Positions 1-64,000 of a stretch of 64,000 nucleotides of DNA are shown piece by piece. The DNA is from Candidatus Nitrosocosmicus arcticus (GTDB taxonomy: Archaea; Thermoproteota; Nitrososphaeria; Nitrososphaerales; Nitrososphaeraceae), in NCBI RefSeq assembly GCF_007826885.1, contig NZ_ML675585.1, forward strand, positions 1 through 64,000, given 5' to 3'. Numbering within the stretch: the stretch's first letter is position 1; every line of letters begins with the position of its first letter. The translations under genes were made by a program, and so were the position numbers. The notes beneath the pieces were generated by a model, which made no database searches, was not told the DNA's origin, and was given only the letters and a program-made list of their open reading frames with translations.

Positions 1-693
1 TTTTAGGATTTTAAGGTCTGAATTTAGATAGTGATTTTCAAAATTCTGCACCATGACAAAATAATATTTATTAAATGCAATTCCAATGCTCACATGAGTA
101 TGAAACATGTTTAAAATATTATTTTTGTGCCCGTTGTTGCAACAAGTCTCATCATTATGGATCATTGAGTATTCTAAATCATTAATTGCCTTGTATTGAT
201 CAATGACTGGACAGTAAAACCGCTTGTAATCATTACATAAATCAGATGCTTTGTAGTAGTTTTGGCCACCGTTTGAAAGCACATAACTTATTTGACCTAC
301 GTTTTGTTGAATGTAGCCAGTACCGTTATACAGTGAATACAGCATATAGGGTTTAAACCCATCCATGGTCATGTGAGATATAGTCTTTGTCTGTAATAAT
401 TCATTTGCATGAATTTGGGCAGCTGTGTTATTACTTTGTAATAATGTCGAAAGACCATGCTCTGCACGATCCTCATTTATCCGGGATAAAGCAAAACTCT
501 TTAATGCCTGTATCGTGTCTGAAGAATCATTATACTCATTCGCAGAGAAGGGATTTGATGCGTTTGATAAAGGCACATTATGTATAAGTAAAGAAACAAT
601 CAAAAATAAACCAACTATCAATGGTTGGTATTTACTAGGCATATACAATGACTTTTCATTAAAAATAATATTTTTATTTTTTGTATTATTCAT
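1..693 (-). CDS. CAP/SCP-domain secreted or membrane-anchored protein, C-terminus cut by window edge
   Basis: The minus-strand frame is open from an ATG at 693 to base 1 (231 residues seen, no stop). Residues 22-45 form a hydrophobic signal or anchor. The rest matches the CAP family (CRISP/antigen 5/PR-1, bacterial YkwD type): RINEDRAEHGLS at about 71-82, HANELL at 96-101, and the typical GHKNNILN at about 189-196 followed by HTHVSIGIAF. His96 and His198/200 would be the CAP cavity histidines. The role of archaeal CAP proteins is not established; an extracellular or cell-surface role is inferred from the leader. Cys153, Cys161, Cys184 and Cys185 could form disulfides outside the cell. Confidence 0.8.
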   Translation of the reverse strand, partial: MNNTKNKNIIFNEKSLYMPSKYQPLIVGLFLIVSLLIHNVPLSNASNPFSANEYNDSSDTIQALKSFALSRINEDRAEHGLSTLLQSNNTAAQIHANELLQTKTISHMTMDGFKPYMLYSLYNGTGYIQQNVGQISYVLSNGGQNYYKASDLCNDYKRFYCPVIDQYKAINDLEYSMIHNDETCCNNGHKNNILNMFHTHVSIGIAFNKYYFVMVQNFENHYLNSDLKILK

Positions 694-774
694 GCAGTAA
701 AATCTTCTTATTTTTTTTACTATTTCGATCATATTTACCAAAAATTTATTTATCTAGGCAGTAGGCAATAATGT

Positions 775-1257
775 CTACTCATCCACAGATTTATTTGATA
801 AATTTTTCACAGTCTGAATTTTCCTGTATTCAAAAATTTTCTTTAGACTATTTTCCACATATCCTTCCATCAATTTTCCTAAAAAGAAAAAAGGTAATTC
901 GAATTCAATCTTGTCTGTAACAACTGTTTGATTTTTTCCAATTTCTGAAAATAGATGTACATGTTTCCATTTTTTGAATGGTCCTTTTACCATTTCATCT
1001 ATATACTCATATTTAGATACATCAACCATAGATATTTTTGAATACCATTTGCTATTATAAAGGGCTAACCTCCCTGATATGGTCATTTGAAGACCTTTGA
1101 CAATTTGTTCATCGGAGGTTTCAATAATCTTTAATTTTAGGTTGGGTGGTGTAACTATTTCTAAATGCTTGACATCAGTATAGAAATTCCAAACTTCATC
1201 TACGTGACAATTGACCATGAATGATTGTTCAAAGGATCTCAATTTACAGTATACCAC
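775..1257 (-). CDS. SRPBCC (START-like) family protein
   Basis: A 160-residue protein of the SRPBCC helix-grip fold. It has the usual order: beta-1 (FEQSFMVNCHVDEVWNFYTD, about 9-28), the TPPNLKLKI segment, then alternating strands with KWKHVHLF and VVTDKIEFELP, and a C-terminal amphipathic helix. Members bind small hydrophobic ligands or act as cyclases/aromatases; the ligand here is unknown. The GTG at 1257 is chosen because an internal ATG at 1218 would remove the first strand. It lies 9 bases downstream of a VOC gene on the same strand. A second SRPBCC/VOC pair occurs at 54.8-55.6 kb. Confidence 0.75.
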   Translation of the reverse strand: MVYCKLRSFEQSFMVNCHVDEVWNFYTDVKHLEIVTPPNLKLKIIETSDEQIVKGLQMTISGRLALYNSKWYSKISMVDVSKYEYIDEMVKGPFKKWKHVHLFSEIGKNQTVVTDKIEFELPFFFLGKLMEGYVENSLKKIFEYRKIQTVKNLSNKSVDE

Positions 1258-1266
1258 CAGATAAAG

Positions 1267-1647
1267 TCAATTTTTAAGCTTTTCTAGAATTAGAAATTCA
1301 TTTCCATCGACATCTTTAAACATCGCATGAATTCCTAGAATAGATTTTAATGGACTACGAGAAAATGTAACTCCTCTTGCTTTCAGATCATTAAATGTTC
1401 TATGAATATCACTAGTTCTAAAAACTATCACGGGCATTGGCTTTAAATCTTTTTTGGAAATTAGTGATTTTGGATACAGATTAACTGAGGAATCCGATGA
1501 TCTGGGGGCTATCTCCACCCACCTAAAGTTTGATTCTAATTCCAAATCACATATAACTTCAAAGTCTACCTTTTCGACCCAAAATTTCAAAGATTCCTGC
1601 TGATCTTTTACAAATATCGATGTTGAAGCAATTCCAGTTATCACCAT
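1267..1647 (-). CDS. VOC family (glyoxalase/bleomycin-resistance fold) protein
   Basis: A 126-residue protein with the vicinal-oxygen-chelate fold: ITGIASTSIFVKDQQESLKF at the N-terminus, then a middle strand pair, and the C-terminal signature GIHAMFKDVDGNEFLILE at about 105-122, where the last Glu is a usual metal ligand. VOC proteins are metal-dependent lyases, dioxygenases or resistance proteins; the substrate cannot be read here. Its neighbour downstream is an SRPBCC protein and the two are probably co-transcribed. The start is the ATG at 1647. Confidence 0.75.
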   Translation of the reverse strand: MVITGIASTSIFVKDQQESLKFWVEKVDFEVICDLELESNFRWVEIAPRSSDSSVNLYPKSLISKKDLKPMPVIVFRTSDIHRTFNDLKARGVTFSRSPLKSILGIHAMFKDVDGNEFLILEKLKN

Positions 1648-1752
1648 TTATCTAATTAATTCACAATCATCCCGCTTTCCTTTTAATGTTTTATGTTGTA
1701 TTGAAATGAGAAAATTATTTATTTAGACGTTATGAAATCAATTGTTCTAATT

Positions 1753-2739
1753 TTAAATCCATTCATCTTTTACTATATGATAAATCTTCTTTCTTATGTC
1801 ATCTAGATTAGTCTTTTCAATAATTAGTCCTTGATCTTTTAGTTCTTCCAACCCTGTTTGAACGGTTCTACGTGGTAAATTAGTAATATTAATTAATTCG
1901 CTTTGTTCCATAGAATTTCTTGTTCGAATAATATAATAAATAAACTTTGTAGCTGGACTCCCTTTGGCTATTTTTTTCATACTGGAAATTCCATAACTAG
2001 ATGGGGATAAGAATCCCTTTCTCTGCGATTCAATGGATATTACGTTTTCCAAATTTGTTTCACCAAGATTTACCCTTTGACCAAATTCAGCAATCATTGC
2101 TGCCTGTTGAATTTCCAGAGGAGTTTCAAATATAATTTTGTTCGGAGATATTTTTGATGTTACTGCACCAACTATATTCCATTTAATATTCCCTTTTTCG
2201 TCGTATATACCTACAGCATACCCCAGGTTACCTTCAAGGAGAATTTTTTCTGAACCTACTTCTATGGCCTCATTAATTTTAGTAATTGTTTGATCAAACG
2301 AAAGCTGTCTTCTCGGATCTTTTTTTCCTACTTTCCAAAGTGCTACTAGGTCTTTAGACTTTAACTTGGCTGCAATCTGTTTCTTTTTTTCTAAAGATAA
2401 TTCAATATTATTTTCACCTACTTCAATAATGTCAAACCCCAACTTTGAGGCATCCTCAACGTATTTATCAAATGATTTTTCCAACAACGCATATTCTGTA
2501 AGTGTACTCCCAACGGAAACCAATATGTCATGTTCATGGTAGAAATTTATCCGATCCATCAGTTGATCATTTGAAATCAAGAGGGGTAGAGGACCATAAA
2601 TTTTTGCAATATCGATTAGCGGGGAAATTATTTTGAAATTCGCACTATCAAATCCTTGAAATTTATCTACGATATATGTAATTCCTTCTTTCCTCGGTTT
2701 CTGCCAATCAATCCTTCTAGTAGATAAATGATCGAGCAT
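1753..2739 (-). CDS. ComA-like (phosphosulfolactate synthase family) TIM barrel fused to a C-terminal winged helix
   Basis: Residues 1-250 follow the ComA family: KEGITYIVDKFQG near the start, AKIYG (family K-F-G), VGSTL (family PGGTL), KLGFDIIEVGENNIELS, KVGKKDP, GIYDEKGN, IIFETP and VNLGETNLENVISIESQRKG. ComA adds sulfite to phosphoenolpyruvate in coenzyme M synthesis. Here the family motif EGRESG reads EGNLGY, so the phosphate-site Arg is missing and the reaction may differ. Residues about 265-325 form a winged helix (NLPRRTVQTGLEELKDQGLI). Such a fusion suggests a metabolite-sensing regulator, which is inference. ATG at 2739 is preferred to a TTG nine bases upstream. Confidence 0.7.
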   Translation of the reverse strand: MLDHLSTRRIDWQKPRKEGITYIVDKFQGFDSANFKIISPLIDIAKIYGPLPLLISNDQLMDRINFYHEHDILVSVGSTLTEYALLEKSFDKYVEDASKLGFDIIEVGENNIELSLEKKKQIAAKLKSKDLVALWKVGKKDPRRQLSFDQTITKINEAIEVGSEKILLEGNLGYAVGIYDEKGNIKWNIVGAVTSKISPNKIIFETPLEIQQAAMIAEFGQRVNLGETNLENVISIESQRKGFLSPSSYGISSMKKIAKGSPATKFIYYIIRTRNSMEQSELINITNLPRRTVQTGLEELKDQGLIIEKTNLDDIRKKIYHIVKDEWI

Positions 2740-2950
2740 AAGTATCAATATGGAAAGAGGTATATTGAATTATACCACATATCGAAACAATTTTTGAAAC
2801 AAAAACACGTTCAAATCTCAGAGTTGAATTTTACAGGGTATTTTTATAGATAGGAAATCAGAATGCGATAATACATCAAATTTAAAGAGATAGAAGGAAT
2901 TAATGCAATAATAGCCCGATTATGAAATAAACATTGGATAGCATACTCAA

Positions 2951-3301
2951 TCAAATTACTTCTATAGATTCTCTAGAATAGCCCTTGGTCAACAAAAATT
3001 CAGTTACTTTGGATCTATGATCCCCTTGCAATACGATCATCCCATTTTTTGCGGTTCCACCTGTCCCTATGGTCTTTTTTAATTCATGAGCAATTGATTC
3101 CATTTTTTCTTGATCGGTAAACCCTTTGATGTTTGTTACTCGTTTACCTCGCTTAATTACGTATAGTTGAACAATTATTTTAATCTCATCTTCATCGAGT
3201 TTTTTTAATAAATCGTCAAAAGAATTCTCGTCTGCGACTGCAAATGGTTCTATTCTATTTTTTTTAGAACTTACCGGTTTCTCTTTTTTTATCTCTGATA
3301 T
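2951..3301 (-). CDS. Translation initiation factor aIF1 (SUI1/eIF1 family), apparent ATA start
   Basis: The frame encodes the SUI1 domain: IKIIVQLYVIKRGKRVTNIK, a central helix, then KTIGTGGTAKNGMIVLQGDH with the invariant GTGG and GDHR, ending RESIEVI and TGA. aIF1 binds the 30S P-site region and monitors start-codon pairing. No ATG, GTG or TTG occurs in frame between the upstream stop (3314-3316) and the domain core; the first Met codon lies inside the fold. An ATA at 3301 gives MSEIKKEKPVSS and lies about 26 bases after a TATA-like box, as expected for a leaderless message. Family call is firm; the start is inference. A base error in the assembly is the main alternative. Confidence 0.85.
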   Translation of the reverse strand: MSEIKKEKPVSSKKNRIEPFAVADENSFDDLLKKLDEDEIKIIVQLYVIKRGKRVTNIKGFTDQEKMESIAHELKKTIGTGGTAKNGMIVLQGDHRSKVTEFLLTKGYSRESIEVI

Positions 3302-3320
3302 ACTGATTACTATTTAGTGA

Positions 3321-3331
3321 TTATATTTATT
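3321..3331 (-). promoter_or_regulatory. TATA-like box of aIF1
   Basis: On the minus strand an A-run is followed by TAAATATAAT. Its centre is about 26 bases upstream of the ATA proposed as the aIF1 start, the normal archaeal spacing from TATA box to transcription start. This would make the mRNA leaderless and place the ATA at its very 5' end. Confidence 0.4.
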
Positions 3332-3603
3332 TTTTGTTATCCATTACGTGTCCAATATTCAAATAAATGATAATCGAATTTTAAGCTAATATTATCACAG
3401 GTACCATACGGCTCCTGGTTTTGATTTAAAATTTCAATTCAACACCTCAGATGGCTTTACTTTTGAATATTGCAATCAATAATCAATTACAATTGCCTTC
3501 CCAGTCATGAAAAGATTAAATAATATTTGTATTGATGATTATTGGTACGATCCTTAAATACCCCGGAGACTAATTTTGTGTGAAGAAATCAAGAATAAAA
3601 ACA

Positions 3604-3972
3604 TCAAACTTGTACTGCAATAACAACATAATCTCCTTTTCGTATACTCAGTAAGCTTGCTATTTTTGCTTTGATGCCATATTTCTTACTTCTTATTCTT
3701 AGAATATCACGTTTTTCTTGTGAATCAACAAAACGTGCTGTACCGGCCACCCAAGTCCCCTTTGATACGCCTCTATAATTGCATGGAGCCACTCTCACGA
3801 CATTATTATTCTTAATTCGTTTCACTTTTCCGGTCTTTTCTCTAGTCACTACAAAAATATCCTTATCCTTTCGGATGAACCATACGGGTGTAACTATTGG
3901 ATGATTGTTTTTTCTATAAGTTTCAAGATTTAAATAGGATTCATTTTCAAATTGTTGGGTATTTGCAGGCAT
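3604..3972 (-). CDS. PPOX-class pyridoxamine 5'-phosphate oxidase-like (probably F420-dependent) protein
   Basis: A 122-residue split-barrel protein. YLNLETYRKNNHPIVTPVWF (13-32), KTGKVKRIKNNNVVRVAPCN and SKGTWVAGTARFV match the PPOX class F420-dependent group (Rv2061c-like), which uses reduced F420 or flavin to reduce or oxidize small molecules. Length is normal for the class. F420 use fits the NpdG-type F420:NADPH oxidoreductase at 36.3 kb. It is a single gene with its own ATG at 3972. The substrate is unknown. Confidence 0.75.
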   Translation of the reverse strand: MPANTQQFENESYLNLETYRKNNHPIVTPVWFIRKDKDIFVVTREKTGKVKRIKNNNVVRVAPCNYRGVSKGTWVAGTARFVDSQEKRDILRIRSKKYGIKAKIASLLSIRKGDYVVIAVQV

Positions 3973-4145
3973 AATAATTTTGACTGCCTGCTAGTTATAA
4001 AGAATGTCGTTAGTAAAGATCTACTGAATAGTAAGTATGATCATACGTAAAAAGAATAGAAAGAATGAAACTGTTTAATTAATATTATCTAAATCTAAGA
4101 AATTCATAATTTAAATAATTAACAATGAAAATACAATATTAAATT

Positions 4146-4930
4146 GCAGAATATGATGAGATATACTATTACCGAACAAAGAGGAAGTACTAGAATAATC
4201 AAGATTATAGACCAGAGGTGTATAATGCGATTAATTTCGATTTGGTTACAGAATTAAAGCGCGAAATTGGTCTATGTGAAACTAACGAAAAAATTTCTGC
4301 CGCAACATTAACAGGAGAAGGATCAAATTCTTTCAGTGCAGGCGGGGACTCGAACAATATGGTCAAGGTGTCGCCCAATTAAGCAGTATAAAACGCAAAT
4401 CATGTTCACGAACTATTAAACCAAATTGAAGGGCTAGCCAAACCGGTACTAACTGAAATTAATGGTTTTGCATTAGGTGGTGGATGCCAAATAGCACTAG
4501 CCTGTGATTTGAGAATTGCATCCGTTGATGCAAAAAATAGGGCAACCAGAGGTCAAGATAGGAATTTCACCTGATTGGGAGGCACACAGAGATTATCAAG
4601 AATAGTAGGCATCTCAAAAGCAAAAGAATTGACATATACTGGGAAAATAATTGACGTCAACGAAGCACATAGAATAAGACTCGTCAATAAAATAGTCAAG
4701 TTGAATTATGATGAAAAACAACAGGATAATCCTAAACCAAGAACGCTATTTTAGTAAAAGAAAACTATTGTGTTAATATGCCTTTCAATCGCAGAATCCA
4801 TTAATAATAGTTATCCCATGGTGACGAAAACCTGCAAAGTCCTAATAAACAAGGCAAGGGATGCAGATATTGATACTGGATTACTCCTCGAATAATTTGC
4901 CTTCAGATTCTGTTTGAACGATCTGATAAA
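4146..4930 (+). pseudogene. Decayed enoyl-CoA hydratase/crotonase gene
   Basis: Fragments in shifting frames spell a crotonase: NYRPEVYNAINFDLVTELK, then AATLTGEGSNSFSAGGD, a stop after VKVSPN, LEGLAKPVLTEINGFALGGG plus CQIALACDLRIASVDAK (oxyanion-hole region), then a frameshift, [18 protein letters not shown] with a base missing, [20 protein letters not shown], and a C-terminal DADIDTGLLLE with an early stop. At least three stops or frameshifts break it. Crotonases hydrate enoyl-CoAs; thaumarchaea need one in the 3-hydroxypropionate/4-hydroxybutyrate cycle, so a functional paralog is expected elsewhere. Confidence 0.75.
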
Positions 4931-5264
4931 TAGACGAGCTAATCTGAGGGAAAAAGAACAATCATTCACAACTTACCAATACATGCTGAAGGACAATCAA
5001 CTCAAAGCCCTTTTCAATTTCAATGGATGATAATAAAATAGGTCTAAATTGTAAATAATCGAGTTAGCAATGGTCGGTAGGATTGGACTCGAAAACAATA
5101 AATCAGTGGAAAGGAGATTACATAAAGAGAATCCTAAACTATGAGTTATGGAAGACATCTCACACGCTCACATGTATATCATAATCTAAGATACAGAATA
5201 AATACATTCGAATTTTTCCATGTTAACACATATACTTATTTTTGTCGAAATTAATATAGATTTC
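4931..5264 (+). other. Intergenic stretch between crotonase remnant and coiled-coil gene
   Basis: No coding frame of note. It is AT-rich and should hold the promoter of the coiled-coil gene. An upstream in-frame ATG at 5220 would add 15 hydrophobic residues to that gene but has no obvious support. Confidence 0.3.
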
Positions 5265-6599
5265 ATGCCCTCATTTAATTTTTTTAAGAAAAAAGATAAA
5301 GATATTTCAAACTCAAATAATAAAAAGAGTGCTGCTGCTGCTGCTGCTGCAAATTCAACAGTACCGACGGTTCAAGTCCAAGACAATAAAATTACTATTG
5401 AGGATGCTGTAAAAGAGTTAGAAAAAAGTGAAGGAAAGATAACTAAGAATCTCTTGATTAATTTGGAAAAGACATTTGAGGATACGAATCTAGCCTTTCA
5501 ACACATTAATATTATTGCAGAGGATTTGGACGCAGAAGTCATAAATACGGAAGAAGAAAAGCTGATGCCATTAGTGCAGAATACAAAAAACACTATAGTA
5601 CGGGCATTAAAACGCGAATCTTCCAATATATTACCCGTTCCCAAGACCTTTGAAGAATTCATCAAATTCAGGGATTCGGTAGATGCGTCAATAAACAGGT
5701 TCGGCGAAGTTACAAGTTCGCATAGCAGAATCGTCAATACCTTTATGAAAAAACATGCAAATAGTTTGAGGGGAGAATTAAAAAGAATAAGTGATGGTTC
5801 TGAAAAATTAAACGACGGATATAATGAGATAACCGAGGATAGAAAAATGATAGAAGAATGTCGATCTAACCTCCTAAGTATTCATTCCAAAATAGATGAA
5901 ATTAACAAGGCCAATATTACAATAAAAAATCTCGATGAAAAGATCAGACAAATTAAGGAGGGAAAAGATAGAAGGGAAAAGGAAATTAATTTAATAAAAT
6001 CCTCATCAGATTATGCTAAATGTTTAAAATACCTACAAGAAAAAGAAGAAATTGATAAGAAGAGGAAGAAATCTATTAATCAACTATACGATATTTCCAA
6101 TCACCTGACAAAAGCAGCGAATAAATATTCTTATGGACTATCCAAAGGAACGGTAGAAAAAATAGACACGATTGTAAATAAACCCTCAGAAATAGTTTCC
6201 AAACCAGATATGTCAGAATACATAATACTACTAATGGATATCAAAGAATCTGTAAGGAGTAATAAAATAGTATTAAAAGATTCTAAAAAGGTATTACAAT
6301 ATTTTGATATTCTAATAGATGAATTACCGAAATTTAAAACAGAGATCAAAGAGTTAGATTCAAAAATAGATCGACTAAAGGACAAAGACAAAATAGCAAT
6401 CCTAGACGATGTAAAGAAAAAAGAAGAGGAGAGAAATGAAGAGGAGAGAATCATAAAGTTGGAAAATCAAAGGAAGGAGGATATTACTAAGGAAAAAATA
6501 GGACTCGAGGAACAAATGATATCAACAACAAGAGATATCGAAGAGCAAATTCACAAACTATGCAGAAAGAAGTATAAAATAATTACTCCATCAGCATAA
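5265..6599 (+). CDS. Long coiled-coil protein of unknown function
   Basis: A 444-residue charged protein with no transmembrane segment if started at the ATG 5265 (MPSFNFFKKKDKD). It has a low-complexity linker with seven alanines (about 23-29), then from about 45 to the end almost continuous heptad-like helices rich in Lys, Glu and Ile, e.g. IKNLDEKIRQIKEGKDRREK and a terminal KKKEEERNEEERIIKLE. The C-terminus is basic (LCRKKYKIITPSA). It resembles cytoskeletal or SMC-like scaffold helices only in composition. No catalytic motif is seen and I do not recognise a family. It is monocistronic. Confidence 0.6.
   Translation: MPSFNFFKKKDKDISNSNNKKSAAAAAAANSTVPTVQVQDNKITIEDAVKELEKSEGKITKNLLINLEKTFEDTNLAFQHINIIAEDLDAEVINTEEEKLMPLVQNTKNTIVRALKRESSNILPVPKTFEEFIKFRDSVDASINRFGEVTSSHSRIVNTFMKKHANSLRGELKRISDGSEKLNDGYNEITEDRKMIEECRSNLLSIHSKIDEINKANITIKNLDEKIRQIKEGKDRREKEINLIKSSSDYAKCLKYLQEKEEIDKKRKKSINQLYDISNHLTKAANKYSYGLSKGTVEKIDTIVNKPSEIVSKPDMSEYIILLMDIKESVRSNKIVLKDSKKVLQYFDILIDELPKFKTEIKELDSKIDRLKDKDKIAILDDVKKKEEERNEEERIIKLENQRKEDITKEKIGLEEQMISTTRDIEEQIHKLCRKKYKIITPSA
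5331..5351 (+). repeat. GCT triplet microsatellite encoding poly-Ala
   Basis: Six GCT units followed by GCA inside the N-terminal linker of the coiled-coil gene. The repeat keeps frame, so slippage would change only linker length. A similar GCT-rich patch lies outside genes at about 20245-20272. Confidence 0.8.
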
Positions 6600-6760
6600 A
6601 GGTTACCGAATCAAAATCGAATAACTCTGCAAGGTTTGAGTAGATTACTAGATGGACATAATGTTATGAATAGGATAATTAACACTTTACATGACAATCA
6701 CACATTGGAAGAGATAACCATAATTATACAATCAAAGAATAGAATTTTGATATGATTTCA

Positions 6761-7300
6761 TTACTTTGTGAACCTTTCTATGAGATCCTCATGTTGAGGA
6801 TACTGGAGTAACAATTTATCCCTATTGCCTAATTCAAAATCATCAAAATCGAATCCGGGAGAAACGGTACAACCCATTAGTGCAAATGATGTCTTGTTGT
6901 TTATTTCAGCACAAAACCAAGTATCCTTTGTTACTACGTAATGAAGATTTTCATCATTTTCAAGATTATTGCCAAGTTGTACTCTTTGACTGATACGCTC
7001 TTCGTTAATGATATGAATGGTAACAGGACTACCCAAATAGAAATGCCAAATTTCATCGCTCTTGACTCTATGAATAGCTGAATATTGAGTTCCGACCAAC
7101 AAATAATATATTAAAGTTGAAGCGGGGCGTATTTTTTCAGGATAAGTTATCATTTCAGAAATTTTATGTTCGTGTTTTTTATTATGAAATTTATTGTTCG
7201 ATATCATGTCAGGAGAACGATAAGATTCTTTAAAATATCCACCCTCATGGATATGTTTCTCTAATTCTAATTTTTTAATAATAAACTCTGCATCGATCAT
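6761..7300 (-). CDS. Cupin, DUF985 (YML079w-like) family
   Basis: A 179-residue cupin of the DUF985 group. The opening FIIKKLELEKHIHEGGYFKE plus SYRSP, STLIYYLLVGTQYSAIHRVK, SDEIWHFYLGSPVTIHII and the C-terminal LMGCTVSPGFDFDDFELG are family signatures in the right order. Structures of relatives show a jelly-roll dimer that binds a small ligand; the enzymatic role is unknown. An insertion of about 25 charged residues follows SYRSP. The ATG at 7300 is chosen over a TTG two codons upstream. It lies 33 bases downstream of a broken amidohydrolase gene on the same strand. Confidence 0.75.
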   Translation of the reverse strand: MIDAEFIIKKLELEKHIHEGGYFKESYRSPDMISNNKFHNKKHEHKISEMITYPEKIRPASTLIYYLLVGTQYSAIHRVKSDEIWHFYLGSPVTIHIINEERISQRVQLGNNLENDENLHYVVTKDTWFCAEINNKTSFALMGCTVSPGFDFDDFELGNRDKLLLQYPQHEDLIERFTK

Positions 7301-7332
7301 CAACAAGACCTTAATTCTGTAAATATTAAGAA

Positions 7333-8495
7333 TTACTCTTGATAAATGGTATTGCCTTCAGCTATCACCATAGTAGGATGGCTGGTTAATGAAAAAGGAT
7401 CACCATTCCATAATATCATTGATGAAATAAATCCAGGTTTAATTTGTCCAATATCGTCTATTCCGATAATATCAGCTGGTTCTTTAGTGATTTTCGAGAT
7501 AGAGTCTGATTTTGAAAGCCCAAATCGTAACACGTGTCTTAGTGTATAGAATAAGTTTCTTGTCAAGGTAACAGGATGATCACTCATTAGTGCAATTTTA
7601 CCTTTGAATCTATTAGAGGTTTCACGTTTCTCCAACTCTCGTTTTTTAACTCAACTTTATATTGGAAACTATCCAAAGGACCATATACGACTGGAATATC
7701 AATGGAGTGCAGATATATGAACACCTCTTCAAGATATATGCCCATGCAATGATGTGTCATTGTCTTCAGACCAAACTTCTTAGCCAATTCGATTAACAAT
7801 ATTGCATCATCCTCTTTGTGAAAATGCACCAAGACGCCAAGACGTTTTGACAACATATCTAAGAAAATTTCAGACAATGGATCAACTCATCGAGATCTTA
7901 TTCTTATCAATAAGATTTTGAAGTTTCATTGCTTTGAGTAGATGTTCGCGCAGAATCGCCATCGCACCCATTCGTGCAGTAGGTCTTGGACCTTTCCATT
8001 CAAAAGTGCTTCTAGGATTAAATCCTAAGGCCATCTTGATTCCCACATCTTGTACGAATGCTTTTTCGATATTGGTCTCAAAATTTCGTAACAATACAGC
8101 TCTGCCACCTATGATATTTTCACACCCAGGTAAAACAACAGAATAAAGAACTCCACTTTCGATAGAATCTCTAATCTCTAAATGATAAATCATCCATGTA
8201 AATACTATAATGAGTTGATTAGAGGTAAAATCGCATTGCTGTGTTCATTCGCTTCATCTTCACAAGCCGGCTCCTCTGATCTTACCATTCCTATGTGGCT
8301 ATGGGCATCAATTATAGCCGGAGTTACAAACACATCCTGGGCAATTAATCCGCAGGAATAGTCCGGTTTGGGTTTTTCTTCTCCAACATAAAGAATTCTA
8401 TCACCCTCAAATCCAATGTAACAGTTTCTTTTTTCTCTAGTACCATCGAATAAAGTAATTGATTTAATTAGTTTCATAGCAGAATTACGGACCAA
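7333..8495 (-). pseudogene. Amidohydrolase (imidazolonepropionase-like) broken by three frameshifts
   Basis: Four consecutive open pieces in different frames line up as one metal-dependent amidohydrolase. Piece one (8205-8495) holds VTPAIIDAHSHIGMVRSEEP with the first metal-binding HxH. Piece two (7882-8193) holds SVVLPGCENIIGGRAV. Piece three (7587-7877) holds LVHFHKEDDAILL and TMTHHCMGIYLEEV (further His ligands). Piece four (7333-7635) holds KIALMSDHPVTLTRN (metal Asp) and a C-terminal beta domain. Almost nothing is missing except reading frame, so decay is recent or the assembly has indels near 8200, 7880 and 7620. The substrate of the intact enzyme is unknown. Confidence 0.8.
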
Positions 8496-8907
8496 TGCAT
8501 ATTAAAATAATGTATTTGTATCAATTATCGATCCCATATGAGAAAAACCAGTCTCATTAATCTCTCTATGTAGATAATTAGATTCGTAGTGGCAGCAGTG
8601 GACTTGTGATTACCAACACAGATGAAAAGTAAAATTTAGTATAATCACAGACTGATGCCACCTTTTATACTAATTAGAGAAACGGAAAAATTGTAGATGC
8701 ATAATAAATGTAATAATATAGATTACACTACAATGACAATCCGCCTTATTGAAAGGAAATTGAGAAAATCAGGTCAATTAAATTGGAATATAGTATCATA
8801 TGTTTTTACTAGAACGAAATAACATTGCATGAAAAGCAGAGGTGAACAAATTTATTTGAAGCTTAAAGTCATTTTACATCGTCCGTTCAAATGTTGAATC
8901 CTATTTG
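8496..8907. other. Non-coding stretch
   Basis: Between two minus-strand genes. No open frame, tRNA or repeat was recognised on either strand; the piece next to 8495 should contain the promoter of the broken amidohydrolase. Confidence 0.3.
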
Positions 8908-9936
8908 TTATTCCTCTATGTTTGATATCTTAACATCATGTATACCTTGTGGTATCGATAATTCTATCGCAGTTCTATTATCGGTGTTTCTCACGCTTGT
9001 GGCCTGATAAGGCGACCCGTCCATCACAATCGAAACGGGATTATCTTGGGTGGGCATCAACTCTACTGATAGCGCCCCAGGATAGGGATAGATATTGTTT
9101 ATGGCAAAATTAAACTGTTTACTACTACTATTGTAATTCATCGAATCGATCTGAATTAGTCCAGAAAATTTATATCCTAATATTTTTGTAGCAGATATAT
9201 TGACAATTTTGAATTCATTAATTTTCATATCATCGATGTCACCGCCAACACAACTATAAAAATAAACTCTGTCTTTTATAGCAGGGTCTGGTGAAAATGA
9301 AAACTGCATTTTTTCATAGGGTTTCAAAACGGGTATGAAGGTCTTTATAGAGTCTATTTGAGTGCTATTTCTATCATTTACTATCGCAAACAAAGTTATG
9401 TTATGGATTTGCATAGGACTGGTGTTGGTTATGTTCCCGAATAATTCCTTATTTTTACCTTGAGGGATTACAGGATATTCCAATTTGAGGGTATTTAATT
9501 TTGTGGTAGGGATACTAATGTTTTCACTCTCAAGAATAAATGGTTCGGATCCTGCTGCTAAAGGAAAAAGAGTAGAATTTAATGTGAATTTGAAAGGAAA
9601 GGGTTCATTATTTTTAAATAATATTGTGTTATACGGTTTTTCAGCTATGATTTCATGACTTGATGTAATATTGTTATATGCTAAAAGACCTACCGTAACA
9701 TTTTGTGGGAAAATCTGATAGTCAGACTTAGCAACAGAACCAATAATTACGATGTTCTTGTCAACATCAAGATAAGAAGAATAATTTTTGACATAGGCCC
9801 TAGGATTATCGATTATATTGAGATTGGATTGGTCCAAGGCATAGGATATATTAAGTGTGATTAGCAAAAGTATGACACATGCAAAAATGCTAGCCACAGA
9901 GTAGATGACAGAAATGTGATTGTAGTTTTTTGACAA
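8908..9936 (-). CDS. Secreted beta-rich protein of unknown function
   Basis: A 342-residue protein with an N-terminal signal or anchor at about 8-33 (SVIYSVASIFACVILLLITL). The mature part is predicted all-beta with many N-glycosylation sequons (N-x-S/T), e.g. NITSSHE, NSTLFPL, NITNTSP and NSTQID. Its order of strands resembles tandem FxLYD/CARDB-like immunoglobulin modules common in thaumarchaeal surface proteins; this is a weak resemblance. The start is a TTG at 9936; an overlapping ATG is in another frame. It is a single gene, divergent from uspA. Probably exported and surface-bound. Confidence 0.6.
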   Translation of the reverse strand: MSKNYNHISVIYSVASIFACVILLLITLNISYALDQSNLNIIDNPRAYVKNYSSYLDVDKNIVIIGSVAKSDYQIFPQNVTVGLLAYNNITSSHEIIAEKPYNTILFKNNEPFPFKFTLNSTLFPLAAGSEPFILESENISIPTTKLNTLKLEYPVIPQGKNKELFGNITNTSPMQIHNITLFAIVNDRNSTQIDSIKTFIPVLKPYEKMQFSFSPDPAIKDRVYFYSCVGGDIDDMKINEFKIVNISATKILGYKFSGLIQIDSMNYNSSSKQFNFAINNIYPYPGALSVELMPTQDNPVSIVMDGSPYQATSVRNTDNRTAIELSIPQGIHDVKISNIEE

Positions 9937-10140
9937 TCATTAGATTGATATTGAAATTCGCATATAAGTCTTATTATTAGGAATGTATAACACTGAAAAT
10001 AAGCATTAGTTGTAAAATGTAGATAATAATCTTAAAATTTATTAAATGATATTTTTTTAAGATTGCCCTAATGATGGACTGTTTTTTATAACAAACAAAC
10101 ACTTAATATTAGATATTTAATCAAAACCGTTCAAAAAATA

Positions 10141-10149
10141 GTTTTATGT
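10141..10149 (+). promoter_or_regulatory. TATA box of the universal stress protein gene
   Basis: GTTTTATGT preceded by an A-rich stretch is centred about 23-26 bases before the ATG at 10168. This spacing predicts a leaderless mRNA starting at or next to the ATG. Confidence 0.45.
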
Positions 10150-10167
10150 TGGAAAATGCTTTCATAG

Positions 10168-10641
10168 ATGAACTTGAATAACAATATATTTAGTAAAATT
10201 TTGGTCCCTATAGATGGCTCTACAAATTCTATGAAAGCCATTGACTACGCTGTCGACCTAGCTGAAAAATACAATAGTGAGTTAATAGCGTTCCACGTTT
10301 TGTATTCACAATCAGGATTTGCTTTTCACAAAGAAACAGTAGCGGGAACCATTACATCAAGTTCTTTAAATGATTTGAACCTTGAGGCAAAGCAAGAAGC
10401 AGAAAAATGGTTTGAAGAAATAAACAAGAGGGCTGATAAAAAGAATGTACAAATTAAAACAGAAGTTGTATTAACCGTAATATCAATAGTAGAAGCTATC
10501 CTAACATATGCTGAAAAGGAAAATATCGATTTAATAGTTATTGGATCCAAAGGTAAATCCGGTTGGAAAAAACTAATAGTTGGAAGCGTAGCCTCCGGAA
10601 TTTCTACCTATGCCCATTGTCCCATCCTGATAGTAAAATAA
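10168..10641 (+). CDS. Universal stress protein UspA family
   Basis: A 157-residue single-domain Usp. The N-terminus ILVPIDGSTNSMKAIDYAVD supplies the nucleotide-binding Asp, and the C-terminus has GSKGKSGWKKLIVGSVASG, i.e. the G-x2-G-x9-G-S ATP-binding signature, followed by CPILIVK. This marks an ATP-binding Usp. Such proteins act in the cytoplasm in stress survival. The gene stands alone with its own promoter, divergent from a secreted protein. Confidence 0.9.
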   Translation: MNLNNNIFSKILVPIDGSTNSMKAIDYAVDLAEKYNSELIAFHVLYSQSGFAFHKETVAGTITSSSLNDLNLEAKQEAEKWFEEINKRADKKNVQIKTEVVLTVISIVEAILTYAEKENIDLIVIGSKGKSGWKKLIVGSVASGISTYAHCPILIVK

Positions 10642-10744
10642 AATTATCATTAGATAAGTAGCAAAGAGGAAATTTAAATGCTTCATTAATATAAACAAGT
10701 GAAATCAATCAAGAACCTACCGGCTTAAAAGGTTGAGGATTTAG

Positions 10745-11185
10745 TTACAATATTATCACAGATGCAAGGATCATTGATACCATGGCAGCGGTAAGAAAAC
10801 CGAACATGATATTAGGAATGAATTTATCTAATTTTAACACTTTGTGCAACTTTGATGTCATTGAACTGGGCTTTGATCCATATAAAACATGATAATAAAC
10901 TATTAGAGATAGAGATCCGCTAAGTAGAATGACATTTCCCTTTGATGTATACGCCAAATCTTCAAATCGAAAATTTGAATTAAAACCAAATAAGACAAAT
11001 CCGCTTACGATGGAAATAGTAGAGGCAAATATAACAAGTCTACGAATTTGTGGCAAGATGATAGATAAATTCCCACCTTTGTTTAAAGGTCTAATAATAG
11101 TGATAACAATCAATATAACACTCCACCATAAGATGGACGTAACCAAATGAATTTCTTGAATTAGTATACTGTACTCGCTAATCAA
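10745..11185 (-). CDS. CopD-like four-helix membrane protein
   Basis: A 146-residue integral membrane protein with four predicted helices (about 12-32, 46-66, 80-100, 125-146). The first carries IHLVTSILWWSVILIV, a His and Trp pattern like that of CopD/YebZ-type and related heme- or copper-associated membrane proteins. Function is not certain; copper tolerance or electron transfer are possibilities. The start is a TTG at 11185 with no ATG nearby. Neighbours are unrelated. Confidence 0.5.
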   Translation of the reverse strand: MISEYSILIQEIHLVTSILWWSVILIVITIIRPLNKGGNLSIILPQIRRLVIFASTISIVSGFVLFGFNSNFRFEDLAYTSKGNVILLSGSLSLIVYYHVLYGSKPSSMTSKLHKVLKLDKFIPNIMFGFLTAAMVSMILASVIIL

Positions 11186-11494
11186 GACAACACAAACTAT
11201 CTTTTTAATACAAATTTCTAAATGTTTCTAATATAATTTATTATAAAGTAGATGTAGAAATCCTTATATAATTAATAATATTTCTCCTGGAAAATAATGA
11301 AACAATATTGATAGAGGTGCTCATCTAAAATAGATGAAATAAAATAGATCCGGACGAACCTCCCTTTAAGGTGGAGTATTCTTATCAGGTCTACAGGGCA
11401 ATGGAGAAAGCACAAGGAAATATTTAATTAAATAATCAACTTTAGATACCACTTCTTCTTTCTGAAATCAATAGGCTTTTGTTTCCATTTACCA
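11186..11494. other. Intergenic stretch with a small hairpin
   Basis: No gene seen. Around 11360-11375 a CCTCC-type run is followed by a GGTGG-type run, able to form a short hairpin. It lies between two minus-strand genes and may be a terminator or a small RNA, but nothing more can be supported. Confidence 0.2.
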
Positions 11495-12262
11495 TCATCG
11501 TTTAGTATTAAAGGTACCATTATTCAGGTATGTACTAAAACGAACTATGTCCACTGGAGATAAATTTACAAGTTTATTTTTTCCAAATTCATTGTAATCA
11601 AAACCATCGAAATTACGGTTATAATTCTTTTTAAAATAATTGACTATAAATGAGATAGTCTTTTTCCTAAACGATAACAAGAATTGAATATCTTTAATGA
11701 CTTTGTTTGATAAAGGTGATGTTCGTGGGCAGATCTCGATTAAGACCGACTCAACTTTTGGGGATGGTGAAAACGATGTATATGGAACATCGAGTAACAT
11801 CTTGATTGAGAACCTATACTGAGACAATATAGAAATAGCCCTATAATTCTTCTCTCCCGGCTTTGAAAGAAGTTTTTCAACAAATTCGCGTTGTAGTAGG
11901 ATTATCCCCTTTCTAAAATCTCTTTGGCACAACCATGTTACTGCATTTCGACTCTCATAATAAGGCAAACTAGAGAAAAAAACATCAAAAGGAATAGCCA
12001 GATGTTCATTAAAACCATCCAAATTCAATAATTCTAAATTCTTATGTGTCAAATTTCTCTTACAACGAGAGTAGAGAATAGAATCCAGTTCAAACGAATG
12101 TACATATTTTGAAATTTTACATAGTTCTGTAGTAAGTATACCCTTTCCTGTTCCAACCTCGTATATTACATCATCTTTATTGATCCTAGATGTCTGAATT
12201 ATTTTTTTTATTATGGTATGATCTATAAGGAAATTTTGTCCTAATTTTGTCTGCTTTTTCAA
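11495..12262 (-). CDS. rsmA: rRNA adenine N6-dimethyltransferase RsmA/Dim1 (KsgA family)
   Basis: This enzyme dimethylates two adjacent adenines in helix 45 of 16S rRNA using SAM. The 255-residue protein has the family N-terminus KLGQNFLID, SAM motif I EVGTGKGILT (about 35-44), the acidic FELDS of motif II and the C-terminal SPSPKVESVL. Motif IV, normally NLPY, reads SLPY (about 91-94), so the catalytic Asn is Ser; activity may be altered. It is last in the L21e-rpoF-DUF655-rsmA block, an archaeal arrangement that supports the call. The start is a TTG at 12262. Confidence 0.9.
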   Translation of the reverse strand: MKKQTKLGQNFLIDHTIIKKIIQTSRINKDDVIYEVGTGKGILTTELCKISKYVHSFELDSILYSRCKRNLTHKNLELLNLDGFNEHLAIPFDVFFSSLPYYESRNAVTWLCQRDFRKGIILLQREFVEKLLSKPGEKNYRAISILSQYRFSIKMLLDVPYTSFSPSPKVESVLIEICPRTSPLSNKVIKDIQFLLSFRKKTISFIVNYFKKNYNRNFDGFDYNEFGKNKLVNLSPVDIVRFSTYLNNGTFNTKR

Positions 12263-12336
12263 TGTGAGTTGAGAAAATGTTATAGGCCAGTTTTTTTAAA
12301 GGGATTCCAATGAAAATTCTAGAATAAAAATTATCT

Positions 12337-12939
12337 CTATTTTCTTACAAAGATATTCATTCTGGTTTCGCCAGAAATTTCATCATAGATTCTTTTTGCA
12401 ATTAATTTTGTTACATCTCGTAATCCCGTCCTATTCTGGAGATCCGAAAATGATTCGAATTTTCGCTTATCTCTTTCATCCAGTATCGACTTCATGTATG
12501 TTTTACCTATTCCAGGGATAAGCTCAAGGGAATGAACCCTTGGTGTCATTGGTTGAGCGGAATTGAAATAATCTATAAACCGTTTTTCATTTACATTTAC
12601 TATTTTTTCAATTACAATCGGTAATTCATTCTTTGCAGATTGAGAAGTGTGATTGTAATCAAGTCTACCCAATACACTAATAATTTTCTCTCGTCCATCT
12701 TTACCGATGTATACGCGTTCACCAATGCTAAATTTTTCGTTACTAATTCCTAATAATTCTAATAATGTCAAATGTTCTTCACCTATTGCGTGAATAATGA
12801 CCCCTTCCCTCATTCTTACTATTGAAGATTTTCCATTTTGAATATAATCCAAAATGTAAGCATATTCTTCGAATTTTCGTGGAGAAAAAGTATCACCATG
12901 TTTATTATAATTATCTCTGTTTGAAATATACCTTGACAA
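12337..12939 (-). CDS. DUF655 RNA/DNA-binding protein
   Basis: A 200-residue archaeal DUF655 protein. The N-terminal half is a small beta-barrel (EYAYILDYIQNG, then VRMREGVIIHAIGEEHLTLL, IGERVYIGKDGREK). The C-terminal half has helix-hairpin-helix motifs, seen as LELIPGIGKTYMKSILDERD at about 148-167 and LRDVTKLIAKRIYDEI. The family sits beside rpoF, L21e and rsmA in many archaea and is thought to bind nucleic acid; the precise role is unknown. The start is a TTG at 12939. It follows rpoF by 43 bases and is probably in one transcript. Confidence 0.85.
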   Translation of the reverse strand: MSRYISNRDNYNKHGDTFSPRKFEEYAYILDYIQNGKSSIVRMREGVIIHAIGEEHLTLLELLGISNEKFSIGERVYIGKDGREKIISVLGRLDYNHTSQSAKNELPIVIEKIVNVNEKRFIDYFNSAQPMTPRVHSLELIPGIGKTYMKSILDERDKRKFESFSDLQNRTGLRDVTKLIAKRIYDEISGETRMNIFVRK

Positions 12940-12982
12940 AATTTGTTTTACCTTTACAATTATATAAGAAATGACTTTTTAT

Positions 12983-13360
12983 TTAACTTTCAACTTTTGA
13001 TTGGAGCTGTTCGTCCCCATTATTCTCATTCTTAGAGAGTAAAATGGATTTTATCTTTTCAAGTTTTTCTGTTACTATTAATTTTTTCCACCCAAATGTA
13101 AAAGCCCTTAATTCTTCTATGGACCGGGGCATTACATTTACCAATTCTACAGACTCTTCAGGAGTTAAATCACCTTCAGCCACAAGTCTATCAACCATTA
13201 CTTTAGCAGGCTCGTAGTCCACCTTTGAAAACTTCTTAGAGTAATCAAATGTCCAACGTTGAATTTGATCCATTTCATCCATAGGAATAGTCTCTAATAT
13301 TTTTTTCACTTCAGACAAAGTGATGATCTCTCTTTTTATTACTTCGGGCAAATCAAGCAC
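12983..13360 (-). CDS. rpoF: DNA-directed RNA polymerase subunit F (Rpb4 homolog)
   Basis: A 125-residue Rpb4/RpoF. It opens with LPEVIKREIITLSEVKKILE, has a long helix with the RWTFDYSKKFSKV segment and ends with the HRDC-like helices TPEESVELVNVMPRSIEELR. RpoF pairs with RpoE to form the stalk of archaeal RNA polymerase, which helps open-complex formation and RNA binding. The start is a GTG at 13360, 15 bases after the L21e stop; the two are translationally close and co-transcribed. The acidic tail (NENNGDEQ) is not conserved. Confidence 0.92.
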   Translation of the reverse strand: MLDLPEVIKREIITLSEVKKILETIPMDEMDQIQRWTFDYSKKFSKVDYEPAKVMVDRLVAEGDLTPEESVELVNVMPRSIEELRAFTFGWKKLIVTEKLEKIKSILLSKNENNGDEQLQSKVES

Positions 13361-13375
13361 ACACTTTTTAATTAG

Positions 13376-13660
13376 TTATACAACTATTGGTCGAACATGA
13401 TTAAGTTTTGTTTGTAAGTATTTTGGCTTACTTCCAAACACTACAACTACCCTAACGATGCGTCTACCAACCTGCTCAATTATTCCAACTTTGCCCTGAA
13501 AACGTCTATGAGGCATAGTATTATGCTCGCTAGGATCTATATCAATTACAACTTTATCACCTGGTTTATATTCAATAAGCAAATATGATACACCTGTAAT
13601 TTTATTAGATTTTGTTAATATCGATCTGGATTTCCTTCTAGTTCCGTGTGATGAGGGCAT
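13376..13660 (-). CDS. rpl21e: 50S ribosomal protein L21e
   Basis: A 94-residue basic protein of the large subunit. SHGTRRKSRSILTKS at the N-terminus, YKPGDKVVIDIDPSEHNTMP, HRRFQGKVGIIEQVGRR and the C-terminal VRPIVV are L21e signatures over the full length. It is the first gene of the L21e-rpoF-DUF655-rsmA run, an order kept in many archaea. The start is the ATG at 13660. Confidence 0.95.
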   Translation of the reverse strand: MPSSHGTRRKSRSILTKSNKITGVSYLLIEYKPGDKVVIDIDPSEHNTMPHRRFQGKVGIIEQVGRRIVRVVVVFGSKPKYLQTKLNHVRPIVV

Positions 13661-13726
13661 AACATCATTTTAGAGTACCCTAATAAAAATTATTTACAAT
13701 TAAAACACCATATCTCTACTTGTACT

Positions 13727-14743
13727 TTATTTTTTTATAGGATCAGAAATTCCAGATTCGCTTATTGAAAACAAAGTCTCACTCTCAGGATGATTTGGTG
13801 AATCGACAATTCTAGCAATTCGATTTCTGTCGGCCTTTCTCAGAAAAATCCTATATGTACTAGAATGAGCGAAGATGTTTCCTCCAGCAGCTTTAAAGGT
13901 GTTCCCGGCAAAACCCGAGTCTGGTGATGATTGAACTTGATTGGTTAATAACACGGCGATTTGATGAGTTTGAGCCATCCTCATAATAGTATGAACTAAC
14001 TTATTCAAACGCTGTTGACGGATTGAAAGTGTAGATAATCCCAGAAATTCAGAGCGGTATAGAGAGATAGCAGAATCAAATATCATTAACTTTATATCTT
14101 GAGATTCAATTATCCTGCTTGACTCAGACAATATCAGTTCTTGGTGCGAACTACTGTATGCCTTTGCAACTACAATGTTATCAAGGATTTTAGTTGGGTT
14201 TAGATTACGGGCTCTTGAAATGGCATCAATTCTTTCAGGTCTAAAAGTATTTTCTGTATCAATATAGAGCGCTCCGCCTTTTAGCCCGCCTTCCGAATGC
14301 TCTAGTTGCACCGTTACGCAAGCAGTATGGCATAATTGCGTTTTCCCGGTTCCGAATTCCCCATAGACTTCGGTAATAGCATTAGTTTCAATGCCGCCGC
14401 CAAGAAGCTTGTCAAAGTTTTTAGAACCAGTAGAAACCCTTCCAATTTTTTTTCGTTTATGATACAAGGTTGCAGCGGGGGTAAATCGCTTCTCCATAAT
14501 TCCAAGACCCTCAAGAAATGTAATAGACTGATTATAAATGAAAATAGAATCATCGATACTGATTCCAACTCTACTGGAAATTTCGTATGGTCCCTCTATA
14601 ACTAGATCTTTTATGGACAAAAAACCGGACTCTTTCAGTAACTTTATCACATCATCAGGTAAATTAGATAATAAATCTAAAGAAAAAGAATCTTTATTCG
14701 GTTTGGTATTAAAGAACGGACTAGAGTCTGGACTAAAATTCAA
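13727..14743 (-). CDS. radA: DNA repair and recombination protein RadA
   Basis: The archaeal RecA/Rad51 homolog; it forms filaments on single-stranded DNA and catalyses strand exchange. The N-terminal helix-hairpin-helix domain (about 20-75) precedes the ATPase core with Walker A GEFGTGKTQ (about 130-138), ALYIDTENTFRPERI, Walker B LMIFDS, the L2-region NQVQSSPD..AAGGN and HSSTYRIFLRK. At 338 residues it is normal length. The start is a TTG at 14743; the only nearby ATG is in another frame. Divergent from met8 across about 215 bases. Confidence 0.93.
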   Translation of the reverse strand: MNFSPDSSPFFNTKPNKDSFSLDLLSNLPDDVIKLLKESGFLSIKDLVIEGPYEISSRVGISIDDSIFIYNQSITFLEGLGIMEKRFTPAATLYHKRKKIGRVSTGSKNFDKLLGGGIETNAITEVYGEFGTGKTQLCHTACVTVQLEHSEGGLKGGALYIDTENTFRPERIDAISRARNLNPTKILDNIVVAKAYSSSHQELILSESSRIIESQDIKLMIFDSAISLYRSEFLGLSTLSIRQQRLNKLVHTIMRMAQTHQIAVLLTNQVQSSPDSGFAGNTFKAAGGNIFAHSSTYRIFLRKADRNRIARIVDSPNHPESETLFSISESGISDPIKK

Positions 14744-14957
14744 ATATACATTATTTTTATCTAATCCAATATTTCAATAATACTAATAATTTGGACTAAA
14801 CAATGTTAAAGGTATTTTAAAAAAGTACACGCATTTGGACTAATCTAACGAAAAAGAATGAATAAAAAAATTCTAATTTATTATCTAAAGCATGAAAAAG
14901 TCATTGGTTTAATAAATAAACTATATTAAAGCAAATTTAAAACGATCTATACTAGAC

Positions 14958-15632
14958 GTGATTGTTGACTTAAACTTGAAAGGCAGAAATATCTTGGTAG
15001 TAGGGGCAGGCATGGAGGGCACCAAGAGGATAAAATCGCTGTCCAAACATGATTGTAAAATAATAATAATAAGCGAAACTGTCAATGAATCACTGTACGA
15101 AATAGAGGGAAAAAATAATCCAATCATACTAATAAGAAGAAAAATTGAAGATCCAAATATTTTAAACGAGTTTAATGATATTTTTATAGTTTTTGCTTCG
15201 ACTAATGATCCATTTTTGAATAAAAAGATCATAGAGAAGGCAAGGGAAAAAGGAATACTTTCTTACAGCATTGATGATGCGGCAGCAAGTGATTTCTTTT
15301 TCACTTCGATAATAAATATTGATGAAATAATTCAGGTAGCAATCTCCACATCGGGCAAAAGCCCCTTGATGAGCAAAATCATTAGAGACAGAATTGAAAA
15401 CGCTATAAAAAATATAATAGGGAAAAAAGATACGGATAATATCAAGATTCAAGAATTTGCCAGAGAACATGTAAGAAACTACATTGAGAATCAGCATGAA
15501 AGAAGGGAGTTTTTGTACAGCATAGTAGACGATCAGGAGATTCAAGAATTATTAGCAAAAAATAACATTGATAAGGTCAAAGAAAGAATTATTAATACAT
15601 TAGATAAATGGGAGGATAATAAAAGCAGATGA
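14958..15632 (+). CDS. Precorrin-2 dehydrogenase / sirohydrochlorin ferrochelatase-type (Met8, CysG N-terminal)
   Basis: A 224-residue protein like Met8/SirC: NAD-binding GRNILVVGAGMEGTKRIKSL (about 9-28), FASTNDPFLNKKI, SIDDAAASDFFFTSIIN with the catalytic-type Asp, and ISTSGKSPLMSKIIRDRIE. It oxidises precorrin-2 to sirohydrochlorin, the branch to siroheme, cobalamin and, by the alternative route, heme. The GTG start at 14958 gives MIVDLNLKGR, the usual N-terminus. Its TGA overlaps the hemA start (ATGA), showing translational coupling with hemA and hemB. Confidence 0.88.
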   Translation: MIVDLNLKGRNILVVGAGMEGTKRIKSLSKHDCKIIIISETVNESLYEIEGKNNPIILIRRKIEDPNILNEFNDIFIVFASTNDPFLNKKIIEKAREKGILSYSIDDAAASDFFFTSIINIDEIIQVAISTSGKSPLMSKIIRDRIENAIKNIIGKKDTDNIKIQEFAREHVRNYIENQHERREFLYSIVDDQEIQELLAKNNIDKVKERIINTLDKWEDNKSR

Positions 15633-16915
15633 CGCTATATCTAGGAGTACAATCATCACAATTTGTCAATATAAGAGTCACATTTAAAAACTCCCCTATT
15701 CATGTCTTAGAAAAATTTGCTTTTAAAGATATTTTTGATGCTCATCAGCACCTTTTGAATTCAGTTGATTTGCAAGAATGCATAATTCTACAGACGTGTA
15801 ATCGTGTTGAAATTTATGCAGTAGGAATAAATCCTCATTATGATAATATAATTAACGCATGGTCTTCTTTAATAAATTTACCAGCAGATCAAGTGAAAAA
15901 TAACGTAATAATAAACGACGGAGAAGAGGCCTTAAAACATCTAGTGAAATTAACATCTGGACTTGATTCGTTAGTAGTAGGAGAGGATCAAATTTTGGGT
16001 CAGGTCAAAAGATCCCTCGAGTTTTCAAGAAAAAACGGGTTTGCAGGTCCTAATCTAAATATTCTATTTGACAAGACAATAAAAATAGGAGGTAGGGTTA
16101 GAACTTTAACAGGTATAAACAAAGGAAGCACATCAGTTGGGTCTATGGCAGTAAATTTAGCCTATGAATACTTTGATGACATAAAGGAAAAAGAGATTCT
16201 TCTCATTGGGTCTGGGGAAGGAGCTAGTTTAATCGCGAAAGCTCTGAAACAAAGAAATATGAAATTTTTTGTTACCAGTCGAACTTTTGAAAGAGCACGA
16301 TCATTTGCAGATACTGTCGCAGGTTCTCCCATACCTTTTGAAACGGCTTTGGAAAAACTTAATGACAATATAGACATTGTATTCATCTCAACAATTGCAC
16401 CGTATTATTTACTAACATATGAGAGAATTGCCAATATGATGAAAAACAGAAACAAAGGATTAATGATTTTTGATTTGTCAAATCCCAGAACAGTAGAAGA
16501 CAAGATTGCTACTCTAAATAATATCAAATTGGTAAATATCGATCAAATTTCAGAAATCGTAGAAAAGAATGTTGGAAGAAGGAAAAAGGAAATCCAATCA
16601 GCAGAAAAGATAATAAATGATGAGATGATAACTATCAAAGAAATTTTAAAAAGAAAGAGTTCTGAACCAGCTATAATAACCATATTCAAGAATGCAGATT
16701 CTATAAGAAATAAAGAATTCAAAAAGGCCTTATCATTAATTGGTAATAGAGTCAGTGATGACGATATTAAGATACTTGAACAGTTTTCGTATGCATTAGT
16801 AGAAGGGATATTAGCTACACCTATGAATAATTTACGAAAGGAATTCACAAATAATAAAAATGAAAATGAATTAATAAATTTGGCTCTAAAGTTATTTAAT
16901 TATGAAAAACCGTAA
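15629..16915 (+). CDS. hemA: Glutamyl-tRNA reductase
   Basis: Reduces glutamyl-tRNA to glutamate-1-semialdehyde, the committing step of C5 tetrapyrrole synthesis. Full length (428 residues): catalytic Cys in LQTCNRVEIYA (about 49-59), GLDSLVVGEDQILGQVK, NKGSTSVGSMAV, the NADPH fold LLIGSGEGASLIAKAL, and the C-terminal dimerisation helices. The start overlaps the met8 stop by 4 bases and the end overlaps hemB by 14 bases. Confidence 0.95.
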   Translation: MTLYLGVQSSQFVNIRVTFKNSPIHVLEKFAFKDIFDAHQHLLNSVDLQECIILQTCNRVEIYAVGINPHYDNIINAWSSLINLPADQVKNNVIINDGEEALKHLVKLTSGLDSLVVGEDQILGQVKRSLEFSRKNGFAGPNLNILFDKTIKIGGRVRTLTGINKGSTSVGSMAVNLAYEYFDDIKEKEILLIGSGEGASLIAKALKQRNMKFFVTSRTFERARSFADTVAGSPIPFETALEKLNDNIDIVFISTIAPYYLLTYERIANMMKNRNKGLMIFDLSNPRTVEDKIATLNNIKLVNIDQISEIVEKNVGRRKKEIQSAEKIINDEMITIKEILKRKSSEPAIITIFKNADSIRNKEFKKALSLIGNRVSDDDIKILEQFSYALVEGILATPMNNLRKEFTNNKNENELINLALKLFNYEKP

Positions 16916-17984
16916 CGTAGATAAATCAAGAAACAAAAACAAAAGTATAGATAGTGATTTTAAAGAGAACACAACTTTCATATCAAATAATCATTTTAAT
17001 TACGAACTTTTTCCAAAAATGCGATTAAGGAGATTGAGAAGAACAGCTGCTATCAGAGAACTCTTTCAAGAAATACGTTTATCTCCAAAAGACTTTGTTA
17101 CGCCTTTATTTGTTCAAGAGGGAATAAACAAAAATCTCGAAATAGAATCAATGCCAGGAATATTTAGATATGCACCAGATAAAATTTTAGAAGAAATTGA
17201 TAATATTTCAACTCTGGGAATTAAGGCAATAATTCTCTTTGGGATCCCTTTAAAGAAGGACTTGTACGGAAAAAATTCATTCAATCACAAAGGTATTGTT
17301 CAAGAAACCATCAAATCCATTAAGAAAAACTTTGGAGACAAATTAGCCATAATTACCGATGTATGTCTATGCCAGTACACATCGCACGGCCACTGTGGAA
17401 TTATCCACGAAAATGAGATAAACAACGACAAATCTTTGGATATACTATCAAAGACTGCCTTAAGCCATGCAGACGCCGGTGCAGACATAGTAGCACCCTC
17501 TGCTATGATGGATGGTCAGGTAAAAGCGATAAGAGATATCCTTGATGACAATGGATTTAAGGATACATTAATAATGGGATATTCCGCCAAACAGGCATCA
17601 TCTTTTTTTTCGCCATTTAGGGACGCAGCACACTCTCAACCTGAATTTGGAAATAGACAGTCATATCAAATGAGTTATCATAATTCAAGAGAAGCAAGTA
17701 GGGAAATTAAATCAGACGTAGAAGAAGGCGCAGATGTACTAATGATAAAACCAGCGATACCCAACTTGGATTTGATTTACTCTGCAAAGCAAAATACCCT
17801 TCATCCAATTGCAGCTTATAGTGTATCTGGAGAATATTCCATGATAAAGGCAGCTACATTGAATAATTGGATGGATGAAAATCTTGCTGTCACTGAATCT
17901 CTGACTGCTATCAAACGAGCAGGTGCAAATATAATAATATCTTATTATGCAAAAAAAATGGCAGAAATTTTAAGGAATAGTTAG
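16902..17984 (+). CDS. hemB: Porphobilinogen synthase (delta-aminolevulinate dehydratase)
   Basis: Condenses two 5-aminolevulinates to porphobilinogen. The zinc-type metal site DVCLCQYTSHGHC is present, as are the two Schiff-base lysines in GYSAKQASSFFSPFRDA and DVLMIKPAIPNLD. The protein has 360 residues, about 35 more than usual, because of a charged N-terminal tail before MRLRRLRRT. The ATG at 16902 lies inside hemA; an internal ATG at the MRLRRLRRT motif (17019) would give the usual length, so the tail may be real or a start-site artefact. Third gene of the met8-hemA-hemB operon. Confidence 0.94.
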   Translation: MKNRNVDKSRNKNKSIDSDFKENTTFISNNHFNYELFPKMRLRRLRRTAAIRELFQEIRLSPKDFVTPLFVQEGINKNLEIESMPGIFRYAPDKILEEIDNISTLGIKAIILFGIPLKKDLYGKNSFNHKGIVQETIKSIKKNFGDKLAIITDVCLCQYTSHGHCGIIHENEINNDKSLDILSKTALSHADAGADIVAPSAMMDGQVKAIRDILDDNGFKDTLIMGYSAKQASSFFSPFRDAAHSQPEFGNRQSYQMSYHNSREASREIKSDVEEGADVLMIKPAIPNLDLIYSAKQNTLHPIAAYSVSGEYSMIKAATLNNWMDENLAVTESLTAIKRAGANIIISYYAKKMAEILRNS

Positions 17985-18059
17985 AGAACTGAAAGTAAAG
18001 TAGTTAAACATTAGATAATCAAGTATAATATTATAGAAATAATAGGAAGTTAGAAAAAA

Positions 18060-19019
18060 TTATGGTATTGGAGAGAATACGTGAATGTCCGTATCTCGCC
18101 CATCAGCTACATATACATTTCCTTGAGAATCCAATGCAATTCCGACCGGATCCTTGATCAATTCATGTAATGCACCTATATTTCCAAATTGAGTGATATA
18201 CGTTCCATTATTATTAAAAACTTGGATTCTGTTATTATCACTATCTGACACGTATATATTGTCAGAAGGATCTATTGCTAAATCTATAGGGGCTTTAAAC
18301 TGACCATTGCCCGATCCGAAGGTTCCGAATTTCATCAAGAAATTTCCATCCTGATCGAATTTTTGTACTCTGTTGTTACTAGAATCCGTTACATAAATAT
18401 CATTATTTGAATCTATGGCTACATCAGCGGGGTTATTAAATTGACCATCACTGAGACCCGGAGACCCAAAACTCATCAAGAAATTTCCATCCTGATCGAA
18501 TTTTTGTACGTTGTTATTTTCTCCAAAGTCGGTGGCATAAAGATTATTTTCTTTATCCACACCGACACCACCTGGACTGATAAATAATCCAGGGCCAAGG
18601 CCAAATGATCCTATAGATCGAATAAAGGTGCCATTAGGAGTAAATTCTTTTATTGCGTACGTTGGATTTCCAAAGTCAGCAATGTAAATAGAATCATTGG
18701 AATTTATTGCAATACCAGCGGGATTAGTAAAGTATTGTGGCCCATTGCCAAAAGTACCAAAACCCAGTATAAAGGTGCCATTAGGAGTAAATTTTTGGAT
18801 CATTTGGGTGGTATATCCGGCAAAGTCTGATACATACACACTATCTTCAGAGTCAACTCCAATACCCGATACCTGGTTAAATTGACCTTGAGCAACCCCT
18901 TTCTCTCCCCACATAGTTTCATGTGCAAATTCTAGGGCATATGCAGAGAATTGGTTTGCTGTTAATAACATCACACCGAATACCAGTATGCTTAAAATAG
19001 CAAATGGAATAAGTTTCAT
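18060..19019 (-). CDS. Secreted NHL-repeat beta-propeller protein
   Basis: A 319-residue protein with signal peptide (about 5-28, ending SAYA) and six NHL repeats. Each repeat has a core like VYVSDFAG..IQKFTPNGTFI and a GxFGxGxGQF-type turn, building a six-bladed propeller. NHL propellers bind proteins, sugars or RNA, and here the export signal points to the cell surface. Two repeats share an identical 36 bp stretch, so copies were recently homogenised. It converges on hemB. Confidence 0.8.
   Translation of the reverse strand: MKLIPFAILSILVFGVMLLTANQFSAYALEFAHETMWGEKGVAQGQFNQVSGIGVDSEDSVYVSDFAGYTTQMIQKFTPNGTFILGFGTFGNGPQYFTNPAGIAINSNDSIYIADFGNPTYAIKEFTPNGTFIRSIGSFGLGPGLFISPGGVGVDKENNLYATDFGENNNVQKFDQDGNFLMSFGSPGLSDGQFNNPADVAIDSNNDIYVTDSSNNRVQKFDQDGNFLMKFGTFGSGNGQFKAPIDLAIDPSDNIYVSDSDNNRIQVFNNNGTYITQFGNIGALHELIKDPVGIALDSQGNVYVADGRDTDIHVFSPIP
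18333..18368 (-). repeat. 36 bp perfect direct repeat inside the NHL gene, copy 1
   Basis: Identical to 18474-18509, one propeller blade (141 bases) apart. Both encode QKFDQDGNFLM. Other blades are more diverged, so this pair arose by recent duplication or gene conversion. Confidence 0.85.
18474..18509 (-). repeat. 36 bp perfect direct repeat inside the NHL gene, copy 2
   Basis: Second copy of the 18333-18368 repeat. The phase is kept, so recombination between copies would delete or add exactly one blade of 47 codons. Confidence 0.85.
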
Positions 19020-19090
19020 CTCGTAATATCAACGATCCATTATTTAAATAGTTTTTTAAAATGAGAAGGAAAATATAAATAAAAAGTGCA

Positions 19091-19672
19091 TTAGTGATTA
19101 GAGACGTTCTTGTTTGCGTCTTTCATCAAGTGAGGAGGTTTGATTAAGTCTGGATTGATAGTTACACCGTAAATAGGTAAATCACCAAAATGATTATCTA
19201 CACTTTCTGGATCGATATTTATGGTTATTACACTGTCATTTGATGTTTGTATTGAGGTAGGAATATCGGTTGCGGGACCATCTTGCAAACTTACCGTGGA
19301 TGTGCCATTATAATGGGTAGATTCATTGTCTGGATGGGACACACTTGAGATAACAAAATCTGTTAGGGTATGAGTATGTCTTGCCGTGCCGTCAGGTCGT
19401 ATCATTTCAATAGCAGCATTAAATACATCTGAGGATTGATTATTCTGAACATTCGTATCATTTACTATATTTGACCTCCAATTTCCAACCATTACCCATT
19501 CAACGGTACCGGATTCATTTTCCGAAAGTCCTGCAATTGGACCAAAAATAAATTGGTCATTTATTAATTGTGGAGGAATAGCATTTACAGGATTTGAAAT
19601 AGATCCAAGGTATATAAAACTAGAAACTAAGATAGCAGCAAATAATAATGTTAACGTTTTAAGATTCTGCAT
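19091..19672 (-). CDS. Secreted protein of unknown function
   Basis: Starting at ATG 19672 the protein has 193 residues with a clear signal peptide (LTLLFAAILVSSFIYLGSIS, then NAIPP). The mature part has WVMVGNWRSN, AAIEMIRPDGTARHTHTLTD and a C-terminal IYGVTINPDLIKPPHL, all beta-like, with several N-glycosylation sequons. The family is common among thaumarchaeal exported proteins but I cannot name it. A farther upstream TTG/ATG would place about 50 charged residues before the signal, so the later start is chosen. It precedes the NHL gene on the same strand. Confidence 0.6.
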   Translation of the reverse strand: MQNLKTLTLLFAAILVSSFIYLGSISNPVNAIPPQLINDQFIFGPIAGLSENESGTVEWVMVGNWRSNIVNDTNVQNNQSSDVFNAAIEMIRPDGTARHTHTLTDFVISSVSHPDNESTHYNGTSTVSLQDGPATDIPTSIQTSNDSVITINIDPESVDNHFGDLPIYGVTINPDLIKPPHLMKDANKNVSNH

Positions 19673-19941
19673 TGAGTAATATGCACATTTGCCATTATTA
19701 TCTTTTATGAATTCCTTATTATAGAATAACCTATAAAATTTGATGTTTGTCAAGAGGCTTTTCCACCATTTAGATTGATTAGTTTGGACTATATACACGT
19801 CCCTATTAGATATACATAGCAATTCAATTCCTTAAAAAATAGTTAACATCAGAGAATCTCAATACGCTATTATTATTCCCCGATTGTAAAATACGCGAAT
19901 AAATGATTAGACATATAAGTGTATGATTTTTAATAATTGGT

Positions 19942-20106
19942 ATGAGTTTTTTACAGCAATTAACTTTTTTACTTGCTGTAATACTTGCAACTATATTCAT
20001 AATTTCATTGGTTTTTAATCAAACAATGACCTATTACCGGATTCTAGAGAAGGCGAGAAAATTTGGAAAAAAAGCCAAAATTAGGAATAAGTCTGCTAGT
20101 TTTTAG
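19942..20106 (+). CDS. Small single-TM membrane protein (54 aa)
   Basis: An ATG frame of 54 codons: hydrophobic residues 6-26 (LTFLLAVILATIFIISLVF) followed by a basic tail (KARKFGKKAKIRNKSASF). This is a typical small type-I-like membrane peptide with positive cytoplasmic side. No family recognised. A TATA-like stretch lies upstream at about 19912-19920. Confidence 0.45.
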   Translation: MSFLQQLTFLLAVILATIFIISLVFNQTMTYYRILEKARKFGKKAKIRNKSASF

Positions 20107-20378
20107 AATTATATTATAGAGGATATATAAATACATTTTAGGTCATCCTCCAACGTGTCCAGGTATTTAGAATTAGATCAGAAACAGATGTATCAATAAG
20201 CCTAATGCGACTAATCACAATGAAGGTCAAAATATAGGTATCGCTGTTGCTGCTGCTGTTGATGCTGCTGCAATCTATAAAATCATTATATCAGTAGTCA
20301 GAGTTTTGAATGTATTCGTAAAATTTACTAAAAGATTGCCTCCAAACATTGATATTCTAATAAAGTCACCAATAATGC

Positions 20379-20561
20379 ATGAGTTTCGTTACTGGAATTA
20401 TAATAACCATAATTGGCGTAATATTGTATGCGATTTCTAGCATGTTGCCGCCTGGTGCAACTACCATAGCAAGGATAGGAGGAATCATTCTAGCAATAAT
20501 TGGAATAATAATAATAATATTGGCAGCTGTAGGGGTAGCTTTCTTCATAGCTCCGTTTTAA
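20379..20561 (+). CDS. Small two-TM membrane protein (60 aa)
   Basis: Two hydrophobic helices (about 3-22 and 32-57) joined by a short loop PPGATTIAR. The pattern GIIITIIGVILYAIS and GGIILAIIGIIIIILAAVGV is seen in many short archaeal membrane proteins of unknown role. The start is the ATG at 20379. The opposite strand frame is a shadow of the same hydrophobic codons. Confidence 0.45.
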   Translation: MSFVTGIIITIIGVILYAISSMLPPGATTIARIGGIILAIIGIIIIILAAVGVAFFIAPF

Positions 20562-20905
20562 TCACTTTATTCCGTTTATTTTTGTAATGCAGATTAAGAT
20601 TTAGTGAATAGATTATCCCTTTCTTGTTGTTAATGAGGATGGCATCATCGTCTACCTAATACTTATCTGATACATCGGACTCAAAGCAATGGTAAATTTA
20701 AGGAAAAACAAAATCCTTTTTGATCAGTTAGATAATAGATAAAACAAGTATGCAGAAGGTCGAGACCAGCTACGAACTATCTAAAACCGCAATTAAAGAG
20801 ATGATTGGAGGGTAACTATTTTTTTTAGAATGATCGCGCGGATAATTAACAATTTTGAGATAATGTATATCTAGAACATAAGACAAATAATTATCATTAT
20901 ACCTC
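20562..20905. other. Leader region of the hemL operon
   Basis: No gene seen. The stretch next to 20905 should hold the hemL promoter; ATAATGTATATC near 20860-20871 is a plausible TATA box but spacing to the ATG is over 30 bases. Confidence 0.25.
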
Positions 20906-22204
20906 ATGACCGATATAACATTTGATAAATCACGTATTCTATTTGAAAAAGCATCCAAAATGATTCCAGGAGGGGTTAATAGTCCAGTCAGATATTTTCA
21001 ACCACATCCATTTTTTGTTGAATCTGCCAATGGAAGTAGACTATTTACCAATGATGGTGATGTATTAATTGATTATTGCTTGGGTTACGGATCAGTTTTT
21101 CTAGGACATGGTAATCAACAAATAGGCTCTGAAATAAAGAGTCAGATAGACAAAGGAAATTTGTTTTGTGCGCCTACAGAAAAGGAGACTCAATTAGCGG
21201 AAATTTGTTCCAAAATAATTCCATGTGCCGAAATGGTAAGAATTATGAATACTGGAGCTGAGGCAACGATGCATTCTATTCGCTTAGCAAGAGCATTTAC
21301 AAGAAAAACAAAGATAATAAAACTTGAGGGCGGGTATCATGGCGCTTTTGATTATGTCCTAAATAAAGCTGGTTCAGGGGCAGCCGATCAAGAATATTCT
21401 GACGGCATACTAACAGAGAGTGCCTCAAAAACTATTACCGTTCCATATAATGATATCGAGTCATTGCAATCAGTGATAGACAATGAACAAAATCACAATG
21501 ACATAGCTTGTATAATAGTTGAACCCGTTATGGCTAATACCGGCCTTATTCTTCCTGAAAAAGATTATCTTAACAGTATTCGAAACCTAACTAAACAAAA
21601 CAATATAGTTTTGATATTTGATGAAGTGGTAACCGGATTTAGATTAGCCTTAGGTGGAGCAAGCGAATTCTTCGGCATAAAACCAGATATTGCTACATTT
21701 GCCAAAACTTTGGGAAATGGATACCCTATTTCACTTATCGCAGGCAGGAGAGAAATATTATTGGGATTAGCTCCTAGTGGGTCAGTATATCAAGCAAGTA
21801 CATTCGCTGGAAATCCAATTTCAGTAACAGCTGCCCTGAAAACTTTAGAAATCTTAATTGACGAAAAGAATACCATCTATCCTAAAGTAGCCAGAACTTG
21901 TGACAAATTAGTTGAAGCAGTAAGAAACATGGTACAAGACAAAAAAATTGACGTTATTATAAATTCTATTGGTTCCATGTTTCAATTGTTTTTTTCTGAT
22001 AAAATAATAAGAAACTATTATTCAGTAAAATCATCAAATACTAAGTTATTTATGAACATGTTTAGAATATTACTCACAAAAGGTGTATTTATTCCACCAT
22101 CCCCATTTGAAACCTGTTTTATTTCAACTCAGCATAACGAGGAAGATCTTGAAAAAACTTTAGATGCTTATGAAACCGCATTATCCAGGGTGAAAAATTA
22201 TTAA
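20906..22204 (+). CDS. hemL: Glutamate-1-semialdehyde 2,1-aminomutase
   Basis: PLP enzyme converting glutamate-1-semialdehyde to 5-aminolevulinate, the step between HemA and HemB. The 432 residues are full length: MIPGGVNSPVR, NTGAEATMHSIRLARAFT, KLEGGYHGAFD, FDEVVTGFRLALGGA, and the PLP lysine in FAKTLGNGYP (about 270). It is the first gene of hemL-hemC-cobA-hemD. Its TAA (22202-22204) overlaps the proposed ATT start of hemC, so the two are translationally coupled. Confidence 0.95.
   Translation: MTDITFDKSRILFEKASKMIPGGVNSPVRYFQPHPFFVESANGSRLFTNDGDVLIDYCLGYGSVFLGHGNQQIGSEIKSQIDKGNLFCAPTEKETQLAEICSKIIPCAEMVRIMNTGAEATMHSIRLARAFTRKTKIIKLEGGYHGAFDYVLNKAGSGAADQEYSDGILTESASKTITVPYNDIESLQSVIDNEQNHNDIACIIVEPVMANTGLILPEKDYLNSIRNLTKQNNIVLIFDEVVTGFRLALGGASEFFGIKPDIATFAKTLGNGYPISLIAGRREILLGLAPSGSVYQASTFAGNPISVTAALKTLEILIDEKNTIYPKVARTCDKLVEAVRNMVQDKKIDVIINSIGSMFQLFFSDKIIRNYYSVKSSNTKLFMNMFRILLTKGVFIPPSPFETCFISTQHNEEDLEKTLDAYETALSRVKNY
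22188..22193 (+). promoter_or_regulatory. Shine-Dalgarno-like GGGTGA before hemC
   Basis: GGGTGA inside the end of hemL matches the archaeal anti-Shine-Dalgarno and ends 6 bases before the ATT at 22200. This spacing favours that ATT as the hemC initiation codon. Confidence 0.5.
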
Positions 22205-23165
22205 AGAAATAGTTGTTGCTACGAGGGCTAGCAAACTAGCCACGCATCAAACTAATTTAGTCATTTCATCCTTGAGGGAAATCGAACCAGACCTAAAGAT
22301 TAGAATGGACAAAGTTACTACGAAAGGTGATAGAGATAGCAGACCATTTTATGTAATCAATCAAACTGGAGTATTTGAAAAAGAAGTGAATGAAAAAGTA
22401 CTTCGGTATAAAGCTGATTTTGCAGTACATAGTCTTAAAGATCTTCATGCAGGCATATCGGAAAAGTTAGTAGTTGCATGTATTCCTAAAAGAGAAAGGC
22501 CAAACGATGTTTTCATAAACAGTATAAACAACTACAAGCTTCATCAGCTAGAAAAAGATTCCATAATAGGAACAAGTAGTATTAGAAGAGCCATACAAAT
22601 CAGAACCAAGTATCCAAAATTAAGGGTCAAGTCAATTAGGGGCAATATAGAAACAAGAATAAACAGATCAAAAGAAAATCAATACGCTGGAATAATCTTA
22701 GCAGAAGCAGGAATTGAGAGATTAGGTATGAAAAATCAGATCACACAAAGACTAAGCATTCAAAGTTTTACACCAGTCCCGGGACAAGGAGCGCTTGCAA
22801 TTGTTTGTAGAAAAGATGACAAAGATCTGTTAAAAATGCTAAAGCGAATTGAACACAAGACCTCATATAAAGAAATCCAGGCTGAAAGATCCCTTACAGA
22901 AAGTATTGGAGCCGGTTGCACAGTTCCAATGGGAGCGTTAGCCACTTTAAAAAACAAGGATAGATTAATGACACTTTTTGCCGTAGTTTATTCGCTAGAC
23001 GGAAGAAAATCAATCAAAGTAAAGAAACAATATAATGCTGCTTATCCACGAAAATTGGGTCAAATGGTGGCAGAAGTATTAATATCAAAAGGAGCTAAAG
23101 AAATAACGAAAGAATGGAATAATACTAGTATGAATATCGATACACTAGATGAGTTGATAGAATGA
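22200..23165 (+). CDS. hemC: Hydroxymethylbilane synthase (porphobilinogen deaminase), apparent ATT start
   Basis: Polymerises four porphobilinogens. The frame reads IKEIVVATRASKLATHQTN, then TKGD, ADFAVHSLKDL, GTSSIRRAIQI, RGNIETRI, PGQGALAI and the dipyrromethane-cofactor Cys in GAGCTVPMG. The conserved ATRxSKLA lies upstream of the first usable TTG (22272), so a TTG start would delete essential residues. Upstream the frame meets a TGA at 22191; only ATT codons (22197, 22200) are available. ATT 22200 gives MKEIVVATR. About 321 residues. Its TGA overlaps the cobA ATG. The enzyme call is firm; the start codon is inferred. Confidence 0.93.
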   Translation: MKEIVVATRASKLATHQTNLVISSLREIEPDLKIRMDKVTTKGDRDSRPFYVINQTGVFEKEVNEKVLRYKADFAVHSLKDLHAGISEKLVVACIPKRERPNDVFINSINNYKLHQLEKDSIIGTSSIRRAIQIRTKYPKLRVKSIRGNIETRINRSKENQYAGIILAEAGIERLGMKNQITQRLSIQSFTPVPGQGALAIVCRKDDKDLLKMLKRIEHKTSYKEIQAERSLTESIGAGCTVPMGALATLKNKDRLMTLFAVVYSLDGRKSIKVKKQYNAAYPRKLGQMVAEVLISKGAKEITKEWNNTSMNIDTLDELIE

Positions 23166-23941
23166 AAAATAACGATAGCCTGGGCAAAGTTTACATTTGC
23201 GGAGCAGGTCCTGGTGATCCAAAATTACTAACGATAAAGGCATTTGAGTTGATAAAACAAGCTGATGTAATTTTATATGACAGACTGATAGGAGACGAAA
23301 TTATAAAACTTTTTCCAGATACATCAGAGAAAGTTTACGTCGGTAGAAATGTTGGAGATCCGACTACCCATCAAAATAAGACAAATGAATTGATTATAAA
23401 GTATGCAAAAATGGGGAGAAAGGTACTGAGACTCAAAGGCGGTGACCCTTTTATTTTTGGTAGAGGCGGAGAAGAAGCAGAGATTTTGGTAGAGAACAAT
23501 ATATCCTTTGAAATCATTCCTGGAATTACCTCTGGTATTGGGGCCGCTAATTATTCTGGTATACCACTCACACATAGAAAGTATGGCTCAGCTGTTGCAT
23601 TCGTTACTGGTCATGAGGATCCAGATAAGAAAACTCCCGAAGTAAATTGGGATAAATTATTTGAAGCGGTTGACACCGTGGTGATCTATATGGGAACAGA
23701 AAAGTTAGAATTGATCATAAATAAAATAAAAGGAGGAAAAATTAATGATAAAACCCTAGTTGCAATAATCCAAAATGGTACCTTAAAGAATCAGACAGTA
23801 ATTACAGGCAGCTTGGGCAACATAGTTAGTTTAGCTAAAGAACATAATGTAAAACCTCCCGCCATAGTCATAATTGGAGATATAGTAAATCTTAACAAGA
23901 AAATCAAATGGTACATTCAAGGAACTAGAGTAGAATCATGA
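23162..23941 (+). CDS. cobA: Uroporphyrinogen-III C-methyltransferase (SUMT)
   Basis: SAM-dependent methylation of uroporphyrinogen III at C2 and C7 to precorrin-2, the entry to cobalamin, siroheme and the alternative heme route. 259 residues with the family marks VYICGAGPGDPKLLTIKA, ADVILYDRL, VLRLKGGDPFIFGRGGEEA (about 79-97), IPGITSGIGAANYSGIPLTH and VVIYMG. ATGA overlap with hemC; followed by hemD. With Met8 at 15 kb the path to sirohydrochlorin is complete. Confidence 0.94.
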   Translation: MKNNDSLGKVYICGAGPGDPKLLTIKAFELIKQADVILYDRLIGDEIIKLFPDTSEKVYVGRNVGDPTTHQNKTNELIIKYAKMGRKVLRLKGGDPFIFGRGGEEAEILVENNISFEIIPGITSGIGAANYSGIPLTHRKYGSAVAFVTGHEDPDKKTPEVNWDKLFEAVDTVVIYMGTEKLELIINKIKGGKINDKTLVAIIQNGTLKNQTVITGSLGNIVSLAKEHNVKPPAIVIIGDIVNLNKKIKWYIQGTRVES

Positions 23942-23974
23942 TTATAATCAAGAAGAAAGAGTTAACCCAATAAA

Positions 23975-24853
23975 TTGGAAAAAATAATCATTGTGATTAC
24001 TAATGAGGGAGTATTGATGAATGATATCCAAAACCAAAACATTGACCAGGTTCATATAGACAAGATTGAACTAATTGCGTTACCTACTATGTCGGTTAAT
24101 AAAATCGAATCAAAAGAAGTAAGAGAATGTTTTAAAAGACTCAGTAAAGGCTTGTATAACTATTGTATTTTTTTGAGCTCCAATGCAGTCAAAATATTTT
24201 TTGAAATGGCAAAAAACGAACACAACTATGAAAGAATCATCAAGGAATTAAATAAAATAAACATGATAGTAATTGGACCTAAAACCAAAAAAATATTGCG
24301 AGGGTACGGATTTGATTCAAAGATAGGATCTTCAACCAACATCATTGATAAGAAATATTCTTCATCGGAAATAATTGAGTTTTTAGAAACCTTGGAAAGA
24401 GAATGTAAAACTAAACATCCAAAAGAAATCCCAAAAATCCTGATGCCTCGAAGTGCAGAATCAGTAAAGTCTAATAATTATATTAATACGAAATTCAAAT
24501 ACATAATACTGGACCAAGTTTTCTTTTATGAAACAAGAGAAAACAAAAATGTATCAAATTCGGAGGAGTGGAAGAAATTAATGGAATTACCTAATCGCGT
24601 TGAAAAAGCTTACCTGATTTTTACAAGTCCCTCTACGGTCAGATCTTTTTTTAAAATAATCTATCATCAATTCTCTCAAATATCGGATCGCAAAAGTGAA
24701 AGAGAAGTACTCCAAGCTTTAAATATAAACAAGGTGGTTTCAATAGGACCAAAAACTTCATTTGAATTAAATAAAAACAAAATAAATTTTACGGAATCAT
24801 CCGAATATACAATAGATGGCGCTCTGGATTCGTTACTCCGATTGATCAAATAG
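23975..24853 (+). CDS. hemD: Uroporphyrinogen-III synthase
   Basis: Closes hydroxymethylbilane with inversion of ring D. HemD is poorly conserved, but the 292-residue protein has the bilobed pattern: CIFLSSNAVKIFFEMA, MIVIGPKTKKILRGYGF, LMPRSAESV, YLIFTSPSTVRSFFKII and VVSIGPKTSFEL, in the right order, and the operon context (after hemC and cobA) is decisive. It is slightly longer than usual through charged insertions between lobes. The start is a TTG at 23975. Confidence 0.85.
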   Translation: MEKIIIVITNEGVLMNDIQNQNIDQVHIDKIELIALPTMSVNKIESKEVRECFKRLSKGLYNYCIFLSSNAVKIFFEMAKNEHNYERIIKELNKINMIVIGPKTKKILRGYGFDSKIGSSTNIIDKKYSSSEIIEFLETLERECKTKHPKEIPKILMPRSAESVKSNNYINTKFKYIILDQVFFYETRENKNVSNSEEWKKLMELPNRVEKAYLIFTSPSTVRSFFKIIYHQFSQISDRKSEREVLQALNINKVVSIGPKTSFELNKNKINFTESSEYTIDGALDSLLRLIK

Positions 24854-24926
24854 GGACCTATTTTAAATGGCTATTATAAAAGAAAAAGTCCAAAACACAG
24901 AGAAAAAATGTAACTACGGATAAAAA

Positions 24927-25250
24927 TTATATCAAAATTAACAGCTTGTTTTTTTCCCTTTTTATCAGATAAACCTCAAGTGGTTTTTCTGCAGGCAGGT
25001 TCAATGCACTACCACTTTTTAAATCAAATGACGATAAATGTAACGGACATGTTACAGTTCTTTCAGATTCATTCAAAATACCACCAGTCAGGTCAACGTA
25101 TGCATGAGTACAAATACGATCCGAGGCGCAAAATTCGCCGTTTAGGTTCAATATCATGATTTTTTTGTCTTCATGATCAAACTCGTCCATTTCCCCTTTC
25201 TTTAATTTGAGAAATTGGGAAACATCTACCCATTTTTGTGTGCTTGTCAA
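24927..25250 (-). CDS. Rieske-type [2Fe-2S] ferredoxin
   Basis: A 107-residue soluble Rieske protein. Cluster ligands are seen as ICTHAYVDLTGG (Cys, His) and VTCPLHLSSFDLKSG (Cys, His), spaced C-x-H-x18-C-x2-H. No signal peptide or membrane helix, so it is a cytoplasmic NirD/ferredoxin-type electron carrier rather than a cytochrome bc subunit. It lies downstream of sufB and sufD on the same strand, 69 bases after sufD, which fits an Fe-S protein made with its assembly system. Confidence 0.88.
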   Translation of the reverse strand: MTSTQKWVDVSQFLKLKKGEMDEFDHEDKKIMILNLNGEFCASDRICTHAYVDLTGGILNESERTVTCPLHLSSFDLKSGSALNLPAEKPLEVYLIKREKNKLLILI

Positions 25251-25319
25251 TTTATAACACCAAATTCAGATATTGAAAATACAAATATATGGTAAAGGTT
25301 CATCATTCAAATTTTTTCT

Positions 25320-26807
25320 TTACCTGTATTTGTAATGTTTCTCGAATATATCGGCAGTTTCCTTGTATCTTGATTTTTCCACTTCAAGAATCTGTTCCAT
25401 GACCTCATCACCCTTTAACATTAGAGGTTTTCCAGTCCACTTGTTCTCAAACAAATAACTTATCCAAGCACGAATGAATGGACCCATTTTTCGAGATAAA
25501 GGTTCTACGAACCCGTTTATTATCTCCCGCTTAGCACTTTCTCTATCCAAACCCTTACACATCAAGTAGAATATTTGTTCTTCATCAATCTGAGATACGG
25601 AAGCAGAATGGGTAGCTTTGACCTCGTTGGTTTCAATCTCCAATCCTGGAATAGCATCGGCCTGGGCGCCTTTATTTAATAAAATTGCATGCCCGGCCAA
25701 ATAAGATTCTGAAGCTTGTGCATCCTTTCGAATTTTTATCATTCCTTTAAATAAGGACTTGGCGGCATCTTTTACAATTGATTTAACCAGCACTTTACCT
25801 TTAGTACTAAATCCAATATGATCAAGATTAGATGAAATGTCAAATGATTGTTTATTTGTACCAAAAACTATTTCTACATCTTCAGCTCGTGCACCCGAGC
25901 CTTTCATAACGCTATCAGTCTTGAATCGACAAAGGCGTGCACCAAACATTCCAGAATACCAAGACATCTTGGCGTCCTTTTCAACAAAGGCCTTTCTATT
26001 AGCTACACAGAAAGTATCAGAATTCATAGCTTGCAATGTAATGAACTCAAGTTCCGCCGCGGGTTTGACGATACATTCAAGAACCTCAAAATAGCATTCT
26101 TGTCGTTTTTCGCTTGAATCATTTTCTTGAGTTTCATTTTTTGACTTTGATAATTCATGGTTTGATGATGAAGATGATGAAGAAAATGTGGGAAATGATG
26201 AGTACAATTCTTGTACTATTGTTCCTTTTGAGCCTTCTTCAGCAATAACGATATTTCTACAAATTGATGATGTACGATCATCTTTTAAAGAATATACAAT
26301 TCTAATCGGTTCCTCAATCATCAAATTCCTTGGAAGGTAAATAAAGAATCCAGATTGAAAGGCAGAGGAACCTAATGCGAGAAAACGATCTTCTTCGTAA
26401 TTGATGGAGTTATCTAAAAAATACTTTTTAACTAGTTCTGAATTGTTTTTTAAGGCGTCCTGAATTGTAGAAACAATTAAACCTTTTTTAGATAATGCCT
26501 CTGGAACAAAAATATGTGCTACAGAAGAACCTATCAAAAGTATACTTGGAGAAGACTTTATTTCTTCTAGCCGCATTTCAAGGTCCTTTGAAATAGAATA
26601 CGCGTTCTCGTTAGAAAAATAAATTTTGGTTGGTTCTAAAACAGTTAATCCAGTGTATTTAGAATACAATGGTGAAACTTCATTAGGTAGGCCGGAAAAC
26701 TTGGATAAAATCGCCTTTCTAGAAGAGAGCATCCACTGGGGTTCTATTTCATTTTTGGACAGTATTTCATGTACATTATTTTCTGAAAGCAATGATAATG
26801 GAATCAT
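25320..26807 (-). CDS. sufD: Fe-S cluster assembly protein SufD
   Basis: Partner of SufB in the SufBCD scaffold. The 495-residue protein has the Suf beta-helix core: RNIVIAEEGSKGTIVQELYS, ITLQAMNSD, FKGMIKIRKDAQASESYLAG, ALLNKGAQADAIPGLEIETN, ATHSASVSQIDEEQIFYLM and RESAKREIINGFVEPL. A Ser-rich, acidic low-complexity insertion (about 205-235; SSSSSSS) interrupts the N-terminal side of the core. The start is the ATG at 26807, 57 bases after the sufB stop. No sufC lies in this window. Confidence 0.92.
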   Translation of the reverse strand: MIPLSLLSENNVHEILSKNEIEPQWMLSSRKAILSKFSGLPNEVSPLYSKYTGLTVLEPTKIYFSNENAYSISKDLEMRLEEIKSSPSILLIGSSVAHIFVPEALSKKGLIVSTIQDALKNNSELVKKYFLDNSINYEEDRFLALGSSAFQSGFFIYLPRNLMIEEPIRIVYSLKDDRTSSICRNIVIAEEGSKGTIVQELYSSFPTFSSSSSSSNHELSKSKNETQENDSSEKRQECYFEVLECIVKPAAELEFITLQAMNSDTFCVANRKAFVEKDAKMSWYSGMFGARLCRFKTDSVMKGSGARAEDVEIVFGTNKQSFDISSNLDHIGFSTKGKVLVKSIVKDAAKSLFKGMIKIRKDAQASESYLAGHAILLNKGAQADAIPGLEIETNEVKATHSASVSQIDEEQIFYLMCKGLDRESAKREIINGFVEPLSRKMGPFIRAWISYLFENKWTGKPLMLKGDEVMEQILEVEKSRYKETADIFEKHYKYR

Positions 26808-26863
26808 TATAAATCAATCTTTATGAAAAAATAAAAGGACAAGTAATGAAACTAAACTAACCA

Positions 26864-28273
26864 TTAACCTACCGAACCTTCCATCTCCATTTTTACCATT
26901 CTATTTAGTTCTACAGCATATTCCATTGGGAGTTCTTTGGTAAATGGTTCCATAAATCCACCTATAATCATACTCAAAGCATCAGATTCGGAATAGCCTC
27001 TACTCATTAGGTAAAATATTTGCTCATCACCAATTTTTCCCACGGTTGCCTCATGAGTAATGGTTGCATCCTCTTCATTAACTTCAACATACGGATATGT
27101 ATCAGTCCTTGAAAATTCATCAAGTAATAATGCATCACATCGAACATTTGATTTTACTCCATAGGCTCCTTTTGCTACATGCAATAATCCCCTATAAGTA
27201 GTTCTTCCAGTATCCTTACTCACAGATTTACTCGTAATTCTAGATGTAGTATGCGGTGCGAGATGGACTACTTTTGCACCAGCATCTTGGTGCTGATCCT
27301 TTCCTGCAAAAGCCACAGACACTATTTCGGCGTGAGCATTCTTACCCAGCATGTAAACACCAGGATACTTCATGGTGAGTTTACTGCCTAGATTGCCATC
27401 TATCCATTCAACAGATGCATTTTCATAAGCATATGCTCTCTTTGTAACTAGGTTGTAGACATCCTTGCTCCAATTTTGAATGGTAGTATATCTTATTCGT
27501 GCTCCTCTTTTTGCAATCAATTCGACTACAGCAGAATGTAAAGACTCGGTAGAATAGACAGGAGCAGTACAGCCTTCAATATAATGAACATCAGCACCCT
27601 CATCAGCAATAATTAAAGTTCTTTCAAATTGTCCAATATTTTCGGCATTTATCCTAAAGTATGCCTGCAGTGGCAAATCCACTTTCACATTTGGAGGAAT
27701 ATAAATAAATGAACCACCCGACCATACAGCACTGTTTAGTGCTGCAAATTTATTATCTTCTGGTGGAATAACTTTCCCAAAATGCTTTCTTAATAAATCA
27801 GGAAACTTTTTTAACGCTGTATCAGTATCTAAAAATATCACACCCTGTTGCTCAAGATCTTCACGCAAATGATGATAAACTGTTTCTGATTCATATTGTG
27901 CCCCTACACCAGCTAAGAATTTTCTCTCTGCTTCGGGTATACCCAACTTTTCAAAGGTATTTCTAACCGTTTCTGGGACATCTTCCCAGTTTTTACTTTG
28001 CTTTTCAGCAGCCTTAGCGTAGTAATAAATATTCTGAAAATCTATATGCGACAAGTCTCCTCCCCAGTTGGGCATTGGTTTACTCATAAAAACATCGTAT
28101 GATCTCAATCTAAAATCACGCATCCAATCAGGTTCCCCTTTCATTTTGCTTATTTCTTCTACCGTACCTCTAGAAAGGCCCTTTTTACTTAAATATACAT
28201 AAAGTTGGGTTGAATCTTTAAAATCATATTTACTATAATCCATATCTAGTTCTTTTGCAGTCATAGTATTCAT
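26864..28273 (-). CDS. sufB: Fe-S cluster assembly protein SufB
   Basis: Scaffold for nascent [4Fe-4S] clusters. Full SufB from [74 protein letters not shown] (Cys ligand), [51 protein letters not shown] and [20 protein letters not shown]. About 469 residues. An ATG at 28336 would add 21 hydrophobic residues not typical of SufB, so ATG 28273 is chosen. Divergent from serA. Confidence 0.94.
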
Positions 28274-28444
28274 AACGGCGTTATGGATTATAAATATTCT
28301 TATTATTGAATATAAAAATTCATCAAAGAAAGGCATAAGTATGCGGATAGTTTAATCTATTTAGTTAGGTCCTCCTAACATTGGAAACATTTTTCCTTAA
28401 ATTAAAAAAGTAATCAATATATTCCCATAAAAAAGTTTTCAAAT

Positions 28445-29383
28445 ATGCAGATTGAGGGCAGCGTAATAGTATGTGATTCCATTGATGGAAAGGGAATTAG
28501 GATTTTAAAAAATGCAGGACTCACTGTTGAATATTTACCTGAAATAACAAATCAAGAATTAATATCCAAAGTGAAAGAGTTTGATGTAATTGTTGTACGC
28601 AGTAGAACTAAGATTACAAAGGAGGTAATAGAGAAGGCAGAGAGAGCAAAAATAATTGCAAGAGTAGGAGTAGGATTGGATAATATAGACACAAATGAAG
28701 CTCAAAAGAACAATATCGAGGTAATTAACGCAGGGGAGGCGTCAGTAAACGCAGTTTCTGAATTAGTATTAGGATTTATGTTATCATTGAGCAGAAATAT
28801 ACCCATTGCCAATAATGCTACTAAGAATGGTAAATGGATTAAGAAAGATCTACTTGGTGTGGAATTAAAAGGCAAGTATTTAGGAATTATCGGATTAGGA
28901 AAGATTGGAAGAAATGTGGCCAGACTAGCAAGGGGATTAAGAATGAACCTGATAGGATATGATGTTATTCCTATTGACAAGAGCTTCGTTCAAGAAGTTT
29001 CACTTATTACAGCAGACCTCAAAACGTTGGTGGAGAGTTCGGATTTTATAACATGTCATGTTCCATTTACTGAACAGACAAAACATCTGATAGATAAAGA
29101 AATGTTGTCCAGAATGAAAAACGATGCATTTTTGATCAACACGTCAAGGGGAGAAGTCATAGATGAAGAGGCACTTGTAGACTGCTTAAGAAATAGAAGA
29201 ATAGGCGGAGCTGCTCTAGATGTTTATGAAGTCGAACCTCCCACAAACAAGGAGTTACTGGAACTCGATAATTTAGTGTGCACTCCACATATTGCAGCTC
29301 AAACCAAAGAAGGACAAGAATTAGCATCGGCAGTAATAGGTGAAAAAATAATACAAAGATTATTGGAAAGACAAAGGGAATAA
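28445..29383 (+). CDS. serA: D-3-phosphoglycerate dehydrogenase (short form)
   Basis: First step of serine synthesis: 3-phosphoglycerate to 3-phosphohydroxypyruvate with NAD. The 312-residue protein has the 2-hydroxyacid dehydrogenase fold: IVVRSRTKITKEVIEKA, GVGLDNID, NAGEASVNAVSELVLGFMLS, the NAD motif GIIGLGKIGRNVARLARG, the catalytic Arg in INTSRGEVIDEEALV, Glu in DVYEVEPP and His in CTPHIAAQT. It lacks the C-terminal ACT domain of long SerA, so no serine feedback through that domain. A related hydroxyacid reductase remains possible. Confidence 0.85.
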   Translation: MQIEGSVIVCDSIDGKGIRILKNAGLTVEYLPEITNQELISKVKEFDVIVVRSRTKITKEVIEKAERAKIIARVGVGLDNIDTNEAQKNNIEVINAGEASVNAVSELVLGFMLSLSRNIPIANNATKNGKWIKKDLLGVELKGKYLGIIGLGKIGRNVARLARGLRMNLIGYDVIPIDKSFVQEVSLITADLKTLVESSDFITCHVPFTEQTKHLIDKEMLSRMKNDAFLINTSRGEVIDEEALVDCLRNRRIGGAALDVYEVEPPTNKELLELDNLVCTPHIAAQTKEGQELASAVIGEKIIQRLLERQRE

Positions 29384-29576
29384 CAAATTATAATATTCCC
29401 CCCTTTACTACACAACAAACATCATTGTTTTTAAGTACAGTAACACCATGGACAAATATATGTATTTATTGTCCCAACCAAAAACCTTAATTTAACAAAT
29501 TCTAGCCACAATACAATACACTTTGATGATTCATTACCAATCCGAATCAAACAACTCTGGCGCTGAAGCGTAGGGA

Positions 29577-29816
29577 TCAGAAAATCTGAATCACCTTAGT
29601 TTTATAAAATAATCCGTGAATTATCTTAATATTTGAAGGTTTTATATCAAAATGCTTTGAAATAATGTTTATTAATTCCCTATTTGCCTTTCCTTTAACA
29701 GGAGCACATCGTAATGAAATATTGATTTCCATTGTCGCTTCATCGACCGTGAAGTGACCACTTGGATCAAACTTAACTTTCACAATGTATGTACGAGACA
29801 AACCACATTCCTGCAC
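29577..29816 (-). CDS. DUF167 (YggU) family protein
   Basis: A 79-residue protein with the DUF167 pattern: YIVKVKFDPSGHF at the N-terminus, EINISLRCAPVKGKANRELI (about 29-48), and KPSNIKIIHGLFYKTKVIQI. Relatives form a small alpha/beta fold of unknown function, often near translation genes. The start is a GTG at 29816. It converges on serA. Confidence 0.8.
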   Translation of the reverse strand: MQECGLSRTYIVKVKFDPSGHFTVDEATMEINISLRCAPVKGKANRELINIISKHFDIKPSNIKIIHGLFYKTKVIQIF

Positions 29817-30278
29817 AATTGTTATAACAATGAATGCTTATTTCCTTATATGCTATAGGCTTTTGAAATACAATAGGAGGAGATTATTTTATTATTGTAA
29901 ACATCAACAAATTAACAAGAAAAATTTCTTTTGAATAAATGTCAAGTTGGTTTGATAATTTAGAATCAAAAAAAATAAAACGAATTAATTTATTCCCTAT
30001 TATAAACAAGTAATATTAAATAGGATACCAATATTATATTCGGGAACAAAATATTTACTAAAGACGAGCTTTACGAAACAGGAAAAACTATTCAATTAGT
30101 GGAGTCGTTTAAAACATAGTGGATATAAGAATATTTTCTTTTAAAACGATACGAATCAAAACCGAAGGAAGATCATATATGCGATATAATACTTAGAGAT
30201 TCCCGACGGGCAATATTTTCATTGGGAAAAATGATTATGCAACCAAAATAAGCACCGAATATTTAATGAATTCATCAT
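29817..30278. other. Gene-poor stretch
   Basis: No complete gene. On the plus strand about 30039-30119 reads NKIFTKDELYETGKTIQLVE without a start codon, a possible remnant. Otherwise AT-rich with no recognised RNA or repeat. Confidence 0.2.
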
Positions 30279-30914
30279 TTAGATAGGATTGGATCTATTC
30301 TTTCTTCTACTAACAAATATCCAGATTATTACGGTCCCCAACACAATGATAGCCCCCAAAATTGTACCATATATAGCAAGAGTAGAGATCAATCCAAAAG
30401 TCTCGGTTATAGAAACATTAAATACAGCTCTTTCACAATTGCAGTTTACACTATCGTTTAGAATAGTTCGTGGCGGAGGAACGGTATCAAGTATTTTGTT
30501 ACGGGCCAGGTCTTCATTTAGTATACTCAATACAATTTGATAATTACCAATTTTCGTAAATACAAATGGAATATTGAAATCTCCGGTTTCTAGAGTTGTC
30601 CACGGGAACATAAATACACGTTCTCCATTTATAGAATAGATTTCAACCATGACTGTAACATCGTGGATGTCCTTCCCGTGTTTATCTTGGATACTAAACA
30701 TAATTTTTGATGGTTCATTGGGTTTTACATATTCAGGTTCCAACTGTTGCAGTACATAATATTTGTTACCTATTCCCATTCCACCGCTATTATAGGAATC
30801 AAAATTATCGAAATGAGCATCTGCAGTAAAAAAGGTAGATGGAATCGAGGAATATATATAGAATACCAAGAAAACTATTATGAAACAAGGTCTAAGATTT
30901 TTAGCCAATATCAT
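30279..30914 (-). CDS. Exported membrane-anchored protein next to the oxidase locus
   Basis: A 211-residue protein with an N-terminal signal (about 9-30) and a C-terminal transmembrane helix (about 177-203, LISTLAIYGTILGAIIVLGT) followed by a basic tail. Between them is a beta-sandwich-like domain: YVKPNEPSKIMFSIQDKHGK, VTVMVEIYSINGERVFMF and GNYQIVLSILNED. It would sit outside the membrane. The family is unnamed but its position downstream of ctaA and the oxidase genes suggests a role in the respiratory complex or its assembly; this is inference. Confidence 0.55.
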   Translation of the reverse strand: MILAKNLRPCFIIVFLVFYIYSSIPSTFFTADAHFDNFDSYNSGGMGIGNKYYVLQQLEPEYVKPNEPSKIMFSIQDKHGKDIHDVTVMVEIYSINGERVFMFPWTTLETGDFNIPFVFTKIGNYQIVLSILNEDLARNKILDTVPPPRTILNDSVNCNCERAVFNVSITETFGLISTLAIYGTILGAIIVLGTVIIWIFVSRRKNRSNPI

Positions 30915-30979
30915 TTTTTTTCTTCAATCAAGTTTTTCGCAGAAAACGACGACATTTCAGCTTACAACTTGTTTGATTA

Positions 30980-31489
30980 CTATGTTGGGGAACTTACTTC
31001 GGGAGTATTATTATCGGGTCCAGACGGCTTAGACAGATTCAAAGAGGATTTTAGCTTGAGATTTGTATAGAATATATTAATTACGACAAATATCATGCTG
31101 CTATACAAGACCAAACCCAAGCCCAAGTGGGCAGTTACTAAATCTGCATGCAATTTTTCATTGATAACAATTGCCCCTAACGTTATTTGGCCTACAACGG
31201 TAGCTGATGCTATGATTGAAAATATTTTGGTAGATTTGAGTGAATGTTTTCCCCTAAGTACAAATACCATAGTTAAAAACACTAAGAGTCCGGTAGAAGC
31301 AGCTGTGGTTCTATGAATATATTCTATCAAAAACTCGTAGGAAGGAATCAACCCCTGTGGACATAATGGCCACTGCGGACAAGATAAGCCTACACCTGTA
31401 GAACTAACGTATCCCCCAAGAGTCATTAATCCGAACAATATGCATAAGGTGCCGATCGAAAAGACTTGAAGAAATTTATCGTAATTCAT
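30980..31489 (-). CDS. ctaA: Heme A synthase, short archaeal (four-helix) form
   Basis: CtaA/Cox15 hydroxylates the heme O methyl group to form heme A. This 169-residue protein has only four helices, half of the bacterial eight. It has GGYVSSTGVGLSCPQWPLCP (about 26-45) with the paired cysteines, EYIHRTTAASTGLLVF with a heme His, and TAHLGLGLVLYSS with the second. Short archaeal forms are thought to dimerise. It sits downstream of the oxidase subunits, as expected. The soluble tail (about 145-169) is unremarkable. Confidence 0.88.
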   Translation of the reverse strand: MNYDKFLQVFSIGTLCILFGLMTLGGYVSSTGVGLSCPQWPLCPQGLIPSYEFLIEYIHRTTAASTGLLVFLTMVFVLRGKHSLKSTKIFSIIASATVVGQITLGAIVINEKLHADLVTAHLGLGLVLYSSMIFVVINIFYTNLKLKSSLNLSKPSGPDNNTPEVSSPT

Positions 31490-31535
31490 GGTGTTAATTT
31501 TTTTACTCTATCTTATATTTGATGCAATAAAAAAA

Positions 31536-32090
31536 TTATTGTACTGTAATTGATCCAGTCATGAATGGATGTACAGTACAATAATAAGCATAGTCGCCTG
31601 CTTCCAAACTAGCTGTATCTATTTGTGCAGTGTCTCCTGCCATGATAATGCTTGTATCAAATAGTTTTGCGGCGTTTGGATCTTGTGGTCCTTCACCACT
31701 TGTCGCAGTGTGCGGTACAGTGTCATCGTTTGACACGGTGATTACATCTCCCTTTGTTACTGTTAGCGTGTCTGGAGCATAAGCCGGATTTCCGGGAGTT
31801 GAGGCACCCGCAGGAATTGTAACTGATGGTCCTGACGAAGCAGGTGCAGCAGCATTAGACGGAGTTGTAGCACCGGTACTTGCTGTTTCAGATGCTACGC
31901 CTGGTGGGGCGGTAGCTGGTGCAGGAGCAGGTGGTGGAGCAGACACGGGTGGCGGGATGCTTGCTGTATCATGCCAGTGTGTAATAGTAATAAAGCCCAG
32001 GAAACTGAGGGTACCGATAATAATTACCAATCCCTTCATAAACCGCTGGGGCGAGGTTTTAGTGATGTGGGTTTCGTCGTGCGTAGTCAT
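31536..32090 (-). CDS. Membrane-anchored cupredoxin (plastocyanin-like blue copper protein)
   Basis: A 184-residue protein from ATG 32090: an N-terminal anchor (about 19-36), an Ala/Pro/Thr-rich linker, and a C-terminal type-1 copper domain. Ligands are His in DDTVPHTAT, and Cys, His and Met in YYCTVHPFMTG. The domain closely matches the one fused to the oxidase subunit II upstream (PDTLTVTKGDVITV in both), so they are recent paralogs. Such cupredoxins carry electrons outside the membrane in thaumarchaeal respiration. The start lies 32 bases inside the end of the subunit I gene. Confidence 0.88.
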   Translation of the reverse strand: MTTHDETHITKTSPQRFMKGLVIIIGTLSFLGFITITHWHDTASIPPPVSAPPPAPAPATAPPGVASETASTGATTPSNAAAPASSGPSVTIPAGASTPGNPAYAPDTLTVTKGDVITVSNDDTVPHTATSGEGPQDPNAAKLFDTSIIMAGDTAQIDTASLEAGDYAYYCTVHPFMTGSITVQ

Positions 32091-33591
32091 AGTAGTATTC
32101 AACTCCGGTTCCCAATTCAAATGGATCTCTTGGATTAGCTGGTTTGCCAAACATTGCGGACTTTATCATGTTATACAAGAATAGCGCATAGGATGCACCT
32201 ATTGCCCAACCTCCAAAACTAGCTATTTGGTTCATAATAATTAGCTCTGGTATAGGCAGGTAGTCCACAACTCTTCTAGGCAATCCATATAGTCCCAGAA
32301 TGTGCTGTATACCAAATATTACAGCAATTCCTACAAAAGTCATTACAAAATGTATTTTCGCCAGTCTAGTGTCATACATCCTACCTGTTATCAGCGGGAA
32401 TAGATAGTATATGAATCCAGTGAACGCCAACGATATGGTTCCCATTACAAACAAATGGAAATGCCCGACTACCCAATAGCTGTCGTGAGTCAGAAAGTCA
32501 AGTGGCATTGCCGTATTCACTACACCTCCAGCTCCCGCAGAGAAGAATAGCAATATAGCTCCAACTGAAAACAGCATAGGCGCAGCAAATTTAATTCTAC
32601 CACCCCACATGGTAGCTAAAAAGTTAAAGACGTGCATAGCTGACGATGGTACCGCAGCTAATGTCCCTACCATGAATACAGTCTTTTCGGTAAAACTCAT
32701 ACCGACTGCGAACATGTGATGTGCCCATGAACCAAAGCCAATGATCGCTATAACTACTAGCGCCACAACACCAGAATAATAGCTGAATAGAGGCTTCCTT
32801 GAGAAAGTGGGAATTACCTCATACATCATACCAATGGCAGGAAGCACAAATATGTAGACTTCCGGATGGAATGTGAACCAGAACAAATGTTGATACGCTA
32901 TAGGGTCTCCACCCATTTCAGGATTAAAGAATCCAGTTACACCTAATCTATCTGTATAAAGCATTATCAATGATGCTGCAAATGTGGGAATTGCTACAAT
33001 AATCATTAGTGATGTCGCCAAGATTGCCCAAGTAAACAATGACATTTTCATCAACGGCAAGTCTGGATGTTTCATTTTTAGTATAGTAACAACGAAATTA
33101 ATGGCTCCTAGGATAGATGACAATCCCAGCAACTTTAATCCAATTATCCACATATCCGCGGCTGGACCTGGGGCTTTTAATATAGAATATGGAGGATATG
33201 CATTCCAAGTCGTATCAGAGAATCCGCCCCAAACCAAGAACATACATGGAGGAATCATCCAGAACGCAACAGCATTAAGTTTTGGCCATGCCATATCTTT
33301 GTATCGAACCATAATAGGGATTAGATAATTACCAACCCCAGAAGCAAATGGGATCAACCACAAAAACAATAAAGTTGTTCCATGGACCGTAAAAAATCTT
33401 GCAAAATCTGCTTGGCCAGAGAATATTTGTAGACCAGGTAAAAATAATTCGGCCCTGATCGCCATCGCTAGACCGCCTCCAGCAAATAATGCAACCATTG
33501 AGGCTATAATATACAATAACCCGATATCAGTATGATGGGTAGAAAATATGATCTCCCATATGGGTCGAGGTTTTTTTAATTCTAGAACCAT
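32059..33591 (-). CDS. Heme-copper oxidase subunit I
   Basis: Catalytic subunit of the terminal oxidase: reduces O2 and pumps protons. The 510-residue protein has twelve helices with the metal ligands FTVHGTTLLFLW (low-spin heme His), HPEVYIFVLPAIG (CuB His and the cross-linked Tyr), WAHHMFAVG (CuB His pair) and VVGHFHLFVMG (heme His). The HPEVY Tyr marks an A-type enzyme. The gene follows the subunit II fusion by about 200 bases and overlaps the free cupredoxin gene. Confidence 0.95.
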   Translation of the reverse strand: MVLELKKPRPIWEIIFSTHHTDIGLLYIIASMVALFAGGGLAMAIRAELFLPGLQIFSGQADFARFFTVHGTTLLFLWLIPFASGVGNYLIPIMVRYKDMAWPKLNAVAFWMIPPCMFLVWGGFSDTTWNAYPPYSILKAPGPAADMWIIGLKLLGLSSILGAINFVVTILKMKHPDLPLMKMSLFTWAILATSLMIIVAIPTFAASLIMLYTDRLGVTGFFNPEMGGDPIAYQHLFWFTFHPEVYIFVLPAIGMMYEVIPTFSRKPLFSYYSGVVALVVIAIIGFGSWAHHMFAVGMSFTEKTVFMVGTLAAVPSSAMHVFNFLATMWGGRIKFAAPMLFSVGAILLFFSAGAGGVVNTAMPLDFLTHDSYWVVGHFHLFVMGTISLAFTGFIYYLFPLITGRMYDTRLAKIHFVMTFVGIAVIFGIQHILGLYGLPRRVVDYLPIPELIIMNQIASFGGWAIGASYALFLYNMIKSAMFGKPANPRDPFELGTGVEYYYDYARRNPHH

Positions 33592-33789
33592 TTTCTTTAC
33601 AATAACACCCCTATATCCAATAAAATCGAAATAAGTCTATAAAAGCATTTGGATTTTTCTTTGTTACAAAATATACTAAAATATATCAAAAAGTCTCAAT
33701 AACTAGAAATTCCTAATATAATTATCATTTTTATTGTAATATCTATACCATATTGATTTTAAAAAAAACAAGATATTTGAGAGGCAGTG

Positions 33790-34740
33790 TCATTGTACCG
33801 TGAGTGTTCCAGTCATGAAGGGATGCACAGTACAATGGAAAGGATGATCTCCTGCTTCTACAGTAGCAGTATCAATTTGGGCTGTTGCTGCAGGCATCAT
33901 AATACTGGTATCAAACAATTTTCCGGCGTCAGCATCGCCTGGACTATCTCCATTCGTTACAGTGTGGGGTGCAGTATCATCGTTCGTTACAGTAATTACA
34001 TCTCCCTTTGTTACCGTCAATGTGTCTGGAACATAAGATGGATTTCCAGGAGTTGCGGCACCTGCAGGAATCGATAAGGTCGGACCAGATGCTGAAGCTG
34101 TTGAGGAAGCGTTCCCAGAGGAAGTTTCGCTGCCACTTGTTGAATTAGTAGTAGTAGAATCACTGCTAGTTGTCTGAGTCAAATTTCCTGGTTCAACTAC
34201 TCGCATCGTTCCGCTTCCAGTAGAACCTACTTCACCTCCACCGGGTGCAATTACAGTAGCAGTTCCACTACCTTGGGATATTGTTGGCTCAGATTCACTT
34301 GAAGCAGCAGTAGCATTATTAGTATTTGGTTCAACAAATAATCTTGCCCTCATATCCTGATGAAGCATACCACAATATTCTCTACACTGAATTAGGTATT
34401 CGCCTGGTTCGTCGAATACGTTCCACATTGTATTAACTCTCCCAGGAACAGCATCCATGAGCATAGCAAAATCTGGTACGCTAAAACTATGAACGACATC
34501 GCTTGAAACTATCTCAAACCTATAAGGTATTCCCTCCGTAACGTGAAGCTCGTTAATTTCTTGAGTACCGTCAGCATGCTGAAATGACCAAAACCATTGC
34601 TGACCTATTACTCGTACGGTTTCCGAATTAGGAGGTGCATACTCCAAGGTATGTTCTATATTCCAGGATTCCGCTCCAACCCAGATGAGGATTGCAGTGA
34701 CGGCGCCTATATACACCCATTCCGGCGTACTGTGCCCCAC
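33790..34740 (-). CDS. Heme-copper oxidase subunit II (CuA) fused to a C-terminal cupredoxin
   Basis: 316 residues in three parts. Residues 1-140: one membrane helix, then a CuA domain with VIGQQWFWSF, the His of DVVHSFSVP and CREYCGMLHQDM (two Cys, His, Met). Residues about 141-225: a Ser/Thr/Gly-rich linker. Residues about 226-316: a type-1 copper domain with His in DDTAPHTV and Cys, His, Met in FHCTVHPFMTG. A covalent blue-copper donor next to CuA suggests direct electron feeding; this role is inferred. GTG start at 34740 overlaps the stop of the upstream small subunit. Confidence 0.9.
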   Translation of the reverse strand: MGHSTPEWVYIGAVTAILIWVGAESWNIEHTLEYAPPNSETVRVIGQQWFWSFQHADGTQEINELHVTEGIPYRFEIVSSDVVHSFSVPDFAMLMDAVPGRVNTMWNVFDEPGEYLIQCREYCGMLHQDMRARLFVEPNTNNATAASSESEPTISQGSGTATVIAPGGGEVGSTGSGTMRVVEPGNLTQTTSSDSTTTNSTSGSETSSGNASSTASASGPTLSIPAGAATPGNPSYVPDTLTVTKGDVITVTNDDTAPHTVTNGDSPGDADAGKLFDTSIMMPAATAQIDTATVEAGDHPFHCTVHPFMTGTLTVQ

Positions 34741-35015
34741 TAATTTTTACCTCCAGCATGATCAATATTCTTGAAACGGGGATGAGACTCCCTAAATCTC
34801 CAGGAAATATAAACATTCAGACCCTGAACTATAGCTCCAACAACAAAGGCTGCAACCATCATCCTATAAAATAAACCCCAAATTTCAACTCTACGGATTA
34901 CAGTTTCACCACCTTCTGCAGCATAAACTATTTGGAGTATACTTTGAATACCTATTACAGCCATAGAACTAAATATGAAAATCAACAACACTTTGTTAAC
35001 AGAGGAAAAAGCCAT
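34740..35015 (-). CDS. Two-TM small subunit upstream of oxidase subunit II
   Basis: A 91-residue membrane protein with helices at about 8-30 and 48-70, separated by EGGETVIRRVEIWG, ending in a soluble basic tail. Its stop codon overlaps the GTG of the CuA subunit (TAGTG), a tight coupling. Subunit II normally has two N-terminal helices while the downstream protein has one, so this gene probably supplies missing transmembrane parts of the complex. I do not recognise a named family. Confidence 0.7.
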   Translation of the reverse strand: MAFSSVNKVLLIFIFSSMAVIGIQSILQIVYAAEGGETVIRRVEIWGLFYRMMVAAFVVGAIVQGLNVYISWRFRESHPRFKNIDHAGGKN

Positions 35016-35166
35016 ACCTTAATCTCCACTCTCTTTGGATTGGTGAATCTTTCTGTCATTTAAGGTTTTTGCTAACGTTGATTTGATGAATGGCAAACAT
35101 ATAATCAAACAAAATAATGAATGAAAATAAAACGAAACTTGAATCAATTAAACTCTAATGGAAATA

Positions 35167-35799
35167 TCAAAATTCAGTGAGAAATCGCCCCATATTTAAG
35201 ATATTAAGACCACATAATGTTAGATTATCTTGATAATTCTTTAATACGTTAATAGAGGCATTTGGGACTTGAACACTATATACCGATGATGGCTTTATAT
35301 TCATGGCCAGCGAAATCGCAGCTTTGATGGGGTCCAAATGAGAAATTAAGAGTATGTTTTCGTCTACGTGTTTTCCAACGATTTCTTGCAATAAATTTCT
35401 AATTCTTTCCCTTACAGAACCAAATGATTCCACTTCAAATTCGAGTAAGGAATTTTCGTCATCGTTATCTGAATAAAATTTTGCAAACAAATCACCGTGA
35501 GCAGATAAGACATCATCATAATATAGCCCAACTAGTTTTCCTAATTCGATTTCAAATAATCTTTCGTCTAATTCGTAATCTAATCCTAGTGTCGCTGATG
35601 CAATTTCTGCAGTTTCTACAGTTCTGATTACTGGACTAGAGTAAATTTTGTGGATCGGAATTGTCTTTAGTAATTCGCTACTTTGTTTTACCTGTTCTCG
35701 ACCTAATTCGGTCAAATGAGATTCAAGGTTTCTTCCAACTAACAGTCTTTTGACATTGTTATAGGCTTGACCATGCCTCATGAAAATAATAAGCGACAT
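35167..35799 (-). CDS. Histidine phosphatase family (phosphoglycerate mutase-like) protein
   Basis: A 210-residue member of the branch-1 histidine phosphatases. The catalytic RHG is at residues 8-10 (IIFMRHGQAYNNVKR), the second Arg in YSSPVIRTVETAEIA, the acid in FEIELGKLVG and the second His in ILLISHLDPIKAAI. It may be a phosphoglycerate mutase, alpha-ribazole phosphatase or a broad phosphatase; cobalamin-linked CobC activity is possible as the genome makes cobalamin, but nothing nearby proves it. Single gene with ATG at 35799. Confidence 0.8.
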   Translation of the reverse strand: MSLIIFMRHGQAYNNVKRLLVGRNLESHLTELGREQVKQSSELLKTIPIHKIYSSPVIRTVETAEIASATLGLDYELDERLFEIELGKLVGLYYDDVLSAHGDLFAKFYSDNDDENSLLEFEVESFGSVRERIRNLLQEIVGKHVDENILLISHLDPIKAAISLAMNIKPSSVYSVQVPNASINVLKNYQDNLTLCGLNILNMGRFLTEF

Positions 35800-36249
35800 A
35801 ATTTACTTTACTTAAAATATATTAAAAATTATTTCAATATTAAACTATTCATGAATATTCTAGTATTTGTAATGCTGTGAGGTAATTAATCATTCATTAA
35901 AGTATTCTCTTGATACAGCCTTTAAAGTGCGCTATCAGCAAAGGACGAGAGATATATTTATTAGCTCATAAAAGTTACAATTGTCAAACCCGTCAAATTA
36001 GTATTCACATTGATTGAATGATTGAATATCAACCAAATAGGATTATTGAATAGAAGAAGGAGAGTTATTCGATATTAAAAACACCTATGAGTTGCTATTG
36101 ACTTTGCTTTTTTTTACAGACTAAATTCACACCATATTCAGAAAAGATATCAAGGAAATGAAATGAATTAACCCAATGAGATTGAACCCAAATGATATCT
36201 ACTCCAAACGTGCTTTAATATATTAGAACTTAATATCTAACACATTAAT
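35800..36249. other. Divergent intergenic region
   Basis: About 450 bases between the phosphatase (minus) and npdG (plus) with no gene seen. Promoters for both should be here; TTAATATATTAGAAC at about 36215-36229 is a TATA-like box about 27 bases before the npdG ATG. Confidence 0.35.
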
Positions 36250-36927
36250 ATGAAAGTTGGAATTATAGGAGGAACTGGTGGCATGGGCGAAGGGTTTGCC
36301 TTAAGATGGTGTGCCAACCATGAAATTATACTAGGCTCAAGAGATAAACAAAAAGCTCAAACTGTGTCAGAAAATCATATAAAAAATATTAAGAATAGCA
36401 AATATGCTGAAAAAGTCAAAGGAACTATTAGAGGCAGCGACAACCTCGCCGTAGCAAAAGAGAGCGACATATTAATACTTTCTATCCCTTATGAAAATAT
36501 CCAAAGCACATGTCTGGATATAGCAAATATTATTGATGAAAAATGTATTGTAGTTTCACCGATTGTTCCTATGAGTAGGAATCAAGATGGATTTTATTAT
36601 ATTCCTTTTCAAGAAGGGAAAAAATCCGCTGGGACAATGGTAGCCGAAAATTTACCAAAGTGTAATAAAATCGTTTCAGCTTTCCATACAATATCTGAAA
36701 TAAAATTAAAAGATACAGAATCAGCACTTAATGCCGATACTTTTATTTGCACTGATAACAAGGAATCCCTGGCAATAATCTCGAATTTAGTATCTGAAAT
36801 AGATGGCCTGAGGCCGATTTATTTAGGCCCCCTCTCATTATCTTACCAGGCAGAGGTTATGACTCCAATGATACTTAACGCCTCTAAGCAGAATAAGTTA
36901 AAACATCCAGGGATAAAGTTAGTATAA
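36250..36927 (+). CDS. npdG: F420H2:NADP oxidoreductase (NADPH-dependent F420 reductase)
   Basis: Transfers hydride between F420 and NADP. The 225-residue protein has the Rossmann start MKVGIIGGTGGMGEGFALRW, an NADP phosphate site at LGSRDKQKA, LILSIPYENIQSTC, KCIVVSPIVPM and VSAFHTISEIKL in the family order (NpdG/Fno). A TATA box about 27 bases upstream of the ATG predicts a leaderless mRNA. It supplies reduced F420 for enzymes such as the PPOX protein at 3.6 kb. Confidence 0.87.
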   Translation: MKVGIIGGTGGMGEGFALRWCANHEIILGSRDKQKAQTVSENHIKNIKNSKYAEKVKGTIRGSDNLAVAKESDILILSIPYENIQSTCLDIANIIDEKCIVVSPIVPMSRNQDGFYYIPFQEGKKSAGTMVAENLPKCNKIVSAFHTISEIKLKDTESALNADTFICTDNKESLAIISNLVSEIDGLRPIYLGPLSLSYQAEVMTPMILNASKQNKLKHPGIKLV

Positions 36928-36957
36928 ACATTATTTTTCTATTTAATAATTTTTAAA

Positions 36958-37221
36958 ATGGACTTTGATAAAATAGATAAGAGGATAAGCGATAGACGCA
37001 AAGAATGGATGTTTCCGCTTGGGATACTATTCATAATAATGGCAACTATCATACTAATAAGAAATCTTATTCTCATATCAACAGAATTAGGGCCAGAATT
37101 TTTTGTCGATAATTTTTTTAACTCTGACATAACTAATGAAAAATTTGTGGTAGTGATGTATGCGTTAGGTCTAGTCCTAATTTACTTTGGAAGAAGGAAG
37201 AGGCAGGATAAATATTTATGA
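36958..37221 (+). CDS. Small two-TM membrane protein (87 aa)
   Basis: Charged N-terminus (DFDKIDKRISDRRKEWMF), helices at about 19-41 (PLGILFIIMATIILIRNLIL) and 62-79 (VVVMYALGLVLIYFGRR), basic C-terminus. It follows npdG by 30 bases and is probably in the same transcript. Unknown family; a loop of about 20 residues with Phe and Asp lies between helices. Confidence 0.55.
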   Translation: MDFDKIDKRISDRRKEWMFPLGILFIIMATIILIRNLILISTELGPEFFVDNFFNSDITNEKFVVVMYALGLVLIYFGRRKRQDKYL

Positions 37222-37247
37222 ATTGAAATATGTCGTCATCACCAACA

Positions 37248-38435
37248 TTATACCGACTTTTTGGTGATAAACGTTTGTATTTTATCCATGGATTTTTCTA
37301 ATATTTCCTCTTGTGGTAGATATACAATTCTAAAATGACCCGCTCCTGAACATCCAAATCCAGACCCGTGAACTGTTAAAACACCAGTGGAATTTAATAA
37401 ATCAATTACAAATTCTAAATCATTTTTCCATCGATTATTTAAATCAATTTTTGGGAACATATAAAAAGCACCTTTTGGTTTGGTGCATTCCAAACCATTG
37501 ATCTCATTTAATCTCTTGTAAACTAAATCTCTTCTTTTCTTTAATTTCTGTACCATAATAGGCAAATGTTCCTGTGACCCGTGTAAAGCAGCATTTGCAG
37601 CAATTTGAACTGGAAAGTTGGATGCGATCCTAACACGTGCAAGTTTAAAAATATTCTGTCTTAATGGATCGAGTTGCCTAGAATTATTATTCATACAAAC
37701 ATATCCGCATCGTAGTCCAGTCATCAAATAAGTCTTGGAAAATCCATTGAGAAGTATAACCGGGGCATCCCTTGAAACACTACCAATGCCGTTAAATTCT
37801 TCATTAAAAACAATTTCATCGTAAATTTCATCACAAATGATATACAAGTTATTTTCGGCAGCTATATCAATCAAAGATTGTAGGCTCTTACGGCTGAAAA
37901 CTTCACCTGTCGGATTATTAGGATTAATGATACAGATAGCCTTTGATTTTGATGAAATTTTATTTTTTATATCATCTAGATTAGGTGTACCGTCTTCATG
38001 TATCCCAAATTCAGTTATGCTACCACCATAAAATTTTGCATAGGAAGAATAAGGAGGATAATATGGCCCAGGTAACATAATCTGATCGCCATCTTCCACA
38101 ATAGAGCCCATAACCATATCCAAGCCCTCGGATACGCCATTTGTAACCAAAACGTCATCAGGGGTCAAGTCTAGACCTTTTTTTCCTTTTTCTTTTCCTA
38201 CTATAGATTTTCGAAGTTCACTCCACCCTTCAGAATCGGTATAATAATCATTATCACTTGCAAGAGCATCCACTAGAGCATTCTTGATATGCAAAGGAGT
38301 TTTAAAATCAAAAGCTACAGGGTCACCTATGTTTAAATACATAATTTCTTTTCCAGTTTTTTGATATTCTCTTGCATGTAACATAACATCTCGAATTGCA
38401 TATTCAACTCGACTAATCCTATCTGATATTTTCAT
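37248..38435 (-). CDS. Class I PLP aminotransferase (alanine/aspartate type)
   Basis: A 395-residue fold-type I aminotransferase: IMYLNIGDPVAFDF, TNGVSEGLDMVMG, MLPGPYYPPYSSYAKFYGG, IINPNNPTGEVFSRKSL, CDEIYDEIV with the PLP Asp, the Schiff-base Lys in LNGFSKTYLMTGLRCGY and the Arg in FRIVYLPQE. The closest group is archaeal alanine/aspartate aminotransferase; substrate is not certain from sequence. ATG at 38435. Convergent with the npdG pair; chorismate mutase lies upstream on the same strand. Confidence 0.88.
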   Translation of the reverse strand: MKISDRISRVEYAIRDVMLHAREYQKTGKEIMYLNIGDPVAFDFKTPLHIKNALVDALASDNDYYTDSEGWSELRKSIVGKEKGKKGLDLTPDDVLVTNGVSEGLDMVMGSIVEDGDQIMLPGPYYPPYSSYAKFYGGSITEFGIHEDGTPNLDDIKNKISSKSKAICIINPNNPTGEVFSRKSLQSLIDIAAENNLYIICDEIYDEIVFNEEFNGIGSVSRDAPVILLNGFSKTYLMTGLRCGYVCMNNNSRQLDPLRQNIFKLARVRIASNFPVQIAANAALHGSQEHLPIMVQKLKKRRDLVYKRLNEINGLECTKPKGAFYMFPKIDLNNRWKNDLEFVIDLLNSTGVLTVHGSGFGCSGAGHFRIVYLPQEEILEKSMDKIQTFITKKSV

Positions 38436-38761
38436 TAACGTTCTAGTTCCAATTATACCTTTGACTGAATTAATATTTGTATTTTATTAAAATTAATTAT
38501 GTGTTGTATGTTTCCTGCTTCATTTTCGCTAATCGGCATTATTAAAATGATGGTTCAGAGTCGACCCAATTCAACCAGGCACACAAATAGGCAATCAATA
38601 TAATCGATATGGTTTTTCCTGTTAGGTAAGGAAAATTTAGCAAATAGATTATAGGAATTTTAATATATTAGACTTACTTTTGAAGAATGAACAAAATTCT
38701 CCGCTATATGAAGTTGAACTTAACGAACAAAATTTACATCAAAGAATAGAATGAATGACTG
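38436..38761. other. Intergenic stretch
   Basis: About 325 bases between the chorismate mutase and aminotransferase genes on the minus strand. It should hold the aminotransferase promoter. No RNA gene or repeat seen. Confidence 0.25.
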
Positions 38762-39052
38762 CTAAGGGTTTAGAAATTTTTCCTTTTCCAATTGAATATA
38801 AACTTCAATCAGAAATGAGTATATTTTTTCTATCACAGTAGGATCAAAATTTAACTCTCTTGAGTAGCTTGTAACCTTCGCTATAATTTCATCTACCCTT
38901 TTTTTGTCTTCTATCTTGGAATAATTGCTCTTAAATTTTACTGCTTGCTGTACATATTTACCTCGCCTAGCTAGTAATGAAACAATTTCCATGTCTAATG
39001 AATCAATATTTTTCCTAATCTCGCCTAAAGAGGAACAATTAACCACGTCCAA
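38762..39052 (-). CDS. Chorismate mutase, AroQ class
   Basis: Rearranges chorismate to prephenate for Phe and Tyr. The 96-residue all-helical protein has LGEIRKNIDSLDMEIVSLLA (Arg and Asp of the active site), RRGKYVQQAVKFKS, DKKRVDEIIAKVTSYSRELN and a final helix IEKIYSFLIEVYIQLEKEKF with the usual Glu/Gln position. Stand-alone domain of standard length. TTG start at 39052. Diverges from a small plus-strand gene. Confidence 0.87.
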   Translation of the reverse strand: MDVVNCSSLGEIRKNIDSLDMEIVSLLARRGKYVQQAVKFKSNYSKIEDKKRVDEIIAKVTSYSRELNFDPTVIEKIYSFLIEVYIQLEKEKFLNP

Positions 39053-39156
39053 TTTGATTATTTATATGTAGAACTTAATTTAAAGAATTAAGAATGTGAT
39101 GTAGCCAGATCTAAAGTAATAGATATGAATATAAACATTGTTATCAATAGTATACT

Positions 39157-39348
39157 ATGATTAATGTAAATACGGTTAAACGTATGATTATGAAATGTAT
39201 TTACGAGGAAGATACAGACGATAAAATAAAATTATTTATCAAGATAAACAAACTTCTCCCACGGGATTTAAAGATAGATTCACCTACAATGATAACGAAG
39301 GATTTCATAGATAAGAGATTGTATAACCTAGAAGCCAATCTAGGATAG
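39157..39348 (+). CDS. Small hypothetical protein (63 aa)
   Basis: An ATG frame encoding an acidic-to-basic helical protein (MIKCIYEEDTDDKIKLFI-like centre: a YEEDTDDKIKLFIKINKLLP stretch, then MITKDFIDKRLYNLEAN). No domain recognised. It has good codon use and a TATA-like ATAGTATACTA at about 39146-39156 just before the ATG, which is too close for a leaderless start. Confidence 0.4.
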   Translation: MINVNTVKRMIMKCIYEEDTDDKIKLFIKINKLLPRDLKIDSPTMITKDFIDKRLYNLEANLG

Positions 39349-39886
39349 TAAATAACCATTAAGCAATTTAAAGATCGTCATTATCGTTCAAAAGGATAAC
39401 ATTTTTCACAGCAAATAAAGCGTTATTAAAGTATCAATTCAACTTTTTCTCGACTAAGAAACAGGAAACCTTATGAAAAAAGTATAATATACATTGTTTT
39501 TCATGTTATTTGTATTTTCCCTATGCAATCAAGTTTTAGAATTTAATGGCAGAATGAGATATCAAAAAAATTGGTCAAAAATGATAAAAAGAAGGTGACT
39601 TGACGAACGAATCAACTATACAAATTCTAATTATTAATTCATCCGCATCGTACCTTTTTGTTTGAACTCAATATACCATGTTTTATGTGTATGATATTTT
39701 ATAATTAGTATGTTTCTTACACTAGGTAACTAACTAATTTTAGATTATTTACTTTAAAGAAACAAGAAGATGAAAACAACCATTTGGTATGAATATATCA
39801 CATACGTTGAAAAAATAAAATAACTAAATCGTCAAAGTTTGAACTATAGCATGATTATTTAAATAACGTAAACCACAACTTCTGTT
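39349..39886. other. Gene-free stretch upstream of the antiporter
   Basis: About 540 bases with stops in all frames. It contains only AT-rich sequence; ATTATTTAAATAACG at about 39852-39866 is a palindromic TATA-like box about 27 bases before the antiporter GTG and is the likely promoter. Confidence 0.35.
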
Positions 39887-41113
39887 GTGGAACTACCGAT
39901 TGAACAAATTTTACAAGATTTTGCAGTTATAATGATAATTGCCTCTGTAATGACTTTGATTTTTTACAGACTAAAACAACCTGTAGTCATAGGTTTTATT
40001 GTTGCAGGTATTATAATCGGTCCCAATACTCCACCTTTTAGTCTTATTCATAATACAGATGTCCTTAATTTGTTTGCTGAAATGGGTGTAATATTGTTAC
40101 TCTTTTCAGTAGGAATGGAATTTCCCATACAGAGACTAAAAAGAATAGGTAGAAAAGCAATCATCATTGCTACTAGCGAAGCCTTCGGAACATTAGCTAT
40201 AGGATTCTTTACTGCACAGGCACTTGGACTTGGATTCTATGATAGTTTGTTCATAGCATTAGCAATATCAGTAACAAGTACAGTCATAGTGATGAGAGTT
40301 CTCGGAGAACTCAATATGATGAAAGAAGAAGCTGCCACTTTGATACTAGGAACCGCAATAATCGAAGATATTCTCATTATCTCTTTGTTAGCTATATTCC
40401 AATCTTCTGGAGTAAGCGGAGATATTTCTGTCAATGAAATTATGATATCAATAGTAATAACCATTGGATTTATAGCAGGAGTACTTATAGTAGGATCAAA
40501 AATAGTTCCAAAACTAATGGATGTTATTGCAAGAACCAATCAACATGATGTGTTAATCGTCGCAGCTGTCGGTGTTGCTTTTGGATTTGCGTTCATATCT
40601 TTTCAGTTGGGAATATCAGTTGCAGCTGGTGCATTCTTTGCAGGCGTCCTAATTGCAGAGTCAAGGTCACATGCTGTAACTAGTGTTTTGGCTACTCCTG
40701 TTAAAGATATTTTTGCAGCATTATTTTTTGTCTCAGTTGGAGCACTGATGGACTTTAAACTTATTCCACTGTTCATAATCCCAGCATTGATCCTAATAGG
40801 AGTTTCAATAGGTGCAAAATTTTTAACAGTTTACCTTTCCTCGAGACTACAAGGAGTAAGTAATCTATCTTCAACCCGTACCGCTGTAGGATTGTCTTCA
40901 TCAGGAGGAGAGATCGCATTAGTAGTGGCAAAGGGTGGAATCGACGTTGGAGCAGCAAGCCCATTCATATTACCAATGATAGGAACTATGACGATCATCA
41001 CCACATTCATTTCACCTTATGTTATTAAATATGGTTGGAAATTCACAGAGAGATATAGAAAAGATCAGGACAAAGACAATGAATTACCACAATCGGGCGC
41101 AGGAAGCAATTAG
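39887..41113 (+). CDS. Cation:proton antiporter (CPA2/KefB type) membrane domain
   Basis: A 408-residue integral protein with about 12 helices. It has VGFIVAGIIIGPNTPPFSLI-type helix 2-3 turn, GVILLLFSVGMEFPIQRLKR, LAISVTSTVIVMRVL, GTAIIEDILIISLLAIFQ (the acidic pair of the transport site) and FFVSVGALMDFKLI, all CPA2 marks. It exchanges Na+ or K+ for H+. It lacks the C-terminal TrkA-N/TrkA-C regulatory domain of KefB. GTG start at 39887 about 27 bases after a palindromic TATA-like box. Confidence 0.88.
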   Translation: MELPIEQILQDFAVIMIIASVMTLIFYRLKQPVVIGFIVAGIIIGPNTPPFSLIHNTDVLNLFAEMGVILLLFSVGMEFPIQRLKRIGRKAIIIATSEAFGTLAIGFFTAQALGLGFYDSLFIALAISVTSTVIVMRVLGELNMMKEEAATLILGTAIIEDILIISLLAIFQSSGVSGDISVNEIMISIVITIGFIAGVLIVGSKIVPKLMDVIARTNQHDVLIVAAVGVAFGFAFISFQLGISVAAGAFFAGVLIAESRSHAVTSVLATPVKDIFAALFFVSVGALMDFKLIPLFIIPALILIGVSIGAKFLTVYLSSRLQGVSNLSSTRTAVGLSSSGGEIALVVAKGGIDVGAASPFILPMIGTMTIITTFISPYVIKYGWKFTERYRKDQDKDNELPQSGAGSN

Positions 41114-41137
41114 ATGCGCAATAAATATTAGATTCAA

Positions 41138-41410
41138 TCAGAAAACAATTTGATCGTTTCTATCATAGTGTTGTTTAAGACATATTGCGAATCCTACATG
41201 ACCGCAGTCATCAGTATCACAGGTGATACACCAAGGCATGCTTTCTCTGTAACTAACTATCACCGAACTAGAAATATTCTTATCGAATAAAATCACATAT
41301 TTGTTTTCTAAAAAATCCCTTACTACTATTAGACAGTGTTTTGATCCGGTATCTTCTTCTTCCATTAACCATTTCATAAACTCCATGGTACCAAAGTCAA
41401 GAGTAGACAT
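41138..41410 (-). CDS. Small Cys-rich protein of unknown function
   Basis: From ATG 41410 it has 90 residues: an acidic helical start (FGTMEFMKWLMEEEDTGSK), a beta part (HCLIVVRDFLENKYVILFDK) and a C-terminal MPWCITCDTDDCGHVGFAIC with four Cys and one His that could bind zinc. A TTG at 41473 would add 21 basic residues. The family is unnamed; the compact metal site suggests a DNA-, RNA- or protein-binding role. Convergent with the antiporter gene, 25 bases apart. Confidence 0.55.
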   Translation of the reverse strand: MSTLDFGTMEFMKWLMEEEDTGSKHCLIVVRDFLENKYVILFDKNISSSVIVSYRESMPWCITCDTDDCGHVGFAICLKQHYDRNDQIVF

Positions 41411-41473
41411 AGGGTGATTGTTTTCAATTAGATGGGATTTTCCAGACAATCTTTTTTTAACTTTCCTTTCCAA

Positions 41474-41774
41474 CCAGTTTTAATCAGAAAAGCTATTAAA
41501 GGTATCTGTATTTTTCTATATTAAATGAAATTGCTATTATATAAATAACACCCTTCGCCCGTACCTTACTTTCGAATTATTTCCAATTCTACTCGAACAG
41601 TAGATAATTAAGCTCTCTTGTGCAGGCTCGCTACAATATTATGATTTTAGCTACACCTGTAGAAGCCTACAGGAACTATTTTACCTCGTTTATTATAATA
41701 GAGAAGTAATAAATTGACATCGTGAATTCATTTTGAATCCAAATTTTCTTAGTAGAACCATTAATATAAACAAC
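41474..41774. other. Intergenic stretch
   Basis: About 300 bases without a recognised gene between two minus-strand small-protein genes. A near-palindrome GGCTCGCTAC..GTAGAAGCC at about 41626-41669 is visible but short and imperfect. Confidence 0.2.
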
Positions 41775-42065
41775 TTAGGAAGGATGTACATCTGAATTCA
41801 ATTCATTGAATTCTTTACATTCTGGACATTGTAGTACAATATCTAATCCTTTACTATTTGTACTTAAAAGTTGGGCGATCTGATCTGAGTGAATATTTTT
41901 TGCAAGAATAAAGTCGCAATTCCCACAGAGATAAGACATCTTTATAGATTGAACGTTTTCATAGTCATCTCCATCAATGTAAGGAGTCTTTATAGAGGAT
42001 TGTCTGAATACCGCCTTTCGATCTTGATGGGGTTCTGAGATAATCTTGCATTTTATACCAGTCAT
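41775..42065 (-). CDS. Zinc-ribbon-like small protein (96 aa)
   Basis: From ATG 42065: MTGIKCKIISEPHQDRKAVF, then two CxxC knuckles, YLCGNCDFILAKNI (about 49-62) and LQCPECKEFNEL (about 79-90), the classic zinc-ribbon pair. A hydrophobic upstream stretch reachable from a GTG/ATG at 42134 is not needed. Function unknown; likely a nucleic-acid or protein adaptor. It is one of several zinc-knuckle small proteins between 41 and 59 kb. Confidence 0.6.
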   Translation of the reverse strand: MTGIKCKIISEPHQDRKAVFRQSSIKTPYIDGDDYENVQSIKMSYLCGNCDFILAKNIHSDQIAQLLSTNSKGLDIVLQCPECKEFNELNSDVHPS

Positions 42066-42347
42066 GATAACGATATGCTTTTCAAACATATAAATCAGAA
42101 CTATTTTAATTATGCATGCACAAATTATCACCAAGGTTTATGCGAATATTTAGGTCCAATTAATACAGTAGGTTATCAACAAAATTGAGCAAGAATAAAC
42201 CGCAGAACATGTGATTAAAACGAAATGCAAGAAATATTAAAAAATATGATCATCTAAGAAAGGCCAGTCTGTACGAGAGAGGGTTACATAGATTAAAAAG
42301 AAAATAGAGTGGAAATTCTCTTTTAGAATCACTATCCAGACTACAAA

Positions 42348-42605
42348 CTACTTGTACTTTATCATTTCTAAGGCCGATTTCAATTTAGATATTTCATCCC
42401 TTAGTAAAAAGATCTCACCATCTTCCTTGGCTAATTTCAATAATCTTTCACACGCTTGGATTTGAGCGGACATCAATTCTACTTTGTCCATACACAGACC
42501 ATGGGAAGCTTCAATGAAATGATATGAAACACTTTTCCCTCTTTCATTACACCCGCAAGTTTTTGCCTCTACCAGGTACTGTATTTCATTTTCAATGATA
42601 TTCAT
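42348..42605 (-). CDS. Small hypothetical protein with Cys pair and coiled coil (85 aa)
   Basis: ATG at 42605. The N-terminal half has CGCNERGKSVSYHF and a lone Cys in HGLCMDKVEL, a possible metal site. The C-terminal half is a helix (LKLAKEDGEIFLLRDEISKL). No family recognised. Confidence 0.45.
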   Translation of the reverse strand: MNIIENEIQYLVEAKTCGCNERGKSVSYHFIEASHGLCMDKVELMSAQIQACERLLKLAKEDGEIFLLRDEISKLKSALEMIKYK

Positions 42606-43110
42606 TATCTATAATATCACAATATGGATAACGATTCATAATTATATAAACATTCAAATGAGTTCAATTCTAAAATATTATTCATTATCTTTCTCTTTGA
42701 GATGTATTAATTATTTTATTGGCTAAGATAGTAAATCGGGTATGAGAGAAGACCTCCAATGTTATTTGGGCCAGGAGAGTGTTAGACAGAATTGTCATTT
42801 CAACAACCAATTCATAATTATTGACTTTATATTCATATGAAATACTATTCGTTGCAACCATTATTTTGAGCCTATTTCATTTCTTAGAACTCACTTTTAT
42901 CGCGGATTAACTATAATTTTTGTATAACCACCTTAATGGTTACCTGATTTAACAGTATTTTTCATCTCCACCAATTTGATTTACATACGCCTTTGCTTCT
43001 TTCCTATAGCCAATTTTGACCATGGGAAGTTTTATATCAAGAAGTTAAGTTATTAGTTATTAGGACTTTCTAAAAAAATCATGAATATATTATAGGTTGT
43101 GATAACTTCC
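42606..43110. other. Gene-poor stretch left of the inverted repeat
   Basis: About 500 bases. A 33-codon frame from ATG 42742 (MREDLQCYLGQE) is too short to support. No RNA gene seen. Ends at the inverted repeat beginning at 43111. Confidence 0.25.
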
Positions 43111-43433
43111 CTTTATAACGATGGTGGAGTTAGTATGCGAGATATGCTATTATAAAGGAGATAAAACGAAATTTGAGGCGAGTAGTGATTACTGTAAAGA
43201 ATGTCTTAGTGATCACGCGATGTGTCCGAAATGTGGAGCCCCTTATCACTCGGCTACGATCACCGATTAATATAAAAAAATAACCACAACTATTATTCTT
43301 ATTTTCATATGTTGAATCTTGTAAAGTTTTGTCTAATGGTTAGTTGCTATAGTTGAGTTCAGTATGAGTTAAACCGATATCTAATTCGGTTAACCCATAT
43401 CAACTCGATTTTTAAAAAATTTTAGATACTTTT
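43111..43433 (+). repeat. Long inverted repeat, left copy
   Basis: Matches the reverse complement of 56635-56960. The first 160 bases carry a zinc-finger microgene and differ at many positions between copies. Bases 43321-43417 (97 bp) are identical in both copies. This block contains nested inverted repeats: AACCGA..TCGGTT inside GAGTT..AACTC. The copies are 13.2 kb apart in opposite orientation. Confidence 0.9.
43121..43270 (+). CDS. Zinc-finger microprotein (49 aa), left paralog
   Basis: MVELVCEICYYKGDKTKFEA followed by DYCKECLSDHAMCPKCGAPY and HSATITD. Three knuckles (CEIC, CKEC, CPKC) give six cysteines plus His, enough for one or two zinc ions. The paralog at 56801-56950 has 37 of 49 residues identical by eye. 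A TATA-like TTTATAA lies immediately upstream. Function unknown; may bind DNA or act as a protein adaptor. Confidence 0.6.
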   Translation: MVELVCEICYYKGDKTKFEASSDYCKECLSDHAMCPKCGAPYHSATITD

Positions 43434-43887
43434 GACAAACCGTCTTAATGATTTTCTGATATGTCTACGGATTGCAAATAATCATAAAATACTTTTATCG
43501 ATTGTCTGCGGACCTAGTTTTTTACCTTGATAACTATATTTTGAATGGTCGGAGTTAACTTAGCCGGCAAGCATATACCTCCTTTTTTTATCTAATGATC
43601 TATACAATCCAGAATTATTTGAATCCGTGATTATCGGGCCTGGCGGGTTTAATAGTAATAGATATTTTACGATGAATATCTAAACATTTTCATTTGTAAT
43701 TAAAATTTGTAATTAAAATATAACCAGACTACTCAAATCCTATGAAACTACCCTCGCACACTTTAAGACGATATAAATTTCTGTATTGAAGAGTTAAGAG
43801 TTTAAGACCAGTTGTATCCATCTTGGTCTCCTATAGCCATTCTTCTGAATTATAATCCCTTAAATATTTGCTTTTTCAGTATTTTTC
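43434..43887. other. Gene-free stretch right of the inverted repeat
   Basis: About 450 bases with no open frame of note. A direct duplication AATTAAAATTTGTAATTAAAAT occurs at about 43695-43720. TTGCTTTTTCAG before 43888 may be part of the next gene's promoter. Confidence 0.25.
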
Positions 43888-44169
43888 ATGTTTAAGTATT
43901 TAGACAATTCGGATAATTCCCATTTACAGTGTAATGACATATATAAAACAATTATGAGGAAATTGAATGATTTTATAGATTACTTACCATCCTCAAAGGA
44001 TAAGGAATTAATATTAAAAATGGTAAATGAAGTTTACTATAAACGATACAAATCTATTGGAGCTAAATCAGAAAGTGATACGGAAGTGATGCTTTCAATG
44101 ATAATGGCGTTATTAATAGAGCAAAATAAAGAGATAAAAATATTGAATGAAAGAGAGCCTCGTCATTAA
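43888..44169 (+). CDS. Hypothetical helical protein (93 aa)
   Basis: ATG frame with a Cys/His-poor, charged helical composition: YKTIMRKLNDFIDYLPSSKD, LILKMVNEVYYKRYKSIGAK and VMLSMIMALLIEQNKEIKIL. No domain recognised. The second half could dimerise through the hydrophobic helix. Standing alone between low-complexity DNA and the inverted repeat. Confidence 0.45.
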   Translation: MFKYLDNSDNSHLQCNDIYKTIMRKLNDFIDYLPSSKDKELILKMVNEVYYKRYKSIGAKSESDTEVMLSMIMALLIEQNKEIKILNEREPRH

Positions 44170-44171
44170 TT

Positions 44172-44214
44172 CTCATCACCATCACCATCATCATAGTTAT
44201 CATAGTTATCATCA
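44172..44214 (+). repeat. CAT/ATC-rich low-complexity tract
   Basis: Three to four CATCAC units followed by two ATAGTTATC units directly after a stop codon. It is a simple-sequence tract and not a gene. Confidence 0.6.
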
Positions 44215-44710
44215 CTGCGCATTAACTCATTTCATGGCTCTTTTCCCTCTTCTTTTTAAATATGAAAATTGATTGTTGCAAGGAAACAAGCAATTATCAG
44301 TCTTTTGAGTTTTAGAGAAAATTGATTACAAGAAGATTGTCTATTTTATTTATAATGAGATTTCAGTCATTCATATAGATATCGTGGTACGTAAGGTTGT
44401 ATTGGACCCAAACCAGATTGCTGCATCGGTGAGTTGTAGAAAAGTGTTCAAGGTTTGGTCTTTGTTTGTTACCTATCGATGGCATCGATATCAATAAGTA
44501 ATCAATGATTACTAAAACAAGGGAGAAAATGATAGAATATTGTCTACTTAATTGACCTACAAGTATACAGTAATTATGAATGTGAGTTAGTATATCTTCT
44601 TAATTTTTATTTACTCTTTTCTATCGCAGTCATTACTGTCACAGGTACCATCAACCCAACTATATTATTAAGTATCAATTCAAGGAATTAAAAGGATGTT
44701 ATCCTAATTT
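44215..44710. other. Gene-free stretch
   Basis: About 500 bases with stops in all frames. GATGGCATCGATATC near 44479 is a short palindrome-like element. No RNA gene recognised. Confidence 0.2.
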
Positions 44711-45019
44711 TCAAAATCCATCGATCAGACTGCTTAATCTATATTTTACCAGTTTGATCGAATTATTGTTTTGATACCCTACAGCGGCCTTTGATTTTAG
44801 CCATTTTAAATTATTTTTTAGAATTACCATGGTTTTTGCCCTGTCGTGAGTAGTAGCGTCAGGATACCAGGCATCATAAACTTCATCTATCCTCCAAGTT
44901 TCTTTATTTGGGTTTGACGTGCACATGGTATAAAGCTGAACTACTAAGGCGTCTACTCCATTTTTGGACGGATCGAATGTTATAGTTTTGTTTCCTGCAT
45001 AATTAGTAAATAAAATCAT
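44711..45019 (-). CDS. Hypothetical winged-helix-like protein (102 aa)
   Basis: ATG at 45019. VDALVVQLYTMCTSNPNKET, RIDEVYDAWYPDATTHDRAK and MVILKNNLKWLKSKAAVGYQ give a helix-helix-helix-beta pattern that could be a winged helix. No named family and no cofactor motif. A TATA-like TTTATATAATC lies upstream near 45055. Confidence 0.45.
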   Translation of the reverse strand: MILFTNYAGNKTITFDPSKNGVDALVVQLYTMCTSNPNKETWRIDEVYDAWYPDATTHDRAKTMVILKNNLKWLKSKAAVGYQNNNSIKLVKYRLSSLIDGF

Positions 45020-45718
45020 ACTTGCATAAAAAGTTTATACAGAATCTTATCCGATTATATAAAAATTACACACTTTTTGGGATAATCTGTTTTTATATAT
45101 CTTTTTTATATAATCATGTCCGGTATTTAGTATGACCTTCTATTTAGTAAAAGCCTGTCTTAAGAGCAATTGCTGAGCTCCGTTACAATATAGATAACGG
45201 CATGAATCAGACTTTAGTGCCTTTTGGAAAGCATTACAATATAGTTTAGAAAATGCCAGACTTGACAATGATAAATGTGCGATATGGATAGAAGAAGATT
45301 ATTGTTCACCACCCTTGGCAATGGAACGGGAGGCAGTTTTGGATCGGTTTTTTGATAATATCAAAAGTGGAAGTTGTTCCCTCCGAAGAGGATGGATGGA
45401 GGAAAATTAGGGATAGAAAGCCTTTTTGGGGCTAATGTCAAATAAACTCCATGAAAAATACCAAAATAAATTCCTAGCAGTAAATTTTCGTAACAATAGA
45501 AGGAATTATCAACGATGCAGCTACAGTCCGATATGATTTTTGGTAATCAAAATTGTTTTAGAGGCTACATCTTGAGATCCCTCAAAATTGGGCACTACTT
45601 GTAAGAAATTTAAGAATAGACTGAACAGTATTAGACTCGCTTTTTTTTCATGGTAAATATTACTTCATAATTGCAATAAGATTCTTGAACTTTTTGAAAA
45701 GGAAGACAAAAAAAGAAA
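45020..45718. other. Gene-poor stretch with an ORF remnant
   Basis: About 700 bases. Plus-strand codons 45201-45410 spell ESDFSAFWKALQYSLENARL and then WIEEDYCSPPLAMEREAVLD, ending in a stop, but no start codon exists in frame after the upstream stop. It looks like the tail of a decayed gene of unknown family. Confidence 0.3.
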
Positions 45719-46069
45719 TTATGGACAGTCTACGGCAGACTGGTTAGGTAATTGCATACAATCCTCTTGTATGTTTATTTCGTCACTCTGACCTGCGGTA
45801 ACGTTTGGATCACTTATGTTGGTATCATTGCCAAAAATGGCTGCATTACTACCCTCAATACCTTCAAGTGACTGAATTGTCTCGGGTCCGGTGAGGTTCA
45901 ATGGAGCATAGTAAGCTTCAGAATTATTTGTAGTTCCTACTTCACCTGGAGTTCCATTTATTATTTGGGCAACTGCTATTTCAGGGAGCGTTCCTGCAAA
46001 TGCAGTTGCAAAAAGGGCAAAATAAGTTGGCACCATTACAATTAATAATGTATTGCTTGTTAGATTCAT
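45719..46069 (-). CDS. Small exported acidic protein (116 aa)
   Basis: ATG at 46069. An N-terminal signal peptide (about 8-34, LLIVMVPTYFALFATAFAGT) precedes an acidic, Asn-rich region with sequons (NGT, NNS, NLT, NDT, NIS, NVT) and two Cys near the end (EDCMQLPNQSAVDCP) that could pair. Likely extracellular and glycosylated. Unknown family. Confidence 0.5.
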   Translation of the reverse strand: MNLTSNTLLIVMVPTYFALFATAFAGTLPEIAVAQIINGTPGEVGTTNNSEAYYAPLNLTGPETIQSLEGIEGSNAAIFGNDTNISDPNVTAGQSDEINIQEDCMQLPNQSAVDCP

Positions 46070-46400
46070 TACATTTGTTAGTATGGAGTAAAATTAAAAC
46101 ATTGTGCTCAACGAATACTCTCTAAGATTCAAATTAAGCACAATATCCAACCGTTGAAGGGAACTCCTCATATAACTCCAGAAGGAGCATATACTTAAAC
46201 AGAAAATGTAAGCAATGATAAAGGGATAGATGAGAGTGCTCTAAAAACATTACTGAACCACAATATCGAACAAAATAAGATACTAACAGACTTTTCTTTG
46301 TCCCACAACATGTGATTCTATTAGAAGTAAATATAGAGTTAGCAAATCAGTATCCCAAAGTCAACAATTTGTTGATATTATCTAATTTAAATTGAAGAAG

Positions 46401-46517
46401 ATGAAAACAAGAGAGGCTAGTAGATTGATTGAAGAATTGGTTGTTGGTGGTGCATTTATTTCTTTTTTGGTCATAACTGCGGTTACCCTAGGATTCCCTG
46501 CTAAAGGGGTGAAATAA
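46401..46517 (+). CDS. Single-TM micropeptide (38 aa)
   Basis: MKTREASRLIEELVVGGAFI followed by SFLVITAVTLGFPAKGVK. A short charged helix leads into one hydrophobic helix (about 13-32). No family recognised; supported only by a clean ATG frame and a membrane-peptide pattern. Confidence 0.35.
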   Translation: MKTREASRLIEELVVGGAFISFLVITAVTLGFPAKGVK

Positions 46518-46606
46518 TCTTGTAATATTGTGACATAATTAACGACAAATTATTCTGAATCAAATCCTCTAAAATCTTTATTTTCCACGGACTATCATTT
46601 ACTCTG

Positions 46607-47386
46607 ATGCAAAAATTGGTATGTGCTGAGTGTAAGTGTTCTCCAGAAACATGCTCAGGAGTGATATTTAAATGCAAAAGTTGTATAAAGAAATCTTGCT
46701 GTTGCATTTTAGTACATACAAATAAATTCAATCTTCAGAAAAATTTTAACTTTCTCCAACAGATATCTCAGAATATAAAGAGAATTTTTATAGCTGCTCT
46801 GGGACTAGAAATACTTTGTATCATTTCAGCTGAATTGGGAGAAAATGTAGGGCTGTACATTTTTGGTTTTAATTTGCAAGGCATTCTCATAGCGTATGTT
46901 TTGGGGTTTGCCATAGCTGGATTTTCAACCTTTATGACTATTTTGGGAAGGTACGATTTTGGATGCACTAGAGGACAGACTCAGGAAATAGAGGGTTGTT
47001 GCTCTTTTTTGGAAGAAAATTCAGAGAAAGGCTTTATCTTCAATTTAATAGCTACATTTCTAAATTTTAAGAAAGGATTTACAAAAATTATTATTCATCG
47101 GAGGAACTCTCAGATGAAATACATCTTAAAGACTAGTATGATAGTCCTAATTACAGCAGAAAGTGCATGTATTTTGACGGCCGAAACTGTTACTTTACTG
47201 TTTTATCAATATTCTATGTTCTTGGCAATTCCTCTGGCATTGTTAATAGGAACATTCACTTTAACTTTAGTAGAAACGTTCAGAAAGATAAAGAACAAGA
47301 ACAAAGAATTAGATTGCAACCGTGAAAACCCGCAATCTCAATTTCTTCCTTTATCTGATTTTAAAAGTTTGAAGAGAGGTAGTTAA
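46607..47386 (+). CDS. Multi-pass membrane protein with Cys-rich N-terminus
   Basis: A 259-residue protein. Residues 1-36 hold a cytosolic Cys cluster: CAECKCSPETCSG, CKSCIKKSCCC. Then about five membrane helices in two related halves: ALGLEILCIISAELGENVGL with FNLQGILIAYVLGFAIAGF, and VLITAESACILTAETVTLL with SMFLAIPLALLIGTFTLTLV. Each half has paired Glu residues inside a helix (LE..AE and AE..AE), which suggests cation transport, with the Cys cluster as metal sensor or loader. This is inference; no family recognised. Confidence 0.55.
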   Translation: MQKLVCAECKCSPETCSGVIFKCKSCIKKSCCCILVHTNKFNLQKNFNFLQQISQNIKRIFIAALGLEILCIISAELGENVGLYIFGFNLQGILIAYVLGFAIAGFSTFMTILGRYDFGCTRGQTQEIEGCCSFLEENSEKGFIFNLIATFLNFKKGFTKIIIHRRNSQMKYILKTSMIVLITAESACILTAETVTLLFYQYSMFLAIPLALLIGTFTLTLVETFRKIKNKNKELDCNRENPQSQFLPLSDFKSLKRGS

Positions 47387-47512
47387 TTGTTAGTCTATAC
47401 CTTTCTAACTCAGACCTTACCAAATTCAGTAAGAATCAAAATATGGATAAAGAATAGACGAACGGACGGACTGACTGAAGACAGTAAGGTTATGAACTGC
47501 CAACAAGATATA

Positions 47513-47590
47513 CATCAAAAAAGGATCCGAAGCATAGTCAGGATATCACTATGAGTCTTCTGAACCTTATGAAGAATCGACGGTTAGACA
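47513..47590 (+). pseudogene. Decayed copy of tRNA-Arg with 5' flank
   Basis: Bases from ACATCAAAAAAGGATCCG onward match the 5' flank and first two-thirds of the intact tRNA-Arg at 49401 (AACATCAAAGAGGGTCCG). GCATAGTCAGGATATC preserves the D-arm (one change), the anticodon arm is scrambled but keeps TCTTC, and the T-arm survives only as GAATCGA. It cannot fold as a tRNA. Same orientation, 1.88 kb upstream of the real gene. Confidence 0.65.
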
Positions 47591-47783
47591 GGAAATAATA
47601 GAGTCTTGTTGGTATACAGGCTGACAATAAAGGCGCACGGCCAAAACAAATCCTCTAAAGAAGATAAAACCTATGAAAGAACTACCTACTTTCACAGTGT
47701 TAAATAGTGGCACAGTTGCTTTAAGAGATAAGTTATCATATCGTTGATAAGAGCTTTTACCCATGTCAGGCCCGCGAGGCCCC

Positions 47784-48386
47784 TCAATAGACATCAAATT
47801 CGGTTTCCGAATGCGATGTCAGGTATCGCCTCCTCTCACCTGTCCTCCGTAGATGAGGATACTTTTTCGAATCATACTCTATTACCCTTTCTAAATCCAA
47901 CTTTTTATCCTGTAGTTTTACCAGGAAATCATTTAACTGGCAAACTTCAACCCTCAGTTCAGTGACTGTATTGTATTGATTGATAAAATCTTTAATAAAT
48001 TCCATAGTCAGAAGGCCATTGTTTTTGAGGGCTTGGTAAAGGTATAAAAATTTTGGTAAATCTGGTCCCAAGTCGTCTAATAGCTGGCTATACGTATCTA
48101 AATCACGTAGTTGGTAGTAGTTCCTATGTAGGTTCATGGTGGCATCTGTATCCAGATTAAGGTGGATGGCGACATCTATAGGACGTTGGCCCCTTTCAAA
48201 CATCTGTAAAGCCCGAGAAGGAGTGGATAGTTTTTCATCAAGCCATTCTTCACCATTATGTTTTTTGAGGATTTTACCAATATCCCCTAAAGATATCCTT
48301 ACTGTTTTGGCAATTTCTCTAGTAGTATACCCATTTTCGGCAAGCTTGATGACCTGCTTTTCTTTCTGCTCTTTTGTATGTATCAA
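47784..48386 (-). CDS. Helix-turn-helix DNA-binding protein with coiled-coil tail (200 aa)
   Basis: The first 45 residues are a resolvase/transposase-like HTH: EQKEKQVIKLAENGYTTREI, AKTVRISLGDIGKILKKHNG. A second HTH-like unit follows (SRALQMFERGQRPIDVAIHL), then a mostly helical region to the C-terminus, ending in a basic RRTGERRRYLTSH. Proteins of this kind are common in Nitrososphaerales genomes with unknown targets. The TTG start at 48386 gives MIHTKEQ. It lies between the tRNA-Arg copies and could belong to a mobile segment. Confidence 0.6.
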   Translation of the reverse strand: MIHTKEQKEKQVIKLAENGYTTREIAKTVRISLGDIGKILKKHNGEEWLDEKLSTPSRALQMFERGQRPIDVAIHLNLDTDATMNLHRNYYQLRDLDTYSQLLDDLGPDLPKFLYLYQALKNNGLLTMEFIKDFINQYNTVTELRVEVCQLNDFLVKLQDKKLDLERVIEYDSKKYPHLRRTGERRRYLTSHSETEFDVY

Positions 48387-49365
48387 TTAGTCATTTCTAC
48401 ATATCTGTATAAGGAAAAAAGAGCATATAAAGGCGTGATTTCTCTGATTTTCTTGATTTTTTTGACCCATCAAAGACGATTAACAGCTTCCACACTCTAC
48501 TTTTATCAAGTCATGAATTTTCCCTACCTTTGTCGTCTATGATATCAGGAAAGTATCTGGTAGTAGATGATTCCATCACTTTGAACGTATAATCAAAGAT
48601 ATGCCTCGATTTGTGTTTATCGGCTTGATTAAGACAGTCAGAGGTCCAATTCTCCTCCGACTTGCAAACTGTTGTTCCGCCTATAGGCCCTGATAACCAC
48701 AGTCCTTGAATTTCTAGCATCGAGACCTGATTCACCTGTTCTGGTTATCACCTTTTAGAGGTGGCAAACCATCAGCAACTTTTTTTATCTAGCCATTAAG
48801 CTCCTACTCTCCCTGAGGATACGGGCAGTAGGTTTCATGATGTCTTTGTTTACCTAATAGACTTAGGAACCTAATTGTCTATAGACAGGGATTCATGCGC
48901 CTCCTGCTCACCTGGTTTAGACAATCATCTAAATCTAAGCTGGGGCGTATAGGCTTCATAATCAAATACAATGCCTCAATTGCGAGAATGAGAGAAGAAT
49001 TGGAAGTTAGTAAGCACAGACCAAGAATAATATAATCAATCAATATAGGGATTTTTATACACAAAAATGGTATTTGTTGTTTAAATTTTATCTGAAGAGA
49101 TTCAATTTTTTTAGGATAAAAAAAGGTACCAATCTTGCTAGTACAAACTAAAATTGATAATAGGGAAGGAATTATCTATTCTGGGAGAGAAACTACATCC
49201 ATTATTATTCTATTCATTTTCAATTTTGCTCCTACATAGTATGGCAGGGTTATTTACAATAATCACGACACTATTTCATTGCTAAATTGAGTAAGATGAC
49301 AGATCATAATGAAAATAAATTGATAAGCCCGTATAATCATCAAAATCTGCTCATATTTCACAATA
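48387..49365. other. Gene-poor stretch of 1 kb upstream of tRNA-Arg
   Basis: Minus-strand frames at 48511-48735 and 48879-49064 (61-74 codons) are open but show no protein-like pattern I can support. Both contain DCLNQ, coming from similar DNA words around 48630 and 48920, so a short diverged duplication is possible. The plus strand shows nothing. Confidence 0.25.
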
Positions 49366-49376
49366 AATTATATAAC
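49366..49376 (+). promoter_or_regulatory. TATA box of tRNA-Arg
   Basis: AATTATATAAC is centred about 30 bases before the tRNA 5' end, so transcription would begin about 4 bases upstream of the mature tRNA. Confidence 0.5.
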
Positions 49377-49400
49377 TGCAGGAGAACTTAACATCAAAGA

Positions 49401-49478
49401 GGGTCCGTAGCGTAGTCAGGATATCGCGGCGGTCTTCGGAACCGCAGGTCATGGGATCGAAGCCCACCGGGCCCACCA
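49401..49478 (+). tRNA. tRNA-Arg (anticodon TCG), CCA encoded
   Basis: Acceptor GGGTCCG pairs with CGGGCCC (one G-T), D-arm GCGT..TCGC, anticodon stem GCGGT/ACCGC around the loop CTTCGGA with anticodon TCG (reads CGA, and CGN by wobble). The variable loop is AGGTC. The T-arm has one A-C mismatch and an unusual loop ATCGAAG in place of TTCGAAT. Discriminator A, then CCA encoded. No intron. A truncated copy lies at 47513. Confidence 0.85.
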
Positions 49479-49479
49479 T

Positions 49480-49487
49480 CTTTTTTG
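49480..49487 (+). terminator. T-run terminator of tRNA-Arg
   Basis: CTTTTTT directly follows the encoded CCA, a typical archaeal poly-T stop signal. Confidence 0.5.
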
Positions 49488-49601
49488 GTAACGATTGAAG
49501 ATACAATTAGAGATGAAGTAAAGAAAATACTACTGTAAAGAGAATATAACGCCATAGTGGTGATTGTTTTATTTGTAATAATCTAAATTCATTTAGATAA
49601 A

Positions 49602-49611
49602 GTTATATATT
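49602..49611 (+). promoter_or_regulatory. TATA box of the response regulator
   Basis: GTTATATATT is centred about 26 bases before the TTG at 49632 and predicts a leaderless mRNA. A near copy (GTTAAATATT) precedes the truncated duplicate at 54577. Confidence 0.5.
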
Positions 49612-49631
49612 TTCGAAAAAAGCAATACCTA

Positions 49632-50018
49632 TTGTCATTGCTATCTGCACATTCAATCATTGTAGTGGATGATGAACCGGACCTTGCATCTCTTTTCAAA
49701 GAATTTTTGAAAAAGCAAGGATATGACGTAGTCTCTTTCACTGACCCGGTATTGGCTTTTGAATATTTTAAAGAATCTGTCGATAAACATTCCTTGATAA
49801 TAACAGACTTGAGAATGCCAGGTGTATGTGGAATAGATCTTGCGAAGAACATAAGAGAGATTAATAGTAAGGTAAAAATTTTTTTGATGACGGCTTTTGA
49901 CACTCAAGATTTGGAAGATAGAGAAGACTTTAAAATTGCAGGAATTGACAGACTACTTCAAAAACCTATTCGGTTTTCTGATCTCCGAATGATGATAAAT
50001 GATGCCTTGAAAAAGTGA
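49632..50018 (+). CDS. Single-domain response regulator (CheY-like receiver)
   Basis: A 128-residue receiver: acidic pocket DDE in HSIIVVDDEPDLASLFKEF (about 8-26), phospho-acceptor Asp in HSLIITDLRMPGVCGIDLAK (about 55), Thr/Ala in FLMTAF (about 87-92) and Lys in RLLQKPIRF. No output domain, so it signals through protein contacts. The start is the first TTG of TTGTCATTG. A MEDS sensor and a histidine kinase lie just downstream on the opposite strand and may be its partners. Confidence 0.88.
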   Translation: MSLLSAHSIIVVDDEPDLASLFKEFLKKQGYDVVSFTDPVLAFEYFKESVDKHSLIITDLRMPGVCGIDLAKNIREINSKVKIFLMTAFDTQDLEDREDFKIAGIDRLLQKPIRFSDLRMMINDALKK

Positions 50019-50103
50019 TACCTGTCGTGTTGTTTGATTGTATTTTGCCCTCTTGATTCTAAATAAACCAATTAGTTTAGATAAAATTTTGTCTAAAAGT
50101 AAT

Positions 50104-50667
50104 TCATATTTTTATAGCAATGAGGTGATGATTTACTAACTTTTGTTTTTGATCTTCTGACAGTCTATTAAAATCTTTTTTATGATACAGACACACCCTC
50201 TTCAAATCCATATCATATTTAGAGGGCAGAGACAATTCGTAATTTACAAGATCCTCCATTCGGTGTCTATAAGGAAACGCACCCTTATCTCCTAAGATTG
50301 ATACACCGGATTTTCCCATCGCCTTAGCATATTCCACTAAATTTTTATTAGAATTATAATCAGATTCTAGAAGTTCAATGCCTAAATATTTCTTTAAAGA
50401 ATCGATAATTATTAATGCCTTTTCGTCTTTTTCCCATTTTTCAATATCTATTGATATCTGACCTTTCGACAGAGATTTCCTGACAGAATCTTCAGTTTCA
50501 TAAAACGGTGCTAGTTGAATAACTTCGTTCTTTTCCTCAACCCTTTTTTTTACATAGTACGAATAAAACTCTCTTAGCGTCTCTAAATCCTGATAGACCA
50601 CCAATGTATGAGTCCCATAGTCTGATTCTGATATAGTATTTGATGCATTTTCTACATGCATTGTCAT
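50104..50667 (-). CDS. MEDS/DcmR-like sensory domain protein
   Basis: A 187-residue protein of the MEDS (methanogen/methylotroph DcmR sensory) type, a RecA/KaiC-like fold without Walker A. It has HTLVVYQDLETLREFYSYYV (about 20-39), EVIQLAPFYETEDSVRKSL, KALIIIDSLKKYLG, GVSILGDKGAFPYRHRMEDL and the ending KRVCLYHKKDFNRLSEDQKQ. Such domains sense small ligands and pair with histidine kinases in thaumarchaea. Its neighbours are a receiver and a kinase. ATG at 50667. Confidence 0.78.
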   Translation of the reverse strand: MTMHVENASNTISESDYGTHTLVVYQDLETLREFYSYYVKKRVEEKNEVIQLAPFYETEDSVRKSLSKGQISIDIEKWEKDEKALIIIDSLKKYLGIELLESDYNSNKNLVEYAKAMGKSGVSILGDKGAFPYRHRMEDLVNYELSLPSKYDMDLKRVCLYHKKDFNRLSEDQKQKLVNHHLIAIKI

Positions 50668-50786
50668 AATGTCGTCTTCAATGGGAATGTTGTAACACCT
50701 ATCTTAATTATCTATAAAAGTTTAATTACTTATGCTATAATTACGGGCTCTTGCTTTTTAAAGTTAAATTGTATTCTGACTGGTGA

Positions 50787-51077
50787 CAGGCTAAAAAGAG
50801 CCAGAATCACCAGAAGAGGTTAAGCATCTATCTTTTATTTGACAGGAATAGTTCACAGGAGGTTGCGCAACGTAAAGGTAAAGGCGCGACTACTATATCG
50901 GAAAATCTCAAAGTAGTCAGCGATGTAGTTTCGATTCTATCCTTAGGCGTTTTAAATTTAGTTAGTGAATACGAATTCCCCTCTATAATGTATCCTGCAC
51001 CGAAATTTACTCAATCCACGATGAAACTTGATAGTCGTGGGAGAAGCCAAAGTATATTTAAGAATTTAAAAGTTTGA
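50787..51077 (+). pseudogene. Start-less ORF, possible winged-helix remnant
   Basis: 97 codons stay open with no ATG/GTG/TTG near the beginning: RLSIYLLFDRNSSQEVAQRK, GATTISENLKVVSDVVSILS, NLVSEYEFPSIMYPAPKFTQ and SRGRSQSIFKNLKV. ISILS..PSIMYPA faintly recalls the ILE..L..IMYKA core of short thaumarchaeal winged-helix regulators. Either a decayed regulator or chance. Confidence 0.25.
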
Positions 51078-51125
51078 TCCAATCTCAAAATAATCATAGC
51101 GAATATTTTGATATCCAGATGAAAA

Positions 51126-52844
51126 CTAGGATATTGGGAGACTGAATCGAATTGTTGCTCCTTTGCCATTTTTGTTATTTTCGGCCCACATTTCTCCGCC
51201 GTGTCTATCGATAATACTTTTAGCCAAGTATAAGCCCAATCCTAACCCATCTCGAGAATCGGCAACAAATTTTGAAAATAAACTAGGAAGAATCATTCCA
51301 TCTATTCCAGTTCCATCATCTACGACACTTAAAATAACAACATCTTCATTCTTGTCATCATATTGACTACTACTTGATCTGGTCTTCTCAACGAAGATCT
51401 TAATATTATTAGAATCTGGTATGTCTACTGCATTAATGATCACGTTTTCAATCGTAAATTTCACCCTGTTCTTGTCTGCATATATCATCAGGCGATCATC
51501 AGTCGTAGAAATGCTAAAATTTTTCTTGGTAATGGATAAAATATTCTTTTTGAGTTGTTTAGTAATTTCTCTTATCACTTTCATTAGATCAAAAGTTTCT
51601 TTATTTAGGAGAAAAGTTTCATTTTCTATTTCTGTGATATCGATCATATTGTTCACATGTTTGGCAAGTTTTTGTGCACACGCATTTATTATATCGAGAA
51701 TATCACGATATTTATTGAAATCCTCTTTCTTCTCAAGTAATATCTCAGAAAACCCTAATATCGGCTGTATAGGATTTCTCAATCCGTTAGCAAAATTATG
51801 AACGAATTCTTTTTGCAACTTATCTTGTAATTTCAGTTGTGTAATTGCCATTTCTGATTTCTTGTATAATTCATCCTGACTCCACAACATTCCAAGAATT
51901 GTATTATAGGTAGATACTACCGATCCGCTATTAGAGTGGATTGTAAAACTGATATCATTTTCAAATATACTGTGAGATATTTCTTCAAAACCTCTGATTT
52001 CTGAAATAAATAGTTCTTTTCTGTCTACAGTCAAAATCATAAGGTCTCTAGGTAATTGGGAGTTTGCGGATTCTTTATTCATATATTTTATTCTTATATC
52101 ATAATCTTGTCTGATTTGGCTAAACTCTGTTAACGGAGCCTTTCTTTCAACAGAATTATTGGTAAGAACTATTACAATTATTTTTATATCTTTTGATTTA
52201 CTCTTAGAAACATGATTTATGATTTCTGAAATTTTTTGCCCTATCTGTTCATTAGAAACACCATCATCTGATACAGAGTAAAAAATACATAGTTCCTTAG
52301 TTAAGGAATTCAAAGCCTGTTCATATTTTATCATGATGGCATTTTCATCAGTTATAAGTTCACAAACATCTCTTTCAAGTCCCTGCTCAATCTGTTTAAT
52401 CCTTATCCTTGCAGGAATTGCCTTTTCCCACAACATGTCAAATATAAGTTTCTGTTGTTCTACCAGCCATTTGTTTTTACTATAAATATGAATCGGACTT
52501 GAGTTAGGGTCGTCATTTTTTGACTCTAACAGGCTTAAATATTCAAAATCATTTATAATTATTCCACCTTGAATGTTATCTAAGTGACGTAACTCAACAA
52601 TTTCCAATATTTTCTTACAACTTTCTATGTTTGCATTTTCTATATTCGTAATATATCTGACTCTTTTACCCAGATTTCTTAAATTCCTTATACAACCATG
52701 AATTACTTCTGACTCTAAAAGCAATGGTGATCCGTCTGTAATTCCAAAACCATCCAAATGATTCACAGCGTTATAGAGTAACTGAGTAAAGCCCTTAGTG
52801 ATATCGTTAGGGTTATCAAGAATCTTAAAGGAAGCCAATCTCAC
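51126..52844 (-). CDS. Histidine kinase-like protein with degenerate phosphoacceptor
   Basis: 572 residues. The N-terminal 160 are the sensor seen in many Nitrososphaerales kinases (IRNLRNLGKRVRYITNIENA, VELRHLDNIQGGI, WLVEQQKLIFDMLW). The dimerisation motif, normally AAHELRTPIQPILG, reads FANGLRNPIQPILG, so the phosphoacceptor His is Asn and the next Glu is Gly. The ATPase is intact: N-box ENVIINAVDI, G1 VDDGTGIDG, G2 GLGLGLYLAKSI. A His four residues earlier (FVHNF) is in the wrong register. It may be a pseudokinase or act on a partner. GTG start. Confidence 0.85.
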   Translation of the reverse strand: MRLASFKILDNPNDITKGFTQLLYNAVNHLDGFGITDGSPLLLESEVIHGCIRNLRNLGKRVRYITNIENANIESCKKILEIVELRHLDNIQGGIIINDFEYLSLLESKNDDPNSSPIHIYSKNKWLVEQQKLIFDMLWEKAIPARIRIKQIEQGLERDVCELITDENAIMIKYEQALNSLTKELCIFYSVSDDGVSNEQIGQKISEIINHVSKSKSKDIKIIVIVLTNNSVERKAPLTEFSQIRQDYDIRIKYMNKESANSQLPRDLMILTVDRKELFISEIRGFEEISHSIFENDISFTIHSNSGSVVSTYNTILGMLWSQDELYKKSEMAITQLKLQDKLQKEFVHNFANGLRNPIQPILGFSEILLEKKEDFNKYRDILDIINACAQKLAKHVNNMIDITEIENETFLLNKETFDLMKVIREITKQLKKNILSITKKNFSISTTDDRLMIYADKNRVKFTIENVIINAVDIPDSNNIKIFVEKTRSSSSQYDDKNEDVVILSVVDDGTGIDGMILPSLFSKFVADSRDGLGLGLYLAKSIIDRHGGEMWAENNKNGKGATIRFSLPIS

Positions 52845-53013
52845 TCTCCGATACTAAATAAATCATGATTTTGCTAAGCGGCTTTACTTGCATGTTTTGT
52901 AATTGACTAATAATGTCTTTCATATTATTTAAAAACTAAACATCGACATTTTGAAATCTAATATTGTTCATATATCTTAAAATTTTTAAATCAATATTGT
53001 AGATATGTTTATT

Positions 53014-53202
53014 TTAATTGTCTTCTACTTTCTGCATCTTACCTCTTATATTATCTATTAGTGATGGTGTAAAATCATTCGAATTTAGGTTATGATCTCT
53101 TTTTCCATGCTCCATAACCTTTTTCATTATTTCTGCATCATTATCCTCCGTAACTGTATAATTACAATCAAATCCTACATCACTACATTTGAAACTTAGC
53201 AT
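53014..53202 (-). CDS. DUF1059 small metal-binding-like protein
   Basis: A 62-residue DUF1059 protein: LSFKCSDVGFDCNYTVTEDN (two Cys), EIMKKVMEHGKRDHNLNSN and SLIDNIRGKMQKVE. The Cys and His positions are conserved in the family, which is of unknown function and common in thaumarchaea. ATG at 53202. Confidence 0.75.
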   Translation of the reverse strand: MLSFKCSDVGFDCNYTVTEDNDAEIMKKVMEHGKRDHNLNSNDFTPSLIDNIRGKMQKVEDN

Positions 53203-53360
53203 TCGTTAATTTAGTAAATGTATTTAAAATGTTTATGGTTTAAATATTATTCAAATTATATTAACAAAACTTAAATTAACTTAAATAGATCAGAAAACTA
53301 AATTCTTTTGTAGGCTAGGATTCTCATACATGTATTTTTTTATATGTTCGTTCCCTTTTA

Positions 53361-53567
53361 TTAAAAGCAACAAATCAATTTACTACTAATGCTCAAGACT
53401 ACTTTCTTATTGGGATGATCATTACTGATTAAACTATTTTCACCATCGTTTTTCTTATCGACCAGGATAAAATAAAATGATTGATTGTTGTCATCATCTA
53501 ACAATTCAGCATTACAAATTTTTTCCTTTCCATTGCACTCATATTTAAAAGAATTTTCAATCTTCAA
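53361..53567 (-). CDS. Small hypothetical protein (68 aa)
   Basis: TTG start. NSFKYECNGKEKICNAELLD then SFYFILVDKKNDGENSLISN and KKVVLSISSKLICCF. Predicted beta-rich with four Cys (Cys10, Cys17 and a C-terminal pair). No family recognised. Confidence 0.35.
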   Translation of the reverse strand: MKIENSFKYECNGKEKICNAELLDDDNNQSFYFILVDKKNDGENSLISNDHPNKKVVLSISSKLICCF

Positions 53568-53672
53568 AAGGAATAGTCAATGTTATTAAAATCACTTAGT
53601 TAGTTTTGTCCAGAAAAGTGTTATCAAACTTTTGCTTAGCATCTATTTAATCTATCAAAGTAAACCTTGTTT

Positions 53673-53855
53673 ATGGAATATGTAATATTTGCTTTTATCC
53701 TCTCATTGATCTTCGCACCCATTCTTAGCCTAAACCAAGAACTAATCACCCCAAATGAAATTGATAAAATCTTTAATAATTTGACCCCTGATTTCATTGG
53801 AGGTAAAACCAACTCAAATTTGCTGATACATATTATTTCTAATTTGGTCCATTGA
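53673..53855 (+). CDS. Possible small exported peptide (60 aa)
   Basis: MEYVIFAFILSLIFAPILSL is a plausible signal peptide, followed by NQELITPNEIDKIFNNLTPD and a hydrophobic end. The opposite strand is also open over this region. Weak support. Confidence 0.25.
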   Translation: MEYVIFAFILSLIFAPILSLNQELITPNEIDKIFNNLTPDFIGGKTNSNLLIHIISNLVH

Positions 53856-54073
53856 TTCGTTTTTACTTTATGCAAAAATTTTTTATCTAGTAATAATCGG
53901 TTTTAACTTTTCAAAGTAAATTGCTATTGTTATTAGTCATTCATCAAGCAATTACAATAAAAGAAAATTGAGTGTTATTCTAATGTCAAACTTTTCAATA
54001 TTGCAGCACGGTTGTCGCCGAAAAATATATCAAATCCAGCAGATACTAGAAAAGCCGAGTCCTTAGATTTTAA

Positions 54074-54559
54074 TCAATTCCAATGTTTACTGTTATCTAA
54101 GAAAACCTGGCCATATTGTTCCCCTATCTTTGATTCTGTTTCATAGGAAACTTCATCATTGCTGAGCAATTCACTTATTTTGAAAAAATAAAACTCAAGT
54201 TCTGGTGGACTAATTATAAGAGCATGTCCACCTTTATTTCCAACAGTAAATCTATGTGGAGTTCCTTTAGGAATGAAGATCACGTCTCCAGAATTACCTG
54301 TTACCGGTTCCTCATCTAAAATGAATTCGTAATCGCCTTCAATTATGTAAAAGGTTTCTGGACCTTTGGGATGCATATGAGAGGGAGGCCCCATATTAGG
54401 CGGATATGTTACATCTAAAATACTGTATTTACCGTTTGTCTCAGAAGTAAGAACTTTGATAGTAAATGTCGCACCATGAAAATCAAATGGTTTATCCTTC
54501 ACGTCATATTCTCTCTTTCTATATGAACTATATTGGCAGATAAAGTTAAATATTTTCAA
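54074..54559 (-). CDS. Cupin-domain protein
   Basis: A 161-residue single cupin. Metal-site motif 1 is seen as PPSHMHPKGPETFYIIEGDY (His, His, Glu) and motif 2 as GDVIFIPKGTPHRFTVGN (His). The loop between them is short. Cupins of this type bind small ligands or act as dioxygenases or isomerases; substrate unknown. A TTG at 54559 is used as start; its promoter would overlap the truncated response-regulator copy on the other strand. Confidence 0.78.
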   Translation of the reverse strand: MKIFNFICQYSSYRKREYDVKDKPFDFHGATFTIKVLTSETNGKYSILDVTYPPNMGPPSHMHPKGPETFYIIEGDYEFILDEEPVTGNSGDVIFIPKGTPHRFTVGNKGGHALIISPPELEFYFFKISELLSNDEVSYETESKIGEQYGQVFLDNSKHWN

Positions 54560-54576
54560 ATAAAAACAGTCTTATA

Positions 54577-54636
54577 TTGTCATTGCTATCTGCACATTCT
54601 ATCATTATGGTGGATGACGAGACAGAAATTATCTAA
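54577..54636 (+). pseudogene. Truncated duplicate of the response-regulator 5' end with its promoter
   Basis: TATTGTCATTGCTATCTGCA and the next six bases are identical to the start of the receiver gene at 49632. The reading runs LSLLSAHSIIMVDDETEII then stops. The TATA region upstream (GTTAAATATTTTCAAA) also mirrors that of the intact gene. So promoter plus about 18 codons were duplicated and the rest is lost. Confidence 0.75.
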
Positions 54637-54808
54637 TGATATATCTTTACCTCTAATTTCCTGTAAAAATGTTTAGTAATAATTTAATAAAAAGAATATC
54701 TGTTAGAATATTTTATTTAATATTTTTTACCCGTATTCTTATCTACTAGTGCTAACCTTCATTCCGTAATCAGGTTGAATATAAGGTTTACTTATCAAAG
54801 GTCTTTTG

Positions 54809-55267
54809 ATGACAACTATAACAACAAATGTCGAAATACAAGCACCAGTAGAACAGGTTTTTGCGTTTTATACAAATCCAGATAATATTAAGGAATCATG
54901 GCCTCGAGATATAATTAAGGAATCAAAAAATCTTTCAGGACAAAAAAGTGAAGAAGGTTCTGTGATGAAAGTTGAAGGAGAATATAGGGGTAAAAGAGAA
55001 GAGATGATTCTAGAAGTCTCTCAAAAAGAACAAAACAAGAAACTGGTTACAAAACAAACAGAAGGCCCATTTCAACATTGGGAAAGTATTCAAGAGTTTC
55101 AAAGTAATGGCGGTAACACTACAACAGTAAACCATACTATAAACTATGAACTACCAACAACTGGAAAGATTGCTAACTTCTTAAGCGGAAGTCAAGCAGA
55201 AGATAAAATTAGACAAGGAATAGAACAAGCAGCACAAACAGTAAAACAAAAACTAGAATCAAGTTAA
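54809..55267 (+). CDS. SRPBCC family protein (polyketide cyclase-like)
   Basis: A 152-residue SRPBCC protein. TTNVEIQAPVEQVFAFYTNP (about 5-24) is the typical opening, followed by EEMILEVSQKEQNKKLVTKQ, GPFQHWESIQEFQSNGGNTT and VNHTINYELP, closing with an amphipathic helix (IRQGIEQAAQTVKQKLE). Probably binds a hydrophobic ligand. ATG at 54809, one codon after an in-frame TTG. A VOC gene follows 22 bases downstream. Confidence 0.8.
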   Translation: MTTITTNVEIQAPVEQVFAFYTNPDNIKESWPRDIIKESKNLSGQKSEEGSVMKVEGEYRGKREEMILEVSQKEQNKKLVTKQTEGPFQHWESIQEFQSNGGNTTTVNHTINYELPTTGKIANFLSGSQAEDKIRQGIEQAAQTVKQKLESS

Positions 55268-55289
55268 TCACACTTAACTGAAATCTAAA

Positions 55290-55646
55290 ATGTCAACCAA
55301 TTCCTTAAATACCATCAACTATTTTGAGTTACCATCAGATAATATTGAAGAATTAAAAGAATTTTATTCTTTAATTTTTAATTGGGAATTCGAAGAAGGC
55401 AAAGATAATTCTGACTATTGGTATATTGAAAACGCCGGAATAAAAGGAGCACTGTTAAAACGACGTGCTCCTGATCAAAAACCTACAGTGTATGTTGAAG
55501 TGGATTCGTTAGATGAATGTGTTTCTAAAGCAAAAAATGCTGGAGCCGAAATTGTCTTGGATAAGCAACAAGTATCAGAAGGATACTTTGCTATATTAAA
55601 GGACCCGCAACAAAATATTATAGGGATCTGGGAACCAAAGTCTTAA
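55290..55646 (+). CDS. VOC family protein
   Basis: A 118-residue VOC protein with both half-folds: INYFELPSDNIEELKEFYSL and FNWEFEEGKDNSDYWYI at the N-terminus, VYVEVDSLDECVSKAKNAGA in the middle and YFAILKDPQQNIIGIWEPK at the end (Glu metal ligand). It resembles antibiotic-resistance/glyoxalase-like VOC proteins. Forms a pair with the SRPBCC gene upstream, as at 0.8-1.6 kb. Confidence 0.8.
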   Translation: MSTNSLNTINYFELPSDNIEELKEFYSLIFNWEFEEGKDNSDYWYIENAGIKGALLKRRAPDQKPTVYVEVDSLDECVSKAKNAGAEIVLDKQQVSEGYFAILKDPQQNIIGIWEPKS

Positions 55647-55827
55647 AATATCATGATTTTTACCAATATTTTATTTTTAATCTAACTTCCAGATATTCTT
55701 TTCGAGGTATCCAAAACGTGATTCCAATTATTGTCAATGATCTAAGCATCGTCAATATTCAAGCACTATATAAAAAATTAAAGCATTATGAACCAGGATG
55801 TTCTGTCATGTAGGTTCAAGACCAATC

Positions 55828-56262
55828 TTAAACGTTCAATATTTCTAATTGTCTAAACATTAACTTTGAATCATAGTATATTCTTATCATCTTAACCTTC
55901 ATTAATTCGTCAAATTCAAAAACAAAAACACTATTGATCGAAAATCTTTTGTCACTTGGAGGATTTCCCATAAACAAGCCCAATTGCTGACCTGCAACAT
56001 TGATCTCAGACATTACAATTCCATGGTTGTTGTTACTATAACAGAGTGTAAGTGGTTTCATACAGAAATCAGGAAAACTAAGAAACACTTCTGATAGAAA
56101 GTTATTAACGATTATTTTGCCTTTACGTCTACCAAACCCATCACTTTTGATTAGAATCTCATCTGTAACCATAGAAAGGATTCTATTAATCTGATGATTA
56201 TTTATCTCAAGTATTAGATTGTAAAATATCTCTTGTCTGTTTTTTCTGCTACTAAGTTTCAT
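55828..56262 (-). CDS. SnoaL-like (NTF2 fold) protein
   Basis: From ATG 56262, 144 residues: MKLSSRKNRQEIFYNLILEI, an NTF2-like pattern with INRILSMVTDEILIKSDGFG, KIIVNNFLSEVFLSFPDFCM, NNHGIVMSEINVAGQQLGLF and FVFEFDELMKVKMIRIYYDS. SnoaL-like proteins act as cyclases or bind small molecules. Upstream in-frame residues to 56334 are hydrophobic and not typical. Substrate unknown. Confidence 0.65.
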   Translation of the reverse strand: MKLSSRKNRQEIFYNLILEINNHQINRILSMVTDEILIKSDGFGRRKGKIIVNNFLSEVFLSFPDFCMKPLTLCYSNNNHGIVMSEINVAGQQLGLFMGNPPSDKRFSINSVFVFEFDELMKVKMIRIYYDSKLMFRQLEILNV

Positions 56263-56429
56263 TAAGTCAATAGAACTTACAAATATCCATCTTAATAAGA
56301 AAGATAACTGGATGTTAAGAGTTACCACTAGCATGACAAATAGTCTATAACTAACGGCATATTCAGATAAGAAATAAAGATACTGAAACTATGTGTTTTG
56401 TGAACATAAAAATTGTCTATCATAAACAC

Positions 56430-56594
56430 TCAAAGGCCAAGACTATGAGAATTTTTTAAACATTCATTACAAACCCAAAGATTGTTGATATATTTTCCTT
56501 CCGTGATTTGTCCTTCTTTTTTTACTGCTGGTTCTAAATGATCAGTAACAAAGGCGCCACATCTACTGCACGTAGGTATAATGCTTTTGACCAT
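56430..56594 (-). CDS. Zinc-finger microprotein (54 aa)
   Basis: MVKSIIPTCSRCGAFVTDHL then a basic/polar spacer and NNLWVCNECLKNSHSLGL. Two CxxC knuckles (CSRC and CNEC) 34 residues apart make a zinc ribbon. It lies 40 bases outside the right inverted repeat. Function unknown. Confidence 0.55.
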   Translation of the reverse strand: MVKSIIPTCSRCGAFVTDHLEPAVKKEGQITEGKYINNLWVCNECLKNSHSLGL

Positions 56595-56634
56595 CAAAGG
56601 GTTGAAACTTTATCATTCATTAAGGTTTTGGATT

Positions 56635-56960
56635 AAAAGTATTTAAAATATTTTAAAAATCGAGTTGATATGGGTTAACCGAATTAGATATCGGTTTAAC
56701 TCATACTGAACTCAACTATAGCAACTAACCATTAGACAAAACTTTACAAAACTCAACATATGAAAAATAAGACTAATAGTTATGGCTATTTTTTTTGGTA
56801 TTAATCGGTGATGGAAGCAGAGTGATAAGGCTCTACACATTTCGGACACATCGCGTGATCATCAAGGCATTCTTTACAGTGATCACTACTCGCCTCAAAT
56901 TCAGTTTTATCCCCTTTATAATAACATTTCTCGCCTACTAATTCCACCATGGTTATAAAA
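56635..56960 (-). repeat. Long inverted repeat, right copy
   Basis: Reverse-complement partner of 43111-43433. Bases 56651-56747 are identical over 97 bp to 43417-43321. The part holding the microgene (56801-56950) has diverged by more than ten substitutions and the joint between the two parts differs by small indels. Confidence 0.9.
56801..56950 (-). CDS. Zinc-finger microprotein (49 aa), right paralog
   Basis: MVELVGEKCYYKGDKTEFEA, SSDHCKECLDDHAMCPKCVE and PYHSASITD. It aligns end to end with the left paralog (43121). The first knuckle has lost one Cys (CEIC is GEKC), leaving five. A longer frame to 57031 adds 27 hydrophobic-charged residues that the left copy lacks. Unknown function. Confidence 0.55.
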   Translation of the reverse strand: MVELVGEKCYYKGDKTEFEASSDHCKECLDDHAMCPKCVEPYHSASITD

Positions 56961-57744
56961 GTGAGTAATCGTAACTTAATAATTTCTTCATAATTTTTTT
57001 TTAGAAGCAATATCTCTAATATTTTTTTCAATATCGGGCATATTGGCTATTATAAAATTTTGCTCTTGTCATATTCTAATCACCTTAAATTCAATATAAT
57101 CGTTTTTCTATTGTATGTTCAAAAGACAGCAGGTGTAATCTTTGGACGAAGTATTTGATTTTATCACCCTTACCTACTTAGTAAATATTCAAGATTGCGT
57201 TTTACAGTGAAAAATGAAGTAACAATATTTCTGGTATACCAAAATTAAAGAAAATTGTTAAATTCGTATTTGTTGAATATAAAGTATGAAAATTGAAGAA
57301 TGTCGTGATGAACGAAAACTATGATCTGAGAAAATACATTTTGGATATCAACTAATAGTCAAAAGGGATGGATAAAGGTATTAGAGCATGATGGAAGCAT
57401 AGAATCGAGAAAGGATCTGTCTCTATAATTATAATATAATACATTGTCCATTTTGTGGAATTCTGATAGAGGGTCAAATGGACTAATCTAATAAAACAGT
57501 CATCAAATAGATTTTTTATCTAATGTGAGTATCATCCAAAGATTATCTGTATCTTTTATTTAATGCCATCATGGATTAATAAAAATCAAAATTTCGCCCT
57601 GATTGATGATTGATAGACATGATTATTATTGGATTATATCCACATATGAATAACACTCGACCGGAATCGCTTTATCAATACAGTATTGAAAAGTTTATCT
57701 ATCTATTAAATTATAATAAATGAGTCCCTTTTCAGTGGCAAAAA

Positions 57745-57787
57745 TGCAGCGGAAACCACCGGGCCCGTTAATCACATGGGTTCAAAT
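57745..57787 (+). other. GC-rich tRNA-like patch, candidate attachment site
   Basis: CCACCGGGCCC (57756-57766) is shared exactly with the 3' acceptor end of tRNA-Arg (49464-49474), and CATGGGTTCAAAT (57775-57787) looks like the 5' half of a T-arm. The order differs from a tRNA and no full cloverleaf forms. It sits 44 bases upstream of the integrase gene. Confidence 0.3.
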
Positions 57788-57818
57788 AATTCTTGGTCGT
57801 ATAGAAGAATAGATAAAA

Positions 57819-57824
57819 GGAGGT
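57819..57824 (+). promoter_or_regulatory. Shine-Dalgarno site of the integrase
   Basis: GGAGGT ends 6 bases before the TTG at 57831. It is a strong site in a region where most genes look leaderless, and it supports the TTG start. Confidence 0.6.
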
Positions 57825-57830
57825 ATGTAA

Positions 57831-58931
57831 TTGCCCGCTAAATTAACCACGACTGTTAAAAATATAGAAATCAAGGTGACAAATCAGACCAACAGACAAA
57901 TAATTAATGACTTTTATGAATATCTTCAGAATATAGATACTTCTGAAAATTATCAAAATGGGTTACTTAGGGTCTTAATTAGATACGCAGAGTATATAGG
58001 AAAGAATACAACTTTTTATCAAATTCAAGAAAAAGAACAAATATTAGAATTCCTGGATTTGAAAAGAAAAACCGACAAAGGCGACCCAGATAAAAAATGG
58101 ATTACCACATGGAATGATTATCTCTGGCGATTAAAATATTTCTTTAGATGGTTATACAATGCTAGGAATAAAGGTCTGAATGCAAAATCCTATGATACAT
58201 GGAGTACTCCTGATTTTATCAATCTCATGATGAAAAGGACAAAGAGATTAAGTCCATATTTAGAAACAGAGATTTGGGACAAAGATGAATTGGCTACAAT
58301 CATTAAATACCAACCATACAAGAGAAACAAGGCCATTCTGTCTTTATTATGGGATTTGGATGCCAGACCTCATGAAATAACCTTATTAAAAATTAAACAT
58401 ATCAGATTAAAGGAAAAGTATGGTGAAGGAGAGATTCCTCATGAAGCCAAAACAGGAAGCGGCCCTATGTTACTGACTTTTTCTTTTCCATATGTAAGAG
58501 ATTGGTTAAATGAGCACCCTTTTAGAAATGAACCTGAAGCACGGTTAATATGCAATCTTTTAACAGGATCATCGATCGGTCCTGATCAGATTTACGATGT
58601 AATGAGACAACTCAAAAAAAGAATTCAAAGATTAATTGAGAACAATAATATCAACGATCCTAAAGAACTAGAACGTATCCGACATTTATTAAAAGATAAG
58701 AAATGGAATCCATATTGTGTACGCCACTCTGCAATAACAGCAGATAGCTATTACTTACCAGAATATGCTTTGAAAAAGAAAGTTAGATGGTCAATGAATA
58801 GTAAGCAAGGCACTAGATATATAAAAAGAAGAATGGGTAATGAACTGAAAAACAAGATATTAGAATACAATGGAATAACTACAGAAGAAATACAAAAAAA
58901 AACCCATGCAGTCGATATGCCCACGATGTGA
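57831..58931 (+). CDS. Tyrosine recombinase/integrase
   Basis: A 366-residue site-specific recombinase. An N-terminal SAM-like core-binding domain (about 15-150; NDFYEYLQNIDTSENYQNGL) precedes the catalytic domain. Catalytic residues: first Arg in WDLDARPHEITLLKIKHI (about 184), Lys in the following hairpin (HEAKTGSGP), the RH pair in YCVRHSAITADSY (His of HxxR is Tyr here) and the nucleophile Tyr in KQGTRYIKRRMG (about 334). TTG start after a strong GGAGGT. The last 26 bases overlap the next gene in another frame. Confidence 0.88.
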   Translation: MPAKLTTTVKNIEIKVTNQTNRQIINDFYEYLQNIDTSENYQNGLLRVLIRYAEYIGKNTTFYQIQEKEQILEFLDLKRKTDKGDPDKKWITTWNDYLWRLKYFFRWLYNARNKGLNAKSYDTWSTPDFINLMMKRTKRLSPYLETEIWDKDELATIIKYQPYKRNKAILSLLWDLDARPHEITLLKIKHIRLKEKYGEGEIPHEAKTGSGPMLLTFSFPYVRDWLNEHPFRNEPEARLICNLLTGSSIGPDQIYDVMRQLKKRIQRLIENNNINDPKELERIRHLLKDKKWNPYCVRHSAITADSYYLPEYALKKKVRWSMNSKQGTRYIKRRMGNELKNKILEYNGITTEEIQKKTHAVDMPTM

Positions 58932-59163
58932 TTTATCAAATGTATTGGAGAACAAATACTGTTCAAAATGCAGTTACCCACTAAAACCCGAAGCATTTGA
59001 AGAAATCAAAGCGGAAGAGAACAAGAAGATAGTTGAATTAGAAACAAGATATAAGGAAATGGACACCGTTTTGCAAAATCTGGTTCAAGCCTTTTCTTCA
59101 GTTGATGAACAAGGAAAACAAATTATAGCAAGACAGCTAATTCAATCGGGCAATTTTGAGTAG
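58906..59163 (+). CDS. Zinc-ribbon protein with coiled coil, overlapping the integrase gene
   Basis: An 85-residue protein: zinc ribbon ICPRCDLSNVLENKYCSKCS (CPRC and CSKC, about 5-24), then a helix rich in Glu and Lys (EENKKIVELETRYKEMDTVL) and a C-terminal QGKQIIARQLIQSG. The ATG lies 26 bases before the integrase stop, so the two are made from one mRNA with coupled translation. It may help the recombinase bind DNA or act as directionality factor; this is inference. Confidence 0.7.
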   Translation: MQSICPRCDLSNVLENKYCSKCSYPLKPEAFEEIKAEENKKIVELETRYKEMDTVLQNLVQAFSSVDEQGKQIIARQLIQSGNFE

Positions 59164-59554
59164 GTTTGTTATTATGAATAATCAAGGATATAATCCATTT
59201 CATTAACAAAATCATACGGTTCTACTCCAACTTCATACAACCATGCGGATTCTGGCTTAAACAAGTATGAGAATAAACAACCACACTTTTGACATTTACA
59301 TCATTGTGATTTTATCTGAATCGAAATTGTTGTTTTTTATATGTACTTCAAACTCCTTTCTTTCTTGCCAATTACCCTCATTTCCATGAGCATTGAAAAT
59401 TCATAAATATAAAAGTTACCCTCCATTCCATTTTTGTTTCAACTTTCATTCATTCTGCTTAATTTTATTCGTACAAACAGCTTAGTAATGCCTTCACATA
59501 TCAATCCAAAGTAATAAAACAATATTGAAATTGATGAGAGAACATTAAAACGAT
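59164..59554. other. Intergenic stretch
   Basis: About 390 bases with no gene seen. TTTTATATGTAC near 59333-59344 is TATA-like but far from bluB. No cobalamin riboswitch was recognised. Confidence 0.25.
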
Positions 59555-60277
59555 ATGTATAGAAGTAATGAGCAGTTTTATAACAGGATATTTACCAGTG
59601 CGGAAAAAGAAATCTTTTACAATGTCCTTTTCTCACGGCGAGATGTACGCAAGAGGTTTGCAAATAGGAATATCGATGATAAAACCATTTACAACATATT
59701 GAAAGCTGCTCATCATGCCCCTTCTGTTGGATTCTCTCAACCCTGGAATTTTATATTGATTAAAGATAATGAAACACGTCAAAGGGTTAAGGACTCTTTT
59801 TTAAAGGAAAGGCTAAAGTCGGTTGACTTGCTAAATGGCGACAAAGAGAGAAAGGAAAAATATCATAACTTGAAGTTAGAGGGTATAATGGAGTCGGACC
59901 TGAATATTTGTGTTACATATGACCACAAACGCTTTGGCCCTTTTGTTATTGGAAGAATGACAGTTGAAGAAGCAGGCGTTTACAGTGTTTGTTGCGCAAT
60001 TCAAAACCTTTGGTTGGCTGCCCGTGTTGAAAACATAGGTGTTGGATGGGTAAGCATACTGAATAATTTAGACCTAGTCAATATTTTGAATTTACCTGTA
60101 GACATAAAACCAGTAGCTTACTTGTGTCTTGGATATGTAGATGAATTTAGTGAAGCACCAGATTTGGAAAAAGAAAAATGGCTAAAGAGAACCAGCCTAA
60201 AGGATATAGTTTTCTTTGAGAAATGGGAAGACAAAAACAATCACAATTGGAATGGTTTTAGAAAGTTGGACGAATAG
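59555..60277 (+). CDS. bluB: 5,6-dimethylbenzimidazole synthase (BluB, nitroreductase fold)
   Basis: Oxygen-dependent fragmentation of FMNH2 to 5,6-dimethylbenzimidazole, the lower ligand of cobalamin. The 240-residue protein has EKEIFYNVLFSRRDVRKRFA, the hallmark AAHHAPSVGFSQPWNFILIK (about 50-69), LKLEGIMESDLNICVTYD, GPFVIGRMTVEEAGVYSVCC and LWLAARVENIGVGWVSIL. These distinguish BluB from generic nitroreductases. It fits a genome with cobA and Met8. ATG at 59555; single gene. Confidence 0.9.
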   Translation: MYRSNEQFYNRIFTSAEKEIFYNVLFSRRDVRKRFANRNIDDKTIYNILKAAHHAPSVGFSQPWNFILIKDNETRQRVKDSFLKERLKSVDLLNGDKERKEKYHNLKLEGIMESDLNICVTYDHKRFGPFVIGRMTVEEAGVYSVCCAIQNLWLAARVENIGVGWVSILNNLDLVNILNLPVDIKPVAYLCLGYVDEFSEAPDLEKEKWLKRTSLKDIVFFEKWEDKNNHNWNGFRKLDE

Positions 60278-60462
60278 ATTAAATATATTAGCAATAAACG
60301 ACCTTAATTAGATGATACTTTAAAGATTTGAACGAGATTATTTTTGTCATTATCCTTCACCTAACTTTTTTAAATCACATCAATTCAATAGTCGAAAAAG
60401 TAATCTCATCAATTGTTTTTTTTTAATTAAACATTAATGAAACAGTTTCAAATGTCACATAC

Positions 60463-61788
60463 TTATTCCTCCACGTCCTCATTTTTCCTGTATTTTCTTT
60501 GCTGTGGTAACATTAGGTATACACAAGCCCCACCACACATAGTACAAGGAACATTATTGCCAGGGTGTTGACCCGTATTTCGATAATGAATATCTTTAGC
60601 CTTTTCAGGGTCTATTGATAACGACAGTTGTTTTTCCCAATTTAGTGTTCTTCTGGCCTCCGTCATTTCCATATCCCATTTTATTGCCTTTTCTCTAATT
60701 TTTACCAAATCTCCCGCATGAGCAGCTATTTTATAAGCAATTAGGCCCTCTTTTACTTCATTTTCATTTGGAAGCCCCAAATGCTCGGAAGGTGTAAGAT
60801 AACAAAGTAAATCGACTCCTTCAGAAGCTGATATGGCAGCTCCAATAGCGCTAGCTATATGGTCGTAGCCAGATGCTACATCGGTAACTAGAGGTCCCAA
60901 TACGTAATACGGAATGTCGCCTATCAGAGATTTAGCTAATCGTACATTCGTAGCTACTTCGTTTAAGGGCACATGTCCAGGACCTTCAACCATTACTTGA
61001 ACGTCATTTTCAAATGCAATTTTAGCTAGCCTTGAAACATTTATCATTTCTGAAACCTGTAGTTCATCGTGGGAATCAAGTATAGAGCCTGGTCTTAATG
61101 CATCGCCTAAACTAAAAGTAACATCGTACTTTTTAGCAATTTCACAAAGATAGTCAAAATGCTCATAGTATGGATTTTCTTTATTGTATTTTAACATCCA
61201 TGCAGCAGTTATGGTTCCACCTTTGGATACAACTCCTGCATGTCTTTTGACATTCATTATTCTTTTCGCTATTTCAAGTGTTATTCCAGAATGGATTGTT
61301 GTATAGTCCACTCCGTCTTTTGCATGTTTCTCAAATGCATTCAAAAAATCATCTTCTGTGATATTTAGTGGATTTTTGTATTTTTCGACACCGTATCCAT
61401 ATGCTTGATAGATAGGTACAGAACCAAAAGTAATAGTTGATGCAGCATCAAGCAATTTCTCTCTTATAAAATTTAGGTCACCGCCATCAGAAAGGTCCAT
61501 CATTGTATCTGCACCGTATTTCATCGCAACTTTGGCTTTTGCAATTTCCTCTTCAATATTCTGATACAAAGTAGATGTTCCAATATTTACATTAACCTTT
61601 GTTTTCAGACCTTTTCCTATACCTGTTGGTTTGATATTCTGTTTTCTTGCTATGTTTTTTGGAATTATGATAGAACCATTTGCAATGTTCTTTACAAGAA
61701 AGTGTATATCAACTTCTTCATATTTTGCTACTTGCTTCATTTCTTCGGTTGCAATCCCTCTTTTAGCCGAGTTAAGTTGGGTAACCAC
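60463..61788 (-). CDS. thiC: Phosphomethylpyrimidine synthase ThiC
   Basis: Radical-SAM-like conversion of AIR to HMP phosphate in thiamine synthesis. The 441 residues have the ThiC core: KVNVNIGTSTLYQNIEEEIA, ADTMMDLSDGGDLNFIREKL, YTTIHSGITLEIAKR, HAGVVSKGGTITAAWML, GDALRPGSILDSHD, MVEGPGHVPLNEV, YYVLGPLVTDVASGYDHIAS and the C-terminal Cys motif VPCTMCGGACVYL. The Cys spacing here is C-x2-C-x3-C, one shorter than in bacteria, as seen in archaeal forms. GTG start at 61788. No THI-box is evident upstream. Confidence 0.94.
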   Translation of the reverse strand: MVTQLNSAKRGIATEEMKQVAKYEEVDIHFLVKNIANGSIIIPKNIARKQNIKPTGIGKGLKTKVNVNIGTSTLYQNIEEEIAKAKVAMKYGADTMMDLSDGGDLNFIREKLLDAASTITFGSVPIYQAYGYGVEKYKNPLNITEDDFLNAFEKHAKDGVDYTTIHSGITLEIAKRIMNVKRHAGVVSKGGTITAAWMLKYNKENPYYEHFDYLCEIAKKYDVTFSLGDALRPGSILDSHDELQVSEMINVSRLAKIAFENDVQVMVEGPGHVPLNEVATNVRLAKSLIGDIPYYVLGPLVTDVASGYDHIASAIGAAISASEGVDLLCYLTPSEHLGLPNENEVKEGLIAYKIAAHAGDLVKIREKAIKWDMEMTEARRTLNWEKQLSLSIDPEKAKDIHYRNTGQHPGNNVPCTMCGGACVYLMLPQQRKYRKNEDVEE

Positions 61789-62228
61789 TTTTTATCTTGA
61801 GTTTGATAGCTATAAATGATTTAAGTTGTTCTTCTAGCTTAAAGTTACATTCTTAAATTTATGATTAAACTTTAATGCTGCGGAGTCTAAATATTGTTCA
61901 TAATTTTGCAAGTAAACCCATGTGAATATCCACATGATTTCCACCGAAACGTTTTACGTTACTAACACAAACTTGTGATGTAATATTTGTTTATTAGACT
62001 ATCCGGTTAATATCGCTAAATAAATAATTTTCATAAAAACTCATAGAACCGCCTCGACAGGACCAATATCGTCTTGAAGTCAACAAGGTAGGTCGCTAAC
62101 AGTCGTTTGATAGTTTACAGCACTACTTTTATTTTATAGAAAATTTAACTTGTAATATTATTACTTGATATTTTGGTTTCTCTATGGTTAAATTATAATC
62201 ATTTTACCTGTGTCACATCAGAATGGAC
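61789..62228. other. Intergenic stretch upstream of thiC
   Basis: About 440 bases with no gene. No TPP-riboswitch core was found. The region next to 61800 on the minus strand (ATCATTTATAGCTATC) has a TATA-like box suited to thiC. Confidence 0.25.
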
Positions 62229-62560
62229 TTAATTCTTTAAAGGGAGGCTAAATGAAAATGTTGTACCTTGATCATCCTTATTGTTTTCAGCCCAAATCTT
62301 ACCCCCATGAGCTTCGATAATTGCTTTGCAGATATAAAGGCCTAATCCAGTACCGCCAGTTTTGTAACTAAAGAATTTTGAGAAGACCTTAGAAAATAAT
62401 TCAAAGTCTAGTCCTTTGCCGAAATCTTTTACCTTTACGATTATTTCTTGGGAGTTACTATTTATATTGTCTTTATTAGTACTGCTGCTAATAATAGTAA
62501 TAACTATCAAACCTTTTTCGGTAAATTTAATAGCAATTAGGAAATGAGGATGCTACACGA
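62229..62560 (-). pseudogene. Histidine kinase remnant (C-terminal ATPase part)
   Basis: AIKFTEKG (N-box tail) then IIVKVKDFGKGLDFELFSKV (G1), GGTGLGLYICKAIIEAHGGK (G2) and a normal end NNKDDQGTTFSFSLPLKN. In frame upstream of the N-box is a TAG, and there is no dimerisation domain or sensor. It is the surviving last quarter of a kinase like the one at 51-53 kb. A shorter frame starting at ATT/TTG codons could be expressed but would lack the N-box. Confidence 0.75.
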
Positions 62561-62578
62561 ATATAGATCAAAAATAAA

Positions 62579-63379
62579 TTAGTTTAAACAATCTTTGCAA
62601 GTTGTTTTGTAAGTACCTTTCTCTATCTTTATTATTACTTTACTTCCAATTTTCTTCGATAAACCTTCTGCTTCTTCTTTTATTTTGTTATAATAGCCAG
62701 CTAGATCGTAGTATTTTCTAAGAACTATATCAGAATTTTTTAGGTACTCTATACCATTTTCTATCTTCGTCTTGTCCTCCGAGGTTATTGAGGCTATTAT
62801 TTCAACACCATTAATTTTAAGTAATTCGTTTTCCCATACTAATCTGAAATCTTCCTTAGATTTCCAATAATTTTTTAGTCTTTCTAACAAAGTTCTTACT
62901 ATTATAGTATTATTAGAGGGATTTCTCGATACTTCATCTGTTACAAAAAATCTATTTTCTTCAAAATAATTGGCTACTAATTCCTTTCGTTCATCCCTCT
63001 CAAATTTTTCAAGGTCAGAATTATACTCTTTGATATTATTTTCTATCCATGAGAATCGACTATCGAAGTTTGCTATATCATTTTTAAGATGTAGGTATCC
63101 TTCCTCCCAATAATCGGATCCACGAACAAATAAAGGATCAAATTCAATGATAGGAATAAAATAACAGGTTTCAATGGATGAAATGATATTTACTCTTAAA
63201 GGTAAAAATATATTATGATATAAAAGGGTATAAGTTTTATTTTGTATTGCTAGTTCATTAGTTTTTAATTCAATAAAGTCTAATTCTTGAGATAATTTGG
63301 AATTGTAACTCTCCCAAATTTCTTTTACAATTGGTATAACAACATCGATACCTATTTTTACGACATCAAAAGTATCCAA
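62579..63379 (-). CDS. Hypothetical helical protein (266 aa)
   Basis: A soluble, mostly helical protein: a short hydrophobic start (VVKIGIDVVIPIVKEIWESY), long charged helices (LKNDIANFDSRFSWIENNIK, LEKFERDERKELVANYFEEN), LLERLKNYWKSKEDFRLVWE and a C-terminal CKDCLN with two Cys. No family recognised. TTG start at 63379. Upstream lies a decayed region and downstream the kinase remnant. Confidence 0.5.
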   Translation of the reverse strand: MDTFDVVKIGIDVVIPIVKEIWESYNSKLSQELDFIELKTNELAIQNKTYTLLYHNIFLPLRVNIISSIETCYFIPIIEFDPLFVRGSDYWEEGYLHLKNDIANFDSRFSWIENNIKEYNSDLEKFERDERKELVANYFEENRFFVTDEVSRNPSNNTIIVRTLLERLKNYWKSKEDFRLVWENELLKINGVEIIASITSEDKTKIENGIEYLKNSDIVLRKYYDLAGYYNKIKEEAEGLSKKIGSKVIIKIEKGTYKTTCKDCLN

Positions 63380-63747
63380 TCCAAGAATTGTTTAGCATTA
63401 TTCTAAATAAGATTTCCTTTAGTTAAGAGATAGACTAATAATACAGGAAATCAGTTTAATTCGGGTTATTACATATTTCAAATTGTTTTCCTGTATGAAC
63501 AAAGTTACCAATTTTCAACTGCTTTTGATTCGATAAAGGTAATTAGATAATAATTCTTCATGTACAGAGAAAAAACATATACTCAGTCAGGGGTAGTTTT
63601 TCTTAACATCTAAGAGGACAAGCTTACCGCATTTAAGATACAAAAATGTTGAGGAAAATTACTCCAAACTCGCGCTTTTTACGTCCATGATTGAGACATA
63701 TCTAGACAAACAAAAAGTGTATTAGATATGTCCACATATTAGCATCA
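63380..63747. other. Divergent intergenic region
   Basis: About 370 bases between the helical protein (minus) and the right-edge gene (plus). A start-less plus-strand frame ending at about 63726 (NVEENYSKLALFTSMIETYL) is present. No RNA gene seen. Confidence 0.25.
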
Positions 63748-64000
63748 ATGCTAGTTAAAATAAACAGAATTAACGAAGCAGAAAACAAAGTAAATGTAAC
63801 CTTGCTTGATATTGATGATCTTGGCTCAGTAATTCCAGTAAAAGAATTTGACTTAAATATACTGTCAAATGATGAGTCCATAGTTAATATGCTAAAGACT
63901 TCTGTACATGCAATCATCTTTACTGAAGACTTTGATAATGCGATTGGTTCTACTATTATTTCTGCAATTAATTTAACTGATGATGAACTTAATCAAGAGA
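63748..64000 (+). CDS. Hypothetical protein, cut by right window edge
   Basis: ATG frame open to the end (84 codons seen). MLVKINRINEAENKVNVTLL, DIDDLGSVIPVKEFDLNILS and SVHAIIFTEDFDNAIGSTII suggest an alternating alpha/beta protein with an acidic character. No family can be named from this part. Confidence 0.5.
   Translation, partial: MLVKINRINEAENKVNVTLLDIDDLGSVIPVKEFDLNILSNDESIVNMLKTSVHAIIFTEDFDNAIGSTIISAINLTDDELNQE

Follow-up and report, generated by a model that had tools for sequence, protein, structure and literature searches.

The window, by which we mean the whole 64-kb stretch of Nitrosocosmicus DNA analysed here, carries on its minus strand a short reading frame for a SUI1-domain protein (Table 1). 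The frame is closed upstream by an in-frame TAA (3316-3314), after which the minus strand reads ATA GTA ATC AGT ATA TCA GAG ATA AAA. A preliminary description of the locus had held that no ATG, GTG or TTG precedes the SUI1 domain core, and reading the frame confirmed this: every in-frame canonical codon lies deep within the domain, the first being an ATG at 3103 that would leave 50 aa. The product matches PF01253 (SUI1) with 58.4 bits against a cut-off of 25.5 (E 1e-15). Among solved structures, the profiles that it matches best are those of archaeal SUI1 homologues, some of them aIF1 chains in initiation complexes. Binding to the small subunit and checking of the start codon are putative functions of the product.

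Table 1. Features of the SUI1 locus and of hemC in the window.
Feature	Position	Strand	Basis
SUI1-domain protein (aIF1 paralogue), 116 aa counted from ATA	2951..3301	minus	PF01253 match, dN/dS
ATA, predicted start codon	3299..3301	minus	invariant in 14/14 orthologues
N-terminal extension, residues 2-26, ahead of NSF motif	3224..3298	minus	evolves as translated sequence
Stop codon TGA	2953-2951	minus	ends SUI1 frame
In-frame TAA closing the SUI1 frame upstream	3314..3316	minus	frame reading
TATA box ATAAATAT, -29 from ATA	3323..3330	minus	position relative to genus-wide peak
hemC	22194-23165 (region described, 22189-23165)	plus	no canonical start in-frame ahead of conserved N-terminus

The same description had named the gene aIF1, an identification that we revise. 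The genome holds two SUI1 genes, and the bona fide aIF1 is the copy on contig C18, which has the N-terminal Cys (Zn-knuckle) motif, an ATG start and a score of 122.4 against the NCBIfam archaeal aIF1 model NF002096 (cut-off 98). The window gene lacks the Cys motif and scores 70.8, below that cut-off; judged by these features, it is a second SUI1 paralogue and not the canonical aIF1 of the cell. Canonical aIF1 starts with ATG at all 30 loci read in the family. The paralogue is present in 14 of 15 Nitrosocosmicus genomes, its close matches bearing a name are mostly Candidatus Nitrosocosmicus, and its N-terminal extension is partly missing in clade B (L013-L016). As a separate observation, genome G002 carries an extra canonical aIF1 (G002:C202:909-1211) that is 79% identical to the one native to the genus; the contig is probably foreign to the bin.

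We compared the N-terminus of the paralogue across the genus; three of the 14 genomes that carry it are single-contig. An ATA occupies one shared alignment column in all 14 orthologues, followed by TCA, TCC, CCA or TTC and then by GAG or GAA, and in most of them in-frame stops lie shortly upstream; none of the 14 has a canonical start at this N-terminus. The gene is under strong purifying selection (dN/dS 0.015-0.09 across the 14 orthologues), with synonymous sites near saturation between clades, and in clade A the stretch from the ATA to the NSF motif shows pN < pS. Among invariant columns of the same alignment, none of the seven internal Ile columns and only 5 of 59 degenerate columns overall retain a single codon. 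The ATA does, so its conservation is not due to chance, and because 14 of the 15 genomes carry it at the same column, it is not a sequencing error either. The ATA is thus very probably the start codon of the paralogue, as the preliminary description had proposed for position 3301; the alignment of relatives that it called for yielded no ATG at this column in any of the 14 orthologues. Other routes into the frame were considered and rejected. Upstream in-frame TTG (L005, L012) and ATG (L014) codons are not common to other species and miss the predicted 5′ end, being placed farther upstream than the TATA box, in it or only a few bases from it; no ATG in another frame, from which a frameshift might start, is conserved between the box and the ATA. 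In the five sequences folded we saw no conserved downstream hairpin of the kind that might promote initiation at a near-cognate codon.

Promoter geometry points to the same codon. In 14 of 14 orthologues the ATA is preceded, at -28 or -29, by a TATA-like box, which reads TTAAATAT or TTATATAG in the relatives and is hence within the range of ~26-30 nt upstream of the start that marks leaderless mRNAs. In 349 upstream sequences of other genes, taken from Nitrosocosmicus genomes, the distribution of TATA-like motifs has a sharp maximum at -29/-28 relative to the start codon, as frequent leaderless transcription would lead one to expect. Since the spacing of the box equals this genus-wide peak, the ATA falls at the predicted 5′ end, and the mRNA of the paralogue would be leaderless. 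The leaderless promoter geometry suggested earlier is supported, with one correction: the box is where a TATA-like element had been noted, at a distance of -29 and not "about 26".

A weak start in the corresponding gene extends beyond the genus. Almost all of the SUI1 paralogues without the Cys motif that were read in other genera of the family (L017-L061, L198-L213) start with GTG, most often as GTG-TCN; the exceptions are L027/L203 and L028, where an ATG is available, and L202, with TTG. Those starting with GTG have a CTTTTGAG/CTTTTCAA-type box about 29-31 nt upstream, again a leaderless position. On a protein tree of 89 columns the Nitrosocosmicus paralogues form a clade on a long branch, and short flanks outside the genus contained no kept gene neighbours. 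If the genes are orthologues, a weak leaderless start would be a feature of the family, taken one step further in the genus, from GTG to ATA.

To gauge how rare such starts are, we compared partial genomes of the genus with each other over as much as 1 Mb, a survey used in place of a codon-score survey that was too weak for short genes. Among 242 conserved ORF pairs, a canonical start lay close to the N-terminus in both members of 226, in one member of 11 and in neither member of five. Two of these five are apparent antisense shadows; the others are real genes, namely the SUI1 paralogue, hemC and a nucleotide-cyclase-like gene, and the same three emerged from a further comparison. Only the SUI1 paralogue has ATA at the start position. 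Where the start column is shared, usage is 218 ATG, 105 TTG and 26 GTG.

In hemC, no canonical in-frame start precedes the conserved N-terminus in 14 genus genomes; the start column reads ATT, TTT or GTT there and ATG in most family relatives compared. It overlaps the end of hemL at its stop, and GGTGA lies ~6 nt ahead of it in 13 of the 14. Initiation at a near-cognate codon with coupling to hemL is one possibility, frameshifting another. The cyclase-like gene (L229-L238; G013:C1:1338999-1339559 and orthologues) has, in most genus genomes with a readable start, no conserved start candidate other than GGTGA followed by ATT or ATC and TCN; locus L238 has an additional in-frame GTG. Near-cognate starts thus appear, from these alignments, to occur in Nitrosocosmicus beyond the SUI1 paralogue. 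A scan of the 64-kb window for GGTGA-N6-ATT gave no more matches than chance, and the motif alone is therefore no finder of such genes.

What might a fixed AUA achieve? According to PMC6237735, aIF1 of S. solfataricus destabilises non-AUG initiation complexes, and the AUG of eIF1, which stands in a poor context, is repressed by eIF1 itself, a form of autoregulation. Transcription from the TATA box 28-29 nt upstream would set the mRNA 5′ end at the AUA or within 1-2 bases of it, and initiator tRNA-Met would read the AUA in vivo with a third-position mismatch. Given that aIF1 destabilises complexes on non-AUG codons, high aIF1/SUI1 activity should depress translation of the paralogue, and a fall in that activity should raise it. 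The outcome would be a negative-feedback loop, if the paralogue acts on itself, or a cross-regulatory loop, if canonical aIF1 acts on it, set in either case by start-codon stringency; we thus recast the autoregulation first suggested for this gene as auto- or cross-regulation. We give even chances to the reading that the mRNA is leaderless and AUA-initiated and that start-codon stringency, as set by aIF1/SUI1, governs its translation. In its favour are an ATA and a TATA box each kept in 14 of 14 orthologues, purifying selection, and canonical copies that hold ATG in 30 of 30 loci; one of only three genes without a canonical start among ~240 conserved ones encodes a start-fidelity-factor paralogue. 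The family-wide GTG, a weak leaderless start in the corresponding paralogue, makes such regulation more plausible. Against it stand the missing Zn-knuckle, the score below the NF002096 cut-off, an orthology to the family's GTG paralogue that neither the tree nor gene order establishes, and the non-canonical starts of hemC and the cyclase-like gene, which mean that the start codon alone is no proof of a feedback loop. In H. volcanii, according to PMC3828320, a second aIF1 is dispensable, with growth differences that are at most very small, and may not act in initiation; the paralogue need not, therefore, be a full initiation factor.

The strongest competing account accepts the ATA as start codon and has it merely hold a low-dose paralogue constantly low, with no feedback from aIF1/SUI1; we consider this a substantial possibility, somewhat short of an even chance. 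The GTG of most of the family and the ATA of the genus would be consistent with weak translation being preferred in general, and unrelated genes have non-canonical starts as well, but a weak promoter would be a simpler route to the same effect, and the ATA has stayed fixed despite synonymous saturation in the gene of a start-fidelity-factor paralogue. Generally relaxed start selection in Nitrosocosmicus, with the ATA as one of several neutral drifts from ATG or GTG, is very improbable: hemC and the cyclase-like gene do lack canonical starts, yet only three of ~240 conserved genes are affected, the hemC codon drifts among ATT, TTT and GTT where that of the SUI1 paralogue does not, and canonical aIF1 retains ATG. 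Initiation at an internal canonical codon is very improbable. An in-frame ATG at GDM/GGM in clade B would retain the SUI1 core, and the window offers the ATG at 3103, but a protein begun at 3103 would lack both the first strands and the basic loop, and clade B has no counterpart of this ATG; moreover, the N-terminal stretch evolves as protein and the position of the TATA box indicates the ATA. Sequencing error or a decaying pseudogene, as a missing canonical start in a draft assembly might suggest, is refuted by the low dN/dS and by the finding of an identical ATA in 14 genomes, of which three are single-contig; its probability is negligible.

Stringency-dependent translation of the paralogue could reach further, as a regulon in which the leaderless-AUA paralogue tunes stringency together with its own level and reads out hemC (AUU/UUU/GUU) and the cyclase-like gene (AUU/AUC), both with near-cognate starts preceded by a GGTGA Shine-Dalgarno; this extension seems to us rather unlikely. 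More broadly, the ATA kept in all 14 carrier species suggests that output of the paralogue is set by the strictness of start-codon checking, on an mRNA which, if leaderless, can receive no help from scanning or Shine-Dalgarno pairing. Gene callers restricted to ATG, GTG and TTG would miss or truncate such genes. Within the open-licence literature searched, we found no expression or proteome paper naming the window gene, and no example of an archaeal start-fidelity factor controlled via its own weak start.

Canonical archaeal aIF1 shares with the window paralogue the SUI1 domain, with an eIF1-like basic loop (KRGKRVT), but is encoded by a separate gene with an N-terminal Zn-knuckle and an ATG. 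H. volcanii likewise has a second SUI1 gene, HVO_B0284, beside its essential aIF1, although the available part of the source mentions no non-canonical start for it, unlike the ATA of the Nitrosocosmicus paralogue. Control of a start-fidelity factor through the weak start of the mRNA that encodes it occurs in bacteria (infC) and in eukaryotes (eIF1), and what marks this type, a weak or non-canonical start conserved across species, is found here in 14 of 14 orthologues. IF3 represses its own infC AUU start and the GTC start of Streptomyces sigR (PMC5472188). The sigR start is similarly a conserved non-canonical codon read out by a fidelity factor, its product being a sigma factor where the window gene encodes an initiation-factor paralogue. 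With E. coli infC the window gene has in common a start-fidelity-type product and a conserved near-cognate start; infC, however, is bacterial, Shine-Dalgarno-leadered and autoregulated from AUU, whereas the window gene is archaeal, predicted to be leaderless and AUA-initiated, and a paralogue whose main factor keeps ATG, with feedback only proposed. Eukaryotic eIF1, itself a SUI1 protein, works on the same principle, in that its mRNA begins translation at a weak start. The weakness of that start resides in the context of an AUG, whereas the window gene departs from the canonical codons altogether and would have no leader to scan. The genus-wide AUA of the SUI1 paralogue therefore offers a directly testable archaeal counterpart to both systems, on a predicted leaderless mRNA.
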